Of a stretch of DNA of 64,000 bases, positions 1 to 64,000 are shown piece by piece. A program made the translations under genes and the position numbers. Position 1 is the first letter of the stretch. Every line of letters starts with the position of its first letter. This stretch comes from Pseudomonas sp. MYb185 (GTDB taxonomy: Bacteria; Pseudomonadota; Gammaproteobacteria; Pseudomonadales; Pseudomonadaceae). Where the stretch lies: assembly GCF_002979975.1 (NCBI RefSeq), contig NZ_PCQD01000004.1, positions 316,486 to 380,485 on the forward strand, read 5' to 3'. Under the pieces are notes generated by a model that was given only the letters and a program-made list of their open reading frames with translations, did no database searches and had not been told where the DNA came from.

Positions 1-1
1 G

Positions 2-1234
2 GCCTTCATCGATGGCGATATCGATCGGCTACGCACCGGCCAGACGCTGACGCTGCCCACCGCGCAGCAGGTCGGTGCGTCACCGGCAGCCGCATCCGCG
101 GGGCAGACGACGCCAGGCAGCACCAGGCTCGCAGCGGTCACGCCGGATGCGGCGCCGGCAACTGCCTTGCCGGATCAGCAGGATCGCCTGCGTATCGAAG
201 AACCCCTGCTGCAGGCCACGGCACTGGAAAATGAGGAACTGAAGAATCGCCTGGGCGTGCTGGAGTCGCGTTTCAATACTCTATTGACCGAGCTCGATGC
301 CCGTGACCGACAGATTGCCAGCCTGCAGGCTGAGCTCGATGTGATGCGTCGGGCGCGCGATGCGCAGCTGCAGCTGGCAGCTGCGGCGCCCCAAACTGAG
401 GTGGGGGAGGCCGACCGGTTCTCCGTAGCGCCGCCACAGGCAGGCGTGATGGCGGCCAGCAGCGACAGCCCAGTGGTTGCCGGCGCGCTCCAGAGCAGCA
501 TGTCCGCAGCGGAAGCCGCACCGGCCGCGGGTGAGCCGCGCAGCTCGATCATGAACTGGTGGCCGGCGTTGCTGGCATTGCTGGTCGTCCTGGCCGGGGC
601 CATTCTCCTGCGGCTGCGCCGTGGCCTGGAGACAGAGCTGGTGGTTCCTGTTGCCAGCCCGGCGCCACAGCCGGTTACCATCCCCGGCAGCAAGACCGCT
701 GATCCACTGGAAGGCGTGGAGCTGTACATCACCTATGGCCGGTTGGTTGAGGCGCGGGACATGCTCGACAAGGCCATCAGTGCCGAGCCCCAGCGTGTCG
801 ATCTGCGTCAGCGCCAACTGGCGGTACTGGCCGAGCTGGGGGACGCGGTGGCCTTTGCCGAGCAGCAGGCGGTGGTGCTGGAGCTGGGTGGTGACCGGGC
901 CCGGGTCGATCAACTGAAGGCGCGCTTCCCGCAGCTGGAACAGGTCCGGACCAGGCAGCAGGCTCAGGTCGAGCCGGTGCAGGAGCCGTCGGTGGCCATA
1001 CCGGATGAGGCTGCGGATGTCGCTGCGCTGGATCTGGACAGTTTCGATCTGGATGCGGACTGGGATCTGATCGAGCAACTGGATAGCGACAATACCAAGC
1101 GCCATGTTGGCGGTGAACCTGCGGTGGAGGAACCGTTCGAGAGCAATCTCAATGACTTTCCCGAGGTTGGGGAGCTGGACGAGGCGTTCGCCGGCCATTT
1201 CACCCCGTCAGCGGACTCCCGCGGCAGCAATTGA
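2..1234 (+). CDS. FimV-like LysM/TPR membrane protein (5' truncated)
   Basis: The reading frame is open from base 2, so the true start lies left of the window. The first residues visible (AFIDGDIDRLRTGQTLTLP) look like the end of a FimV-type LysM segment. A coiled-coil stretch follows (about residues 75-125 of the visible part, rich in E, L and R), then one membrane span (WWPALLALLVVLAGAILL). The cytoplasmic tail holds a TPR-like unit (ELYITYGRLVEARDMLDKAI) and an acidic C-terminus. FimV/HubP-family proteins are inner-membrane polar organisers that bind peptidoglycan and support type IV pili and twitching. The C-terminal part is shorter than in full-length FimV, so this may be a FimV-family paralogue rather than fimV itself. 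The gene converges on the lon-type gene across a hairpin. Confidence 0.75.
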   Translation, partial: AFIDGDIDRLRTGQTLTLPTAQQVGASPAAASAGQTTPGSTRLAAVTPDAAPATALPDQQDRLRIEEPLLQATALENEELKNRLGVLESRFNTLLTELDARDRQIASLQAELDVMRRARDAQLQLAAAAPQTEVGEADRFSVAPPQAGVMAASSDSPVVAGALQSSMSAAEAAPAAGEPRSSIMNWWPALLALLVVLAGAILLRLRRGLETELVVPVASPAPQPVTIPGSKTADPLEGVELYITYGRLVEARDMLDKAISAEPQRVDLRQRQLAVLAELGDAVAFAEQQAVVLELGGDRARVDQLKARFPQLEQVRTRQQAQVEPVQEPSVAIPDEAADVAALDLDSFDLDADWDLIEQLDSDNTKRHVGGEPAVEEPFESNLNDFPEVGELDEAFAGHFTPSADSRGSN

Positions 1235-1243
1235 TGGCTATTG

Positions 1244-1279
1244 GGGAAAATACGAGGGCGGCCTGCGGGCCGCCCTCGT
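1244..1279 (-). terminator. Hairpin terminator of the Lon-type gene
   Basis: A perfect 12-bp stem (1252-1263 with 1268-1279) encloses the loop TGCG. On the minus strand it is followed by TATTTTCCCC, so it fits an intrinsic terminator for the minus-strand protease gene. On the plus strand no T-run follows, so it may serve the FimV-like gene only weakly. Confidence 0.75.
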
Positions 1280-1283
1280 GCGT

Positions 1284-3683
1284 TCAGGCGAACAGCACCT
1301 TGGCTACATCGCCGTAGCGCGAAGCGAAATGGATGGTCATGCCCTGTTTCAGGTAGTCGGGCAATTCCTCGTAGTCGCCGCGGTTGGCTTCCGGCAGGAT
1401 CAGCTCGAAGATCGATTGGCGCCGTGCGGCGATCACTTTCTCGCGTATACCGCCCACCGGTAGAACCTGGCCGGTGAGGGTGATCTCGCCGGTCATGGCG
1501 ATGCCTGGCTTCGGCGCCTGGTTGCGCGCCAGCGACAGCAGCGCACTGGCCATGGTGACCCCGGCGCTGGGACCATCCTTGGGCGTGGCGCCCTCCGGCA
1601 CATGCATGTGCACGAAGGCCTCGTCGAAGAACCGGGTGTCGGCCTTGAAGTCCTTGAGGTGGGCGCAGATGTAGCTGTAGGCGATTTCTGCCGACTCCTT
1701 CATCACTTCACCCAGCTTGCCAGTGAGCTTGAAGCCGCGATTGAGCGTATGCACGCGGTTGACCTCGATCGGCAGGGTCGCCCCACCCATGGATGTCCAG
1801 GCCAGTCCGGTGATCACACCGACGCCCTTGAGGGTCTTCTCGGTACGAAATGCCGGCGCGCCGAGCAGTTCGGGCAGGTTCTCCGGCTTGATGCCCAGCT
1901 TCTGGTCTGGCTCCTGCAGCAGCTTCATTACCGATTTACGTATCAGCTTGGCCAGTTGCTTCTCCAGGTTGCGCACCCCGGCCTCCCGGGCATAGCCCTC
2001 GATCACCTGACGCAGGGCGCGGTCGGTGATGCGCAGCTGGCTCTTGCGCAAACCGGCACGCTCCAGTTGGCGTGGCCACAGGTGGTGCTTGGCGATGGCC
2101 AGTTTTTCCTCGGCGATGTAGCCTGACAGGCGGATTACATCCATGCGGTCGAGCAATGGGCCGGGGATGCTGTCCAGGGTATTGGCGGTACAGATGAACA
2201 GCACCTTGGACAGATCCAGGCGCAGATCCAGGTAATGGTCGAGGAACTGGCTGTTCTGCTCCGGATCCAGCGTTTCCAGCAGGGCCGATGCCGGGTCGCC
2301 CTGGTGACTGCTGCCGAGTTTGTCGATCTCGTCGAGCATGATCACCGGGTTCATCACCTTGACCTCCTTGAGGGCCTGGACGAACTTGCCCGGCATGGCG
2401 CCGATATAGGTGCGCCGGTGGCCCTTGATCTCCGCCTCGTCACGCATGCCGCCGACACTGAAGCGGAAGAACGGGCGCCCCAGGCTCTCGGCGATGGAGT
2501 GGCCGATACTGGTCTTGCCCACGCCAGGTGGGCCGACCAGCAGGATGATCGAGCCGCCGACCGAGCCCTTGAAGGTACCCAGGGCGAGGAACTCCAGAAT
2601 GCGCTGTTTGACGTCCTCCAGACCGTCATGATCGCGGTCGAGAATGCGACGGGCGCGTTGGATGTCGAGCTTGTCCGAATGGGTCAGGCCCCAGGGCATC
2701 GCCGTGGCCCAATCCAGGTAGTTGCGGGTGACGGCGTACTCGGGGGAGCCGGTTTCCAGGATCGACAGCTTGTTGAGCTCCTCGTCGATCTTGCTCTGTG
2801 CCGCCTCGGGTAGCTGCTTGCCGACCAGGCGCTCGCGAAACTGCTCGATGTCAGCGGTGCGGTCGTCCTTGGACAGGCCCAGTTCCTTCTGAATGACCTT
2901 CAGTTGCTCCTTGAGGAAGAACTTGCGCTGCTGCTCGCTGATGGTGCGGTTGACCTCGGCGCTGATCTCGCCCTGCAGACGGGCCACGTCGATTTCCTGC
3001 TTGAGCAGTACCAGCACTTTCTGCATGCGTCGCAGCACCGGAATGGTGTCGAGCACATCCTGCAGTTCGCTGCCCTTGGCCGAGGTCAGCGCGGCGGCGA
3101 AATCCGACAGCGGGGAAGGCTGGTTCGGATTGAACCGGTTCAGATAATTCTTCAGCTCCTCGCTGTACAGCGGGTTCAGTGGCAACAGCTCCTTGATCGA
3201 GTTGATCAGCGCCATGGCGTAGGCGCGTACCTCGTCACGCTCGTCGCTGGGGGACTCGGGGTACTCGACCTCCACCAGATAGGGCGGTTTGCGGCTCAGC
3301 CAGTGGCTGATGCGTACCCGGGTGAGTCCCTGGGCGATGAACTGGATCTTGCCATCCTCCCTCACTGCCTGGTGGATCTTCACCGCGCAGCCGGTCTTCG
3401 GTAATTGCGCCGGATCCAGTTCGCCGCTGTCTGGCAACGGCGTATCTACCCAGAACAGCGACAGGGCGTGATGCGGGGTGTTGGCGACCCGCTCGATGGT
3501 CTCCGACCACGGCTGCTCATTCACCACTACCGGCATGACCTGGGCGGGGAAAAACGGGCGATTGTTGATGGGCAGCAGATACAGTTTTTCCGGCAGCCGC
3601 TGGCTGGGAAGCACCAGCCCGGTTCCGGGTTGGCCGGTCCGGTCCTGCTCAATGTAGTCCGGCACGGCGTCGTGATCAGTCAT
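1284..3683 (-). CDS. asrA: ATP-dependent Lon-type protease (AsrA-like, second Lon)
   Basis: 799 residues with the full Lon layout: N-terminal LON substrate domain (about 30-230), AAA+ module with Walker A GPPGVGKT (384-391) and Walker B IMLDEIDK, and a C-terminal Ser-Lys protease domain with Ser706 in DGPSAG and Lys749 in GIREKV. Lon proteases unfold and degrade misfolded and regulatory proteins in the cytoplasm. The N-terminus (KLYLLPINNRPFFPAQVMPVVV) resembles the Pseudomonas AsrA/second-Lon type, not the classical Lon encoded beside clpXP. AsrA is linked to heat-shock control and aminoglycoside response in P. aeruginosa. Start: ATG at 3683 with AAGG about 10 nt upstream. The gene symbol rests on resemblance only; the Lon family call is firm. 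Confidence 0.9.
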   Translation of the reverse strand: MTDHDAVPDYIEQDRTGQPGTGLVLPSQRLPEKLYLLPINNRPFFPAQVMPVVVNEQPWSETIERVANTPHHALSLFWVDTPLPDSGELDPAQLPKTGCAVKIHQAVREDGKIQFIAQGLTRVRISHWLSRKPPYLVEVEYPESPSDERDEVRAYAMALINSIKELLPLNPLYSEELKNYLNRFNPNQPSPLSDFAAALTSAKGSELQDVLDTIPVLRRMQKVLVLLKQEIDVARLQGEISAEVNRTISEQQRKFFLKEQLKVIQKELGLSKDDRTADIEQFRERLVGKQLPEAAQSKIDEELNKLSILETGSPEYAVTRNYLDWATAMPWGLTHSDKLDIQRARRILDRDHDGLEDVKQRILEFLALGTFKGSVGGSIILLVGPPGVGKTSIGHSIAESLGRPFFRFSVGGMRDEAEIKGHRRTYIGAMPGKFVQALKEVKVMNPVIMLDEIDKLGSSHQGDPASALLETLDPEQNSQFLDHYLDLRLDLSKVLFICTANTLDSIPGPLLDRMDVIRLSGYIAEEKLAIAKHHLWPRQLERAGLRKSQLRITDRALRQVIEGYAREAGVRNLEKQLAKLIRKSVMKLLQEPDQKLGIKPENLPELLGAPAFRTEKTLKGVGVITGLAWTSMGGATLPIEVNRVHTLNRGFKLTGKLGEVMKESAEIAYSYICAHLKDFKADTRFFDEAFVHMHVPEGATPKDGPSAGVTMASALLSLARNQAPKPGIAMTGEITLTGQVLPVGGIREKVIAARRQSIFELILPEANRGDYEELPDYLKQGMTIHFASRYGDVAKVLFA

Positions 3684-3772
3684 GAAGCACCCTTTGTGTG
3701 AACTGTCGTATATACCAAGGTGGTGCCTGCGATGGGGGATTTCAATGGCTGAGACAGCGGCGGGCCGGCTGG

Positions 3773-5794
3773 CTACTGTGGTTGGCCGTGATCTCCGATG
3801 ACTGCCAGCAGGAAACTGTACTCTTCGGCCAGCTCCTTCATCGACTGGTAGCGGCCGCTGGCGCCGCCGTGCCCGGCACTCATCTGGGTGCGCAACAGCA
3901 GCGGACGGTCATCGGTCTTGCTGTGGCGCAACTTGGCCACCCATTTGGCCGCCTCCCAGTACTGCACACGCATGTCGTGATAGCCGCTGGTCACGAACAT
4001 CGCCGGGTAGGCCTGCTCGCGCACTTGCTCATAGGGCGCATAGGCCCTGATTCGTTCGGCCACTGCCGGCTCGTTCGGGTCGCCCCATTCCTCGTACTCG
4101 CCGATGGTCAGCGGCAGAGAGGGGTTATTCATGGTGTTCCACACATCGACGAAGGGCACGTCGGCGACCGCGGCGGCGAACAGCTCGGGCCGCTGGTTGA
4201 TGACGTTGCCGATCAGCAGGCCACCGGCGCTGCCGCCGGCAATCACCAGCTTGCTGCTGTCGGTGTACTGCTGGTCGATCAGGTGCTCGGCGCAGGCGAT
4301 GAAATCGTTGAAGGTGTTGCTCTTGTGCTGCAGCTTGCCTTGCTGGTACCAGGCCTCGCCCATGTCCGCGCCGCCGCGCACATGGGCGATGGCGAACACC
4401 CAGCCACGGTCGAGCAATGACAGGCGCGCATGGGAGAACCAGGGGTCCATGCTGGCGCCATAGGCGCCGTAGCCATACAGGTAGAGCGGGGCGGGCGAAG
4501 CCAGGGCCGTCGGCCGCCCGACCAGGCTGATGGGGATGCGCGTGCCGTCCGCGGCGCTGGCCCATTCGCGGCGCACCTCATAGTCGTCGGCATCGAAGTG
4601 CCCCTCGACCGGGGTCTGCTTGAGAATGCTCTGGGTGCCGCTGGCCAGGTGCAGGGCACGCACCTGGGCAGGGCGGTTGAGCGATTCGTAACGCAGGCGG
4701 ATGTGCTCGCTGACATATTCCTCTCCACCTTGCACGTGCAGGCTGTAAACCGCATCGGGCATGCTCACCTCATAGGCATCGCCATTGACCGGGTGTACCT
4801 CGAGTCGGGTCAGTCCTGCCTCGCGGTAATGCAGCAGCAGGCCATGCTGTTGCACGCTGAAATGTTCCAGCGTGCGCTGCGGGTCCACATCGATCAGCAG
4901 TTCCCAGTGCGGTCGCAACGGGTGACATGGGTCGGTGCGGTACAGGGCGAAGTTCTCACCGCGGTCGTTGCTGCGGATCAGCAGGCCCTGGGGGCCATGG
5001 TCGACATGGTATTCGTGGCCGCTGCTGCGGCGGCTGAGCAGTTGCCAGTCCGCCGCCGGCTGATCGGCTGAGACCACGCGTACCTCGCTGGTGTTCTTGC
5101 TGTCGCTGGCCAGGATCAGCCACTGTTCCGAGCTGCTACGGTAGGCATGCAGATAGAAGCGCTGGTCGGCCTCGTGATAGACACGCACCGGCGGGGTACC
5201 CAGTTGCAGGCGCCAGAGCGTGGCCGGGCGTGAGGCCTCGTCCATGCTGATGGCAAACAGGGTGACGCTGTCGTTGGCCCACACCAGACTGCCGTCGGCC
5301 TGATCCAGTGGCAACTCGCTGATATTGCCGCTGGCCAGATGCTTGAGATACAGGCAGTACACTTCATCGCCCTGGCGGTCGAGGCTGTAGGCCAGCCACT
5401 GATGGTCGGGACTGATGGCAAAGTCGCCGAGCTGCAGAAAGCCGTCGCCGGCCAGCTCGTTCATGTCCAGCAACAATTCCTCGTGGTCTGGATCGGTCTC
5501 GAGGCTGCCATCCTCCGGCCGCGGGCAGCGATAGGAGCGCGGATACTCGGCGCCGGCTTCGGTACGCTGGTAATACAGCCATGGTCCCCACACAGCGGGC
5601 AGCGACAGATCGGTTTCGCGGATACGTCCACGGATTTCCTCGAACAGCAGTGCCCGCTGGTCATTGTGACTGCTCAGCCATTGTTCGGTATGGCTGTTTT
5701 CAGCATTCAGGTGGCTGATCACTTCGTCGCGGTCGCGCTGTTCCAGCCAGGCATAGGGATCAGGCGTCGCATCACGGCGAGTTGATGGGGGCAT
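3773..5794 (-). CDS. ptrB: Oligopeptidase B (S9A serine peptidase)
   Basis: 673 residues, usual for oligopeptidase B, a cytosolic enzyme that cuts short peptides after Arg or Lys. The N-terminal half is the beta-propeller that gates access. The C-terminal alpha/beta hydrolase domain carries the nucleophile Ser522 in GGSAGG, Asp607 in YHDMRV and His642 in AGHGG. The LPLTIGEYEEWGDP stretch is typical of the PtrB branch. The ATG at 5794 is preceded by GGAG at a good distance. It stands alone, divergent from the small membrane protein gene. Confidence 0.93.
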   Translation of the reverse strand: MPPSTRRDATPDPYAWLEQRDRDEVISHLNAENSHTEQWLSSHNDQRALLFEEIRGRIRETDLSLPAVWGPWLYYQRTEAGAEYPRSYRCPRPEDGSLETDPDHEELLLDMNELAGDGFLQLGDFAISPDHQWLAYSLDRQGDEVYCLYLKHLASGNISELPLDQADGSLVWANDSVTLFAISMDEASRPATLWRLQLGTPPVRVYHEADQRFYLHAYRSSSEQWLILASDSKNTSEVRVVSADQPAADWQLLSRRSSGHEYHVDHGPQGLLIRSNDRGENFALYRTDPCHPLRPHWELLIDVDPQRTLEHFSVQQHGLLLHYREAGLTRLEVHPVNGDAYEVSMPDAVYSLHVQGGEEYVSEHIRLRYESLNRPAQVRALHLASGTQSILKQTPVEGHFDADDYEVRREWASAADGTRIPISLVGRPTALASPAPLYLYGYGAYGASMDPWFSHARLSLLDRGWVFAIAHVRGGADMGEAWYQQGKLQHKSNTFNDFIACAEHLIDQQYTDSSKLVIAGGSAGGLLIGNVINQRPELFAAAVADVPFVDVWNTMNNPSLPLTIGEYEEWGDPNEPAVAERIRAYAPYEQVREQAYPAMFVTSGYHDMRVQYWEAAKWVAKLRHSKTDDRPLLLRTQMSAGHGGASGRYQSMKELAEEYSFLLAVIGDHGQPQ

Positions 5795-5860
5795 GGTTGT
5801 AGGACTCCAGGGACAAAAAAGTTATTATAGCCGCTCGTTCATTGGCAACCGGGCACCAGC

Positions 5861-6226
5861 ATGTTCAACGAGGCGGAATACCAGACAGTGTGGATGATTT
5901 ACCTTGCCGCTGCAGCCTGCTGCTGGTTGGTCTGGACACAGTTGACCCGCTGGGTCGGGTGGTGGTTCATTCGGGAGCCGCTGTGGCTGGTGATGGCGGT
6001 GATCCTGTTCACCCCGGCGCAGATCGATCCACTCGAACCGTGGCTGGCACCAGCGGTGATCGGTTTGGCGTTGGATACGCTGCTGGGTAGCGGAGAGAAT
6101 GCCGGCAAGTTGCTGGGCGAGCTGGTCCTGGTGATGGCGCTGGCTGCGCTGGCCTACATCGGTTTTGCCTGCCTGCGCCTGGGTTGGCGGCACTGGCGGA
6201 GCGGCCGGAGCAGCTCCGCGGCCTGA
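5861..6226 (+). CDS. Small conserved inner-membrane protein
   Basis: 121 residues with three or four hydrophobic segments (about 10-30, 40-52, 62-75 and 85-108) and a basic, Ser-rich C-terminus, so an inner-membrane protein with a cytoplasmic tail is likely. I see no catalytic motif. A similar small membrane protein sits next to the ptrB gene in other Pseudomonas, as far as I recall, so the pair may be a conserved neighbourhood. Function unknown. The start ATG at 5861 lacks a strong ribosome binding site. Confidence 0.7.
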   Translation: MFNEAEYQTVWMIYLAAAACCWLVWTQLTRWVGWWFIREPLWLVMAVILFTPAQIDPLEPWLAPAVIGLALDTLLGSGENAGKLLGELVLVMALAALAYIGFACLRLGWRHWRSGRSSSAA

Positions 6227-6233
6227 ACGGGTC

Positions 6234-6812
6234 TTACTCTTCGTTCTTTTGTTCGTACATGATGCGCGCCAGGCGCATGATCTGCTCCTGGAACTCGGTC
6301 CGCTGGCTATCGGTCATTGGGCAGATGCCGACCTGCTCGAACAGGCGGTAGCCGCGCACCGAGAAGAACAGCACGGCGGCCTGAGCCAGCCCCAGTGGTG
6401 ATTTCTCGAGAATGTCGAACAGCCCCTGGACATCGTCCGAGGTGGTCTGCAGCAGCGCCGGGTTGCTCGCCGCAGCGGCGAAGATCGCCGAGTCCAGGTT
6501 CTTCTCCTCGGTGGACTCGCTCATGTTGCTCAGTAGCAATGCCTTGAGTTCGCGCATGGGCTCATCGGGCAGAACGCTTTCATAGGCACCCCAGCGCACG
6601 CGAAAGCGCTCCAGGCGATGTTCGATCATCGCTGTCAGCAATGCTTCACGGTTGGGGAACAGGGTGCTCAGGGTGGCTTCATCAACGCCGGTGCGCTCGC
6701 TCAGGGTGGCGAAGGTCAGCTGGGAAGCACCCAGTTCGCTGACGATGGCTTCCGCGGCGCGGAACAGGCTCAGGTGAAGTGAATTGCTCTGTTTCTGGTT
6801 GGTGCTGTCCAC
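6234..6812 (-). CDS. TetR-family transcriptional regulator
   Basis: The helix-turn-helix segment (FATLSERTGVDEATLSTLFPNREALLTAMI) is typical of TetR regulators; the rest is an all-alpha effector domain of unknown ligand. I chose the GTG at 6812 (192 residues) because GAGG lies 8 nt upstream and it puts the HTH near the N-terminus as usual; the frame is open further upstream to 6971, but that extension (PARGKNHSPAPPRRRTL) does not look like protein of this family. It stands between a small membrane gene on the other strand and the cold-shock gene. Target genes cannot be told from the sequence. Confidence 0.8.
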   Translation of the reverse strand: MDSTNQKQSNSLHLSLFRAAEAIVSELGASQLTFATLSERTGVDEATLSTLFPNREALLTAMIEHRLERFRVRWGAYESVLPDEPMRELKALLLSNMSESTEEKNLDSAIFAAAASNPALLQTTSDDVQGLFDILEKSPLGLAQAAVLFFSVRGYRLFEQVGICPMTDSQRTEFQEQIMRLARIMYEQKNEE

Positions 6813-6970
6813 TGCGAGAACCTCATGATCTGGACGTCTGGATAGAGGTTGCGAACAGAATGGATGGAATGACTCTGTCGCCCTCGGGTCATTGCAGCAT
6901 AGGGTACGACGTCGGGGCGGTGCAGGCGAGTGATTTTTGCCCCGGGCGGGCTGGGAGGAGGACAGATACA

Positions 6971-6998
6971 AGAAAACCCGGCCGAGGCCGGGTTTTCT
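6971..6998 (-). terminator. Strong intrinsic terminator after the cold-shock gene
   Basis: A 13-bp perfect inverted repeat (6971-6983 with 6986-6998) has a GGCC-rich core and flanking AAAA/TTTT. It lies 17 bp past the stop codon of the cold-shock gene on the minus strand. Confidence 0.85.
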
Positions 6999-7014
6999 GT
7001 TCAGACATCAAGGA

Positions 7015-7221
7015 TTAGTTGATGATCTGAATGTTCGCAGCTTGCTTGCCCTTAGGACCAGTAGTGATGTCGAAGGACACCTTCTGGTTCTCGGCAAGGG
7101 ATTTGAAGCCCTGAACCTTGATTTCGGAGAAGTGGGCGAACAGATCGTCACCGCCGCCGTCCGGAGTAATGAAGCCGAAGCCTTTGGTGTCGTTGAACCA
7201 CTTAACTGTACCAGTTGCCAT
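7015..7221 (-). CDS. Cold-shock protein (CspA/CapB family)
   Basis: 68 residues, a single cold-shock OB-fold domain. The nucleic-acid binding motifs RNP1 (KGFGFI) and RNP2 (DLFAHF) are both intact. Such proteins bind single-stranded RNA or DNA and melt RNA structure. AGGA lies about 10 nt upstream of the ATG. An AT-rich leader and promoter region of about 270 bp precedes it, as is common for csp genes. Which paralogue it is (CspA, CapB and others) cannot be decided from one gene. Confidence 0.95.
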
Positions 7222-7476
7222 TTCAGATAATTCCTATCAAATTGAAATACTTGAGCAATGCTCAATTAAAGCGTGGGAATCAAAGATTGCGAGAATGACA
7301 AACTTACGTACTGAAAGTGCGCTTGCAGCCTACTACTCTATCTCTTGAAAACCTACGCGCCCACTTTGCCCCGTAATACCGATCAAGTCAAGTTAATACT
7401 TTTATCGATGCCGGAGCTAAACGAACGAAATTCAGTATACGTCAGTTTGCGGAAATAGCACGCCTTTCGTCGGATA
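7222..7476 (-). promoter_or_regulatory. AT-rich leader/promoter region of the cold-shock gene
   Basis: This stretch is clearly richer in A and T than the surrounding DNA. Close to the start codon it can form a 6-bp hairpin (TTGAGC 7251-7256 with GCTCAA 7260-7265), about 30-45 nt upstream of the ATG on the minus strand. Long structured leaders control csp mRNA stability and translation in other bacteria. I could not fix a -35/-10 pair with confidence. Confidence 0.5.
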
Positions 7477-7501
7477 ATTTTAAAGGCCCGTTTTCAGGCC
7501 T
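7477..7501 (-). terminator. Terminator overlapping the aceK stop codon
   Basis: On the minus strand AGGCC and GGCCT (7497-7501 with 7484-7488) form a short stem whose loop contains the aceK stop codon, followed by TTTAAAATT. The stem is only 5 bp, so termination strength is uncertain. Confidence 0.5.
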
Positions 7502-9239
7502 CGACAGCCTTGTCCTGCAGGCGATGGTAGGGGTACACGTCGATCACCTTGCCGTCGCGGATTTGCTGCTGTAGCCCCTTCCAGTAGTCCGCATCGAACA
7601 GCTCGCCGTGCATCTGCGCGAACAGTCGGCGCTGGCGTACGTCGGCGAACAGAAACACCGGGAACTCCTCGGGAAATACATCGTTCGGTCCGACCGAATA
7701 CCAGGGCTCGGAAGCCATTTCCTGTTCCGGATACATGGCCTCCGGTATATGGCGGAAGTTGACTTCGGTCAGGTAGCTGATCTCATCGTAGTCATAGAAC
7801 ACCACCCGGCCATGGCGGGTGACACCGAAGTTCTTCAACAGCATGTCACCGGGGAAGATGTTGGCTGCCGCCAGTTGCTTGATTGCCAGGCCGTAGTCCA
7901 GCAGTGCCTCGCGGGTCTGGGACTCGCTGGCGGTCTCCAGGTAGATGTTCAAGGGCGTCATGCGCCGCTCGGTCCAGCATTGGCGAATCAGCACGCTGTC
8001 GCCCTGCAGTTCCACCATGGACGGTGCCACCTCAAGCAGCTCCTGCAGGCACTCGGGCTCGAAACTGTCACGGGCGAAGCGGAAGTCGGCGAAATCCTGA
8101 GTATCGGCCATACGCCCGACGCGGTCATGGCGTTTCACCAGGCGATATTTTTCGATCACCGTGGCGCGGCTGACATGCTTGGATGGCGCGAACCTGTCCT
8201 TGATGATCTTGAATACGGTATTGAAGCCCGGCAGGGTGAATACGGTCATGACCATGCCGCGTACGCCTGCGGCCATGACGAACCTGTCCTCGGGATTGCG
8301 TGCCATGTAGTCGATCAGCGCACGGTAGAACTCGGACTTGCCCTGCTTGTAGAAGCCCAGGGCGGTGTAGAGCTCGGCAATCTGCTTGCTGGGCAGCAGG
8401 CGCTTGAGAAAGCCGATCATCTCCGCCGGCACGACGACATCGACCATGAAGTAGGAGCGGGTGAAGGAAAAGATGATGGAGACTTCCGACTCATCGGTGA
8501 TCAGGGTATCGACGCTGATACCTTCATTATCCTTGTGCACCAGGGCCAGCACGAAAGGCCACTGCTCGCCCTGGCTCAGCACCCGGCCCACCAGATAGGC
8601 ACCCTTGTTGCGATAGAACACCGGCTGGATCAGTTCCACGGTGAGCCCGTGATCCAGCTGTGCCCAATCCGGCAGGCCCTGCCGCAGACACTGGACGATC
8701 AGCTGGCAATCACGTTCGAAATCCGCCCAGGGTGCATCGAAGGCATATTCGTCGAGGACCTGACGGGCCAGGCTGGTCAGGCAGCCACCGGAAATGAAAC
8801 CACGGGTCAGTTGCACCCGCGACGGCTTGCGTACCGGCGGCCTGGTGCTGTGCACGAACATGGTGCGATCACTGATCTGGTCATGCCGGTGCATCTTGAA
8901 GAACACCGAGTTGAACCAGGTTTCCGCCAGGTCGTCGTCAAAACGATCCTCAATCAGCTCTATATAGGCATGCTTGATCGCTGGCCAGCGGTCGGCATCG
9001 AGAATGTCGCGGCATTGCGGGTCGGCTGACAGCCGGTGCTTGGTCTCGTAGATGCGTTCGTCATACAGGTTGATGCGGGCAGTGGAGGTTTCCTGTATTT
9101 CCGTCCACTGAGCCTGTTCGAACCGGGCGCGGGCGCCCTGGGTCAGATCGCGGAATGTCGTACGGTAGTCTTCGAAGGCATCCAGCAGGCGTTGGGCAAC
9201 GTGCGCGGCGGTATCGGGCATGGGGGCAACCTGTAGCAT
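7494..9239 (-). CDS. aceK: Isocitrate dehydrogenase kinase/phosphatase
   Basis: 581 residues, the usual AceK length. AceK phosphorylates isocitrate dehydrogenase when cells grow on acetate or fatty acids, sending carbon into the glyoxylate shunt, and reverses this with the same active site. Family stretches include [38 protein letters not shown] (nucleotide-binding part, about residue 320) and [11 protein letters not shown] near the C-terminus. Two starts are possible: ATG 9239 (chosen, sequence MLQVAP resembles Pseudomonas AceK starts) and ATG 9221, which has a slightly better upstream AGG. The gene stands alone, not with aceA/aceB as in enterics. Confidence 0.93.
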
Positions 9240-9283
9240 ATCGGGTGTGCTCAGGATAGCCAGTCAGAGAGGATGACGGAAGT

Positions 9284-9314
9284 GCCAGTACCGACCAGGC
9301 GGGTCGGTACTGGC
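9284..9314 (-). terminator. Hairpin downstream of cysK
   Basis: A perfect 13-bp stem (9284-9296 with 9302-9314) and loop AGGCG lie 11 bp past the cysK stop. On the minus strand it is followed by TTCCG, so the T-run is poor; it may act as a terminator or as a 3'-end stabiliser. Confidence 0.6.
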
Positions 9315-9324
9315 GGTTGGACCC

Positions 9325-10299
9325 TCAGGGCACCAGTTCCTGCTCGGTGAACAGGTCGCTGAACAGCATGGTGGACAGGTAGCGCTCGCCGGAGTCGGGG
9401 AGGATGACGACGATGGTGCGGTTCTGCATTTCCGGTTCCTCGGCCATGCGTACCGCAGCAGCCATGGCCGCGCCGGAGGAAATGCCGCAGAGGATGCCTT
9501 CCTCGCGCATGATGCGCAGAGCCATATCCTTGGCTTCCTCGTCGGTGGTCAGCTCGACCCGGTCGATCAGGCTCAGGTCCAGGTTGCCCGGGATGAAGCC
9601 GGCACCGATGCCCTGAATCTTGTGCGGTGACGGCTTGAGTTCCTCGCCGGCCAGCGCCTGGGAAATCACCGGCGACAGCACCGGCTCGACGGCGACCACG
9701 GTGATCGGTTTGCCGCGGGTGTTCTTTATATAGCGCGACACTCCGGTCAGCGTGCCGCCGGTACCCACGCCGGATACCAGCACATCGATGCTGCCGTCGG
9801 TATCGTTCCAGATCTCGGGGCCAGTGGTCTTCTCATGGATCTCCGGGTTGGCCGGATTCTCGAACTGCTGCAGCAGAATATGCGTGTCGGGGGCGGCCTG
9901 GGTTATTTCCGTGGCCTTTTCGATCGCACCCTTCATGCCCTTGGCCGGTTCGGTCAGTACCAATTCGGCACCCAGTGCCTTGAGCACCTTGCGCCGCTCC
10001 AGACTCATGGAAGCGGGCATGGTCAGAATCAGCTTGTAACCGCGAGCGGCAGCGACGAAGGCCAGGCCGATCCCGGTATTGCCCGAGGTCGGTTCCACGA
10101 TCGTCATGCCTTCCTTCAACAGGCCTCGGGACTCTGCGCTCCAGATCATGTTGGCGCCGATGCGGCACTTGACCGAATGCGAGGGGTTGCGCCCCTCGAC
10201 CTTGGCCAGGATGGTCACGCCCTGCGGGCCGAGGCGGTTGATCTGCACCAGCGGCGTATTGCCGATGGACTGCGAATAATCTGCGAAAACATGGCTCAT
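9325..10299 (-). CDS. cysK: Cysteine synthase A (O-acetylserine sulfhydrylase)
   Basis: 324 residues. It makes cysteine from O-acetylserine and sulfide with pyridoxal phosphate. The PLP lysine is Lys44 in SVKCR, the phosphate/substrate loop is PTSGNTG, and [10 protein letters not shown] is the glycine-rich PLP-phosphate loop. I placed the start at ATG 10299 because AGGAG lies 9 nt upstream; the frame is open further left but without family residues. The [15 protein letters not shown] form is typical of the CysK branch rather than CysM. Confidence 0.95.
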
Positions 10300-10401
10300 G
10301 GGTTGGCTCCTTGTAATGTGCCTGCGGGGAATCAGCCTATGCCCGGCGCAAGGGGGCGTCAATCGGTGGAACTACCGCCGGGTGAGTCAGTCCCTTTAAA
10401 T

Positions 10402-11481
10402 ATGAACAAGACCATGCGCATTTCCCTGCTGGCGGCGGTGGTGCTGGCGCTGCTGCTGATCATACTGCACCTGATGCTGCCCTGGCTGGTGCGCGAGTTC
10501 CTGAACGACAAGCTTGCCGACATGGGTGACTACCGTGGCCACATAGAAGATGTGGACATGACCTGGTGGAATGGCGCCTATCGCATCAACGGACTGGAGA
10601 TCACCAAGACCGATGGTAGCGTTCAGGTGCCTTTCCTCAGCGTGCCGAGCATGGATATTGCCATCCGCATGCGGGCGCTGTGGAAGGAAGGGGTGTTGAT
10701 TGGTGTCGTTGACCTCCACCAGCCGGAACTCAACTTCGTCGATGGTGACACCCAGGAGCAGAAACAGACCGGTGAAGGTGTCGACTGGCGCGCGCAGCTG
10801 GAGGATATGGTGCCGGTACGCCTCAACGAGGTGAATGTACACAACGGCACGGTATCGTTTCGCAATTTCTCCAGTGACCCCCAGGTCAACGTCAACGCCA
10901 GCGCGGTACAGATGACGGTGCGCAACCTGACCAATGCACCGGACGCCCAAGGCGAGCGCAGTGCGAGCATGAACGGCACGGCGGACTTCCTCGACCATGC
11001 GCCGATCGAGGCCAGGGCCTATTTCGATCCGCTGGGGCGGGTGGATGACGCCGACCTGCAGTTCCGCATGCTGGGCCTGGACCTGACGCGGATCAACGAC
11101 TTTGCCTCGGCCTATGGCAAGTTCGACTTTCGTGCCGGTGAAGGTGACCTGACCATGGAGCTGGAGGTGCGTGAACGTCAGCTCGACGGTTACGTGCAGC
11201 CGCTGTTGCGCAATGTCGATGTCTTCGATATGGACCAGGACATCCGCGATGAGGACAAGGGCTTCTTCCGTGGCCTGTGGGAAGCCATCGTGCATGGTGG
11301 CCAGGAAGTGCTGCAGAACCAGCGCAAGGATCAGTTCGCTACCCGCATCGAGCTGTCCGGCAGCCTGGACAATACCGAGACCAGCGCTTTCCAGGCCTTT
11401 ATCGCCATTCTGCGCAATGCCTTTGTCGAGGCATTCACTCCCCGTTTCGAGCGCGCGCTGGAACTGGAAGAAGAGGAATGA
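10402..11481 (+). CDS. DUF748/AsmA-like inner-membrane-anchored periplasmic protein
   Basis: 359 residues. An N-terminal membrane anchor (ISLLAAVVLALLLIILHLMLPWLV) is followed by a long beta-rich domain with repeats of the AsmA/DUF748 type (for example ITKTDGSVQVPFLSVPSMDIAIRMRALWKEG). Proteins of this broad group span or line the periplasm and are linked to lipid transport or outer-membrane assembly in better-known members; that role is inferred here only from family likeness. The ATG at 10402 has no clear ribosome binding site. It lies between cysK (divergent) and the moxR gene, an order I recall from other Pseudomonas. Confidence 0.75.
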   Translation: MNKTMRISLLAAVVLALLLIILHLMLPWLVREFLNDKLADMGDYRGHIEDVDMTWWNGAYRINGLEITKTDGSVQVPFLSVPSMDIAIRMRALWKEGVLIGVVDLHQPELNFVDGDTQEQKQTGEGVDWRAQLEDMVPVRLNEVNVHNGTVSFRNFSSDPQVNVNASAVQMTVRNLTNAPDAQGERSASMNGTADFLDHAPIEARAYFDPLGRVDDADLQFRMLGLDLTRINDFASAYGKFDFRAGEGDLTMELEVRERQLDGYVQPLLRNVDVFDMDQDIRDEDKGFFRGLWEAIVHGGQEVLQNQRKDQFATRIELSGSLDNTETSAFQAFIAILRNAFVEAFTPRFERALELEEEE

Positions 11482-11515
11482 TTTTGTCATTCATTGACTG
11501 AATCTTCCCTGTGCG

Positions 11516-11545
11516 TTTACACCCAATCGGGGCGCAAGCTATAGT
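11516..11545 (+). promoter_or_regulatory. Predicted sigma70 promoter of moxR-VWA pair
   Basis: TTTACA (11516-11521) and TATAGT (11540-11545) are separated by 18 bp, about 60 bp upstream of the moxR start. Confidence 0.55.
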
Positions 11546-11605
11546 CCTGGGCTGTTTATTGATTTGAATACCCGGCCGGGCCGGGTCTGGCTCAAGGAAT
11601 TCCCC

Positions 11606-12451
11606 ATGAAGTTCGAAGGTACCCAGTCGTACGTCGCTACAGACGACCTCAAGCTCGCCGTAAACGCCGCCATCACCCTGGAACGCCCTTTGCTGATCAA
11701 GGGTGAGCCGGGCACCGGCAAGACCATGCTCGCCGAACAGCTGGCCGAATCCATGGGCGCCAAGCTCATCACCTGGCACATCAAGTCCACCACCAAGGCC
11801 CACCAGGGTCTGTACGAGTACGATGCGGTCAGCCGTCTGCGCGACTCGCAGCTCGGCGTGGACAAGGTGCATGATGTGCGCAACTACATCAAGAAGGGCA
11901 AGCTGTGGGAGGCGTTCGAGTCCGAGGAGCGTGCCATCCTGCTGATCGACGAAATCGACAAGGCCGATATCGAGTTCCCCAACGATCTGCTGCAGGAACT
12001 CGACAAGATGGAGTTCTACGTTTACGAGACCAACGAGACCATCAAGGCCAGGCAGCGCCCGATCATCATCATCACCTCCAACAACGAGAAGGAATTGCCC
12101 GACGCCTTCCTGCGCCGCTGCTTCTTCCACTACATCGCCTTCCCTGATCGCGAGACCATGCAGCGCATCGTCGATGTGCATTATCCGGGCATCAAGAAGG
12201 AATTGCTGAGCGAGGCGATGGATATCTTCTTCGACGTGCGCAAGGTGCCGGGCCTGAAGAAGAAGCCGTCCACTTCCGAGCTGGTCGATTGGCTCAAGCT
12301 GCTGATGGCCGATGAGATCCCCGAGGCGGTGCTGCGTGATCGCGACCCGACCAAGGCCATTCCGCCGCTGTATGGCGCACTGGTGAAGAACGAGCAGGAC
12401 GTCCAGTTGCTGGAACGTCTGGCATTCATGACGCGTCGGCAGAACCGTTAA
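11606..12451 (+). CDS. MoxR-type AAA+ ATPase
   Basis: 281 residues with Walker A GEPGTGKT (33-40), Walker B ILLIDEID (111-118) and a sensor stretch IIITSNNEKELPDAFLRRC. MoxR ATPases act as chaperones that activate or assemble partner complexes and are nearly always encoded beside a VWA-domain protein, as here (14-bp gap). The start at ATG 11606 has AAGGA upstream; the open frame runs further left without family residues. The substrate of this pair is unknown. Confidence 0.92.
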   Translation: MKFEGTQSYVATDDLKLAVNAAITLERPLLIKGEPGTGKTMLAEQLAESMGAKLITWHIKSTTKAHQGLYEYDAVSRLRDSQLGVDKVHDVRNYIKKGKLWEAFESEERAILLIDEIDKADIEFPNDLLQELDKMEFYVYETNETIKARQRPIIIITSNNEKELPDAFLRRCFFHYIAFPDRETMQRIVDVHYPGIKKELLSEAMDIFFDVRKVPGLKKKPSTSELVDWLKLLMADEIPEAVLRDRDPTKAIPPLYGALVKNEQDVQLLERLAFMTRRQNR

Positions 12452-12465
12452 CGGGGGTACGCCCT

Positions 12466-13644
12466 ATGTTACTGGGTCTGTTCAATGAAATGCGCGCTGC
12501 GAAGGTACCGGTATCGGTACGCGAGCTGCTGGACCTGATCAATGCGCTGAAGAACCATGTCGTGTTCGCCGACATGGACGAGTTCTATTACCTGGCGCGC
12601 ACGGTAATGGTCAAGGACGAGCGTCACTTCGACAAGTTCGACCGGGCCTTCGGCGCCTACTTCAATGGCCTGCAGGACCTCAACGAGTTGCTCGAGGCGC
12701 TGATTCCCGAGGACTGGCTGCGCAAGGAATTCGAGCGTCTGCTGACCGACGAGGAGCGCGAGCAGATCAAGTCGCTGGGCGGGCTGGACAAGCTGATCGA
12801 GGAGTTCAAGAAGCGCCTCGAGGAGCAGAAGGAGCGTCACGCCGGCGGCAACAAGTGGATCGGTACTGGCGGCACCAGCCCCTTCGGTTCCGGCGGCTAC
12901 AACCCGATGGGCATTCGTGTCGGCGATGCCGGCAAGCGCCAGGGGCGAGCGGCCAAGGTCTGGGAGCAGCGCGAGTACAAGAACCTGGATGATCAGGTCG
13001 AGCTGGGCACGCGCAACATCAAGGTGGCGCTGCGCCGCCTGCGCAAATTCGCCCGCACCGGCGCTGCCGAAGAGCTGGATATCGATGGCACCATCGACCA
13101 TACCGCACGTGACGGTGGCCTGCTGAACATCCAGATGCGACCGGAGCGGCGCAACGCGGTGAAGCTGCTGTTGCTGTTCGATATCGGCGGCTCGATGGAT
13201 GCGCACATCAAGGTCTGCGAGGAACTGTTCTCGGCCTGCCGTACCGAATTCAAGCACCTGGAATACTTCTACTTCCACAACTGTATCTACGAGTCGGTAT
13301 GGAAGGACAACATGCGTCGCACCAACGAGCGCATGCCGACCATGGATCTGCTGCACAAGTACGGGCCCGACTACAAGGTGGTGATCGTCGGCGATGCGGC
13401 CATGGCGCCCTACGAGATCACCCAGCCTGGTGGCAGCGTGGAGCACTGGAACGAAGAGGCCGGTCATGTCTGGATCACCCGCCTGCGGGAGAAGTATCCG
13501 AAGATGATCTGGATAAACCCCTATCCCAAGGATGCCTGGGGCTATACCACCTCCACGCGGATCATCCAGGATCTGATGGAGGACCACATGTATCCGCTGA
13601 CGCTGGAGGGGCTGGAGCAGGGGATGCGGTACCTGAGCAAGTAG
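12466..13644 (+). CDS. VWA-domain (CoxE-like) partner of MoxR ATPase
   Basis: 392 residues. An N-terminal helical part (1-120) with FNEMRAAKVPVSVRELLDL is followed by a Gly-rich linker (about 127-160) and a C-terminal VWA domain from about 230. The metal-binding motif reads DIGGSMD (239-245), i.e. DxGxS instead of the canonical DxSxS, a form seen in this CoxE-like subgroup. VWA domains bind protein partners through Mg2+ and work with the adjacent MoxR ATPase. The pair is probably one transcript. Its client is not known. Confidence 0.88.
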   Translation: MLLGLFNEMRAAKVPVSVRELLDLINALKNHVVFADMDEFYYLARTVMVKDERHFDKFDRAFGAYFNGLQDLNELLEALIPEDWLRKEFERLLTDEEREQIKSLGGLDKLIEEFKKRLEEQKERHAGGNKWIGTGGTSPFGSGGYNPMGIRVGDAGKRQGRAAKVWEQREYKNLDDQVELGTRNIKVALRRLRKFARTGAAEELDIDGTIDHTARDGGLLNIQMRPERRNAVKLLLLFDIGGSMDAHIKVCEELFSACRTEFKHLEYFYFHNCIYESVWKDNMRRTNERMPTMDLLHKYGPDYKVVIVGDAAMAPYEITQPGGSVEHWNEEAGHVWITRLREKYPKMIWINPYPKDAWGYTTSTRIIQDLMEDHMYPLTLEGLEQGMRYLSK

Positions 13645-13699
13645 GTTGTTGCGGTGGTCTGGCGCCGCTGTTGGTCTGTTGCTGATGATCTGAGTGGCC

Positions 13700-13804
13700 G
13701 CGTTTGCCGGTCGGGCCATGCAGACACGCCGCAAGTACATCCATGTAGGCTCGCGGTTGTCATCCATGACAACCGACGGTCTGCCTGACCCGCCCGGCAA
13801 ACGC
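13700..13804 (-). repeat. Structured repeat unit A
   Basis: Read on the minus strand: outer stem (13779-13804 with 13700-13725, 23 of 26 pairs), CGT, a 9-bp hairpin with loop TGGA (13754-13775), bridge CGAGCC, a 4-bp hairpin with loop TGGA (13736-13747), then the 10-nt joiner CTTGCGGCGT. The two GGA triplets are 23 nt apart. Confidence 0.85.
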
Positions 13805-13870
13805 TGCTGGAAATGTCGGTGTGGCGGAGGGGAAACCTGCAATGTGCACAGACTCATCGGCGGAGTTTGG

Positions 13871-13959
13871 CGACTGGCTCTGGTGGACCGTTTGATGGCA
13901 GGGATGCCATCAACGAGCCTACAGGGACGTACTTGCGGCGTGTCCACCAGAGCCAGTCG
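13871..13959 (+). repeat. Structured repeat unit B
   Basis: Outer stem of 18 perfect pairs (13871-13888 with 13942-13959), CGT, a 9-bp hairpin with loop GGGA (13892-13913), bridge CGAGCC, a short hairpin TACA-GGGA-CGTA (13920-13931), and joiner CTTGCGGCGT. Stems differ in sequence from unit A but keep pairing; joiner and bridge are identical. The GGA triplets are 23 nt apart. Confidence 0.88.
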
Positions 13960-14045
13960 ACAGGCGCCGTCCTTGCACTGAGCCAACAGCCACCAACCGC
14001 CGACACTCCACCACGCATGACACAGGCACCAACAGAGCAAATCAT

Positions 14046-14264
14046 ATGCCCCTGAAGCCCGGCCGCTACCGCCACTATAAAGGTAGGGACTACCAAGTCA
14101 TTGATGTTGCACGCCATTCCGAAACCGGGGAACAGTTGGTGGTCTATCGTACCTTGTACGGCGATTTCGATCTGTGGGTGCGGCCGCTGGACATGTTTAC
14201 CGAAGAGATAGAGGTAGGCGGCAAAACACATCCACGCTTTACCTTTATCAGCGAAGACGTGTAG
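14046..14264 (+). CDS. DUF1653 family protein
   Basis: 72 residues that fit the whole DUF1653 domain (LKPGRYRHYKGRDYQVIDVARHSE at the start, WVRPLDMF in the middle). These small cytoplasmic proteins are widespread and of unknown function. No good ribosome binding site is seen before the ATG; the short element-rich region ends just upstream. It lies 97 bp before topA on the same strand, a neighbourhood conserved in Pseudomonas. Confidence 0.85.
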   Translation: MPLKPGRYRHYKGRDYQVIDVARHSETGEQLVVYRTLYGDFDLWVRPLDMFTEEIEVGGKTHPRFTFISEDV

Positions 14265-14361
14265 GCTCTGGCCCTCCGGGCTGTCCGCCGCTTCGAGCAG
14301 CAGCCCAGCCCCTTTGCCCGCAGGGCGAACTGGATTTTTTGATTGAGGAATACCTTTACCC

Positions 14362-16980
14362 ATGGGAAAAGCACTGGTCATTGTGGAGTCACCAGCCAAG
14401 GCCAAGACAATCAACAAGTATCTTGGTAATGACTTCGTGGTGAAGTCGAGTATCGGACATATCCGCGACCTGCCCACCAGCGGCAGCAGCAAGACCGACA
14501 GTAAACCCAAGGGACGCAAGGCTGCCTCGGCGGCACCGGAAGTGGACAAGCAGACCAAGGCGAAGATGCAACTGGTCAACCGTATGGGCGTTGATCCGGA
14601 AAACGGCTGGAAGGCGCACTACGAGATCCTGCCGGGCAAGGAAAAGGTCATCGACGAGCTGCGCCGCCTGGCCAAGGAAGCCGACACCATCTACCTCGCA
14701 ACGGACTTGGACCGCGAAGGGGAGGCTATCGCCTGGCACCTGCGCGAATCCATTGGCGGTGACGATAGCCGCTATCGCCGCGTGGTGTTCAACGAGATCA
14801 CCAAGAAAGCCATCCAGGATGCTTTCTCCGAGCCTGGCGAGTTGGACATGAACCGGGTCAACGCCCAGCAGGCGCGCCGCTTCCTCGATCGGGTGGTGGG
14901 CTACATGGTCTCACCGCTGCTGTGGCAGAAGATCGCCCGCGGCCTGTCCGCTGGCCGCGTGCAGTCGGTCGCGGTCAAGCTGATAGTGGATCGTGAGCGC
15001 GAGATCCGCGCCTTCATTCCGGAAGAATTCTGGGAAGTGCACGCCAACCTGACCACGCCCAAGAGCGAAGCGGTGCGCTTCGAAGTGGTCAAGGAGAATG
15101 GCGAAACCTTCCGTCCGCTGAACAAGCAGCAGACCGACCAGGCGCTGGCGCAACTGCAAGGTGCCAGCTACAAGGTGGTCAAGCGTGATGCCCGGCCGAC
15201 CAGTACCAAGCCCGGCGCCCCGTTCATTACCTCCACTCTGCAGCAGGCAGCGAGTACGCGCCTGGGCTTCAGCGTGAAGAAGACCATGATGATGGCCCAG
15301 CGGCTGTATGAAGCGGGCTACATCACCTATATGCGGACCGATTCGACCAACCTGTCTGCCGATGCCGTAAGCATGGCCCGGGGTTACATCGAGAAAACTT
15401 TCGGCAGCCAGTATCTGCCCGAGTCGCCGAATGTGTACGGCAGCAAGGCCAACGCCCAGGAAGCGCACGAAGCGATCCGGCCGTCAGAAGTGAAGCTCAA
15501 GTCCACTGAACTCAAGGGTATGGAGCGTGATGCCGAGCGTCTGTACGAGCTGATCTGGCGCCAGTTCGTTGCCTGCCAGATGCCGCCGGCCAAGTATCTT
15601 TCCACCACCATCAGTGTGCAGGCGGGTGATTTCGAATTGCGTGCGCGCGGTCGCATCCTGCAGTTCGACGGCTTCACCAAGGTGCTGCCGCCGCTGGGCA
15701 AAGGGGGGGAGGACGAAGTGCTGCCGGATATGCAGGTGGACAATGTCCTCGATCTGGTCAAGCTCGATCCGAAACAGCACTTCACCAAGCCGCCGGCGCG
15801 CTACTCCGAAGCCAGCCTGGTCAAGGAGTTGGAAAAGCGCGGCATCGGTCGGCCTTCGACCTATGCCTCGATCATCTCCACCATCCAGGAGCGCGGCTAC
15901 GTCACCTTGAACAGCCGCCGCTTCTATGCCGAAAAAATGGGCGATATCGTTACCGAGCGACTCAACGAAAGTTTCCCGAACCTGATGGACTACAGCTTCA
16001 CCGCGCGCATGGAGGAGTCGCTGGACGACGTAGCCCAGGGGGAGACGCTGTGGAAAGAGGTGCTGGACAAATTCTACGCTGATTTCAGGCAGAAGCTTGA
16101 GGCAGCCGGAGCAACAGTCGAAGGCCAGGGCATGCGCGCCAACCAGCCGACCCTGACTGACATTCCCTGCGTCGAATGCGGTCGCCCGATGATGATCCGC
16201 ACCGCGTCCACTGGCGTCTTCCTCGGCTGCTCGGGCTACGCCTTGCCACCCAAGGAACGCTGCAAGGCGACCGTGAACCTGGTACCCGGCAACGAGGTGG
16301 CGGCCGATGACGAGGAGGGCGAGTCCCGGGTATTGCGGGCCAAGCGCCGTTGTCCGATCTGCTCCACGGCGATGGACAGTTATCTGGTCGATGAGCAGCG
16401 CAAGCTGCACGTTTGCGGTAACAACCCCGATTGCAGCGGCTTCGAAGTGGAAGAGGGCCAGTTCAAGATCAAGGGCTACGATGGGCCGGTGATTGAGTGC
16501 GACAAGTGCGGCAGTGAGATGCAGCTCAAGACCGGGCGCTTTGGCAAGTATTTCGGCTGCACCAACAGTGCCTGCAAGAATACCCGCAAGCTGCTGAAGA
16601 GTGGTGAGGCGGCGCCGCCGAAGATGGATCCGGTATTGATGCCGGAGCTGCGCTGCGAGAAAGTGGATGACGTCTATGTACTGCGCGACGGTGCATCCGG
16701 TCTGTTCCTCGCTGCCAGTCAGTTCCCGAAAAACCGGGAGACCCGCGCGCCACTGGTCAAGGAGCTGCTGCCCCACGCCGAGGCGATCGACCCCAAATAC
16801 CATTTCCTGCTGGAGGCGCCGGTGGCCGATCCGGACGGCAATCCAACGGTGGTGCGCTATAGCCGCAAGAGCAAGGAACAGTACGTGCAGAGTGAAATCG
16901 ACGGCAAACCCAGCGGCTGGCGCGCTTTCCATGACGGCAAGGGATGGGTGGTGGATGACGCGCGCAAGGGCAAGCGCTGA
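14362..16980 (+). CDS. topA: DNA topoisomerase I
   Basis: 872 residues. Type IA topoisomerase that relaxes negative supercoils. The Toprim domain spans about 1-145 with the metal site [10 protein letters not shown] (Asp115, Asp117); the active-site tyrosine is Tyr323 in [11 protein letters not shown]. After the core, three zinc-ribbon repeats follow (CVEC...C...C, CPIC...C...C, CDKC...C...C, about residues 600-750), then a C-terminal basic domain. The ATG at 14362 has GAGGA about 16 nt upstream, a rather long spacing. Confidence 0.97.
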
Positions 16981-16991
16981 GCGGAGGCGAT

Positions 16992-17495
16992 ATGGCGAAT
17001 GAAGTGTATACCCGCACCAACCAGGCTCTGTCATTTGCCCGTCTTGCCCTGGCTTCGTGGGAGGCGGCAGCAGGCGCGTCAGGCGTGGGCTCCGTCACCC
17101 AGGAGCGTTATCACCGGGAGCATGTGATCTTTCATGCCTACCGCGCCGTTCTGGCCTTGATTCATGAGGTGGCCGAGGGTTATCGCTGGCCATTGCTGGA
17201 TGCGCGCAGCGTTGAGCAGGTGCTTGGCAGTGATGTGGTCGAACGCTTCCCGGGTCCGGAGCTGGGAGAACTGGTGCAGCTGGCTGCGGATGAGGCCAGT
17301 TGGCTGGCGGGCCTGCTGCGGGCCTGGCAGCACCTGCTGTCGCCCGCCGAGGGCGTCGTGCAAACGGCAGGTGCCGAGCTGATTGCCAGCACTGCGGCCG
17401 CTGCGGGGCACTGGGACATCGACGAGGCGCAAGCGGCGCTGGATGCGTTGGCGGCGCAGATCGAGCGTTACCGTCAGGCCATGCAGGAGTGGTAG
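16992..17495 (+). CDS. DUF6586 family protein
   Basis: 167 residues, predicted all-alpha and soluble, no signal peptide (MANEVYTRTNQALSFARLALASWE). GGAGG lies 6 nt before the ATG. It starts 11 bp after topA, so co-transcription is likely. I recall a homologue in the same place downstream of topA in Pseudomonas; no function is known. Confidence 0.8.
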   Translation: MANEVYTRTNQALSFARLALASWEAAAGASGVGSVTQERYHREHVIFHAYRAVLALIHEVAEGYRWPLLDARSVEQVLGSDVVERFPGPELGELVQLAADEASWLAGLLRAWQHLLSPAEGVVQTAGAELIASTAAAAGHWDIDEAQAALDALAAQIERYRQAMQEW

Positions 17496-17571
17496 CGGCA
17501 ACTGACCCTGCAGTCGGGTTTGGCGCTGTTGCTGTGGTACACTGCGCGGCTTGACTGACAGGAGACGCGAA

Positions 17572-17811
17572 ATGCCTTCACCCTTTCTCGAGATCATAGA
17601 GCTTGCCGATGGCACGGTCGCGTTGCGCCGGCCGGATGAGCAGGGCAAGCCGCTGCTGACCATCGAATTCTCCGAGGAAGCCAGAGACTTTCTACAGGGT
17701 AACTACGTCGAGGTGGCCAAGGCCATGATCGGCGCCGGCATGCAGATGGCCGGACAGATCATGGATGAAGATCCGGATCTGGAGTTTGACCAGCAGCGCG
17801 TATTGCACTGA
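17572..17811 (+). CDS. Small conserved protein of unknown function
   Basis: 79 residues, acidic, with a helical C-terminal half (ARDFLQGNYVEVAKAMIGAGMQMAGQIM). CAGGAG sits 7 nt before the ATG at 17572, which sets the start. It follows the DUF6586 gene by 76 bp and converges on sulA. The position before the lexA-sulA pair is conserved in Pseudomonas as far as I recall. Function unknown. Confidence 0.8.
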   Translation: MPSPFLEIIELADGTVALRRPDEQGKPLLTIEFSEEARDFLQGNYVEVAKAMIGAGMQMAGQIMDEDPDLEFDQQRVLH

Positions 17812-17815
17812 TCCA

Positions 17816-17851
17816 GCCGGGCGTTCGCCCGACTGTTCTGTTTTTGCCCGG
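17816..17851. terminator. Convergent hairpin region between the small gene and sulA
   Basis: CGGGC (17818-17822) can pair with GCCCG at 17827-17831, followed by CTGTTCTGTTTTTG, or alternatively CCGGGC (17817-17822) can pair with GCCCGG (17846-17851). Either fold fits a shared 3'-end between convergent genes. Confidence 0.5.
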
Positions 17852-17862
17852 CCGGTGTCTGA

Positions 17863-18345
17863 CTACCCCATGCGAATATTCAGGCTGGCGCAATGACCTC
17901 TCTGTGCCGCCATGTCCAGCCGGTGGCTGGTGCGTGGTGACGACGGCAGCCAGCTGACCACGGTATGGCTGTAGCCCAGTTCGAGTATCTCGCAGCAGAG
18001 TTTGAGTGCGTCCATGCCGTGCTTGGGGCGGATGATGAGTATGCGCTGTGGGTCCAGGCCCGAGGCGCGCAGCCATTTCTGGCTGACCGGCAGGGGCGGG
18101 TCGATCAGGCTCAGCCAGCCTGGGGTATTGGCCTGGCTCAGATCGCGCAGTACCGGAGCCAACCATTGCAGGCACTGGCGGGGCGCTCCGTTCAGGCTTA
18201 TTTCGCTGAATCCGGCATTTTCGTCCGGCTCGCATTCCGGCAGGCGGGCCGGGGCCAGTTTGCGCATACCCAGACGGGAAGACATCACGGCCTGATGCAA
18301 CAGATCGGGTTGCACCGCTGAACCTTCGTTTCGCGCATACTGCAT
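17863..18345 (-). CDS. sulA: SOS cell-division inhibitor SulA
   Basis: 160 residues. SulA binds FtsZ and halts septation during DNA damage. The core LSQANTPGWLSLIDPPLPVSQKWLRASGLDPQRILIIRPKHGMDAL matches the RecA-like SulA fold of Pseudomonas. AGGAG precedes the ATG. It lies 11 bp downstream of lexA on the same strand and is probably read from the LexA-controlled promoter, giving damage induction in one operon. Confidence 0.92.
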   Translation of the reverse strand: MQYARNEGSAVQPDLLHQAVMSSRLGMRKLAPARLPECEPDENAGFSEISLNGAPRQCLQWLAPVLRDLSQANTPGWLSLIDPPLPVSQKWLRASGLDPQRILIIRPKHGMDALKLCCEILELGYSHTVVSWLPSSPRTSHRLDMAAQRGHCASLNIRMG

Positions 18346-18356
18346 GGCGTACTCCT

Positions 18357-18965
18357 TCAGTGGCGTATCACGCCAACGCTCAAACCTTCGATAATCAATT
18401 CCTGTTCACCCAGATCGATTTCAATGGGGGCGAACTCGGGGTTCTCGGCGATCAGCGACACCTTGCGTCCCTGTTTATGGAAGCGCTTGACGGTGACCTC
18501 GTCGTCGATGCGGGCGACCACCACCTGGCCGTTACGGGCTTCACTGGTGCGATGCACCGCCAGCAGGTCGCCATCCAGAATGCCGATATCCTTCATGCTC
18601 ATGCCGCGTACCCGTAGTAGGTAGTCGGCGCGCGGGCTGAAGAATGCCGGGTCGATCTTGCAGTGATTTTCGATGTTTTCCAGTGCCAGGATGGGGGCGC
18701 CGGCGGCGACCTGGCCGATGACCGGAAGGCTGTCGTCGTCGGGCGCTTCGTTGTCCGCAGGCAGGCGAATGCCACGCGATGCGCCGGGAATCATCTCGAT
18801 CGCGCCCTTGCGGGCCAGCGCCTTGAGGTGATCCTCTGCGGCATTGGGTGAGCGGAACCCCAGCTCCCTGGCAATATCCACCCGCGTAGGTGGGTAGCCA
18901 TTGCTGCTCATGTATTCCCTGATAAAGGAAAGTACCTGCTGTTGCCGTGCTGTGAGTTTCTGCAT
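18357..18965 (-). CDS. lexA: LexA repressor
   Basis: 202 residues. N-terminal winged helix (1-70), then the self-cleaving S24 domain: cleavage bond Ala88-Gly89, nucleophile Ser123 in GMSMKD, base Lys160. RecA filaments trigger cleavage and derepress SOS genes. Two LexA boxes lie just upstream, so it represses itself and sulA. The closest box ends 9 bp from the ATG. No strong ribosome binding site is visible. Confidence 0.97.
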
Positions 18966-18974
18966 TTTATCTGC

Positions 18975-18990
18975 CTGTGTTTTTATACAG
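18975..18990 (-). promoter_or_regulatory. LexA (SOS) box, proximal
   Basis: CTGT-N8-ACAG with an AT-rich centre, a full match to the SOS-box pattern, 10 bp upstream of the lexA start. Confidence 0.92.
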
Positions 18991-18993
18991 TGA

Positions 18994-19009
18994 CTGTGAT
19001 TATATACAG
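18994..19009 (-). promoter_or_regulatory. LexA (SOS) box, distal
   Basis: A second CTGT-N8-ACAG box, 3 bp from the first. It covers the predicted -10 of lexA. Confidence 0.92.
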
Positions 19010-19026
19010 CTTGAGGCCAAGGGCAA
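18999..19026 (-). promoter_or_regulatory. Predicted lexA promoter
   Basis: On the minus strand TTGCCC (19026-19021) and a perfect TATAAT (19004-18999) are 16 bp apart. The -10 lies inside the distal SOS box, so bound LexA would block RNA polymerase. Confidence 0.7.
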
Positions 19027-19076
19027 GCCCGCAGCTACCGTTTGCAGCGCAGCCGTTGTGTGGTAAAACGTCGGAG

Positions 19077-19106
19077 TTGACAGTGAGTCCGTTTGAAACG
19101 TATGTT
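19077..19106 (+). promoter_or_regulatory. Predicted psrA promoter
   Basis: TTGACA (19077-19082) and TATGTT (19101-19106), 18 bp apart. The -10 lies inside the PsrA-type palindrome, which suits autorepression. Confidence 0.65.
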
Positions 19107-19112
19107 TCAAAC
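19091..19112 (+). promoter_or_regulatory. PsrA-type operator (palindrome)
   Basis: Perfect 9-bp arms GTTTGAAAC and GTTTCAAAC are separated by GTAT. The core GAAAC-N4-GTTTC fits the known PsrA pattern (G/C)AAAC-N2-4-GTTT(G/C). It overlaps the psrA promoter. Confidence 0.85.
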
Positions 19113-19137
19113 ACATGTGTTTTTCCTGGAGTTATCT

Positions 19138-19818
19138 GTGGCACAGTCTGAAACAGTCGAGCGCATTCTGGATGCTGCAGAGCAGTTGTTTGCCGAAAAG
19201 GGTTTCGCCGAAACCTCGCTGCGGCTGATCACCAGCAAGGCCGGGGTTAACCTGGCGGCGGTGAACTATCACTTCGGTTCGAAGAAGTCCCTGATCCAGG
19301 CGGTGTTCACCCGTTTTCTCAATCCTTTCGTCAGCAGCCTGGAGCAGGAGCTCGAGCGCAACGAGCAGGCCGGCATTCCCGAGCAGAGCCTGGAACAACT
19401 GCTGGAAATGCTGGTGCGCCTGGTACTGGCGGTCAAGCCGCGCAGCGGCCATGACCTGTCTACCTTCATGCGCCTGCTGGGGCTGGCGTTCAGCCAGAGT
19501 CAGGGGCATCTGCGCAAATACCTGGCGGAAGTCTATGGCAAGGTGTTCAAGCGTTACATGGAGCTGGTGCTGCGCAGCTCGCCGGAGTTGCCGCCGGCGG
19601 TACTGTTCTGGCGGGTGCACTTCATGTTGGGCAGCGCGGCCTTCACCCTGTCGAGCATGAAAGCGCTGAAGGCGATCGCCGAAGCTGAATGCGGCGAGCG
19701 GGCCAGTACCGAAGAAGTGCTGCGGCAGATGGTGCCCTTCCTGGCGGCGGGTATGCGCGCCGGTGCGCTCACCCCGGAGACCACGAGACAAGGCCAGGAT
19801 ACGCTGCAGGCACTATAG
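19138..19818 (+). CDS. psrA: TetR-family fatty-acid-responsive regulator PsrA
   Basis: 226 residues from GTG 19138, chosen because GGAG lies 7 nt upstream and MAQSETVERILDAAEQLFAEKGF is the usual family start. HTH about 25-48 (TSLRLITSKAGVNLAAVNYHFGSKKSL). In pseudomonads PsrA senses long-chain fatty acids, represses beta-oxidation genes and itself, and activates rpoS. The palindrome in its own promoter supports the identity, as does its position divergent from lexA. Confidence 0.93.
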   Translation: MAQSETVERILDAAEQLFAEKGFAETSLRLITSKAGVNLAAVNYHFGSKKSLIQAVFTRFLNPFVSSLEQELERNEQAGIPEQSLEQLLEMLVRLVLAVKPRSGHDLSTFMRLLGLAFSQSQGHLRKYLAEVYGKVFKRYMELVLRSSPELPPAVLFWRVHFMLGSAAFTLSSMKALKAIAEAECGERASTEEVLRQMVPFLAAGMRAGALTPETTRQGQDTLQAL

Positions 19819-19897
19819 CCGGCAGTGTCGATCGTAGCCGGGGCTTACCTCGCGCCCCCTGATCCGCTATCGTGTGGCCTTTGCGGCGGAGCTGAGC

Positions 19898-20380
19898 ATG
19901 CAACTGGACCTGATCCACATATCCATCGATAGGCAATGGCTGACCGGCTATCAAGCCGGTCGGCAGGTGTGTGCCTGGCCGGTATCCACAGCGAAGAACG
20001 GGCCGGGTGAGCTGAATGGCAGTGGCTGCACTCCCCGGGGGCGGCATCGGGTGCGTGCACGCATCGGCGATGGCCTGCCGTCGGGGACGGTGTTCATTGG
20101 CCGGCGTCCGACCGGTGAGTTGTGGACCCCCGAACTGGCCGCCGCCAACCCGCAGCGGGACTGGATTCTGACCCGCATCCTGTGGCTCTGTGGCGAGGAG
20201 CCGGGGATCAATCGCGGTGGTGACCGCGATTCCCAGCGTCGCTATATCTATCTGCATGGCACTGGCGACGATCAGCCGATGGGCATTCCGCTGTCCCATG
20301 GCTGCATACGTCTACGCAATGCCGACATGCTGACCCTCTTTGATATGACCCCGGCGGGCTGCGCCGTGGTCATCGAATAA
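19898..20380 (+). CDS. L,D-transpeptidase (YkuD family)
   Basis: 160 residues, a single YkuD domain. The catalytic signature is IYLHGTGDD...SHGCIRLRNADML, with Cys in SHGCIR. L,D-transpeptidases crosslink peptidoglycan by 3-3 bridges or attach proteins to it. I see no signal peptide (MQLDLIHISIDRQWLTGY), so how it would reach the periplasm is unclear; several short YkuD proteins in Pseudomonas share this. GGAG precedes ATG 19898. It is followed by nagZ (18-bp gap), a peptidoglycan-recycling gene. Confidence 0.88.
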   Translation: MQLDLIHISIDRQWLTGYQAGRQVCAWPVSTAKNGPGELNGSGCTPRGRHRVRARIGDGLPSGTVFIGRRPTGELWTPELAAANPQRDWILTRILWLCGEEPGINRGGDRDSQRRYIYLHGTGDDQPMGIPLSHGCIRLRNADMLTLFDMTPAGCAVVIE

Positions 20381-20398
20381 TCTGATGGAGCACACCCT

Positions 20399-21403
20399 TT
20401 GACCCAAGGCACATTGATGCTGGATCTGGCCGGTACCTGGCTGACCCCGGAAGACCGCCAGCTGTTGAGACAACCCGAAGTCGGCGGCCTCATCCTGTTC
20501 GCCCGCAATACCGAATCCCCGGCCCAGGTGCGTGAGCTGGTACGCAGTGTTCGCGCGTTGCGCCCGGAAATGCTGATCGCCATCGACCAGGAGGGCGGTC
20601 GTGTACAGCGCCTGCGCCGCGAGGTGCTGCGTCTACCGGCACTGGGGCGGATTGCCGGCTGTGGCGCCGAAGATGTCGCTGCCGTTGCCGAAGCGGCCGC
20701 CTGGCTGATGGCCACGGAAATGCTCGCCTGCGGCATCGATATCAGTTTCGCGCCGGTGCTGGATCTGGATCATGGTCGCAGCCAGGTAATCGGTGACCGT
20801 TCCCTGGGTGGTGACCCGCAGCAGGTCAGTCGCCTGGCCAGGGCCTATATCGATGGGCTGCACCAGGCCGGCATGGCCGCCACCGGCAAGCATTTTCCCG
20901 GCCACGGCTGGGCCGAGGCGGATTCGCATACCGACCTGCCGGTAGACGAGCGCAGTGAAGCGGATATCCGCCAGTCGGACCTCCAGCCGTTCGCAGCGCT
21001 GGCGCCGTTGCTGGATGGCATCATGCCGGCGCATGTGGTGTATCCGGCCGTGGACAGCCTGCCGGCAGGCTTCTCCCGGCGCTGGCTGCAGGATATTCTG
21101 CGTGCCGAGCTGGGCTTCGAGGGTGTCATCTTCAGCGACGACCTGACCATGGCCGGCGCCCACGCGGTGGGTGATATGGCGCAGCGGGTCGACGCGGCAC
21201 TGGCCTCGGGCTGCGACATGCTGCTGGTCTGCAATGATCGGGCGGCTGCCGAGCAGGCACTGCTGCATGCCCAGCGCATTGGCATGCAGCCCTCGCTGCG
21301 GGCGCAGCGAATGCTGGCCCGGCGTGTGGTGGGGCTGGACTACAAGGCTCAGCCGCGCTGGCGGCAGTCGGTCGAATTGGTGCAGGGCGCCGGACTGCTG
21401 TAA
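20399..21403 (+). CDS. nagZ: Beta-N-acetylhexosaminidase NagZ
   Basis: 334 residues, glycoside hydrolase family 3. It removes GlcNAc from anhydro-muropeptides in the cytoplasm during peptidoglycan recycling, and so shapes AmpR-controlled beta-lactamase induction in species that have it. Motifs: IDQEGGRVQR (63-70), KHFPGHG (164-170) with His177 on the flexible catalytic loop, and FSDDLTMAGA with the nucleophile Asp248. The start is TTG at 20399, with GGAG about 8 nt upstream and a family-like N-terminus. Confidence 0.95.
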   Translation: MTQGTLMLDLAGTWLTPEDRQLLRQPEVGGLILFARNTESPAQVRELVRSVRALRPEMLIAIDQEGGRVQRLRREVLRLPALGRIAGCGAEDVAAVAEAAAWLMATEMLACGIDISFAPVLDLDHGRSQVIGDRSLGGDPQQVSRLARAYIDGLHQAGMAATGKHFPGHGWAEADSHTDLPVDERSEADIRQSDLQPFAALAPLLDGIMPAHVVYPAVDSLPAGFSRRWLQDILRAELGFEGVIFSDDLTMAGAHAVGDMAQRVDAALASGCDMLLVCNDRAAAEQALLHAQRIGMQPSLRAQRMLARRVVGLDYKAQPRWRQSVELVQGAGLL

Positions 21404-21472
21404 CGGAAAAGCCGGCACCGCCGTTCGAGTGCGGGGTTTCATCCTGACTGGCGGTGTCCCACGCCCCCCCTT

Positions 21473-21494
21473 GGGTCGAGATGGAACTCGACCC
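21473..21494 (+). repeat. Hairpin with GGA in the loop
   Basis: A perfect 8-bp stem (GGGTCGAG with CTCGACCC) encloses the 6-nt loop ATGGAA. It lies in the probable 3' region of nagZ, about 70 bp after its stop. Confidence 0.75.
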
Positions 21495-21580
21495 TCCTTG
21501 GTACGTGCAAAGCTGGGGAAGCCTTGTTTCGAGTTGTTGCGCGCGAGCGCGTGAAGACAGCGACGTTGTACTCGGTATAA

Positions 21581-21604
21581 CACCAGCACCAGCACCAGCA
21601 CCAG
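21581..21604 (+). repeat. Tandem hexanucleotide (CACCAG)x4
   Basis: Four perfect copies of a 6-bp unit outside any gene. Such a tract may vary in copy number between strains. Confidence 0.85.
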
Positions 21605-21618
21605 CTCCGAGGTCGCAG

Positions 21619-21728
21619 GCCGTGCTGGCCGGCAGCCATTGCAGAACCGTCTGCGGCCAGGGATGGCCGTAGACGAGCGCCATGGATGGCGGGGTGCGCG
21701 TTCTGCAATGGCTGCCGGTCAGCGCGGT
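21619..21728 (+). repeat. Structured repeat unit C
   Basis: Same architecture as units A and B at 13.7-13.96 kb. Outer stem 21619-21647 with 21700-21728 (26 of 29 pairs), CGT, a 9-bp hairpin with loop GGGA (21651-21672), a 6-nt bridge ACGAGC, a 4-bp hairpin with loop TGGA (21679-21690) and a 9-10 nt joiner. The stem sequences share nothing with A or B. The GGA triplets are again 23 nt apart. Confidence 0.85.
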
Positions 21729-21772
21729 CCTACGCGGAACCCGCCGCAAGCTCCAATCAAATCCAAGTGCCG

Positions 21773-21804
21773 CCGCTCAACCCAGTCATTGCCGGGTTGA
21801 GCGG
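21773..21804 (-). terminator. Hairpin at the end of mfd
   Basis: An 11-bp perfect stem (CCGCTCAACCC with GGGTTGAGCGG) and 10-nt loop, about 30 bp past the mfd stop. No T-run follows directly on the minus strand, so intrinsic termination is uncertain. Confidence 0.5.
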
Positions 21805-21835
21805 ATCGGACGATACATTCCGGCATATCAAAGCC

Positions 21836-24800
21836 TCATCGGCGTTTTCCTTTGCCGTTGGGGGCGGCGGGCGCTTGCTGCAGCCGCTCGATCAGGGCCT
21901 CGACCGTATTCAGGCGCAGACCAGGCGCGCCCATGGGGGCGCTGAAACGCAATGTGCTGCCACCCTCCAGGCGGTAGCGTTGCGGACTGTCCTGGATCAG
22001 GCGGATCAGGATCAGCGGATCGATGCTGGTGTCGGCGGCGAACTCGATCCGCCCATGCTCCGGTCCCGCATCGATCTTGCTGATGCCCAGGGGGGTACAG
22101 CGCAGTTTCAATGAGGTAACCCGGAACAGGTTCTTCACCGGCTCCGGCAGCAGGCCGAAGCGGTCGATCATCTCCACCTGCAGGTCCTTCAGCTCTTCAT
22201 CGTCGCCGGCGTTGGCGATGCGCTTGTACAGCGTCAGGCGGGCATGCACGTCTGGCAGATAATCGTCAGGGATCAGTGCCGGCAAGCGCAGGTTGATGTC
22301 CGGGCCGCGGCTCAAGGGGTTCTCCAGCTCCGGTTGCTTACCCTGCTGAATGGCCTTGATCGCCCGTTCCAGCATGTCCATGTACAGGCTGAAACCGACC
22401 GCCTGGATCTGTCCGCTCTGGCCTTCGCCGAGCAGTTCACCGGCGCCGCGGATTTCCAGGTCATGGGTGGCCAGGGTGAAGCCGGCGCCCAGGTCCTGGG
22501 CTGCGGCGATAGCCTCCAGGCGCTTTTCCGCATCGCCGGTGAGCTTGCGCCCGGCCGGCGTCAGCAGGTAGGCATAGGCCTGGTGATGGCTGCGCCCGAC
22601 CCGGCCGCGCAACTGGTGCAGCTGGGCCAGGCCGAACTTGTCGGCGCGCTCGATGATAATGGTGTTGGCGCTGGGCACGTCGATGCCGGTTTCGATGATG
22701 GTGGAGGTCACCAGGATGTTGAAGCGGCGGTGATAGAAGTCGCGCATCACCTGCTCCAGCGCCCGTTCGGGCATCTGCCCATGACTGATGCCGATCCGTG
22801 CCTCGGGCACCAGTTCGGCCAGGTCAGCGGCGCATTTTTCGATGGTTTCCACTTCGTTGTGCAGGAAGTACACCTGGCCGCCGCGCAGCAGCTCGCGCAG
22901 GATCGCCTCCTTGATGACGGCCGGCTGCTGTTGCATGACGAAGGTCTTGACCGAGAGCCGCCGCGCCGGTGGGGTGGCGATGATCGACAGGTCGCGCATG
23001 CCGGTCATGGCCATGTTCAGTGTGCGGGGGATCGGGGTCGCGGTCAGGTTGAGGATATCCACCTCGCTGCGCAGCGCCTTGAGGCGTTCCTTCTGACGCA
23101 CGCCGAAACGGTGTTCCTCGTCGATGATGACCAGCCCCAGGTCCTGGAACTGCACATCACCCTGCAGCAGCTTGTGGGTGCCGATCATGATGTCGACCTT
23201 GCCGTCGGCCAGCTCCTGGGTGGCGAGCTTGATTTCCTTGGCGGACTTGAAGCGTGACATCACCTCGACCTTCACCGGCCAGTCGGCAAAGCGGTCCTTG
23301 AAACTGTTGTAGTGCTGCTGGGCGAGCAGGGTGGTGGGCACCAGCACTGCCACCTGCTTGCCGCTGTGCACGGCGACGAAGGCGGCGCGCATCGCTACCT
23401 CGGTCTTGCCGAAGCCGACATCGCCACACACCAGGCGATCCATCGGCTGGCTGTTGGTCATGTCCTTGATCACCGCATCGATGGCAGCCTGCTGGTCAGC
23501 GGTTTCCTCGAAGGGAAAGGCCTCGGCGAAGGTCTGGTAGTCCTGATCGGGATCGTTGAAGCTGTAACCCTTGCGTGCCGCCCGGCGGGCATAGACGTCG
23601 AGCAGTTCGGCGGCGACGTCGCGGACCTTTTCCGCCGCCTTGCGCCGGGCTTTCTGCCACTGCTCGGAGCCCAGCCGATGCAGCGGTGCGTTGTCATCCT
23701 CGGCCCCGGAGTAACGGGCGATCATGTGCAGGTTGGCGACCGGCACATACAGCGTCGCTTCGTCGGCATACTCGAGCTTGAGAAACTCCGCCTGCTGACC
23801 CTCCACGCTCAGGTTGACCAGCCCGTGATAGCGGCCCACGCCATGATCGATATGCACCACCGGCGCACCTTCACGCAGCTCGGTCAGGTTGCGGATGATG
23901 GTGTCGCCAAGGTCGGTGGTCTTGCCCCGGCGTCGGCGCTGCATCACCCGTTGACCGAACAACTGGCTTTCGGCGATCAGGGCGATGGCCGGGTCGTTGC
24001 TCAGCAGGCCCTGGTCTACCGGTGCGATGGTGATGCCGCAGCGGATATCGCTGTCGACGAAGGCGCTCCAGCTGTCCACCGGTTCAGGCTTGAGCGGTAT
24101 CCGAGCCAGCAGCTCCAGCAGCGCTTCCCGCCGGCCGGCGGTCTCGGCGACGAATAGCGAACGGCCCTGGAAGTCCTCGAGAAACCGCTCCAGTTGCTGC
24201 AGCGGACGTTCCTGCTTGTTATCCAGCGGCAGCTCCGGCGGTGAACTGCAATCGAAGTTGGTTACTCCCGCGCCAGTCGGCAGGGGTGTGTCGTGGCAGA
24301 TGATGCGCGGGTAGCGCTTGATCAGCGCGAAGCCTTCCTCCACCGGCAGGAACAGTTCCGCTGGTGACAGCAACGGCCGGGTCGGGTCGATGCCGTGCTC
24401 CTCGTAGCGGTTGCGCACATCGACCCAGAACTGGGTAGCGCTGTCTTCGATACCGGGCAGGCTGAACAGCTGGGTATTGTCCGGCAAGTAGTCGAACAGG
24501 GTGCCGAGTTCCTCGAAGAACAGCGGCAGGTAGTATTCTATGCCGGGTGGTACCAGTCCGTCGCTGAGGTCCTGATAGATCGGGCAGCGCCGATGGTCGA
24601 CGTCGAAACGCTCGCGAAAACGGGCACGAAAGCCGGTCAGGGCGCTCTTGTCGAGGGGGAACTCGCGCGCCGGCAGCAGATGGATCTTCTCGACCTTGTC
24701 GATGGAGCGCTGGGTTTCCGGGTCGAAGGTGCGCAGCGTTTCGATCTCTTCGTCGAACAGGTCGATACGGTAGGGCAGCCGTGAGCCGGTGGGGAACAGA

Positions 24801-25321
24801 TCCAGCAGGGCGCCGCGCACTGCATAGTCGCCATGCTCGTAGACCGTATCGACGCAGCGGTAGCCGGCGGCGTCCAGGTTCTGCCGCATGCTGTCGATAT
24901 CCAGCTTCTGGCCGACTTCCAGCATCAGGACCGAGCCGCCAAGGAACGGGCGTGGTGGAATGCGGTGCAGCAGGGTGATCATCGGCACCACGAGAATGCC
25001 ACGCTCGACCTGCGGCAGGCGGTACAGGGTCTGCAGGCGTTGGGAAATGATGTCCTGATGCGGCGAAAAGCGATCGTAGGGCAGGGTTTCCCAGTCCGGG
25101 AAGCTGGCGACCGACAGGTGCGGGGCGAAGAAGCGCAGTTCCTGCTCCAGGCGGTCGGCCATGGCCGTGTCGCGGGTGATGACCAGGCTCAGGCCCGGAT
25201 ATTGCAACGCCGCTTCGGCTATGGCCAGAGCGCGTGCTGCCGCCGGCAGATTGCCCCAGGCGGACTTGTTGCCAGAGGCTTTGTGCTGCGGGGCGGCGAA
25301 CAGAATGGAATTGTCAGGCAT
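21836..25321 (-). CDS. mfd: Transcription-repair coupling factor Mfd
   Basis: 1161 residues. Mfd pushes RNA polymerase stalled at DNA lesions and recruits UvrA. N-terminal UvrB-like module (1-400), RNA polymerase interaction domain around 480-560 (GAPVVHIDHGVGRYHGL...), then the RecG-like translocase with Walker A CGDVGFGKTEVA, DEEH box IIDEEHRFGV and helicase motif VI RGRVGRSHHQAYAYL, and the C-terminal TRCF domain. Length and domains are normal. It is divergent from the TerC/Alx gene. Confidence 0.97.
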   Translation of the reverse strand: MPDNSILFAAPQHKASGNKSAWGNLPAAARALAIAEAALQYPGLSLVITRDTAMADRLEQELRFFAPHLSVASFPDWETLPYDRFSPHQDIISQRLQTLYRLPQVERGILVVPMITLLHRIPPRPFLGGSVLMLEVGQKLDIDSMRQNLDAAGYRCVDTVYEHGDYAVRGALLDLFPTGSRLPYRIDLFDEEIETLRTFDPETQRSIDKVEKIHLLPAREFPLDKSALTGFRARFRERFDVDHRRCPIYQDLSDGLVPPGIEYYLPLFFEELGTLFDYLPDNTQLFSLPGIEDSATQFWVDVRNRYEEHGIDPTRPLLSPAELFLPVEEGFALIKRYPRIICHDTPLPTGAGVTNFDCSSPPELPLDNKQERPLQQLERFLEDFQGRSLFVAETAGRREALLELLARIPLKPEPVDSWSAFVDSDIRCGITIAPVDQGLLSNDPAIALIAESQLFGQRVMQRRRRGKTTDLGDTIIRNLTELREGAPVVHIDHGVGRYHGLVNLSVEGQQAEFLKLEYADEATLYVPVANLHMIARYSGAEDDNAPLHRLGSEQWQKARRKAAEKVRDVAAELLDVYARRAARKGYSFNDPDQDYQTFAEAFPFEETADQQAAIDAVIKDMTNSQPMDRLVCGDVGFGKTEVAMRAAFVAVHSGKQVAVLVPTTLLAQQHYNSFKDRFADWPVKVEVMSRFKSAKEIKLATQELADGKVDIMIGTHKLLQGDVQFQDLGLVIIDEEHRFGVRQKERLKALRSEVDILNLTATPIPRTLNMAMTGMRDLSIIATPPARRLSVKTFVMQQQPAVIKEAILRELLRGGQVYFLHNEVETIEKCAADLAELVPEARIGISHGQMPERALEQVMRDFYHRRFNILVTSTIIETGIDVPSANTIIIERADKFGLAQLHQLRGRVGRSHHQAYAYLLTPAGRKLTGDAEKRLEAIAAAQDLGAGFTLATHDLEIRGAGELLGEGQSGQIQAVGFSLYMDMLERAIKAIQQGKQPELENPLSRGPDINLRLPALIPDDYLPDVHARLTLYKRIANAGDDEELKDLQVEMIDRFGLLPEPVKNLFRVTSLKLRCTPLGISKIDAGPEHGRIEFAADTSIDPLILIRLIQDSPQRYRLEGGSTLRFSAPMGAPGLRLNTVEALIERLQQAPAAPNGKGKRR

Positions 25322-25422
25322 GCAATTGAGCTTATCTTGTTACGCAAAACGCACAGTTTAACGCCATGTACCGATCCATGTGGGGATTGCCCTGTTTTTA
25401 TCGGACCTTGCCGTGCCTGCGC

Positions 25423-25451
25423 TTGTCAGAGGAATGAGGCAGCTATATCAT
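25423..25451 (+). promoter_or_regulatory. Predicted promoter of the TerC/Alx gene
   Basis: TTGTCA (25423-25428) and TATCAT (25446-25451) with the ideal 17-bp spacer. Transcription would start near 25458, leaving a leader of about 88 nt. Confidence 0.6.
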
Positions 25452-25457
25452 GATTGC

Positions 25458-25545
25458 CGCGTGACGCCGGGCCCCTCTGGCGGTGGTTGGTCCCACCGTG
25501 ATGTCGGAGTCATAAGTTGATTCTTAACTTTGACCGGAGGGCCCC
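25458..25545 (+). promoter_or_regulatory. Structured leader with possible ribosome-binding-site sequestration
   Basis: GGGCCCCTCTGG (25469-25480) is nearly complementary to the ribosome binding site segment CCGGAGGGCCC (25534-25544), with one bulge and one mismatch. Between them lie a hairpin CGGTGG/CCACCG (25481-25498) and a 9-bp hairpin with one bulge (25509-25534) ending at the ribosome binding site. The fold suggests translational control of the downstream TerC/Alx gene. The E. coli relative alx has a pH/Mn2+-sensing leader, but the yybP-ykoY consensus is not recognisable here. Confidence 0.45.
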
Positions 25546-26526
25546 ATGGAGCCACTGATCTCATTTCTGACCACCCCCTTTCTCGGAACCGCCGCCTGGC
25601 AGTGGTTCGCCTTCCTGGCCATCGTTCTGGCCATTCTCGCCTTCGACCTGGGTGTACTGCACCGCAAGGATCACGAGATCGAGGTGCGCGAGAGTCTGTT
25701 GCTGTACAGCGGCTACTTCACCGTGGGCATCCTGTTCGGCGTCTGGGTCTGGTTCGACCGAGGGTCGGCCAGTGCGCTGGAGTTCTACACCGGCTTTCTG
25801 ATCGAGCAGTCGCTGTCCATGGACAATGTGTTCGTCATGGCGATGATCCTCGGCTTCTTCGGCATTCCCCGGTTGTACCAGCACCGGGTGCTGTTCTGGG
25901 GCATTCTCGGGGTGATCGTGCTGCGAGCGATCATGATCGGCCTGGGTGCGGCGCTGGTGCAGGAGTTCGAGTGGATTCTGTATCTGTTTGGTGTGTTCCT
26001 GTTGTTCTCCGGGGTCAAGATGTTCCTCAGCAAGGACCAGGAGGAGCATGCCGACCTGTCGCAGAACCGCATGGTCGGCTTTATCCGTCGACATTTCCGG
26101 GTGACCGACGACTTGCATGGTTCGCACTTTTTCGTACGCCTGCCGGACAAGACCGGCAAGGTGGTGCTGTTCGCCACGCCGCTGTTTCTGGCACTGGTGC
26201 TGATCGAGCTGGCCGATCTGGTGTTTGCGGTGGACAGCGTGCCGGCGATCTTCGCCATCACCCAGGATCCGTTCATCGTTTATACATCAAATATTTTCGC
26301 CATCCTCGGGTTGCGCTCGCTGTACTTCGCCCTGGCTGCGCTGATGCACCGCTTCGTCTACCTGAAATATGCCCTGGCCCTGGTGCTGATCTTCATCGGC
26401 TGCAAGATCCTGGCGCACGGTCTGGACATCAATATCCATGCCGGTGTGTCCCTGGGAGTGACCTTCGGTCTGCTGGCTGGCGGCGTGCTGCTGTCCCTGT
26501 ACAGTACGCGCAAATCGGCCAGTTGA
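25546..26526 (+). CDS. TerC/Alx-family integral membrane protein
   Basis: 326 residues with about nine hydrophobic segments. The family signature is present twice-over in the conserved acidic stretches IEQSLSMDNVFVMAMI (about 85-100) and LVLIELADLVFAVDSVPAI (about 213-231), where Asp and Glu inside the membrane are thought to handle metal ions. TerC/Alx proteins export Mn2+ in other bacteria and help metalate secreted enzymes; some members are named for tellurite resistance. GGAGGG lies just before the ATG. It stands alone between mfd (divergent) and gap; no other tellurite gene is near. Confidence 0.92.
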   Translation: MEPLISFLTTPFLGTAAWQWFAFLAIVLAILAFDLGVLHRKDHEIEVRESLLLYSGYFTVGILFGVWVWFDRGSASALEFYTGFLIEQSLSMDNVFVMAMILGFFGIPRLYQHRVLFWGILGVIVLRAIMIGLGAALVQEFEWILYLFGVFLLFSGVKMFLSKDQEEHADLSQNRMVGFIRRHFRVTDDLHGSHFFVRLPDKTGKVVLFATPLFLALVLIELADLVFAVDSVPAIFAITQDPFIVYTSNIFAILGLRSLYFALAALMHRFVYLKYALALVLIFIGCKILAHGLDINIHAGVSLGVTFGLLAGGVLLSLYSTRKSAS

Positions 26527-26538
26527 GCGACAGGTTGG

Positions 26539-26566
26539 CGGAGCTCCGGCCGTGCGCCGGGCTCCG
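26539..26566 (+). terminator. Hairpin after the TerC/Alx gene
   Basis: An 11-bp stem with one bulged T (26539-26550 with 26556-26566), 13 bp past the stop codon. Only a short TT follows, so it is a weak intrinsic terminator candidate. Confidence 0.45.
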
Positions 26567-26581
26567 TTAGCCATCGGATGA

Positions 26582-26610
26582 TTGCCTACCAGAGCAGCTC
26601 GCCGCATAAT
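26582..26610 (+). promoter_or_regulatory. Predicted gap promoter
   Basis: TTGCCT (26582-26587) and CATAAT (26605-26610) with 17-bp spacing, about 40 bp upstream of the chosen gap start. Confidence 0.55.
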
Positions 26611-26649
26611 AACGGCCCTCTTAGTTCCCAAGACCTGGAAGGAAAAACT

Positions 26650-28089
26650 GTGACTCAAGCCCAATACGAGCAATGTCTGGATAACTGGACCGATCGCGAA
26701 GCGACCGCCGAAGCGATGATCCCGTTGATTGGACGTCTGTACCGTGAACACAATGTGGTCACCTCCATCTATGGCCGTGGTCTGGTCAATCGCTCCGTCA
26801 TCAGCCTGCTCAAGTCCCATCGTTTTGCCCGTCAGATCGATGACAGCGAGTTGTCAGTGCACGATACCTTTCCGGTGATCAAGGCGCTGCTGGACCTGAA
26901 TCTGGGGCCGGCCTCCATCGATCTGGCGCGCCTGGTGGTCAAGTTCCAGAAGGAAGGGGGCGATGATCTTGACGCCTTCCTGCGTCGGGAACTGGCCAGT
27001 GTCATCGGCCACAAGGGTGAGAAGCGGGAGGGGCGCGATGTCGTGCTCTACGGCTTCGGTCGCATCGGTCGTCTGCTGGCTCGCATCATGGTCGAGAAGG
27101 CTGGCGCCGGTGATGGTCTGCGCCTGCGCGCGGTAGTGGTTCGCAAGGGTGCGGAGAACGACCTGTCCAAGCGCGCCAGCCTGCTGCGCCGCGACTCGGT
27201 ACACGGCTCCTTCCAGGGCACCATCACCCTCGATGAAGAGAACAACACGCTGACCGCCAACGGCAACCAGATCCAGTTCATCTATGCCAGTGATCCGGCC
27301 AGCATCGATTACACCGCCTACGGTATCCAGGACGCCATTCTGGTCGACAATACCGGTGTATGGCGCGACGAAGCCGGCCTGTCCCAGCACCTCAAGTGCC
27401 CGGGCGTGAGCCAGGTAGTGCTGACTGCGCCGGGCAAGGGCAGCCTGAAGAACATCGTGCATGGCATCAACCATGCCTGGATCACCCCGGAAGACAAGAT
27501 CGTATCGGCCGCCTCCTGCACCACCAATGCCATCGTGCCGGTGCTGAAAGCGATCAACGACAAGTTCGGGATCCTCAATGGGCATGTGGAGACCGTTCAC
27601 TCCTACACCAACGACCAGAACCTGATCGACAACTTCCACAAGGGCAACCGCCGTGGCCGTAGCGCCGCGCTGAACATGGTCATCACCGAGACTGGTGCGG
27701 CCAAGGCGGTGGCCAAGGCATTGCCGGAGCTGGCCGGCAAGCTCAGCGGTAATGCCATTCGGGTGCCCACGCCAAACGTTTCCATGGCGATTCTGAACCT
27801 GAATCTGGAGAAGTCGACCAATCGCGAGGAGGTCAACGACTATCTGCGCTATATGGCCCTGCACTCCGAGCTGCACAAGCAGATCGACTTCACCAACAGC
27901 CAGGAAGTGGTGTCCACCGACTTCGTCGGCTCGCGGCATGCTGGTGTAGTGGATGCCGAGGCGACCATCTGCAACGACAACCGGGTCATTCTGTACGTCT
28001 GGTATGACAACGAGTTCGGTTACAGCTGCCAGGTAGTACGCATTCTGGAAGATATGGCGGGCGTCAACCCTCCGGCATTCCCGGCGTAG
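26650..28089 (+). CDS. gap: Glyceraldehyde-3-phosphate dehydrogenase, long form
   Basis: 479 residues from GTG 26650, preceded by AAGGA. An extra N-terminal helical region of about 130 residues precedes the normal GAPDH fold; NAD(P) motif GFGRIGRL (about 137-144) and catalytic Cys in SAASCTTNAIVP, with partner His in the YTNDQN region. This long form is the PA3001-type enzyme of pseudomonads, distinct from the usual 330-residue glycolytic Gap; it may work mainly in gluconeogenesis, but that cannot be read from the sequence. The frame is open further upstream to 26578, without a ribosome binding site. Confidence 0.93.
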   Translation: MTQAQYEQCLDNWTDREATAEAMIPLIGRLYREHNVVTSIYGRGLVNRSVISLLKSHRFARQIDDSELSVHDTFPVIKALLDLNLGPASIDLARLVVKFQKEGGDDLDAFLRRELASVIGHKGEKREGRDVVLYGFGRIGRLLARIMVEKAGAGDGLRLRAVVVRKGAENDLSKRASLLRRDSVHGSFQGTITLDEENNTLTANGNQIQFIYASDPASIDYTAYGIQDAILVDNTGVWRDEAGLSQHLKCPGVSQVVLTAPGKGSLKNIVHGINHAWITPEDKIVSAASCTTNAIVPVLKAINDKFGILNGHVETVHSYTNDQNLIDNFHKGNRRGRSAALNMVITETGAAKAVAKALPELAGKLSGNAIRVPTPNVSMAILNLNLEKSTNREEVNDYLRYMALHSELHKQIDFTNSQEVVSTDFVGSRHAGVVDAEATICNDNRVILYVWYDNEFGYSCQVVRILEDMAGVNPPAFPA

Positions 28090-28107
28090 GTGTAATATGT
28101 GGTAATC

Positions 28108-28133
28108 AAAAAAGGCGCTTCGGCGCCTTTTTT
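28108..28133 (+). terminator. Intrinsic terminator of gap
   Basis: An 11-bp stem closed by TTCG (28108-28118 with 28123-28133) includes A6 on one side and T6 on the other, 18 bp after the gap stop codon. Confidence 0.95.
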
Positions 28134-28411
28134 GTTGACGCCAGTTCTGCCGGCAGAATCGCTCTGCAACGCCACTTTCCATGTTGCCAGGGGATTGTCT
28201 GGCGCTGCGACACTATGCCGCGTAGAAACCCGAAAAAAGCACCTTCCGAGTAGCTTTAAAAGGCCATGATCTTTATACTTGGCAGGATTTTTCGATCAGG
28301 GTCGTGGCTGCATCGTCTGATTCTTCTCCTGTTAAGTTCAGCGGAGTGCATTAGTGCTCCAGGCACCGCCATTGCCCCTTCACAAATTCCACATGTGATC
28401 AGGCTATTCAT
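28134..28411 (+). promoter_or_regulatory. Upstream region of the nqr operon
   Basis: Together with the gap terminator this is a 322-bp gap without a gene. It must hold the nqr promoter; AT-rich patches lie near 28250-28290, but no -35/-10 pair is convincing. A short RNA hairpin (GGAGTGC/GTGCTCC with two G-U pairs) is possible near 28339-28356. No ribosome binding site is visible before nqrA. Confidence 0.4.
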
Positions 28412-29749
28412 ATGATAAAGATCAAGCGGGGCTTGGATCTGCCAATCACCGGCTCACCTGAACAACGCATCGAGGACGCACGTCCCGTCAGGAGCGTTGC
28501 GGTCATCGGTTTCGACTACCAAGGTATGAAACCTACGATGGAAGTGCAGGTCGGCGACCGGGTACAGGCAGGGCAGATCCTGTTCAGTGACAAGAAAACC
28601 CCCGGTGTGCTCTATACCGCACCCGTCAGTGGTGTGGTCAGCGCCTTGAACCGGGGCGAGAAGCGCGTGCTGCAGTCGGTGGTGATCGACGTCGAGGGCA
28701 GTGACTCCATCGACTTTGGCAGTCATGCCGCCGATAGTCTGGACAGTCTTGACGCCCAGTTGGTGCGTGACAAGCTGATCCGTTCCGGATTGTGGACCGC
28801 CCTGCGTACACGACCTTACAGCAAAGTCCCTGCGGTGGATGCCACGCCGTCCTCGATCTTCGTCACTGCCATCGACACGCATCCGCTGTCGGCCGATCCG
28901 GCCGTGGTGCTGCAAGGGTATGGCGTTGATTTCGAAAACGGCCTGAAGGTACTGTCGCGTCTGGCCGGCATCTGGTTGTGCAAGGCCGAGGGTGCGGCGA
29001 TTCCCGGTGAAAGCATTCCGGGTGTCCGCACTGAAAGCTTTGCCGGGCCGCATCCGGCCGGCCTGGTGGGTACCCATATCCACATGCTCGATCCGGTCAG
29101 CGAGAGTCGCCAGGTGTGGCATATCAACTATCAGGATGTCGTCGCGGTGGGCCGCCTGTTCACCAGCGGCCACCTGTCGGCCGAACGGGTAGTCGCCCTC
29201 GGTGGCCCCCAGGTTGAGCGGCCACGTCTGTTGCGTACCGTGCTGGGTGCGAACCTGGCCGAGCTGACTGCTGGTGAGATGAAGGCGGGCAACAACCGCA
29301 TCATCTCCGGGTCGGTGCTCGGTGGTCGCCTGGCGCGAGGTGCAGCGCAATTTCTTGGCCGATACCACCTGCAGGTCTCCGTCCTGTTGGAAGGCACCCA
29401 GCGTGAGCTGCTGCATTATCTGCGTGCCGGTACCGACAAGCACTCGATCCTGAATATCTTCATTTCCAAGCTCTCACCGTCGCGGCTATTCAACTTCACC
29501 ACCAGTACCAACGGCAGTCCTCGCGCCATGGTCCCGGTCGGCAACTACGAAGAGATCATGCCGCTGGATATCCTGCCCACCCAACTGCTGCGTTCGCTGA
29601 TCGTCGGTGATACCGACATGGCGCAGAAGCTCGGCTGTCTGGAACTGGACGAGGAGGACCTGGCGTTGTGCAGCTACGTATGTGCCGGTAAATACGAATA
29701 CGGCCCGATTCTGCGTGACAATCTCACGCACATCGAAAGGGAGGGTTGA
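28412..29749 (+). CDS. nqrA: Na+-translocating NADH:quinone reductase subunit A
   Basis: 445 residues. NqrA is the cytoplasmic-side subunit of Na+-NQR, involved in quinone binding. The start [18 protein letters not shown] and the biotinyl/lipoyl-like fold stretch [20 protein letters not shown] are typical. First of six subunit genes (nqrABCDEF), all tightly spaced, followed by two maturation genes. The complex oxidises NADH, reduces ubiquinone and pumps Na+ out. Confidence 0.96.
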
Positions 29750-29752
29750 TCA

Positions 29753-30964
29753 ATGGGGCTGCGTAGTTTTCTTGACAAGATCGAGCACCATTTCGAAAAG
29801 GGCGGCAAGCACGAGAAGTGGTACGCGCTGTACGAGGCGCTCGACACCTTTCTGTACAAACCGGCCAGCGTAACCAGGACCACCGCCCACGTGCGCGACG
29901 GCATCGATCTCAAGCGCATGATGATCACCGTCTGGCTGTGTACCTTCCCGGCGATGTTCTTCGGCATGTGGAACGTCGGTTACCAGGCCAACAGTGTGCT
30001 TGCGGTCAATCCGGAGCTGTTGGCTGCCCAGGATGGCTGGCGCTTCGCGATCATAGGCATGCTGGCGGGTTTCGACCCGGGCAGCATCTGGGACAATATC
30101 ATCCATGGCGCGACCTGGTTCGTACCGATCTATGTGGTGACCTTCGTCGTCGGTGGTTTCTGGGAAGTTCTGTTCGCCACCGTGCGCAGGCATGAAGTCA
30201 ATGAAGGCTTCTTCGTCACCTCGGTACTGTTCGCCCTGATCCTGCCGCCGAGCATTCCGCTGTGGCAGGTGGCTCTGGGCATCAGCTTCGGTGTGGTGAT
30301 CGGCAAGGAGATCTTCGGGGGTACCGGCAAGAACTTCCTCAACCCGGCGCTGACCGGTCGCGCCTTCCTGTTCTTCGCCTACCCGGCGCAGATTTCCGGT
30401 GATGCAGTCTGGACCGCAGTGGATGGTTTCAGTGGCGCCACTGCGCTGAGCATGGCTGGCGCTGGCGGCGTCGATGCGCTGGTCAACGGTGGGCTCAGCT
30501 GGATGGATGCCTTCATCGGCACCATGCAGGGCTCTATCGGCGAAACCAGCACCCTGGCCATCTTCATCGGCGGTGCGGTGCTGCTGATGACCAAGATCGC
30601 CTCCTGGCGCATCGTCGCCGGGGTGATGATCGGCATGATCGGTCTGAGCATGGTCTTCAATGCCATCGGCTCGGAGACCAATCCCATGTTCTCCATGCCC
30701 TGGTACTGGCACATGGTCACCGGCGGCTTCGCCTTCGGCATGATCTTCATGGCAACCGATCCGGTCTCGGCGTCGATGACCAACCTCGGCAAGTGGATCT
30801 TCGGTGGTCTGATCGGAGTCATGGTGGTATTGATCCGGGTAGTCAACCCGGCCTTCCCCGAGGGCATGATGTTGGCGATCCTGTTTGCCAACCTGTGTGC
30901 GCCGCTGATCGACTATTTCATCATCCAGGCTAATATCAAGCGGAGGCTGGCACGCCATGTCTAG
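29753..30964 (+). CDS. nqrB: Na+-translocating NADH:quinone reductase subunit B
   Basis: 403 residues, about ten membrane helices. It carries one covalent FMN on Thr230 in SGAT and also binds riboflavin and quinone in the known enzymes. It starts 3 bp after nqrA and overlaps nqrC by 8 bp, so translation is probably coupled. FMN attachment would be done by ApbE, encoded downstream. Confidence 0.96.
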
Positions 30965-31748
30965 TCAGAAAGAATCCACCGTCCGCACGCTGGTCGTTGC
31001 CCTGCTGGTGTGCCTGGTCTGTTCCGTACTGGTGGCAGGGGCGGCTGTTGCGCTGCGCCCGACGCAGATCGAAAACGCATTGCTGGATAAGCAACGCAAC
31101 ATCCTGGCCATTGCAGGCCTGGGGGATGCGTCGATGTCCGGCGCTGAGATCAAGGCGCTGTTCGATGAGCGTATTGTCGCTCGTCTGGTCGACCTGGAAA
31201 CCGGCCGGTTCAGCGATGAGTTCGATGCCGATACCTTTGATCCGCTGCGGGCTGCCAAGGACCCGGCGTTGTCGAAAAACCTGTCTGGCAGCGAGGATAT
31301 CGCCTCGATCAACCGCCGCGAGAACTACAGCGTGGCGTACATCGTCGAGGATGCCGACAGACAGATGGAGACCCTGATTCTGCCGGTCCGCGGCTACGGC
31401 TTGTGGTCCACACTGCATGGGTTCCTGGCCCTGCGCGCCGACCTCAATACCGTACAGGGCTTCGGCTTCTATCAGCATGCCGAAACCCCCGGTCTCGGCG
31501 GCGAGGTGGACAACCCGAACTGGCGTGGCCAGTGGCCCGGCAAGCAGATCTTCAGCGAAGACGGCAAGCTGGCCATCCGGATACTCAAAAGCAGTGTCGA
31601 TTCCGGCAGTCCGAATGCCCATCATCAGGTCGATGGGCTGGCGGGAGCCACGCTGACCGTGAACGGAGTCAACCACCTGCTGGAGTACTGGCTGGGCGAG
31701 AATGGCTTCGGTCCCTTTATCGATAACCTGCGTGCAGGGGAGGCTTGA
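30957..31748 (+). CDS. nqrC: Na+-translocating NADH:quinone reductase subunit C
   Basis: 263 residues with one N-terminal membrane anchor ([22 protein letters not shown]) and a periplasmic FMN domain. The second covalent FMN site is Thr232 in AGATLT. Overlaps nqrB by 8 bp. Confidence 0.95.
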
Positions 31749-31750
31749 GC

Positions 31751-32419
31751 ATGTCACAGCCGACAATCAAACAGGTCCTGCTGGACCCGATTTTCAACAA
31801 CAACCCCATCGGCCTGCAGATCCTCGGCATCTGCTCGGCGCTGGCGGTCACCTCGAACCTGAAGACCGCGCTGGTGATGAGTATCGCACTGACGCTGGTG
31901 ACCGGTTTTTCCAGCATGTTCATCTCGATGATCCGCAGCCAGATCCCCAGTGCGATCCGCATGATCGTCCAGGTGGTGATCATCGCCTCGCTGGTGATCG
32001 TGGTGGATCAGGTGCTCAAGGCCTATGCCTATGCCCTGAGCAAGCAGCTGTCGGTGTTCGTCGGCTTGATCATCACCAACTGTATCGTCATGGGGCGCGC
32101 CGAAGGTTTCGCCATGCAGAACCCGCCGGTGCTGTCATTCTTCGACGGCATTGGCAACGGCCTGGGTTACAGCGCCATGCTGATTGGCTTGGGTATCGTG
32201 CGTGAGCTGTTCGGTGCCGGCACGCTGATGGGTTATGAAATCATCAGCACGGTCAATAACGGTGGCTGGTATCAGCCCAATGGTATGTTGCTGTTGCCGC
32301 CTTCGGCGTTCTTCCTGATCGGCCTGTTCATCTGGGCGCTGCGCAGCTGGAAGAGGGAGCAGGTGGAGAAACCGGACTTCAAGATGGCTCCACAGGTATC
32401 CAACAAGGAGGCCTTTTGA
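31751..32419 (+). CDS. nqrD: Na+-translocating NADH:quinone reductase subunit D
   Basis: 222 residues, six membrane helices, related to NqrE in an inverted topology. The two together hold a [2Fe-2S] centre at the membrane in solved structures. [26 protein letters not shown] is the usual start, so ATG 31751 is preferred over the upstream TTG. It overlaps nqrE (TGATG). Confidence 0.95.
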
Positions 32420-33027
32420 TGGAACACTATATCAGTCTGTTCGTGAAGGCCGTGTTCGTCGAGAACATGGCCCTGGCGTTCTTCCTCGGCATGTGTACCT
32501 TCCTGGCTATCTCGAAGAAAGTCGAGACAGCGCTCATGCTCGGGATTGCCGTTTTGGTGGTTCAGGTAGTTACCGTACCGGCTAACAACCTGCTCTACAC
32601 CTATCTGCTTCGGGACGGCGCTCTAAGCTGGGCCGGGTTGCCAGACGCAGACCTGAGCTTCCTCGGTCTGCTGTGCTATATCGGCCTGATTGCGGCGCTT
32701 GTGCAGATCATGGAAATGGTCATGGACAAGTACATTCCTGCGCTATATGGGGCGCTCGGGATCTTCCTGCCCTTGATTACCGTGAACTGCGCCATCATGG
32801 GCGGCACCTTGTTCATGGTCGAGCGCGATTATAACTTCAGCGAAAGTGTCGTTTATGGGGTGGGTTCCGGTTTTTCCTGGGCACTGGCCATCGTGCTGCT
32901 GGCGGCCATCAGAGAGAAGCTCAAGTACAGTGATGTGCCAGCAGGGCTGCAGGGGTTGGGTATCACCTTCATTACTGTGGGTTTGATGTCGTTGGGCTTT
33001 ATGTCCTTCTCCGGCGTGCAACTATAA
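32419..33027 (+). CDS. nqrE: Na+-translocating NADH:quinone reductase subunit E
   Basis: 202 residues, six membrane helices; [28 protein letters not shown] is the standard N-terminus. Cys residues in FFLGMC and in VNCAIMGG match those that bind the NqrD/E iron-sulfur centre. Its ATG shares the A of the nqrD stop codon. Confidence 0.95.
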
Positions 33028-33037
33028 GGGAGCGGAC

Positions 33038-34264
33038 ATGTCGATTCTTGATTTATTGCTACCCATCGCGATGTTCACTGGCATCGTGCTGGTGCTGGTG
33101 GTAATTATTCTGCTGGCCCGTACCCGGCTGGTTTCCAGTGGCGATGTCAGTATTGAAATTAACGGCGAGAAAACCATTACCGTGCCGGCGGGGGGCAAGT
33201 TGCTGGGCACCCTGGCGGATAATGGTATCTTCCTTTCTTCGGCTTGCGGTGGCGGCGGTACCTGTGCCCAGTGCAAATGCATGGTGGAAAGTGGTGGCGG
33301 TGAGATGCTGGCCACTGAGGAAAGCCACTTCAACAAGCGCGAAGCCCGGGAGGGCTGGCGTCTATCCTGCCAGACACCAGTCAAGCAGGATATGAAGATC
33401 AAGGTCCCGGAAGAGGTATTCGGGGTCAAGAAGTGGGAGTGCGTGGTTGAATCCAACCCCAACGTGGCGACCTTCATCAAGGAGCTGACGCTGCGCCTGC
33501 CGGAAGGCGAGAACGTGGATTTCCGCGCTGGTGGGTACGTACAGTTGGAATGCCCGCCTCACACGGTGCACTACAAGGATTTCGATATTCAGCCTGAATT
33601 TCATCCCGATTGGGACAAGTTCGATATCTGGCGCTATGTGTCCAAGGTCGATGAGTCGGTGATCCGCGCCTACTCCATGGCCAATTACCCGGAAGAGAAG
33701 GGGATCGTCAAGTTCAATATACGTGTGGCTACCCCCCCGCCAGGTCAGGATCATATCCCGCCGGGCATCATGTCTTCCTATGTATTCAGCCTCAAGCCGG
33801 GCGACAAGATCACCGTGTATGGGCCCTTCGGTGAGTTCTTCGCCAAGGATACCGATGCGGAGATGGTGTTCATCGGCGGCGGCGCCGGTATGGCACCGAT
33901 GCGCTCGCACATATTGGATCAGTTGCTGCGACTCAAGAGCACGCGCAAGATGTCCTTCTGGTATGGTGCACGTTCGCTGCGAGAAGCCTTCTATGTCGAT
34001 GAGTACGATAAGTTGGCGTCCGAGCACGAGAACTTCGAGTGGCATCTGGCGCTGTCGGATGCCCTGCCCGAAGACAACTGGGAGGGGCCTACCGGCTTCA
34101 TCCACAATGTGCTGTACGAGAATTATCTGAAGGACCACCCGGCCCCGGAAGATTGTGAGTTCTACATGTGTGGGCCGCCGATGATGAACGCGTCGGTGAT
34201 CAAGATGCTGGAGGAACTGGGGGTTGAACCCGAGAACATCCTGCTCGATGACTTTGGCGGCTGA
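33038..34264 (+). CDS. nqrF: Na+-translocating NADH:quinone reductase subunit F
   Basis: 408 residues. An N-terminal membrane helix (8-27) is followed by a ferredoxin-like [2Fe-2S] domain with Cys70, Cys76, Cys79 and Cys111, then a ferredoxin reductase-like part with the FAD site RAYSMANYP and the NADH site [12 protein letters not shown]. It is the electron entry point from NADH. Confidence 0.97.
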
Positions 34265-34265
34265 T

Positions 34266-35288
34266 ATGTTGCGTTGGCTTTTCTGGCCCGTCGGTGCTGT
34301 TGCCTTGGCAGCAGCCCTGACGGGCTGTTTCAATTCTGCAGAGCCGGTGGCCGAGATCTACGGTCCGACCATGGGCAGTACCTATTCGATCAAATGGGTG
34401 GGGGGGGAAGGAACGCCGCCGCCAGCCGAGGTCAAGACCCTGATCGATCAAATGCTGGAGGAGTTCGAAAGTATCGCCTCCACCTGGCGCCCCGACTCGG
34501 ACCTGTCGCGCTTCAATGCGGCACCGGCGGGCACCTGCCAGGAGATGCCGCAACCGATCCTGGATCTGGTGCTGTTGGCGCAGCAGCTGCATGAGGACAG
34601 TGGTGGCAGCTTTGACCTGACCCTGGAGCCGCTGATGCACTTGTGGGGGTTTCATGGGGATATTGGCTCACAGCAGGTGCCGGACCCGCGGCAGTTGGCC
34701 GAGGCCATGGCGCGCACCGGACATGAGCATCTGCATATCCGTGGCCGGCAACTGTGCAAGGACACCCAGCTGGAACTGGATGTGAGTGGCATTGCTGCCG
34801 GCTATATGGTCGACGAAGTAGCCGAACGTCTGATGGCCATGGGCATCAAAGACTATATGGTGGAGCTTACCGGGGAACTGAAGGCTGACGGCCAGAAGCC
34901 GGGGGGGAGTCCCTGGCGCATTGCCGTGGAGGAGCCCCGGGACGAAAGCCGGGTCGCGCAGCTGGTATTGCCCCTGCGCGGCTATGGCGTTTCCACCTCT
35001 GGTGATTACCGCAACTACTTCGAGCACGAAGGGCAGCGGTACTCGCACACCTTCGACCCGGTCAGCGGCAAGCCGGTGATGCACGACCTGGCCGCCGTGA
35101 CGGTACTGCACGAGTCCGCCGCCTGGGCCGATGGGCTGTCCACCACCTTGCTGGTGAAGGGCTCGGAGCGCGGCTGGGATTATGCGCTGGAGCACGATAT
35201 TCCGGCGTTGTTCGTCATTCGTCAGGGGGATGGCTTCGTATCCCGCAGCACTCCCCGATTCATCGCCCTGCAACAGGGCAAGGAGTAG
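34266..35288 (+). CDS. apbE: FAD:protein FMN transferase (ApbE lipoprotein)
   Basis: 340 residues. An N-terminal lipoprotein signal ends at the lipobox LTGC. The ApbE domain shows MGSTYSIKW and the SGIAAGYMVDEVAE stretch. ApbE attaches FMN from FAD to Thr in (S/A)GAT motifs, here on NqrB and NqrC, in the periplasm. The ATG at 34266 lies one base past the nqrF stop. The position inside the nqr operon fits this role. Confidence 0.95.
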   Translation: MLRWLFWPVGAVALAAALTGCFNSAEPVAEIYGPTMGSTYSIKWVGGEGTPPPAEVKTLIDQMLEEFESIASTWRPDSDLSRFNAAPAGTCQEMPQPILDLVLLAQQLHEDSGGSFDLTLEPLMHLWGFHGDIGSQQVPDPRQLAEAMARTGHEHLHIRGRQLCKDTQLELDVSGIAAGYMVDEVAERLMAMGIKDYMVELTGELKADGQKPGGSPWRIAVEEPRDESRVAQLVLPLRGYGVSTSGDYRNYFEHEGQRYSHTFDPVSGKPVMHDLAAVTVLHESAAWADGLSTTLLVKGSERGWDYALEHDIPALFVIRQGDGFVSRSTPRFIALQQGKE

Positions 35289-35292
35289 AACC

Positions 35293-35526
35293 ATGCTTTG
35301 GGTCGTGACTTTTTCGGTGATGCTGCTATGTGTCGCCGGTATGGCGGTTGGCGTCATGGCCGGCCGCAAGCCGATTGCCGGTTCCTGCGGCGGTATCGGA
35401 GCTATGGGGGCGGATGCCAGCTGCAGTCTGTGTGGCGGCAACCCCAACAAGTGCGAGGAGTCGAAGCAGGAAACCGGTTCGACAGCCCCCCCGGCATTGG
35501 GCTACGACGCCACTCAGAGAAAGTGA
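35293..35526 (+). CDS. nqrM: Na+-NQR maturation protein NqrM
   Basis: 77 residues: one N-terminal membrane helix (VVTFSVMLLCVAGMAVGVMAG) and a Cys-rich segment SCGGIGAMGADASCSLCGG followed by another Cys, the NqrM (DUF539) signature. NqrM is needed to insert the iron site between NqrD and NqrE. AGGAG precedes the ATG. Confidence 0.95.
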   Translation: MLWVVTFSVMLLCVAGMAVGVMAGRKPIAGSCGGIGAMGADASCSLCGGNPNKCEESKQETGSTAPPALGYDATQRK

Positions 35527-35579
35527 ATGGCGCAGGCTGCACAGGAATCTATCTGAGGATTGCTACAGGACCGAATTGA

Positions 35580-36977
35580 ATGGCTGTTTACAACTATGAT
35601 GTGGTAGTGCTGGGCGCAGGCCCGGCGGGAGAGGGAGCTGCGGTCAACGCGGCGAAGCTGGGACGCAGGGTTGCGGTGATCGAGGAACGGAACATGGTGG
35701 GCGGCAACTGCGTTCACCTGGGTACCATTCCGTCCAAGGCGCTGCGCTATTCGGTCAAGCAGATTATTCAATTCAATACCAATCCGGTATTTCGCACGGT
35801 GGGCGAGCCACGGGACTTTTCCTTCCCGGATGTGCTCAAGAGCGCGGAAAAGGTCATTTCCCGTCAAGTACGTTCGCGTAATAGCTACTACGCGCGTAAC
35901 CGCATCGATCTGTTCTTCGGCAAGGGTAGTTTTGCCGATGCCCATACCATCGAGCTGGTCAACGCCGAAGGGGCTGTGGACCGGCTCGTGGCTCAGGAAG
36001 TCATTATTGCCACTGGCTCAAGGCCGTACCGTCCGGCGGATGTCAATTTCAACCACCCGCGGATATATGACAGCGATACCATCTTGCAGCTCAACCATAC
36101 TCCGCGCACATTGATCATCTACGGTGCTGGGGTCATCGGCTGCGAATATGCCTCCATCTTTTGTGGGCTGGGAGTCAAGGTGGATCTGATCCACAACCGC
36201 GACCGCCTGCTGAGCTTCCTCGATGACGAGATTTCCGATGCTTTGAGCTACCATCTGCGCAACAGCATGGCGCTCATCCGTCACAACGAGGAGTACGAAA
36301 AGATCGAGGGACTGGACGGCGGCGGAGTGGTACTGCACCTGAAATCAGGCAAGAAGATCAAGGGTGACGCGTTACTCTGGTGCAATGGCCGCTCCGGCAA
36401 TACGGATGGCCTGGGGTTGGAGAACATCGGCCTGCAGTCCAACAGTCGCGGCCAGGTGTTGGTGGACGAGAACTATCGCACCGAGGTGCCCAACGTCTAT
36501 GCGGCCGGGGATGTGATCGGCTGGCCAAGCCTGGCCAGTGCTGCCTTCGACCAGGGACGTTCGGCGGCGGGGAATATTGTGGAGAATGACAGCTGGCGGT
36601 TCGTTGATGACGTGCCGACCGGCATCTACACCATTCCCGAGATCAGCTCGCTGGGCAAGACGGAGCGTGAGCTGACCAGCGAAATGGTGCCCTACGAGGT
36701 GGGCCAGGCCTTCTTCAAGAGCATGGCACGGGCGCAGATCAGCTGCGAGCCGGTGGGCATGCTGAAGATCCTGTTTCATCGCGAGACGCTGCAGGTGCTT
36801 GGGATCCATTGCTTCGGCGACCAGGCCTCCGAGATCGTGCATATCGGCCAGGCAATCATGAGTCAGAAGGGGGAGGCCAATACCATCAAGTACTTCGTCA
36901 ATACCACCTTCAACTACCCGACCATGGCGGAGGCCTATCGGGTCGCCGCGCTGGACGGCCTCGGCCGGCTGTTCTGA
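35580..36977 (+). CDS. sthA: Soluble pyridine nucleotide transhydrogenase
   Basis: 465 residues, a flavoprotein disulfide reductase fold without the redox disulfide: the segment reads [13 protein letters not shown], where only one Cys remains. FAD motif [10 protein letters not shown] (12-21) and NAD motif [12 protein letters not shown]. SthA moves reducing equivalents from NADPH to NAD+. It follows nqrM by 53 bp; a shared transcript is possible. The protein ends with the usual dimer interface [20 protein letters not shown]. Confidence 0.95.
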
Positions 36978-36998
36978 CCTGCCACCTGTCTGGTGCGG

Positions 36999-37730
36999 TC
37001 AGTCGGCCGCGCCAGACTCCAGTACCGTGACAGCCAGTTGCGGTACATCGGTGATCAGGCTATCGACTCCCATCTCGCGCAATTGCAGCATCAGCTGCGG
37101 CTCGTTCACCGTCCACACCGAAACGTGCAGGCCGTGCTGGTGTGCCTGGGCGACTCTGGCCGGGGTGCACAGCTTCCAGCTCAGCACCAGAAAGCGGCAC
37201 TGATAGCGCAGGGCGCTCTTGACCGGGTCCAGCAGGCCATACTCCTCGACCAGTCCGGTCGGTAGCGGGCAGCCACTATCCCGGGCATGGCGCAACAGCG
37301 CACGACTGGATGAGGTGATCACCACCTTGTCTGCCAGGCCGTGGGCATCGACCAGCCGGGTAATGGCATCGATCACCCGGCGTGACTGCGCCGGCGATCC
37401 GCTCTTGACTTCCAACTGATAGTGCTCGAATTCCGGGCAGGCCTGGAACAGTTGTTCCAGAGTGGGAATCGGGCAGGGCTCCGCCCAGCCGGCCAGACCG
37501 AGGCGGGCGTCGATGCGGGTCAGATCGGCGGCGCGCAGGGCCGCGACCTTGCCCTTGATGCCGGTGGTGCGCTTGAGAGTCGGATCATGGATGACCATCA
37601 ATTGATGGTCAGACGACAGGTGCAGGTCCAGCTCCACCCGGGTCACCCCAGCCTGCAGCGCCTTGCGGAAGCTGGGCAGGGTGTTCTCCGGGGCTTCGCC
37701 GCGAGCACCGCGATGGCCGTAGATGAGCAT
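36999..37730 (-). CDS. Glycerophosphodiester phosphodiesterase
   Basis: 243 residues, a GDPD TIM barrel (UgpQ-like, cytoplasmic since there is no signal peptide). Catalytic motifs: HRGARGEAPENT (His7) and ELDLHLSSDHQLMVIHD (Glu-x-Asp and the second His). It splits glycerophosphodiesters from phospholipid turnover into glycerol-3-phosphate and an alcohol. It is 7 bp downstream of the small exported protein gene on the same strand, so the three minus-strand genes are probably one operon. Confidence 0.92.
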   Translation of the reverse strand: MLIYGHRGARGEAPENTLPSFRKALQAGVTRVELDLHLSSDHQLMVIHDPTLKRTTGIKGKVAALRAADLTRIDARLGLAGWAEPCPIPTLEQLFQACPEFEHYQLEVKSGSPAQSRRVIDAITRLVDAHGLADKVVITSSSRALLRHARDSGCPLPTGLVEEYGLLDPVKSALRYQCRFLVLSWKLCTPARVAQAHQHGLHVSVWTVNEPQLMLQLREMGVDSLITDVPQLAVTVLESGAAD

Positions 37731-37737
37731 GGGGTCT

Positions 37738-38031
37738 TCAGTTGCCGGTGGGGATGTGTTGGCGCACGCTGTGGATCACCTTGTCATGTTCGAAGTAGAC
37801 GCTGAAACCCGGATAGTCCCAGCGGCTGATCGGTGGTTGGCCGACCGCCGCGTGACGGGTGGTCGGCGCACCGTGGCGCTGCTGTACCGCGCTGGTGCTG
37901 GTGCCGCGCTGGGGCAGATCGAGTTGCTGGCTGACCGCCTGCTGGCCCAGCGGTATGGACAGGGTCTCGGCCTGTACGATGGTGGCGGCAAACAGGGTGG
38001 TGACCAGGGTCAGGGGCAGAAGTCGTTTCAT
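37738..38031 (-). CDS. Small exported protein of unknown function
   Basis: 97 residues with a clear signal peptide (MKRLLPLTLVTTLFAATIVQA, cleavage near residue 21). The mature part is about 75 residues and ends with a motif-like stretch WDYPGFSVYFEHDKVIHSV. A similar small periplasmic protein lies at this place in P. aeruginosa, as I recall. AAAGGA lies before the ATG at 38031, which also overlaps the stop of the PilZ gene (ATGA). Confidence 0.8.
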   Translation of the reverse strand: MKRLLPLTLVTTLFAATIVQAETLSIPLGQQAVSQQLDLPQRGTSTSAVQQRHGAPTTRHAAVGQPPISRWDYPGFSVYFEHDKVIHSVRQHIPTGN

Positions 38032-38612
38032 GTCGATGTCCTTTCGTTGTGTTTCGCAGCACGGATTTCCTGTGCCTGTTTCTGCACGATATGCCGAGCC
38101 AGCAGCTGGCGCTGGGCATCGTTGCACTGTGCGAAGCTTACCTGTATCAGGTACTGGTCGGAAGCGTCATCCCGGACACAGTCGGCAATCTGCACCGTTG
38201 CCGCCAGGCCGATCGGGTCCGGCAGCAGCAATCGCAGGACGATCCACTGGCCTACGGCCAATGCCCGATGGGAAGGGAAGGTCAGACCAGCCTCGCTGAG
38301 GGTCACGGCCAGTGGTGTCCCCATATCCTCGACCAGTTGCAGGGACAGGGCCCGGCCGATCAGCTCGACCCGCTTGTTGAGGATCTTCAGGTAGGCGGCC
38401 AGACCGCGATCATGCTCACCGATCTGGCGCAACAGATGCTGTGATTCATGGTCCAACAGGTGCAATTCACCGAGCAGGCCGAACAGTGGGGATGGCTCGG
38501 GTTGGGGGGGATGCTCGGCGGGTAGGGCATCGATCAATTGATAATCCAGCGCCAGTCGATCCTGGATCTGGAAGTAGCCGGAGTGAACGCCATCGTGATT
38601 GTTGGTTTGCAT
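38028..38612 (-). CDS. PilZ-domain protein (c-di-GMP binding candidate)
   Basis: 194 residues. The C-terminal part (about 95-180) fits a PilZ-type domain (LVEDMGTPLAVTLSEAGLTFPSHRALAVGQWIVLRLLLPD). The canonical c-di-GMP RxxxR and (D/N)xSxxG motifs are not clearly intact: the second reads TLSEAG (in place of DxSxxG). Binding of c-di-GMP is therefore uncertain. It leads the minus-strand operon with the small exported protein and the phosphodiesterase, and diverges from lolC with 94 bp between. Confidence 0.72.
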   Translation of the reverse strand: MQTNNHDGVHSGYFQIQDRLALDYQLIDALPAEHPPQPEPSPLFGLLGELHLLDHESQHLLRQIGEHDRGLAAYLKILNKRVELIGRALSLQLVEDMGTPLAVTLSEAGLTFPSHRALAVGQWIVLRLLLPDPIGLAATVQIADCVRDDASDQYLIQVSFAQCNDAQRQLLARHIVQKQAQEIRAAKHNERTST

Positions 38613-38624
38613 GTTTCAGGCCCG

Positions 38625-38652
38625 TTTACCGAAACCGGTTTCAGTGTAACAT
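38625..38652 (+). promoter_or_regulatory. Predicted lolCD promoter with operator-like palindrome
   Basis: TTTACC (38625-38630) and TAACAT (38647-38652) with a 16-bp spacer. The spacer contains the perfect 12-bp palindrome GAAACCGGTTTC (38631-38642), which fits the PsrA pattern GAAAC-N2-GTTTC. Confidence 0.5.
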
Positions 38653-38706
38653 GTCAGCCCGAACTGCCATTCATCGGGACTTTTCTCATCAGGTAACTGG
38701 TATTCC

Positions 38707-39951
38707 ATGTTCAGACCCTTGCCGTTTTTCATCGGGTTGCGCTACACGCGCGCCAAACGTCGTAATCACTTTATATCCTTTATTTCCCTGATCTCCATGC
38801 TGGGGCTGACCCTGGGCGTGCTGGTGATGATTCTGGTGCTGTCGGTCATGAACGGTTTCGACCGTGAGCTGCGCACCCGCATTCTCGGCATGGTGCCGCA
38901 CGCCAGCATCAATGGCTATCAGCCGATCGATGATTGGCGCAGCCTGGCCACCGAACTGGAGTCCCATCCCGAGGTTGCCGCTGCCGCCCCGTTCATCCAG
39001 ATGCAGGGCATGCTGACCCACAATGGCAGTGTAGCCCCGGTACTGGTCAGCGGCATCATTCCCGAGGCGGAAGCACAGGTGTCGATCATCGACCAGCACA
39101 TGCAGGCCGGCAGCCTCGATGACCTGAAGGAAGGCGAGTTCGGCATCATCATCGGCGAACTGATCGCCAAACGTTTCAATGTCCAGTTGGGTGACAAGCT
39201 GACCTTCGTCATGCCCGAGGCCTCGGTCACCCCGGCTGGCGTGTTCCCCCGGCTCAAGCGCTTCCATGTCACCGGTGTGTTCAAGGTCGGCGCCGAACTG
39301 GATGCTTCCATGGCGCTGATTCACGCCGCCGATGCTGCGCGTTTGAGTCGCTGGGAGCCGGGCCAGGTGCAGGGCATACGGCTGCGTCTGGTTGACCTGT
39401 TCCAGGCGCCCCAGGTGTCCTGGGATCTGGTGACACAGTTGCCGGGGGAGTATTACGCGCAGGACTGGACGCGCAGTCACGGCAACCTGTTCGCCGCGAT
39501 CCGCATGGAGAAGACCATGATCGGCCTGTTGTTGCTGCTGATCGTGGCGGTGGCGGCATTCAATATCATTTCCACCCTGGTCATGGTGGTCACCGACAAG
39601 AAGGCCGATATCGCCATCCTGCGTACCCTGGGAGCCTCGCCCGGCACCATCATGGGCATCTTCATGGTCCAGGGCTCGGTCATCGGGGTGGTCGGCACCC
39701 TGGCTGGCGGTATTCTGGGGGTACTGGCGGCGCTCAATGTCTCGGCGCTGGTAGCCGGGCTGGAAAAGCTGCTGGGTACCCAGTTTCTCAGTTCCGATGT
39801 GTATTTCATCAGTTATCTGCCGTCCGAGCTGATCTGGACGGATGTCGTGATCATCTGCACCGCTGCGCTGGGCATGAGCTTTCTGGCTACCCTGTATCCG
39901 GCCTGGCGTGCATCCCGTACCGAGCCGGCGGAGGCCCTGCGTTATGACTGA
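38707..39951 (+). CDS. lolC: Lipoprotein-releasing ABC permease (LolC/E family)
   Basis: 414 residues: an N-terminal membrane helix (about 25-48), a large periplasmic domain, then three C-terminal helices (FtsX/MacB type) ending [19 protein letters not shown]. The periplasmic stretch [14 protein letters not shown] sits where the LolC hook that grips LolA is found. With LolD it extracts outer-membrane lipoproteins from the inner membrane. P. aeruginosa has a second permease gene after lolD; here none is present, so this one may work as a homodimer (LolF-like), or its partner is elsewhere. The stop overlaps lolD by 8 bp. Confidence 0.9.
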
Positions 39952-40630
39952 AGTAGTACTGGAATGCCGGAAGCTGGGCAAGCGATACGCGGTAGGCCCG
40001 CAAAGTCTGCAGGTACTGGACGAGGTCGATCTGCGGTTGCAGGCTGGCGAGCGTATCGCCATCGTTGGCAGTTCAGGCTCGGGCAAGACGACCCTGTTGA
40101 ATATGCTCGGTGGCCTGGACACTCCAACCACCGGCGAGGTGTGGCTGGCGGGGCGGCAGATGTCGGCGCTCAAGGAGTCCGAACGCGGACAGCTGCGCAA
40201 CAGCGATCTGGGCTTCGTCTACCAATTCCATCACCTGCTGGCTGAATTCACCGCGCTGGAGAACGTCTGCATGCCCCTGCTGATCGGTGCAACGCCGATC
40301 GACCAGGCGCGTGAACGCGGCCTGGCGATGCTGGAGCGCGTTGGTCTATCGCCCCGTGCCGGTCACAAGCCGGCCGAGCTGTCGGGTGGCGAACGCCAGC
40401 GGGTGGCGATCGCCCGGGCGCTGATCAACGAGCCGGCCTGTGTACTGCTGGACGAACCGACCGGCAACCTCGACCAGCACACTGCCCGCAGCGTGCAGCA
40501 ATTGATGCTGGAACTCAGCCAGCGGCTGGATACCGCCTTTCTGGTGGTTACCCACGATCTGGCGCTGGCCGCGCAGATGGATCGGGTGCTGACCCTCGAT
40601 GAAGGCCGGCTGGTGGCACAGCAAATCTGA
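39944..40630 (+). CDS. lolD: Lipoprotein-releasing system ATP-binding protein LolD
   Basis: 228 residues, a single ABC ATPase: Walker [10 protein letters not shown], signature [15 protein letters not shown], Walker [13 protein letters not shown] and switch His in VVTHD. The LolD-specific segment [18 protein letters not shown] is present. The ATG at 39944 lies inside the end of lolC, so coupling is likely. The gene converges with DUF2062 after 9 bp. Confidence 0.95.
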
Positions 40631-40639
40631 ACAGTTGAT

Positions 40640-41164
40640 TCAGGACTGACGACGGCGTCGCATTTTGCGGCGCTTCCAGTTGCGTGCAACCCAGAAACGC
40701 CAATACAACAGGGTGCCGAAGTAGCCAATGGCGGCGGCGGCGACGGCTGACACCAGTGAGCCGGCCAGCATGGGTTGCCAGATATGGTGAATCTCTGTCG
40801 TCAGCCAGGTGATGGACAGTTCCGGCGGCATGGTGCGTTCCGGGGCGCCCAGCAGCAGGGTGCCGAGCTTGTACTGCATGAAGAATACCGGCGGCATGGT
40901 GATCGGGTTGGTCAGCCACACCAGGCTCACCGAGATCGGCAGGTTGGCCCGTATCATTACAGCGATGAACGCGGCCAGCAGCATCTGCATGGGGATTGGC
41001 AGCAGGGCCGCGAACAGGCCGCCGGCCATGGCCCTGGCGACGCTGTGCCGGGTCAGGTGCCAGAGGTTCGGATCATGCAGCACGGTGCCCATGAAACGCA
41101 GCGACTTGCTGTGCTTGATCCGTTCCGGGCTGGGCATGTAGCGCTTGAGTAGCTGACGTGGCAT
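40640..41164 (-). CDS. DUF2062 membrane protein
   Basis: 174 residues with two or three membrane helices; the segment ARAMAGGLFAALLPIPMQMLLAAFIAVMIRANLPISVSLVWLTNPIT is the DUF2062 core. Function unknown. ATG 41164 gives the family-like start MPRQLLKRYMPSPE, but it has a poor ribosome binding site; a TTG at 41197 in the same frame has AGGAG 5 nt upstream and could be the real start (11 more residues). It lies between lolD and comEC in the same order as other Pseudomonas. Confidence 0.85.
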   Translation of the reverse strand: MPRQLLKRYMPSPERIKHSKSLRFMGTVLHDPNLWHLTRHSVARAMAGGLFAALLPIPMQMLLAAFIAVMIRANLPISVSLVWLTNPITMPPVFFMQYKLGTLLLGAPERTMPPELSITWLTTEIHHIWQPMLAGSLVSAVAAAAIGYFGTLLYWRFWVARNWKRRKMRRRRQS

Positions 41165-41265
41165 CGCAGGCTGATCGGTAGGCGGGCTAAACGGCAATTA
41201 TGCTCCTAATGGGGTATTCCGGCCACCCATCGCCGTGGTATTGAAAATGACTGGATATTTCGCAC

Positions 41266-43548
41266 ATGGTTGTGCCGTTGTTTCTGATCGCCCTGATCAC
41301 CGGCATGTTGCTGCCGCTGAGCTGGAGCAGTCTGCCTCCGACCTGGCTGGCAGCGGTGCCGCTGGGCCTGGCAGTGCTGCTCTGGCATGTCCGCCGGCTG
41401 CGCTGGTTGTTGCCGTTGTCCATCGGTCTGCTGTGGGCCTGCCTGTTTCATCACCAACTGCTGGGTCAGCGCCTGTCGACGGAGTTCGATGGCGTTCGTG
41501 TGCAGGTGGTGGCGCAGGTCAGGGGACTGCCCGAACCCACCGAGAGTGGCTGGCGCTTCGATCTGGAGCAGGTGCGGTTGGCCGACACCGGCCAACCGCT
41601 GCCACCCTTGCGCGCGCACTGGTTCGATGGCCAGCCGCTTAGCCCGGGCGAGCGCTGGCGCTTCGAGATGACCCTGCGGCGTCCGGCCGGCATGGCCAAT
41701 CCTGGAGGCTTCGACTACGAGGCCTGGCTATATGCCCAGGGTATCGGTGCGCTCGGCAGCGTGCGGAGTGGGCAGCGGCTCAGCGAGGCACAGCCGGGCC
41801 CGGGTATCGCCGCGCTGCGCAACAACATACGCCAGCAACTGGAACAGGTACTCGATGGTCAGCCCGGCGGTACCCGTCTGACGGCTTTGGTAGTCGGCGA
41901 CAAGAGTGTACTCGGCCGGGAGGATTGGCAGACATTGCAGGCCACCGGCACCAGCCACCTGATGGTCATTTCCGGTTTACATGTGGGCATGCTGGCGGCT
42001 GCGGTATTCGGTGTGGTGACGCTGCTGGGGCGCTGCGGAGTGCTGGTCTGGCCCTGGCCGCGGCTGTGGCTGGCGATGCCGCTGGTGATCGTGGTCGCTG
42101 CCGTATATGCCTTGCTGGCCGGATTCGATGTGCCGGTACAGCGGTCCTTGCTGATGATCACCCTGGGGCTGCTGATCCAGTTGCTATACCGCCAGCCGGG
42201 GTTGTGGACATTCTGGCTGGTGGCCTTTGCCGGGGTGGTGGCGTTCAATCCTGCGGCGCCGCTGCGCGCCGGCTTCTGGCTGTCGTTCATTGCGGTCGGC
42301 TTGCTGCTGTATGGCATGGGCGCCCGATTGGGCACGGCCAATATCTGGTGGAAGTGGGGGCGTGCGCAGTGGCTGGTATTCGTCGGCCTGTGGCCATGGC
42401 TGTTGCTGTGGTGCATGCCGGCCAGCCTGACGTCGCCATTGGCCAATGTGCTGGCGATCCCCTGGGTCAGCCTGCTGGTGGTGCCGGCAGCGTTGCTGGG
42501 CACGGTGCTGCAGATGCTGTTCGACTTCCCCTGGCTGGTCAGGGCTGCCGCTGTGGCACTGAACTGGCTATTCGACGGACTCGACTGGGTGGCCCGGTTG
42601 CGCGAGGCCGAGCGTCTGGCATTTCCCGGCTGGGCGGGTTTTCTCCTCGGTCTGGCTGGGGTCACCGCGCTGCTCAGCCCGCTGGCGCGGTTGTTGTGGT
42701 TGCCGGGCCTGGTCTGTCTGCTGGCCTTGTTGCTGCCACCGCAACCACGGCCGGCGCCTGGCCAGCTCTGGGTCACCGTACTGGATGTGGGGCAGGGGCT
42801 GTCGGTCTTGCTGCAGACCCAGCGTCATGACCTGCTGTACGACACCGGGGCCCGCTTTGCCAGTGGCTTCGATCTGGGCGAGGCAGTGGTGCATCCGGCC
42901 CTGCTGGCGCTGGGGGTGCGCAAGCTGGATATACTGCTGCTCAGTCATGCCGACAACGATCACGCCGGGGGCGCAGGCTTCATTGCCGCCAACCTGCCGG
43001 TCAAGCGCACGCTGGCGGGGCAATATGCCGCGCTCGACCCTCTGCTCCAGGCACAGCCGTGCATTCCAAGCGAGCATTGGAGCTGGGATGACGTACGTTT
43101 CGAGGTGGTGCATAGCCCGCCACCCCCGGCATCGGCCAACGAGCAATCCTGTGTGCTGCGTGTGGTCGCTGGCCAGGGGGCGGTGGTACTGCCCGGGGAT
43201 GTGGGAATTCGTGGTGAATATCAGATGCTGGACAAGCCGCTGAGCGCCGACCTGCTGCTGGCACCCCACCATGGTAGCCGCAGCTCCTCATCCTACGCGT
43301 TCATCCGCGCGGTCAACCCGCGCTGGGTAGTGTTCAGTGCCGGTCGGCACAGTCAATACGGCCATCCACATCCCAGGGTTGTGGAACGTTACCGCGAACT
43401 GGGAGCCGAACCAGTTTATACTGCCACCGCCGGAGCGATACGCTTTGTCCTGGACGACACAGGGAAGGCCCGCCGGGAGTGGTCCTGGCGTGAGCGTGCA
43501 CAACGCTTCTGGCATGAAGATCGAGCACCGGGCCGGCTGGCTGAATAG
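41266..43548 (+). CDS. comEC: ComEC/Rec2 family DNA uptake channel
   Basis: 760 residues. N-terminal OB-like domain (about 60-190), the competence domain with many helices and SGLHVGMLAAAVFG, and a C-terminal metallo-beta-lactamase-like nuclease domain (LLLSHADNDHAGG, LLAPHHGSRSSSSYAF). ComEC moves single-stranded DNA across the inner membrane in transformable bacteria. All domains are intact, so it may be functional; natural competence in this organism cannot be judged from the window. Divergent from DUF2062 and followed by exbB. Confidence 0.93.
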   Translation: MVVPLFLIALITGMLLPLSWSSLPPTWLAAVPLGLAVLLWHVRRLRWLLPLSIGLLWACLFHHQLLGQRLSTEFDGVRVQVVAQVRGLPEPTESGWRFDLEQVRLADTGQPLPPLRAHWFDGQPLSPGERWRFEMTLRRPAGMANPGGFDYEAWLYAQGIGALGSVRSGQRLSEAQPGPGIAALRNNIRQQLEQVLDGQPGGTRLTALVVGDKSVLGREDWQTLQATGTSHLMVISGLHVGMLAAAVFGVVTLLGRCGVLVWPWPRLWLAMPLVIVVAAVYALLAGFDVPVQRSLLMITLGLLIQLLYRQPGLWTFWLVAFAGVVAFNPAAPLRAGFWLSFIAVGLLLYGMGARLGTANIWWKWGRAQWLVFVGLWPWLLLWCMPASLTSPLANVLAIPWVSLLVVPAALLGTVLQMLFDFPWLVRAAAVALNWLFDGLDWVARLREAERLAFPGWAGFLLGLAGVTALLSPLARLLWLPGLVCLLALLLPPQPRPAPGQLWVTVLDVGQGLSVLLQTQRHDLLYDTGARFASGFDLGEAVVHPALLALGVRKLDILLLSHADNDHAGGAGFIAANLPVKRTLAGQYAALDPLLQAQPCIPSEHWSWDDVRFEVVHSPPPPASANEQSCVLRVVAGQGAVVLPGDVGIRGEYQMLDKPLSADLLLAPHHGSRSSSSYAFIRAVNPRWVVFSAGRHSQYGHPHPRVVERYRELGAEPVYTATAGAIRFVLDDTGKARREWSWRERAQRFWHEDRAPGRLAE

Positions 43549-43594
43549 TCGCCAGCAGGCGTGCTAGAGTAGACCAATTTTGGAGGGAACGTCT

Positions 43595-44269
43595 GTGTGG
43601 GAATTGATCAAAGCCGGCGGTTGGCTGATGCTGCCGATCGTATTGTCCTCGGTGGTGGCCGCAGCCATCGTTCTGGAGCGCCTGTGGACGCTGCGCAGTA
43701 ACCGCGTCGCGCCGGCCAACCTGGTAGGGCAGGCCTGGCGCTGGATCAAGGACGGCCAGCTCGATACCAGTCGGCTCAAGGCGCTGCGTGCCGACTCCCC
43801 GCTGGGCGAGGTCCTGGCGGCCGGCCTGGCCAATGCTCATCATGGCCGGGAAATCATGAAGGAATGCATTCAGGAGGCGGCGACCAAGGTCATCCACGAG
43901 CTGGAGCGCTACCTCAGCACCCTGGGCACTATTGCCGCCGTGTCCCCGCTCCTGGGGCTGCTGGGCACCGTGATCGGGATGATCGATGTGTTCACCGCAG
44001 TCATGCTGCAGGGCACTGGTAACACCGCAGTGCTGGCTGGTGGCATTTCCAAGGCGCTGATCACCACCGCCGCGGGCCTGACCGTGGCCATCCCCGCGCT
44101 GTTCTTCCACCGCTTTCTGTCCCGCCGGGTCGACGAGCTGGTGGTGGCCATGGAGCAGGAAGCGACCAAATTGGTTGAAGTGGTGCAGGGCCAGCGTGAT
44201 GCCGATTTCAACGGCAGCGCTCCGGCGGCACAGGACAAGCGGCCCGTCAGCCTGGCCAAAGGGAATTGA
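43595..44269 (+). CDS. exbB: MotA/TolQ/ExbB proton channel protein
   Basis: 224 residues, three membrane helices, with the family stretch LGTIAAVSPLLGLLGTVIGMIDVF. It pairs with the ExbD-like protein as a proton-driven stator. GTG 43595 is chosen because GGAGGG lies 7 nt upstream (the frame opens at a TTG 15 bp earlier). In Pseudomonas this pair sits with lpxK, not with tonB or tolA, and its energy-receiving partner is unknown. It heads the exbB-exbD-lpxK-trm112-like-kdsB-murB string. Confidence 0.9.
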   Translation: MWELIKAGGWLMLPIVLSSVVAAAIVLERLWTLRSNRVAPANLVGQAWRWIKDGQLDTSRLKALRADSPLGEVLAAGLANAHHGREIMKECIQEAATKVIHELERYLSTLGTIAAVSPLLGLLGTVIGMIDVFTAVMLQGTGNTAVLAGGISKALITTAAGLTVAIPALFFHRFLSRRVDELVVAMEQEATKLVEVVQGQRDADFNGSAPAAQDKRPVSLAKGN

Positions 44270-44272
44270 CCG

Positions 44273-44704
44273 ATGAATTTTCGACGCAGGACCCGGGTGG
44301 ATACCGATATCAACCTGACGCCGCTGATCGATGTGGTGTTCCTGTTGCTGATTTTCTTCATGGTATCGACTACCTTCACCCGGGAAACCCATCTGAAAGT
44401 CGACCTGCCGGAGTCCGTCTCCGGCGAGCGGGCCGAGAATGCTGATCAGCAGCAGATCGAGGTACTGATTTCCGCTACCGGCGAGGTGGCGATCAACGGC
44501 AATGCGCTGATCGATCCCGGTCTGGAGACGCTGAAGGCGGCATTGGCGCGTGAAGCCGGTGGCAACCACGCTCTGCCGGTGGTGATCACTGCCGATGCCA
44601 GGACGCCGCATCAGTCAGTCATCACCGCCATGGATGCTGCCGGCCAGCAGGGCTTCACCCACCTGCGGCTGACCACCAGTGAGCCGGAAAACCCGGCGCC
44701 ATGA
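44273..44704 (+). CDS. exbD: ExbD/TolR-family biopolymer transport protein
   Basis: 143 residues: a cytoplasmic N-terminus with INLTPLIDVVFLLLIFFMV, the single helix carrying the proton-carrying Asp (LIDVV), and a periplasmic domain. It begins 3 bp after exbB and overlaps lpxK by 4 bp (ATGA). Confidence 0.92.
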   Translation: MNFRRRTRVDTDINLTPLIDVVFLLLIFFMVSTTFTRETHLKVDLPESVSGERAENADQQQIEVLISATGEVAINGNALIDPGLETLKAALAREAGGNHALPVVITADARTPHQSVITAMDAAGQQGFTHLRLTTSEPENPAP

Positions 44705-45732
44705 ACGGCTTCTCCCTGGAGCGCTTCATGCTCCGTGCCTGGTATGAACGGCATGGCTGGCTGAAGCTGCTGCGGCCACTGTCGCAACTGTATCAAGGGG
44801 TCGCCACGCGCCGCCGACAACGCTACCTGGATGATCCTTCGGCCAGTTGGCAACCGCCAGTGCCGCTGATCGTGGTGGGTAACATTACCCTCGGTGGTAC
44901 CGGCAAGACGCCAATGGTGATCTGGTTGGTAGAACACCTGCGTGATTGCGGGTTGCGTGTGGGGGTCATCAGTCGGGGCTACGGCTCCAAACCGCCTTCC
45001 CGGCCCTGGCGCATCCAGCCGACCGAGGATGGTCCCGAGCAGGTCGGCGACGAGCCACTGCTGATCGCCAGTCGCTGCCAGGTGCCGGTGGTGATCGACC
45101 ACGACCGTGCCAGGGCGGGGCGGCATCTGCTGGAACACGCGGCTGTCGACGTGATCATCAGCGATGATGGCCTGCAGCATTACCGCATGGGGCGTACGCT
45201 GGAACTGGTGATGATCGATCACGGGCGTGGTCTGGGCAATGCCCGCTGCCTGCCTGAAGGTCCGCTGCGCGAACCCGCCAAGCGCCTGGAATCGGTGGAT
45301 ATGCTGGTACGTACCGGTGCCGATGTTGATGCCGATGGCGCTTTCGCCATGCAACTGCAGGCCGTGGATCTGGTCAACCTGAAGACAGGTGAGCGCATCA
45401 AGCCGGCGCAGTGGAAAGCACCGCCCCGGGTGCAGGCGGTCGCGGGTATCGGCAACCCCGAGCGCTTTTGCAAGACCCTGGAGAATCATGGCTTCGTGCC
45501 GGAAATCCATGCCTTCGCCGATCACGCCCAGTACAATGCCGACAGCTTCGCCGAGTTCGACCATGGCGAGCCGTTGATCATGACCGAAAAGGACGCGATC
45601 AAATGTGCCGGCTTCGCGCGCGACAACTGGTGGTACCTGAGCGTCGATGCCTGCTTGAGCGCCGCCTTCACCGCGGCGCTGCATGAAAGACTGGACCGCC
45701 ATCTGCGGTCCAGCCGGAAAACCTTTCCCTGA
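44701..45732 (+). CDS. lpxK: Tetraacyldisaccharide 4'-kinase
   Basis: 343 residues. LpxK phosphorylates the 4' position of the lipid A disaccharide, a late step in lipid A synthesis at the inner membrane. P-loop [12 protein letters not shown] (about 60-71), DDGLQHYRM and the catalytic-acid region are present. It overlaps exbD by 4 bp. Confidence 0.96.
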
Positions 45733-45745
45733 CCGGAGTCTGACG

Positions 45746-45931
45746 ATGGATCCCAAATTGCTCGATATCCTGGCCTGCCCATTGTGCAAGGGCCCGCTGG
45801 TGCAGAACCAGGACAAGACCGAACTGTGGTGCCGGGCCGATGGTCTGGCCTTCCCGGTGCGTGACGGTATTCCCGTGATGCTTGAGGGTGAAGCGCGTGC
45901 GCTGGACGCGGACGAGAGGCTGGATCACTGA
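45746..45931 (+). CDS. Trm112-family small protein
   Basis: 61 residues: [18 protein letters not shown]...[20 protein letters not shown]. The CPLC pair is kept, and a third Cys in LWC; Trm112-like proteins form a zinc-ribbon-like fold. In bacteria its role is unknown; it is almost always next to kdsB, as here. It lies 13 bp after lpxK and 2 bp before kdsB. Confidence 0.9.
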
Positions 45932-45933
45932 AC

Positions 45934-46695
45934 ATGTTCCACGTCATCATACCGGCCCGTTATGCCTCCACCCGGCTACCGGGCAAACCACTGCAGGATA
46001 TCGCCGGCAAGCCGATGATCCGTCACGTCTGGGAGCAGGCCCGCAAGAGTGCCGCCGCATCGGTGACCATCGCCACCGACGATGTGCGCATCGTCGAGGC
46101 CTGTCGCGAGTTCGGTGCCGATGCACTGCTGACCCGTGACGATCATCCGTCCGGAACTGATCGCCTGCAGGAGGTGGTCAGCCAACTGGGGCTGGACAGC
46201 GAGGCCCATGTGGTCAATGTGCAGGGCGACGAGCCGATGATCCCGCCGGTGCTGATCGACCAGGTGGCCGCCAACCTGCGGGCCTTTTCCGCCGCCAGCA
46301 TCGCCACCCTGGCCGAGCCGCTGCAGGATATCGACACCCTGTTCAATCCCAATGCGGTCAAGGTGGTGACCGATCACCAGGGGTTCGCCCTGTATTTCAG
46401 CCGCGCGCCGATGCCCTGGTGTCGGGATGCCTTTGCCGGGGAGCGTCCGGCCAGTTTGCCCGAGGATATCCCGTTCCGTCGCCATATCGGCCTGTATGCC
46501 TACAAGGTCGGCTTCCTGCATGACTATGTACGTTGGCCGACCAGTCCACTGGAAGCCGCTGAGTCGCTCGAGCAATTACGGGCCTTGTGGTTCGGCTGTC
46601 GCATCCATGTCGCCGACGCTTGCGAAGTGCCGCCGGCCGGGGTGGATACGCTGGAAGACCTGGAGCGGGTACGCCAGTTGCTGGCTGCACGCTGA
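45934..46695 (+). CDS. kdsB: CMP-KDO synthetase
   Basis: 253 residues. It activates KDO with CTP for the inner LPS core. Nucleotidyltransferase start [15 protein letters not shown] and NVQGDEP metal site. The stop overlaps the murB start codon (TGATG); in P. aeruginosa a small phosphotyrosine phosphatase gene separates the two, absent here. Confidence 0.96.
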
Positions 46696-47720
46696 TGGGA
46701 GCGGTGGTCGTCTCCCGGGCGGATCTGCGCCTGCTCAATACCTTCGGTATCAGCGAATATGCCGAACGGTTGGTAACAGTCGAGAACGACATCCAGTTGC
46801 GTGAGGCGCTAAGCCTGGCCCGGCAGCAAGACTGGCCGGTGACCCTGCTCGGTGGTGGCAGCAACATGGTGCTGGCCGGCCCGGTGCCGGGCCTGACCAT
46901 AGCCATGCGCAGCCGTGGGCGGCGGGTGGTCGAGCGCACCGCCGATAACGTCCTGATCGAAGGGGAGGCCGGCGAAAACTGGCATCAACTGGTTGGCTGG
47001 AGCCTGGATCATGGTTTCCACGGGCTGGAGAACCTGTCCCTGATTCCCGGTACCCTGGGTGCTGCGCCGGTACAGAATATCGGTGCCTATGGTGTCGAGC
47101 TGTGTGATGTATTCGACAGTCTGGATGCGCTGGATCGCCACACTGGAGAGGTCTGTCGCCTGGATCGGGCAGCCTGCCGGTTCGCCTATCGGGACAGCCT
47201 GTTCAAGCAGCAACCCGGGCGCTTCGTCATTCTGCGGGTACGCCTGCGGCTGGCTACGCGCCCGCAACCCAGGCTCGGCTATGCGCCATTGGCGGCGGCC
47301 TGGCAGGCGCTTGGCCTGCAGCGGCCCGACAGTCGGGTGATCAGCGAACTGGTGTGTCGCATCCGTCGCTCGAAACTGCCCGACCCCGCCCAGCTGGGTA
47401 ATGCCGGCAGCTTCTTCAAGAACCCCCTGGTCAGTGTCGAACGTGCCACGGCACTGCTGGCAGCCTGGCCAGGCATGCCGCATTACCCGCAGGATGATGG
47501 CAGTATCAAACTGGCTGCCGGCTGGCTGATCGAGCAGGCTGGCTGGAAAGGACATTGTCGCGGCAGCGTCGGCGTGCACTGCGAGCAGGCCTTGGTGCTG
47601 GTCAATTTCGGAGGCGCGCGGGGTGCCGAGGTAATGGCATTGGCTGGCGATATCCAGCAGGATGTGGCGCGCAGGTTTGGCGTTACCCTGGAGATGGAGC
47701 CGCAACTGATCGGCGGCTGA
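46695..47720 (+). CDS. murB: UDP-N-acetylenolpyruvoylglucosamine reductase
   Basis: 341 residues. MurB reduces UDP-enolpyruvyl-GlcNAc to UDP-MurNAc with NADPH and FAD. FAD stretch LGGGSNMV, IPGTLGAAPVQNIGAYG, and the catalytic Ser in GNAGSFFKNP, with the terminal Glu near LEMEPQLIG. The ATG shares the last base of the kdsB stop, so translation may be coupled; the frame is open upstream, inside kdsB, but without family residues. Confidence 0.95.
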   Translation: MGAVVVSRADLRLLNTFGISEYAERLVTVENDIQLREALSLARQQDWPVTLLGGGSNMVLAGPVPGLTIAMRSRGRRVVERTADNVLIEGEAGENWHQLVGWSLDHGFHGLENLSLIPGTLGAAPVQNIGAYGVELCDVFDSLDALDRHTGEVCRLDRAACRFAYRDSLFKQQPGRFVILRVRLRLATRPQPRLGYAPLAAAWQALGLQRPDSRVISELVCRIRRSKLPDPAQLGNAGSFFKNPLVSVERATALLAAWPGMPHYPQDDGSIKLAAGWLIEQAGWKGHCRGSVGVHCEQALVLVNFGGARGAEVMALAGDIQQDVARRFGVTLEMEPQLIGG

Positions 47721-47755
47721 CATCGGCGGGTCAGTCAGGCAAGGGAAGGCCATAA

Positions 47756-47793
47756 ACGACAAAGGGGATGCCGATTGGCATCCCCTTTGTCGT
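47756..47793. terminator. Bidirectional terminator between murB and rne
   Basis: A 17-bp perfect stem (47756-47772 with 47777-47793), loop GATT. It lies 35 bp past murB and 15 bp past the rne stop, and serves both convergent genes. No long T-run follows on either side. Confidence 0.8.
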
Positions 47794-47808
47794 TGCTGCA
47801 ACTGACGA

Positions 47809-50800
47809 TCAGCTTCTCGGAGCCTGCTCGTCATCCTCCTGTGCGGCGGAGTCTTCCTGCTGCTCCACGACACTGGTTCCCGGGTGCGCAGGGATATCCG
47901 CCTGCTCGCCGGTCGTGATGACCTCTTCGGCTTCCTCCGTCGCGGCTACTGCCGGGCTCGGCTCAACCTGGGCTTCCTCGATGGTCTCGATGACGTCCTG
48001 GGCTTCGGCCATCGCTTCGCTCACCGACTCGACCGGCTGTGCGGTCTGCTCGGCGGGCTGCTGGGCTTCGGCTTGTACCTCGGGCTCGGCTTCCACCTGC
48101 TCCTGGGCGGGTGCCTCGGCCTGCTGCTCGGCCAGACGCTTGGCCTCCAGGCGACGCTTGCGGATTTCACGCGGATCGTTGAAGGCGCGGCCGCTTTCGG
48201 TCAGGGCTGGGATCGGCTTCTGCTCCGATTCGGCAACCTGTGCCGGAGCCTCGGCGACTACTACCTCTTCGGCAGCAGGCTGCGGTGCCGGAGTCGGCTC
48301 CTGGGGCGCTTCTTCCGGCTGGGCAGCGGTCTGCTCGGCGACGGTTGCTGCGCTGTCAACGTCCGGCTCGGGCTGGGCCTCAGGTTCGGCAACAACCTGC
48401 TCAACCGCCTGCGGCTGAGCCGCTGGTTCCTCGGTCACGCTGGTCGGTGCCGGCTCGGCTGCCGGTGCGCCACCCTCTTCACGCTGGGACTGGTTGAATG
48501 CCTCGACGGCATGCTCGATCGATTGCTCGATATCCGATACTGCCTGGGTCAGGGTTTCCTCAACCGGCTGCTTGACCTCTTCCAGGGGTTCGGCGGAGAC
48601 CGGGGCAGCTGCTTCTACGGCCGGCTCATTGATCATCTCCGACGGGGCCTGGCCTTCGCTGGCGGCAACCGCCTGGGTGGCAGCGATGGCTACACTGGCC
48701 GGAATGATGACCTCGGCGGCGTCATTGCTGCTCTGGTTGGCCGGTTTGTCCGCTGTGTCGGCTGCGCTATCGGCCTGGGCTGCCGCTGCCACGTTTTCGC
48801 CAGTGCTCTCGTCCTGGACGGGGCTGCGGCTGCGACGGTTATTGCGGCGGCGCTGGCTGTTGCGTGAGCGGCGCTTGGGACGATCCTCTTCCGAGCCGCC
48901 CTCGCTGCCGGACTGCTCCAGAGTCAGGTCGGTCAGTTCCTCATCCTGCGCGGCAACCGGTTCTGGCTGGCGTGGAGTGCGGCGTTCCTGACGGCTGCTG
49001 TCCTCGGTCTGGGCTACGCGCTGCTCGGTATTCTCGCTGCTGGCACTGCCGCTGCTGCGACGGCGGCGACGGCTGGAGGTGCTGCCTTCGGCCTTGCTGC
49101 TCGGTACGCTTGCCTGGCTGGGTGCGGCGGCTTCGGCTGCCGGCTCGGCACTCTTGCGCTCGCCGCGCTGGGCCTGGGGCCGCTCGCTGCGTTCGCCGCT
49201 GCGCTCACCGCGCTCCGGCCGCTGACGGCGGTTGCGGTTGGGGCGACGCTCGGCATTGCGGTTACCTTCGCGCGTGGTTTTCTGGGTGGCATCGCTGGCA
49301 GGCTGCTGCTCGGCTTTCTCAGCCTGGCTGCTGTCGCCGGAGAACATGCCCACCAGGGACTTGATCAGCGATTTGATCAGGCCTGGCTGGGATTCCTGAA
49401 TGGCCTTGGTTGCCGCAGCAACGGGAGCGGGGGCCGGTGCCGGGGCAGGGCGTGACGGGGCAATGCTCTTGACCGCCGCTTCCTGACGCACGATAGCACG
49501 GGTCTGGCTGACCTGGACGGGCTCTTCCTGCTCGACCTCGGCGCTCATGGTGTAGCTGGATTCGCCATTGAGCACGGCTTCCTGGTCATCGCGCAGGCGC
49601 TGGACCTCGAAGTGCGGGGTGTCCATGTGGGCGTTCGGCAGTACCAGCAGGCGGACCTGGGTGCGGGCCTCGGTCTTGGCCAGGACGTCGCGCTTCTCGT
49701 TGAGCAGGAAGGTGGCGATCGATACCGGCACGTGGGCGCGCACCTCGGCGGTACGATCCTTCAGCGCCTCTTCCTCGATCAGGCGCAGTACCGACAGGGA
49801 CAGCGACTCGACATCACGAATGGTGCCGCGACCGTTGCAGCGTGGGCAGACGATACCGCTGGTCTCGCCCAGGGAGGGGCGCAGACGCTGACGGGACATT
49901 TCCAGCAGGCCGAAGCGGGAAATACGGCCCACCTGGACCCGGGCGCGGTCGGCCTCGAGGCTTTCGCGCACGCGCTCTTCCACGGCGCGCTGGTTCTTGG
50001 CCGGGGTCATGTCGATGAAGTCGATGACGATCAGGCCGCCGATATCACGCAGGCGCAGTTGGCGGGCGATTTCCTCGGCGGCCTCCAGGTTGGTCTGCAG
50101 TGCGGTTTCCTCGATATCGCCGCCCTTGGTGGCGCGTGCCGAGTTGATGTCGATGGATACCAGCGCTTCGGTATGGTCGATCACGATGGAGCCGCCGGAC
50201 GGCAGCTTGACCTGGCGGTCGAAGGCAGTCTCGATCTGGCTTTCGATCTGGAAGCGGTTGAACAGCGGCACGCTGTCTTCGTACAGCTTGACCTTGCTCG
50301 CATACTGCGGCATGACCTGGCTGATGAAGTTGAGCGCTTCCTCCTTGACCGTTTCATTGTCGATCAGTACCTCGCCGATATCCTGGCGCAGGTAGTCGCG
50401 GATGGCGCGGATGATGACGTTGCTTTCCTGATAGATCAGGAAGGTGCCGCTGCGCTCGCTGGAGGCGCTCTTGATCGCCTCCCACAGTTGCAGCAGGTAA
50501 TCGAGGTCCCATTGCAGTTCTTCGGCACTACGGCCAAGACCGGCGGTACGCACGATCATGCCCATGTCGGCAGGGACGTTGAGGCTATTCAGGGCTTCGC
50601 GCAGTTCGTTGCGCTCTTCGCCCTCAATACGGCGGGAGATGCCGCCAGCGCGGGGGTTGTTGGGCATCAGCACCAGGTAGCGGCCAGCCAGGCTGATGAA
50701 GGTGGTCAGCGCGGCGCCCTTGTTGCCACGTTCTTCCTTGTCGACCTGGACAATGACTTCCTGGCCTTCCTTGAGCACTTCCTTGATGTTGACGCGGCCT

Positions 50801-51048
50801 TCGGGCTGCTTGGTGAAGTATTCGCGGGAGATTTCCTTGAGCGGCAGAAAACCGTGGCGCTCGGAGCCGAAGTCGACGAAGGCGGCCTCGAGGCTGGGTT
50901 CGATGCGGGTGATGCGGCCCTTGTAGATATTGGATTTCTTCTGCTCGCGGGCGCCTGATTCGATGTCCAGGTCATACAGCCGTTGGCCATCTACCAGCGC
51001 TACGCGCAACTCTTCTGGCTGAGTTGCGTTGATCAGCATTCTTTTCAT
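47809..51048 (-). CDS. rne: Ribonuclease E
   Basis: 1079 residues from ATG 51048 ([10 protein letters not shown], the universal RNase E start). S1 domain about 35-120, catalytic DNase I-like part with Asp300 (VSIDINSA) and Asp343 (VIDFIDM), and the Zn-link CPRC (401-404). From about residue 520 the protein is a long disordered scaffold rich in Ala, Glu, Pro, Gln and Arg, with Arg-rich RNA-binding runs (about 590-650 and 740-760). [10 protein letters not shown] at about 957 resembles the NDPR-type short motif described in Pseudomonas RNase E tails. It is the core of the RNA degradosome and processes rRNA, tRNA and mRNA. Confidence 0.96.
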
Positions 51049-51586
51049 GAAGTACCGTTGTGTTTCCAGTGCTTCCCGGAACACGAGTACGGCACCTGAT
51101 TCTTCCGTTAGGTGTCAGGCGTGTTTCTGCTTGGGCCAACCTTGCCCTTGTTCAGAGTTCACATTGCTGTTGCCGTTGGGCAGCTGCAGTTCAGTCTGTC
51201 TATGGCGAGTACAGAGAAACTTTACTTTTAGGGAGGAATCAGCCGGACTGGGGACGGGGACACGATCAATGCAAGTGTCAACGCTCGTCACATCATCCTG
51301 AAGCTGTGCATCTCCACCTAATCACTTTCCCATCTGAATCGGGTGCCGCTCGTCGCCTTCCGGGGAGCGGGTTAATATTCTGCCAGCCTGTGGCCCGCAG
51401 CATGTTTTCTCGAGGTTCGCCGGCGCTGCTTTCCGGGCCTGACGAAGGCTCTATATCACTATTTCTGGGAGGGGTGCGGCAATCGGATCGACTACCAGGG
51501 CCTCCTGCTGCCTTTTGCGCAGCTCGCCGGACTATAGCAGCATTATTCAAGTGCTTCAATTGCATGAAAAAATGTATGATGCGCCC
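51049..51586. promoter_or_regulatory. Divergent rne-rluC intergenic region
   Basis: 538 bp without a credible gene. It must contain the long rne leader, which in other bacteria folds and mediates self-control by RNase E, plus the rluC promoter. Near rluC, TATGAT at 51575-51580 is a possible -10 only 6 bp from the rluC ATG. Short frames on both strands have no protein-like character. Confidence 0.6.
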
Positions 51587-52561
51587 ATGAAAACCGACCA
51601 ATCCGTTATCTCTCCCAACGTGCAAACCGACCTGATCTCCGAGGATATGGCCGGTCAGCGCATCGATAATTACCTGCTGACGCGTCTGAAAGGTGCGCCC
51701 CGGACGCTTATCTACCGCATCCTGCGCAAGGGCGAGGTGCGGGTCAACAAGGGCCGGATCAAGCCCGAGTACCGCTTGAAGGCGGGCGACAGCATTCGCA
51801 TACCGCCAGTGCGCCTGCCGGAGGCCGATGCTCCGGCGCTGGTCGGGCAGGGCATCCTGAATGCCCTGGAACAAAGCATCCTGTATGAAGACAAAGGCCT
51901 GATTGTGGTCAACAAGCCCGCCGGCCTGGCCGTACATGGCGGTAGTGGCCTGAATTTCGGTGTGATCGAGGCGATGCGTCAACTGCGCCCGACCGAAGCG
52001 CAGCAGTTGGAACTGGTGCACCGGCTGGACCGGGATACCTCCGGCTGCCTGATGATCGCCAAGAAGCGCAGCATGTTGCGGCATCTGCATGCCGAGTTGC
52101 GTGGCGACGGTCCGGGCAAGGGCGTGAACAAGCGCTACCTGGCGTTGGTGCGCGGGCGCTGGCCGTCGCAGGTAAAGAAGGTGCACGCTCCGTTGCTGAA
52201 GAACAACCTGCGCTCGGGCGAACGTATGGTGGAGGTCAACCCGGAAGGCAAGGAGTCGCTGACCGAATTCCGCGTGGTCCAGCGCTTCGGCGATTTCGCC
52301 ACGCTGGTTGAGGCGCGGCCCATCACCGGGCGTACCCACCAGATCCGCGTGCATGCGCGCCACGCCGGTCACCCGATCGCCGGTGATGCCAAATACGGCG
52401 ACGATGAGTTTTCCAGAATAATTCGAGAAAAGGGCGGTAAGCGATTGTTTTTGCATGCAGCTTCTCTCGCTTCTCAACTACCGGAAGGGGGGTGCCTGGA
52501 AGTTCGGGCCGAGCCTGGAGCGGTCTGGGACCTGACGCTGCGCAAGCTCGAGAAGGAGTGA
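51587..52561 (+). CDS. rluC: 23S rRNA pseudouridine synthase RluC
   Basis: 324 residues. N-terminal S4 RNA-binding domain (about 18-75) and RluA-type catalytic domain with Asp in HRLDRDTSG (about 146-154). RluC modifies U955, U2504 and U2580 of 23S rRNA in E. coli. ATG 51587 has no ribosome binding site and lies just after a -10-like TATGAT. The divergence from rne is conserved in gammaproteobacteria. Confidence 0.95.
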
Positions 52562-52562
52562 C

Positions 52563-53240
52563 ATGAATACCCTGATCTTCGACTGGGACGGTACCCTGGC
52601 CGACTCCATCAACAATATAGTGACGGCCATGCAGCGTGCTGCGGTGGATGTGGCTTTGCCGGTATGCTCGGTGCGGGAGGTGCGTGACATCATCGGCCTG
52701 GCCCTGCCGGATGCGGTTGCCGTGCTGTATCCAGAGCTTGATCAGCCGCTGTTGGCGCAACGGCTTATCGAGGCGTATGCCGAGAACTATCTGGCGTTGG
52801 AGCGGGACCCGTCGCCGCTGTTCGAGGGTGTGCATGTCGCGCTCGATGCGCTGCGTGCCCGGGGCTTCCACCTTGCCGTGGCGACCGGCAAGGGACGCCG
52901 GGGGCTGGATCGCATGCTGGCCTCCCATGACCTGGAAGACTACTTCGACGTCACCCGCTGTGCGGATGAAACCGCTGGCAAACCGCACCCGCGGATGATC
53001 GAGGAAATCCTCGGTGAGCTGGGTGTGGCTCCGACCGATGCCTGCATGGTGGGCGACAGCGAATTCGACATCATGATGGGGCACAATGCCGGGGTGCGCC
53101 CGGTGGCGGTCACCTACGGTGCCATGACCCATGAACAACTGCTGCGCTGCCAGCCAGTGCATTGCGTGGACTCTTTCGACGAGTTCCACGGGTGGGCTCT
53201 GCCCCAGTTTCGGACCAGTCAGATGATAGAGGTGCAATAG
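52563..53240 (+). CDS. HAD-family phosphatase (Gph-like)
   Basis: 225 residues, HAD subfamily IA. Motif I FDWDGTLADS (Asp7 nucleophile), motif II ATGKGR, Lys in AGKPHP and motif IV GDSEFDI. The substrate cannot be told; phosphoglycolate or other small phosphates are typical for the family. It begins 1 bp after rluC and ends directly before sppA, so the three are probably one operon. Confidence 0.9.
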   Translation: MNTLIFDWDGTLADSINNIVTAMQRAAVDVALPVCSVREVRDIIGLALPDAVAVLYPELDQPLLAQRLIEAYAENYLALERDPSPLFEGVHVALDALRARGFHLAVATGKGRRGLDRMLASHDLEDYFDVTRCADETAGKPHPRMIEEILGELGVAPTDACMVGDSEFDIMMGHNAGVRPVAVTYGAMTHEQLLRCQPVHCVDSFDEFHGWALPQFRTSQMIEVQ

Positions 53241-54242
53241 ATGCAACAGGACCAATGGACCGAGGGCCCGATGATCGAGCGCAACCAGGCCAAGGCACAG
53301 AAGGAAGATCGCAAGGCCTGGGAGCTGCTGGAGAAGTCCTTGCTGGCTTCAGTGCAGGAGCAGCGTCGTTCACGGCGGTGGGGGATATTCTTCAAGAGCC
53401 TGACCTTCCTCTATCTGCTCGGCGCGTTGTTCCTGTTCTCGCCGTTCGCCGGGTTCGAGGGGGCGGCGACCACCGGCAAGCCGCACACCGCGCTGATCGA
53501 GGTGCGCGGGACCATCGCCGATCGCCAGGAGGCCAGTGCGGACAACCTGGTCACCAGCCTGCGTCGGGCCTTCAAGGATGAACAGACCCAGGCCGTGGTG
53601 CTGCGCATCAACAGTCCCGGTGGCAGCCCGGTGCAGGCCGGCTATGTATATGATGAGATCAAGCGCCTGCGAGCACTGCATCCGGATACCCGGTTGTATG
53701 CGGTAATTGCCGATATCGGTGCCTCCGGTGCCTATTACATTGCGGCTGCGGCCGATGAGATCTATGCCGACAAGGCCAGCCTGGTCGGTTCGATCGGGGT
53801 CACGGCCGCTGGTTTCGGTTTTGTCGAGACGCTGGACAAGCTGGGCGTTGAACGGCGTACCTATACCGCGGGTGAGCACAAGGCGTTTCTCGATCCGTTC
53901 CAGCCCGAGCGCGCAGATGAGCGTGCGTTCTGGCAGACGGTGTTGGAAACCACTCACCAGCAGTTCATCGATCAGGTCCGGCAGGGTCGGGGGGAGCGCC
54001 TGAAGGAACATCCCGAGCTGTTCAGTGGTCTGGTGTGGTCGGGCGAGCAGGCGCTGGAGCTGGGTCTGGTGGATGGCCTGTCCAGTGCCTCGGCGGTGGC
54101 GCGGGAGGTTGTCGGTGCCGAGGAACTGGTCGACTTCACCTACCGCGAATCGCCATTCCAGCGTTTTTCCCGGCAGTTGGGCACCAGCATCGGCAATACG
54201 CTGGCCACCCACCTCGGCCTGGCTGCGCCGGTATTACGGTAA
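53241..54242 (+). CDS. sppA: Signal peptide peptidase SppA (S49, short form)
   Basis: 333 residues. One membrane helix (about 54-73) after a cytoplasmic N-terminus, then a single S49 domain with the Ser region DIGASGAYYIAAAAD and the Lys region ADKASLVGSIGVTAAGFGF. This is the short SppA (half of the E. coli size), which works as an oligomer and degrades leftover signal peptides in the membrane. Its 3' end overlaps maf by 9 bp, converging. Confidence 0.93.
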   Translation: MQQDQWTEGPMIERNQAKAQKEDRKAWELLEKSLLASVQEQRRSRRWGIFFKSLTFLYLLGALFLFSPFAGFEGAATTGKPHTALIEVRGTIADRQEASADNLVTSLRRAFKDEQTQAVVLRINSPGGSPVQAGYVYDEIKRLRALHPDTRLYAVIADIGASGAYYIAAAADEIYADKASLVGSIGVTAAGFGFVETLDKLGVERRTYTAGEHKAFLDPFQPERADERAFWQTVLETTHQQFIDQVRQGRGERLKEHPELFSGLVWSGEQALELGLVDGLSSASAVAREVVGAEELVDFTYRESPFQRFSRQLGTSIGNTLATHLGLAAPVLR

Positions 54243-54812
54243 GCGCACGCCTTCCTGGCGCAGCATGTCGCACAGCCTGATCAGCGGTAGTCCGATCAGG
54301 CTGTTCGGGTCATCGCCGCGCAGCGCGCGAAACAGGGTGATGCCCAGGCCCTCCATCTTGAAGCTGCCGGCGCAATCGTACGGCTGCTCGCGCAGCAGAT
54401 AGCGCTCGATGCTGTCCTCATCCAGTTCTCGGAAGCTGACATGGAACGGCTCGCTGGTCAGCTGATAGGCTCCGGTGCGGCTGTTGAGCAGGCACAGGGA
54501 GGTGGTGAACTCCACCGTACGACCGCTGCAGCGCCGCAGTTGCTGTTGCGCTGCAGTGTGGTTGCCGGGCTTGCTGATCGGCTGGCCATCCAGCAGCAGG
54601 ACCTGGTCCGAGCCGATGATCAGGTGATCCGTAAATCTCCCGGCCAGTGCCTGGGCCTTGCCCAGTGCCAGGCGCTGGGTCAACTGTTCGGCGCTTTCAT
54701 TGGGCCGGGGTGTTTCATCTATATCCGGCGCTGCGCACTGGAAGGCGAGCTCGAGGCGTTCGAGCAGGGCACGGCGATAGGGTGAGCTGGAGGCGAGAAC
54801 CAGGTCAGGCAT
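54234..54812 (-). CDS. maf: Maf-like nucleotide pyrophosphatase (YceF type)
   Basis: 192 residues. Maf proteins hydrolyse non-canonical nucleoside triphosphates; the YceF group prefers 7-methyl-GTP. Start LASSSPYRRALLERL, IIGSDQVLLLDG with the catalytic Asp, and CAGSFKMEGLG. It diverges from the yceD operon, as in many gammaproteobacteria. Confidence 0.93.
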   Translation of the reverse strand: MPDLVLASSSPYRRALLERLELAFQCAAPDIDETPRPNESAEQLTQRLALGKAQALAGRFTDHLIIGSDQVLLLDGQPISKPGNHTAAQQQLRRCSGRTVEFTTSLCLLNSRTGAYQLTSEPFHVSFRELDEDSIERYLLREQPYDCAGSFKMEGLGITLFRALRGDDPNSLIGLPLIRLCDMLRQEGVRLP

Positions 54813-54898
54813 TTGCTGTCCTTATTACTAGAAAGTATCGCGATTCTATCCCGGCCAGAGTCTGGCGTGGCGAAGATGCGGTTTTTCAACAAATAGTT

Positions 54899-54927
54899 TT
54901 GACAGCAGCACCCTTGGTGCCTAGAAT
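54899..54927 (+). promoter_or_regulatory. Predicted strong sigma70 promoter of yceD-rpmF-plsX-fab
   Basis: TTGACA (54899-54904) and TAGAAT (54922-54927) with the ideal 17-bp spacer. Transcription should begin around 54933-54935, only 2-4 nt before the yceD ATG. Confidence 0.75.
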
Positions 54928-54936
54928 TGCGCGCTT

Positions 54937-55458
54937 ATGTCTGGACCCATACCTGCACACATAGAACCGCGTCGGCTAGTTGACCGTGGAATCGTCCTGA
55001 AAGGGATCGTACCCACCGCCAAGATGCCCCGCCTCAGCGCCTTGCTTGACGCTCCCGCAGGAGATGTTCAGGTCGAGCTTTCCTTTGCGCGGGACGAGCA
55101 GGGCGTCAGTGCCATGCACGGGCATTACCAGGTCGAGGTCGCGCAAATCTGTCAGCGCTGCCTTGAGCAGGTGGTGCTGGCACTGGATACCGAATGTGAT
55201 GTGGGATTTGTGGCAAGTGACGAGGCAGCGAAGAACCTGCCGCGGCATTATGAACCGGTTATTGTGGATGAAGAGGCGCTCGATCTGCATGCGCTGATCG
55301 AGGATGAACTGCTGCTGGCTCTGCCGGCGGTTCCGATGCATCCGATGGGAACATGTCAGCACCCGCCAGGCTATCAGCCTGATACGGCGGAGCCTGAGGA
55401 AGAAGCTGAAAGGCCCAACCCCTTTAGTGTGCTGGCCAAGTTGAAACGCGATACCTGA
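54937..55458 (+). CDS. yceD: YceD (DUF177) protein
   Basis: 173 residues. The Cys-x2-Cys of CQRCLE is the family mark. YceD is needed for normal 23S rRNA levels in plants and bacteria studied and is almost always co-encoded with rpmF. ATG 54937 matches the family N-terminus; no ribosome binding site is present, and the predicted promoter puts the RNA start a few bases upstream. Confidence 0.92.
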   Translation: MSGPIPAHIEPRRLVDRGIVLKGIVPTAKMPRLSALLDAPAGDVQVELSFARDEQGVSAMHGHYQVEVAQICQRCLEQVVLALDTECDVGFVASDEAAKNLPRHYEPVIVDEEALDLHALIEDELLLALPAVPMHPMGTCQHPPGYQPDTAEPEEEAERPNPFSVLAKLKRDT

Positions 55459-55476
55459 GCTTAGGAGCTTAAAGTC

Positions 55477-55659
55477 ATGGCTGTACAGCAGAACAAAAAG
55501 TCTCGTTCCGCACGTGGCATGCGTCGTTCGCACGATGCACTGACCTCGGCGGCACTGTCCGTAGATCAAACTACCGGCGAGACTCATCTTCGTCACCACG
55601 TGTCCCCGGATGGCTTCTATCGTGGCCGTCAGGTGGTCAACAAGGACAACGACGAATAA
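55477..55659 (+). CDS. rpmF: 50S ribosomal protein L32
   Basis: 60 residues, the usual length. [22 protein letters not shown] is typical, and the C-terminus lacks the zinc-binding Cys pairs of the other L32 form, so this is the zinc-free type common in gammaproteobacteria. AGGAG lies upstream. Between yceD and plsX. Confidence 0.97.
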
Positions 55660-55662
55660 GTC

Positions 55663-56685
55663 TTGTCCACGTCAGTCCGCTTAGCGATTGATGTGATGGG
55701 CGGGGACTTCGGTCCCCGCTGCATTATCCCCGCCGTTGCCCGCTGCCTACAGCAGATTCCCGGGTTCAAGGTCGTTCTGGTCGGTTCTCCCGAACCCATG
55801 GCCAGTCTCTGTGCAAAACACCTCCTGCCTGGCGATCGCGTCAGTTTCGTTCATACTTCCGAAATCATTCTTGCCGATGATCTGCCCGCCAGCGTGCTGC
55901 GCAGCAAGCGTGATGCGTCCATGCGCGTGGCTATCGAGCAGGTACGTGACGGCAATGCCGATGGCTGCCTGAGCGCCGGCAATACCGGGGCGTTGATGGT
56001 GTTGGCCAAGACCCTGCTGGGGACCGTGGAAGGCATTCAGCGACCAGCGATCATGGCGGCGTTGCCAGTGGCCGGCAAGTTCTGTCATGTGCTGGACCTG
56101 GGGGCCAATGTCGATTGCACGGCACGCCAGTTGTTCGAATTCGCGGTGATGGGCTCCGAGGCGGTGTCCGAGTTGACTGGCATCGATCGGCCCCGGGTCG
56201 GCCTGCTGAATATCGGCAGCGAGATCAACAAGGGCTCGCTGCGGGTGCGCGAGGTGTCCGAGCTGTTGCGCGATAGCCGCTCATTGAACTACATCGGCCA
56301 TATAGAAGGTAATGAGCTGTTCCATGACCGGGCCGATGTGGTGGTGTGTGATGGCTTTGTCGGCAATGTGGTGCTCAAGGCCAGTGAAGGCCTGGCGGAT
56401 TACATGCAGGACGAGATGCATCGGGCGCTATCCGGCAATCTGCTGTTGCGGCTGATGGCGCCCTTGCTGCGCCGGGCGCTCAAGCCGATGGGGGAGCGTC
56501 TGGACCCTCACCAGTACAACGGCGTCAGTCTGCTGGGGCTGCAGGGTGTGGTGGTCAAGAGCCACGGCAATGCCGGGCAGCATGCCTTCGAAGTGGCGAT
56601 CAGGCAGGCGGTACGCGCCTGTCAATCGGACATGCCGCAGCGGATTGCCGGGCGGCTGGCCCGTTGCCGGAATGAACTGTTGTGA
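55663..56685 (+). CDS. plsX: Phosphate acyltransferase PlsX
   Basis: 340 residues. PlsX turns acyl-ACP into acyl-phosphate for phospholipid synthesis. Motifs IDVMGGDFGP and GNTGALMVLAKTLLG are typical. The start is TTG at 55663, 3 bp after rpmF and without its own clear ribosome binding site, so it likely depends on coupling to rpmF. Confidence 0.95.
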   Translation: MSTSVRLAIDVMGGDFGPRCIIPAVARCLQQIPGFKVVLVGSPEPMASLCAKHLLPGDRVSFVHTSEIILADDLPASVLRSKRDASMRVAIEQVRDGNADGCLSAGNTGALMVLAKTLLGTVEGIQRPAIMAALPVAGKFCHVLDLGANVDCTARQLFEFAVMGSEAVSELTGIDRPRVGLLNIGSEINKGSLRVREVSELLRDSRSLNYIGHIEGNELFHDRADVVVCDGFVGNVVLKASEGLADYMQDEMHRALSGNLLLRLMAPLLRRALKPMGERLDPHQYNGVSLLGLQGVVVKSHGNAGQHAFEVAIRQAVRACQSDMPQRIAGRLARCRNELL

Positions 56686-56746
56686 CCTGCATGACTGCCT
56701 GGTCATCCTAGACGGAATTATTTCATTGATAAATGAGGAAGGTTGC

Positions 56747-57685
56747 ATGACTCAAACCCTCGCTTTCGTATTTCCCGGGCAAGGCTCACAGGCTGTCGGC
56801 ATGCTCGCCGGGCTGGCCGAGCAATACGGCCTGATTGGCGAAACCTTTGCCGAGGCTGCCGATGCGCTGGGATACGATCTATGGCAACTGTGCCAGAACG
56901 GACCGGAAGCCGAGCTGAACCGGACCGATCGCACCCAGCCGGCGATCCTCGCTGCTTCCGTCGCGCTGTGGCGCCTGTGGGCCGCCAACTCCGAGGCGCG
57001 TCCGGCCTTTGTTGCCGGCCACAGCCTGGGCGAATACTCCGCGCTGGTGGCTGCCGGGGTAATCGGTTTTGCCGACGCCCTGCGCCTGGTCGAGCGCCGT
57101 GGACAGTTGATGCAGCAGGCGGTGCCGGCAGGTGAGGGCGGCATGGCGGCGATCCTCGGCCTGACTGATGAGCAGATCATCCAGTTGTGCAGCGAGGCGG
57201 CGCAGGGTGAGGTGGTCAGTGCAGTGAACTTCAATGCCCCGGGGCAGGTGGTGATCGCCGGTCAGGCCGCTGCTGTGCAGCGGGCCATCGACGGTTGCAA
57301 GGCCGCTGGTGCCAAGCGTGCCATCGCTCTGCCGGTCAGTGTGCCTTCGCATTGTGCGCTGATGCGGCCGGCTGCCGAGCAACTGGCGAAGGATTTTGCC
57401 GGGCTGAGCTGGCAGTCGCCGCAGATCACTCTGGTGCAGAACGTCACGGCCCGGCCGGCGGCGGATCTGGATGCGCTGCGCAGCCAGTTGGTCGAACAGC
57501 TGTACAGCCCTGTGCGCTGGGTCGAGAGTGTGGAATACATGGCCGCCCAAGGTGTCACCGATCTGATTGAATGTGGTCCCGGCAAGGTGTTGTCGGGCCT
57601 GAACAAGCGCTGCGCCAAAGGTGTTGCGACTCACAACCTGGACAGCGTGGACGGCTTTGCCGCAGCCCTTGCCCAGTTTGCCTAA
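56747..57685 (+). CDS. fabD: Malonyl-CoA:ACP transacylase
   Basis: 312 residues. It loads malonyl groups on ACP. Catalytic Ser93 in GHSLGEY, His202 in VPSHCALM, and GQGSQ near the start (11-15). GAGGAAGG lies before ATG 56747; the frame is open further left, inside the end of plsX, without family residues. Confidence 0.96.
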   Translation: MTQTLAFVFPGQGSQAVGMLAGLAEQYGLIGETFAEAADALGYDLWQLCQNGPEAELNRTDRTQPAILAASVALWRLWAANSEARPAFVAGHSLGEYSALVAAGVIGFADALRLVERRGQLMQQAVPAGEGGMAAILGLTDEQIIQLCSEAAQGEVVSAVNFNAPGQVVIAGQAAAVQRAIDGCKAAGAKRAIALPVSVPSHCALMRPAAEQLAKDFAGLSWQSPQITLVQNVTARPAADLDALRSQLVEQLYSPVRWVESVEYMAAQGVTDLIECGPGKVLSGLNKRCAKGVATHNLDSVDGFAAALAQFA

Positions 57686-57695
57686 GGAGACCGAT

Positions 57696-58439
57696 ATGAG
57701 TCTGGAAGGAAAAGTAGCGCTGGTTACCGGCGCCAGTCGGGGTATCGGGCAGGCCATCGCCCATGCCCTGGCAGCCCAGGGAGCAACTGTCATCGGCACT
57801 GCGACCAGTGATGCCGGTGCCGCGTCGATTGCCGAAAAACTCGCTGCGGCGGGGTATCAGGGCACCGGCATGAAGCTGGATGTGCGCGACCCGGCCTCGG
57901 TCAGCGAGGTGCTGGAACGCATCGCGGCGGAATACGCTGCGCCAGCTATTCTGGTCAATAATGCCGGGATAACCGCCGATAATCTGCTTATGCGCATGAA
58001 AGATGATGAGTGGGATGATGTCATTAGCACCAACCTGGGCTCGGTTTACCGTCTGTCCAAGGCGGTACTGCGTGGCATGACCAAAGCCCGTTGGGGGCGT
58101 ATCATCTGCATCAGTTCCGTGGTCGCCGGTATGGGCAACGGCGGGCAGTCCAATTATGCTGCCGCAAAAGCCGGCATGGAGGGCTTCGCCCGGGCACTGG
58201 CCCGCGAGGTGGGTTCCCGCGGTATCACCGTCAATGCGGTGGCACCCGGATTTATCGATACGGACATGACTCGTGCACTGAACGACAGTCAGCGCTCGGT
58301 CATGCTCGAACAGATTCCGCTGGGGCGTCTCGGCCAGGCCGAGGAAATTGCTGCAGTGGTGGCGTTTCTTGCCGGTGAGCCGGCTGGATATATCACCGGG
58401 GCAACCATTCCGGTGAACGGCGGTATGTTCATGGGTTAA
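57696..58439 (+). CDS. fabG: 3-oxoacyl-ACP reductase
   Basis: 247 residues, short-chain dehydrogenase. NADPH motif TGASRGIG (11-18), NNAG (88-91), and catalytic Ser141, Tyr154, Lys158. It reduces 3-oxoacyl-ACP in each elongation round. AAGGAG lies 7 nt before the ATG. Confidence 0.97.
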   Translation: MSLEGKVALVTGASRGIGQAIAHALAAQGATVIGTATSDAGAASIAEKLAAAGYQGTGMKLDVRDPASVSEVLERIAAEYAAPAILVNNAGITADNLLMRMKDDEWDDVISTNLGSVYRLSKAVLRGMTKARWGRIICISSVVAGMGNGGQSNYAAAKAGMEGFARALAREVGSRGITVNAVAPGFIDTDMTRALNDSQRSVMLEQIPLGRLGQAEEIAAVVAFLAGEPAGYITGATIPVNGGMFMG

Positions 58440-58540
58440 ACTCCGGCACCTTCGGGCCGCCAATGGAGTTTGACTGGTTGAGAACCGACCCGGTGCGAGC
58501 TGTCTGGGCCGGGCTGTTTTGGCACAGAAGCATTTCCAGC

Positions 58541-58568
58541 TTGAAAACTCGGGAATTCTTTCTATAAA
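58541..58568 (+). promoter_or_regulatory. Predicted acpP promoter
   Basis: TTGAAA (58541-58546) and TATAAA (58563-58568) with a 16-bp spacer. It gives acpP its own start besides read-through from fabG, fitting the high abundance of ACP. Confidence 0.75.
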
Positions 58569-58619
58569 CTACCCGCAGTCCGGCTTATCGGAACTGCAAA
58601 TTAGGAGTGAGAACAAGGT

Positions 58620-58856
58620 ATGAGTACCATCGAAGAGCGCGTCAAGAAAATTGTTGCCGAACAACTCGGCGTCAAAGAAGAAGAAGTAACCAACAGTGCT
58701 TCCTTTGTTGAAGATCTTGGCGCTGACTCCCTGGACACCGTTGAGCTGGTGATGGCTCTCGAAGAAGAATTCGAGACCGAAATTCCGGATGAAGAAGCCG
58801 AGAAGATCACCACCGTGCAAGAAGCAATCAACTACGTGAACGCGCACCAGAAGTAA
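58620..58856 (+). CDS. acpP: Acyl carrier protein
   Basis: 78 residues, very acidic. Ser37 in ADSLDTVE is the 4'-phosphopantetheine site. It carries the growing acyl chains for fatty acid, lipid A and phospholipid synthesis. An AGGAG lies about 16 nt upstream and a second AAGG lies just before the ATG. Confidence 0.98.
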
Positions 58857-58883
58857 TCACGCAGTCTGCTTGCAGGTCGAAAG

Positions 58884-58920
58884 AAGCCGCAGTCCTGGTA
58901 TCGGAACTGCGGCTTTTTTT
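58884..58920 (+). terminator. Intrinsic terminator after acpP
   Basis: A 10-bp stem (58884-58893 with 58906-58915) is followed by a run of T to 58920, 27 bp past the acpP stop. It would separate the abundant acpP message from fabF. Confidence 0.9.
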
Positions 58921-59017
58921 GTGGCCTGCCATTCATGGCGGCCACCCTTGCGGGCTATCGCTGCGCGATGCGAAGAATCGCTCCCGGTGATTTTTTGTGG
59001 CCAGCTGTCCATGGCGG
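58914..59017 (+). repeat. Imperfect direct repeat between acpP and fabF
   Basis: The segment TTTTTTGTGGCC-NGC-(2)-NCAT-(2)-ATGGCGGC occurs at about 58914-58943 and again at 58991-59017. The first copy can form a hairpin (GTGGCC with GGCCAC, one bulge). The second T-run is preceded by a weak GCGAT/ATCGC stem. Confidence 0.55.
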
Positions 59018-59094
59018 CAATCATTCAGTTGCCGCGCCGGTCCTTTATGCGGACAATAGCCCGCTGTCAAAAGAGTTGAATTAAGGAGTCTCCT

Positions 59095-60333
59095 TTGTCG
59101 CGTAGACGCGTCGTGGTAACCGGCCTGGGTATGTTGAGCCCGCTCGGCAATACGGTTGAAAGCAGCTGGCAGGCAGCTTTGGCAGGTAAAAGCGGCATCG
59201 CTCCCATTGAACATATGGACGTGAGCGCTTTCTCTACCCGTTTTGGGGGTTCGATCCGTGGTTTCGAGATCGAGCCGTACATGACCGCCAAGGAAGCCCG
59301 CAAGCTGGATCTGTTCATTCAGTACGGCATCGCGGCCTGCATGCAGGCGTTGAACGAGTCGGGGCTGGAAATCAGCGATGCCAACCGTGACCGCATCGGC
59401 GTGTCCATGGGGTCGGGTATCGGCGGTCTGACCAATATCGAGCATAACCATGAGTTGCTGCTCAACAGTGGCCCGCGGCGGATTTCTCCTTTCTTCGTGC
59501 CCGGCTCGATCGTCAACATGGTGGCCGGCTACCTGTCGATCCAGTATGGCCTGCGTGGTCCGAACTACGCCCTGACCACCGCCTGCACCACGGGCACACA
59601 CAGCATCGGCATGGCCGCGCGCAACATCGCCTATGGCGAGGCGGACGTGATGATTGCCGGTGGCTCGGAAATGGCTACCAGCGGCCTGGGGCTTGGCGGT
59701 TTCAGCGCAGCACGTGCGCTGTCGACCCGCAATGACGAGCCGCAGAAGGCCAGCCGTCCGTGGGACAGCGAGCGTGACGGCTTCGTGCTGTCCGACGGTT
59801 CCGGCGCCATGGTGCTGGAGGAATACGAACACGCCAAGGCGCGCGGCGCGCATATCCATGCCGAGCTGATCGGGTTTGGCATGAGTGGTGATGGCTATCA
59901 TATGACCGCGCCACCGGAAGACGGTCGGGGTGCGGCGATGTGCATGGGCAATGCCCTGCGTGATGCCGGTATCGACCCTGAGCAGGTGGGCTACATCAAC
60001 GCCCACGGTACTTCCACCCTGGCTGGTGATCTGGCCGAAACCCGTGCGGTGGAAAGCGTCTTCGGCGAGCATGCTCGCGCACTGGCGATGAGTTCGACCA
60101 AGTCCATGACTGGCCATCTGCTGGGTGCCGCGGGGGCCGTCGAGGCTATCTTCAGTGTGTTGGCCCTGCGCGACCAGGCGGCACCGCCCACCATCAACCT
60201 GGATAATCCGGGTGAAGGCTGCAATCTCGACTATGTCGCCCATGAGGCACAGTCGCGCAAACTGGATGTGGCCGTATCCAACTCCTTCGGCTTCGGTGGC
60301 ACCAACGGCAGCCTGGTGTTCCGCCGACTCTGA
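59095..60333 (+). CDS. fabF: 3-oxoacyl-ACP synthase II
   Basis: 412 residues. Condensing enzyme with catalytic Cys164 (TTACTTG), His304 (INAHGTST), Lys336 and His341 ([10 protein letters not shown]). FabF elongates palmitoleate to vaccenate and adjusts membrane fluidity. The start is TTG 59095, with AAGGAG 8 nt upstream. Confidence 0.97.
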
Positions 60334-61174
60334 TGGACAGCAGCCGGATGGCCACTCCAACCGACACCAACTGCCTGGTCAATGGTGTACCAGGCAGCCT
60401 GGTCTCGGTCCGGGATCGCGGCCTGGCCTACGGTGATGGCCTGTTCGAAACCATTCGGGTGAGTCGTGGCGTCGCCACCCTGGCCGACCGGCATTTCCAG
60501 CGGTTGGCCCAGGGGGCGGCTGTGCTGCACATACCGCTGGACCTGCAGCTGGTGAGGGAAGAGGTTGTCAGCCGTGCTGCCGCAATCGGCAGCGGACTGC
60601 TCAAACTGACCATCACCCGGGGCGAGTCCCAGCGTGGCTACGCCATGCCGCCGCAGCCTGCGCCCAACCGCATCCTGCAATCCTCGCCGTTGCCCGATTA
60701 TCCGGCGGCCAACGCGGAGCAGGGCATTTCCCTGTACCCTTGCACCATGCGCTTGGGATACCAGCCGTTACTGGCCGGCCTCAAGCACCTCAATCGGCTG
60801 GAGCAGGTATTGGCGCGCAGCGAATGGCAGGGTGCCGAACATGCCGAAGGACTGGTATGCGATCTGGCCGGCCACCCCATTGAATGCACCATGAGCAATC
60901 TGTTCGTCCGGCTTCAGCACGGGTGGGTCACGCCGGCGCTCGACCAGTGCGGTGTGCGCGGTGTGATGCGTGACTATCTGCTGCAGCAACTGGCCAGTCG
61001 CGGCGAGCCGGTTGCCGAGCGTCGCATCAGCCTCGACGAATTGCTGGCAGCGGAAGAGATATTCTGCTGCAACAGCGTATTCGGCGTCTGGCCGATCGTC
61101 GCGCTGGATGAGCACCGCTGGCCGGTTGGCCCGCATACACGGTTTGTGCAAACCCTGGCAAAGCAGGTTCTGAG

Positions 61175-61178
<4 letters not shown>
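60333..61178 (+). CDS. pabC: 4-amino-4-deoxychorismate lyase
   Basis: 281 residues, PLP fold type IV. It makes p-aminobenzoate for folate. Motifs DRGLAYGDGLFETIRV and the PLP Lys in GLKHLNRLEQ; EEIFCCNSVFGVWPI closes the active site. ATG 60333 shares the fabF stop (TGATG); ATG 60348 is an alternative start. The order fabF-pabC-mltG-tmk-holB is the standard one. Confidence 0.94.
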
Positions 61179-63871
<2,693 letters not shown>

Positions 63872-63905
63872 CCTGAATTCGCCGAGTACACACAAGGACA
63901 ACGTT

Positions 63906-64000
63906 ATGAACACAGCGACTGCGCCAGGACCCCGCAACGGCATTCTTTCACTGACCATCAAGGACAAGTCGGTGCTGTATGCCGCCTACATGCCTTTCAT
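63906..64000 (+). CDS. pilZ: PilZ type IV pilus protein (3' truncated)
   Basis: Only the first 31 residues are in the window (GILSLTIKDKSVLYAAYMPF), which is the conserved start of the pilus protein PilZ. This is the founding PilZ protein needed for type IV pilus assembly and twitching, known not to bind c-di-GMP itself. The holB-pilZ order is standard in Pseudomonas. Confidence 0.9.
   Translation, partial: MNTATAPGPRNGILSLTIKDKSVLYAAYMPF

Follow-up and report, generated by a model that had tools for sequence, protein, structure and literature searches.

A divergent pair of three-way-junction units in Pseudomonas sp. MYb185 is related to the YPAL/RU-2 repeats of Yersinia and carries loops that fit the RsmA/CsrA consensus

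Introduction

The genome of Pseudomonas sp. MYb185 contains, in the 64,000-nucleotide stretch analyzed here (contig NZ_PCQD01000004.1, positions 316,486 to 380,485, designated as the window), two structured units in divergent orientation, A and B. The pair lies between a reading frame ending at 13644 and a small frame starting near 14046, upstream of a topoisomerase-I-like frame (the nature of the frames was read from their translations). A preliminary description, made from the sequence alone, regarded the units as an inverted pair of one element whose stems differ in sequence and nevertheless close, attributed this to selection for a three-way junction in RNA or single-stranded DNA, and recognized no named family. 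The locus raises the questions of what kind of element the pair represents, which strand is selected to fold, and what could be the use of such a fold.

YPAL, the Yersinia palindromic sequence, was reportedly described by De Gregorio in 2006. In the passages concerned, Delihas (2007, PMC2759123) prints an RU-2 repeat and equates its class with YPAL. According to the pertinent part of a further paper (PMC2229807), YPAL/RU-2 is mobile and shows target duplications (3–26 bp) at or close to dyad symmetry, and the only hosts given for it there are Yersinia and Erwinia carotovora. In this study, we followed the window pair through its fold, its copies in other genomes, its covariation and its loops, and compared it with these repeats and with other known systems.

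Results

Fold of the window pair

The features of the pair are summarized in Table 1. The coordinates, joiners and lengths originally assigned to units A and B were all correct, and so was the observation that their different stems still close: the 26-nt outer arms of unit A form 23 Watson–Crick pairs and one G·T pair with two mismatches, and those of unit B pair at 18 of 18 positions by hand count. As for the hairpin geometry, the fold itself stands, but CGAGCC (the "bridge") and CTTGCGGCGT (the "joiner") are both partly paired, and hairpin 2, previously drawn as 4 bp with a 4-nt loop, is better read as 3 bp with a hexaloop.

The unit consists of a long outer stem, a hairpin 1 of 9–10 bp, and a stem 2 that combines a 3-bp hairpin with a GCC/GGC pairing beneath it, which leaves a bulge of 5 nt. 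Both hairpins of each unit have a hexaloop at the tip and a C-G closing pair. From 280 cores, we retained 266 after discarding those affected by locus ends or N, 246 after removing identical copies, and 217 with a clear hairpin 1; the bulge of stem 2 reads CTTGC in 164, TTCAC in 60 and TTTAC in 16 of the 246 units.

A repeat search detected the A/B inverted repeat (85 nt, 75% complementary) as well as each unit's own arms, and the core pattern, with up to three mismatches allowed, matched twice in the window versus a mean of 0.00 in 100 shuffles. At the Rfam gathering score, the only matches in the window were a cspA thermoregulator (6969-7346, minus strand, 93.8 bits) and a terC RNA (25459-25516, plus strand, 58 bits), and the unit pair had none.

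Table 1. Positions of the unit pair, its parts and a third unit in the window
Feature	Position	Strand	Evidence
Unit A, whole three-way junction	13700-13804	-	R1 match 13708-13796 (-), 80.5 bits; fold
Unit A, outer stem	13804-13779 with 13725-13700	-	
Unit A, hairpin 1	13775-13754	-	
Unit A, hexaloop 1, ATGGAT with C-G closing pair	13762-13767	-	family loop statistics
Unit A, hexaloop 2, ATGGAT with C-G closing pair	13739-13744	-	family loop statistics
Unit A, conserved 27-nt core	13726-13752	-	25/27 identical to Yersinia RU-2/YPAL
Middle between units A and B, part of the shared element in own-genome pairs	13805-13860	none	
Unit B, whole three-way junction	13871-13959	+	R1 match, 90.8 bits
Unit B, outer stem	13871-13888 with 13942-13959	+	
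Unit B, hairpin 1	13892-13913	+	
Unit B, hexaloop 1, AGGGAT with C-G closing pair	13900-13905	+	family loop statistics
Unit B, hexaloop 2, AGGGAC with C-G closing pair	13923-13928	+	family loop statistics
Unit B, conserved 27-nt core	13915-13941	+	core pattern match
Third, divergent unit of the A/B family, both CANGGATG loops kept	21630-21717	+	60.7 bits

Copies and distribution

The covariance-model search that the preliminary description had proposed gave a positive result in the own genome, the genus and the class, and the many further copies in related genomes were found: 33 units (matches of model R1) in the own genome, units in 28 of 37 congeneric genomes (8–69 each), and units in 53 of 274 gammaproteobacterial genomes. 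Nine congeners (G274, G275, G281, G283, G284, G285, G291, G292 and G297) had no units and offer a natural contrast for finding a mobiliser. In a draw from the whole phylum, 24 of 299 genomes carried units, all 24 inside Gammaproteobacteria, the share of this class among the 299 not being given by the survey; the copy numbers per genome are lower bounds in both the class survey, in which up to 16 candidates were scored for each genome, and the phylum draw, in which up to 14 were scored. A pattern scan with one genome per species gave at least 120 stretches, many of them from Xanthomonas; other genera among the matches listed were Stenotrophomonas, Halopseudomonas, Thiopseudomonas, Marinobacter and Lysobacter. 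Two unit-carrying loci (L076 and L113) belong to records titled Bacillus subtilis SK7B5, an assembly that is probably mislabelled or contaminated.

Neither phage sequences searched with unit B nor plasmid records searched with a Xanthomonas pair gave a match, and plasmid records searched with unit B gave one 47-bp Vibrio match. The enterobacterial (YPAL-like) version was present on 15 of 72,556 plasmid records, one of which scored 55.3 bits when checked with R1, and in 5 of 5,426 E. coli genomes. On the mobilizable E. coli plasmid NZ_CP067312.1 (L377), an unannotated YPAL-like unit is located between alcohol dehydrogenase and IS26 transposase genes.

Covariation and the strand that folds

The compensatory nature of the stem differences was borne out by alignment. 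Among 20 diverse units, which represent one of two length registers (20 and 19 units), 29 of the 33 pairs vary on both sides, and 93.8% of the cells are paired compared with 62.1% in shuffles. When 94 diverse units were aligned to a model built from the 20-unit set, 32 of the 33 pairs varied on both sides and 94.4% of the cells were paired, compared with 57.1% in shuffles, although fitting an alignment to a structure biases it in favor of that structure. The covariation score of the 94 units was 0.909, versus 0.194 for shuffled alignments, and slid partners reached no more than 0.135. This covariation, along with the copies in relatives, upholds the view that the three-way junction is maintained as a single-strand fold.

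Mismatches in the outer stem were counted in those units (302 of 336) and representatives (141 of 173) that had enough outer pairs. G·T outnumbered A·C by 139 to 20 in the 141 representatives and by 65 to 15 (p = 1e-8) in the cluster consensus, where clusters are not fully independent; the cluster consensus also had 35 G·A versus 10 C·T (p = 2e-4) and 14 G·G versus 6 C·C (p = 0.12). Within clusters, the outer-stem excess of G·T over A·C was weak (27:14, p = 0.06), and in hairpin 1 it was absent (25 versus 24). Since mutation should act equally on both strands, the lopsided ratio of G·T to A·C indicates that it is the fold of the GGA-bearing strand that matters. The fold under selection is that of the strand carrying the GGA loops. 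That G·A and G·G are favored besides G·T is compatible with single-stranded DNA as well as with RNA.

Loops and the RsmA/CsrA motif

Loop statistics were derived from the 94 aligned rows minus one weak row (L085:3804-3894), with 91 rows for hairpin 1 and 93 rows for hairpin 2. Both C-ANGGAN-G hexaloops occur in 88 of 93 units, which is also the number with the RsmA/CsrA-type feature of at least two hairpins bearing CANGGANG loops. In the hairpin 2 loop, the four fixed positions are A, G, G and A in all 93 units, and the second and sixth positions vary; the corresponding counts for hairpin 1 are A 91, G 89, G 90 and A 91 (n = 91). The two loops are spaced by 23 nt in 210 of 217 units. The consensus published for RsmE/CsrA, as the portions of the literature at hand give it, is (A/U)CANGGANG(U/A), and the SELEX consensus for E. 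coli CsrA appears there as RUACARGGAUGU. The unit loops fit the RsmA/CsrA consensus CANGGANG, and both free N positions coincide with the published ones. Judging from these loops, whether a unit transcript would bind RsmA/CsrA is an evenly balanced matter. In one Halopseudomonas pelagia unit (L019:913-939, minus strand), the hairpin 1 loop, CATCCCTG, is the reverse complement of the usual one, as would result from a flipping of the hairpin.

A sister family, which has the same architecture and a different core sequence, was found in genomes of the host's taxonomic family (31 units in G358, 41 in G362, 8 in G443 and 18 in G487). Two CANGGANG motifs are present in 38 of 39 of its units, and by simple reading-frame calls the family leans to sense, with 13 units versus 6 antisense. 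In three sister-family loci (L347, L348 and L349), a run of four or five T comes after the outer stem, so that these units may also serve as terminators. The Rfam family TwoAYGGAY (RF01731; cut-off, 43 bits) matched all three sister-family loci tested (58.2, 52.9 and 43.4 bits) and one R1 member, L337 (45.9 bits), and had no match in positions 13600-14050 of the window even at an E value of 1. The two hairpins of the units resemble those of TwoAYGGAY, whose loops are of the AYGGAY type; unit A has ATGGAT twice, unit B has AGGGAT and AGGGAC, and the family as a whole has ANGGAN. Unlike TwoAYGGAY, the window units have a different core and stem 2. A binding of CsrA to TwoAYGGAY is proposed in the relevant section of PMC4333381.

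TwoAYGGAY and PrrB_RsmZ share the Rfam clan CL00106. The sRNAs of the CsrB/RsmZ type in this clan have several hairpins with ANGGA loops, as the units do, but each of them is the product of one dedicated sRNA gene, whereas the repeat is scattered in tens of copies. An RsmZ match (58.7 bits) was obtained in the own genome too. In two Xanthomonas genomes, the RsmZ model gave three sub-threshold matches of at most 28.4 bits, and the two examined are not units. For a comparison with 40 unit-free genomes, 36 of the 53 genomes with units were used, selected chiefly by their higher copy number; csrA was not commoner with units (33/36 versus 34/40, p = 0.49). In G196, which is 98% complete and has 9 units, csrA was not detected.

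Relationship to described repeats

The core of unit A and that of RU-2 are identical at 25 of 27 positions, and RU-2 aligns over the unit and folds with both hairpins. YPAL/RU-2 and the window repeat share, besides the core, the three-way junction, both CANGGATG loops and the many intergenic copies, and the window repeat is almost certainly akin to YPAL/RU-2. They differ in that RU-2, in the part of PMC2759123 that presents it, is a 168-bp element with one unit, whereas the window has two divergent units; the element of the window family measures approximately 300 bp with two divergent units in many genomes, and single units also occur.

The Yersinia sRNA Ysr224 (RF02770) scored above the gathering score at 4 of 4 loci of G518, on the strand opposite to the unit. 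Unlike the unit, Ysr224 reads the opposite strand, without GGA loops, and its model had no match in the window. The idea that the pair belongs to no named family must be abandoned, as the unit is related to Yersinia YPAL/RU-2, overlaps Ysr224 on the other strand in G518, and is related to TwoAYGGAY; the preliminary description had itself regarded a match to a described repeat family as speaking against its view. The repeat family itself is already known, and the CsrA proposal for TwoAYGGAY is already published.

A literature search with the exact core string gave no match, shorter strings led to unrelated papers only, and strings of the sister family gave none. In the part of the open-access search results that was read, which is weak evidence, no paper joined YPAL, TwoAYGGAY and CsrA, and none reported this repeat outside enterobacteria, the latter being weak evidence in the same way.

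Arrangement and gene context

Of 147 neighboring unit pairs in the loci retrieved, 91 are divergent, with 180–200 or 260–280 nt as the commonest spacings of their cores. According to simple reading-frame calls, simple divergent pairs occupy 20 tandem, 17 convergent and 4 divergent gene contexts, versus 357, 156 and 151 gaps of these kinds, giving an excess in convergent contexts (p = 0.014) and a deficit in divergent ones (p = 0.053). Single units in tandem contexts are co-oriented in 18 cases and counter-oriented in 18, and 17 of 44 single units, which are not independent, lie on the G-rich replication strand. By the same kind of frame calls, units sense and antisense to tandem genes showed no clear difference in the integrity of the hairpin 2 loop (66/70 and 66/77, p = 0.11), the integrity of the hairpin 1 loop (56/70 and 63/77, p = 0.84) and the ratio of G·T to A·C (73:11 and 80:6, p = 0.21); selection therefore probably acts during propagation of the element rather than in each host transcript. 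Six same-strand units in one locus (L197) were considered as an integron-like array, a reading that was dropped because they sit between housekeeping-type genes of either orientation.

The pairs of the own genome have the element in common, including its middle, and their similarity ends just outside it. In four of these pairs (L253, L256, L257 and L258), the type of hairpin 2 (TACA or CCCA) is shuffled with respect to the outer stem and hairpin 1, and the units of each pair differ in this type, as if perfect inverted repeats were avoided.

The window locus was compared in eight relatives. The pair is present in five (G306, G280, G295, G276 and G288), G277 has one remnant, G278 is element-free with approximately 12 nt between the genes, and G301 has another palindromic repeat; the element-free site is too diverged for a target duplication to be read. 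By eye, G280 and G276 have the two stem types in swapped order relative to the window, unit B and its G306 counterpart are distinguished at one outer pair by a compensatory change, A-T to G-C, and a change in unit A of G306 lacks a matching one. The copies, the element-free relative G278 and the published work on YPAL point to mobility, and the pair is very probably a copy of a mobile repeat. In G301 (L240), it is a ATTGCGAGG...-type palindromic repeat that occupies the intergenic slot of the pair, as if the slot were a landing spot for repeats.

Mobilization and alternative explanations

One conceivable origin is a REP/REPIN-type repeat moved by the Y1 transposase RAYT, or a long terminal repeat flanking RAYT; repeats around RAYT-like genes are described in the relevant part of PMC3733652. 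The units resemble REP/REPIN/BIME with RAYT in forming many-copy inverted intergenic pairs, which moreover are in excess in convergent contexts, and in the above comparison Y1 genes were found in 28 of 36 unit-bearing and 22 of 40 unit-free genomes (p = 0.05). However, REP/REPIN appears in that part of the paper as a 20–40 bp palindrome with a GTAG or CGTC tag, whereas the present unit is a three-way junction of approximately 90–110 nt (88 or more). The transposase flanked by the repeat, as in REP with RAYT, is not what we observed: a unit lay near only 1 of 28 Y1 loci, 27 of which came from unit-bearing genomes, and no Y1 gene was found in 8 of the 36 unit-bearing genomes, one of these being G239, which is 99% complete and carries at least 16 units. 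Nor was a Y1 gene found in G279, which carries 32 units. Both Y1 transposase genes of the own genome (L288 and L289) are flanked by other repeats, which are TGTCGAGTTCNATCTCGACA-like and GTAGCGCAGGCGCGCTAC-like. This origin, already disfavored, is quite improbable. Among recurrent reading frames beside the units, the largest cluster (91 loci) was read as spurious translation of the repeat itself, and on reading, no cluster, including the second, from 16 loci, was recognized as a transposase or other mobility gene. No mobiliser of the units was found.

Still less credible is an origin of the pairing from replication slippage in near-palindromes, by which one arm is copied onto the other with no selection on the fold. 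The long near-palindromes and 25 paired double changes within clusters agree with it, but the near-invariant loops would be unexplained, and slippage correction acts alike on both strands and therefore cannot yield the 65:15 excess of G·T over A·C. The element might also be purely a single-stranded-DNA mobile repeat, in which a transposase-like protein reads the loops, the bulge and the junction and the match to CANGGANG is coincidental. The indifference of the copies to transcript sense, the favoring of G·A and G·G as well as G·T, and the conservation of bulge and junction nucleotides are as expected from such a repeat, yet the loops persist in the sister family despite its changed core and bulge, both free loop positions are those of the published RsmE/CsrA consensus, and no such transposase-like protein was found beside the units. 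On balance, we consider a repeat that acts solely as DNA unlikely.

Discussion

We favor, with a probability of roughly 0.6, the reading of the pair as a mobile repeat of the YPAL type that is non-autonomous and that, once transcribed, can offer a docking site to an RsmA/CsrA dimer. The repeat would be a mostly chromosomal one of the YPAL/RU-2 kind, an intergenic element of approximately 300 bp made of two divergent three-way-junction units, and it may spread via a folded single strand, namely the one with the GGA loops, handled by some enzyme in trans. In RNA, a sense unit would offer two C-ANGGAN-G hairpins 23 nt apart, on which one RsmA/CsrA dimer could dock, and because the units diverge, read-through from either side would produce exactly one sense unit. 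A role in RNA is supported by the loop motif and by the fact that the sister family retains it, and a role in DNA by the indifference to orientation and the favoring of G·A along with G·T. The lack of sense preference among the copies fits poorly with selection on host transcripts and counts against our reading, as do the similar frequency of csrA with and without units, the missing G·T excess in hairpin 1 and its weakness within clusters, and the failure of the window units to match TwoAYGGAY. The two roles are compatible and can hold together, in that the element would move as DNA and, when transcribed, present RsmA with a site already formed.

More tentatively, YPAL, the TwoAYGGAY RNAs and the window-type repeats may constitute one superfamily of mobile modules that carry a docking site for an RsmA/CsrA dimer in either transcription direction, and with tens of copies a genome, that of Xanthomonas for instance, could then possess an RsmA sponge that is distributed and evolvable. 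Such a view brings together subjects that were treated apart in the literature consulted: YPAL as a mobile repeat, TwoAYGGAY as an RNA for which a link to CsrA has been proposed, and the repeats that lie between genes in Xanthomonas, Stenotrophomonas, Halopseudomonas and other genera. A global regulator could be titrated or rewired by mobile repeats, provided that RsmA binds the units, and the restraint of RsmA in Xanthomonas, for which the pertinent passage of PMC3937308 reports no rsmB homologue, would become testable. In one Xanthomonas prunicola locus, a unit at approximately 581-608 is followed closely downstream, on its own strand, by an Rfam match to the sRNA sX9 (L018:437-512, minus strand, 100.4 bits).
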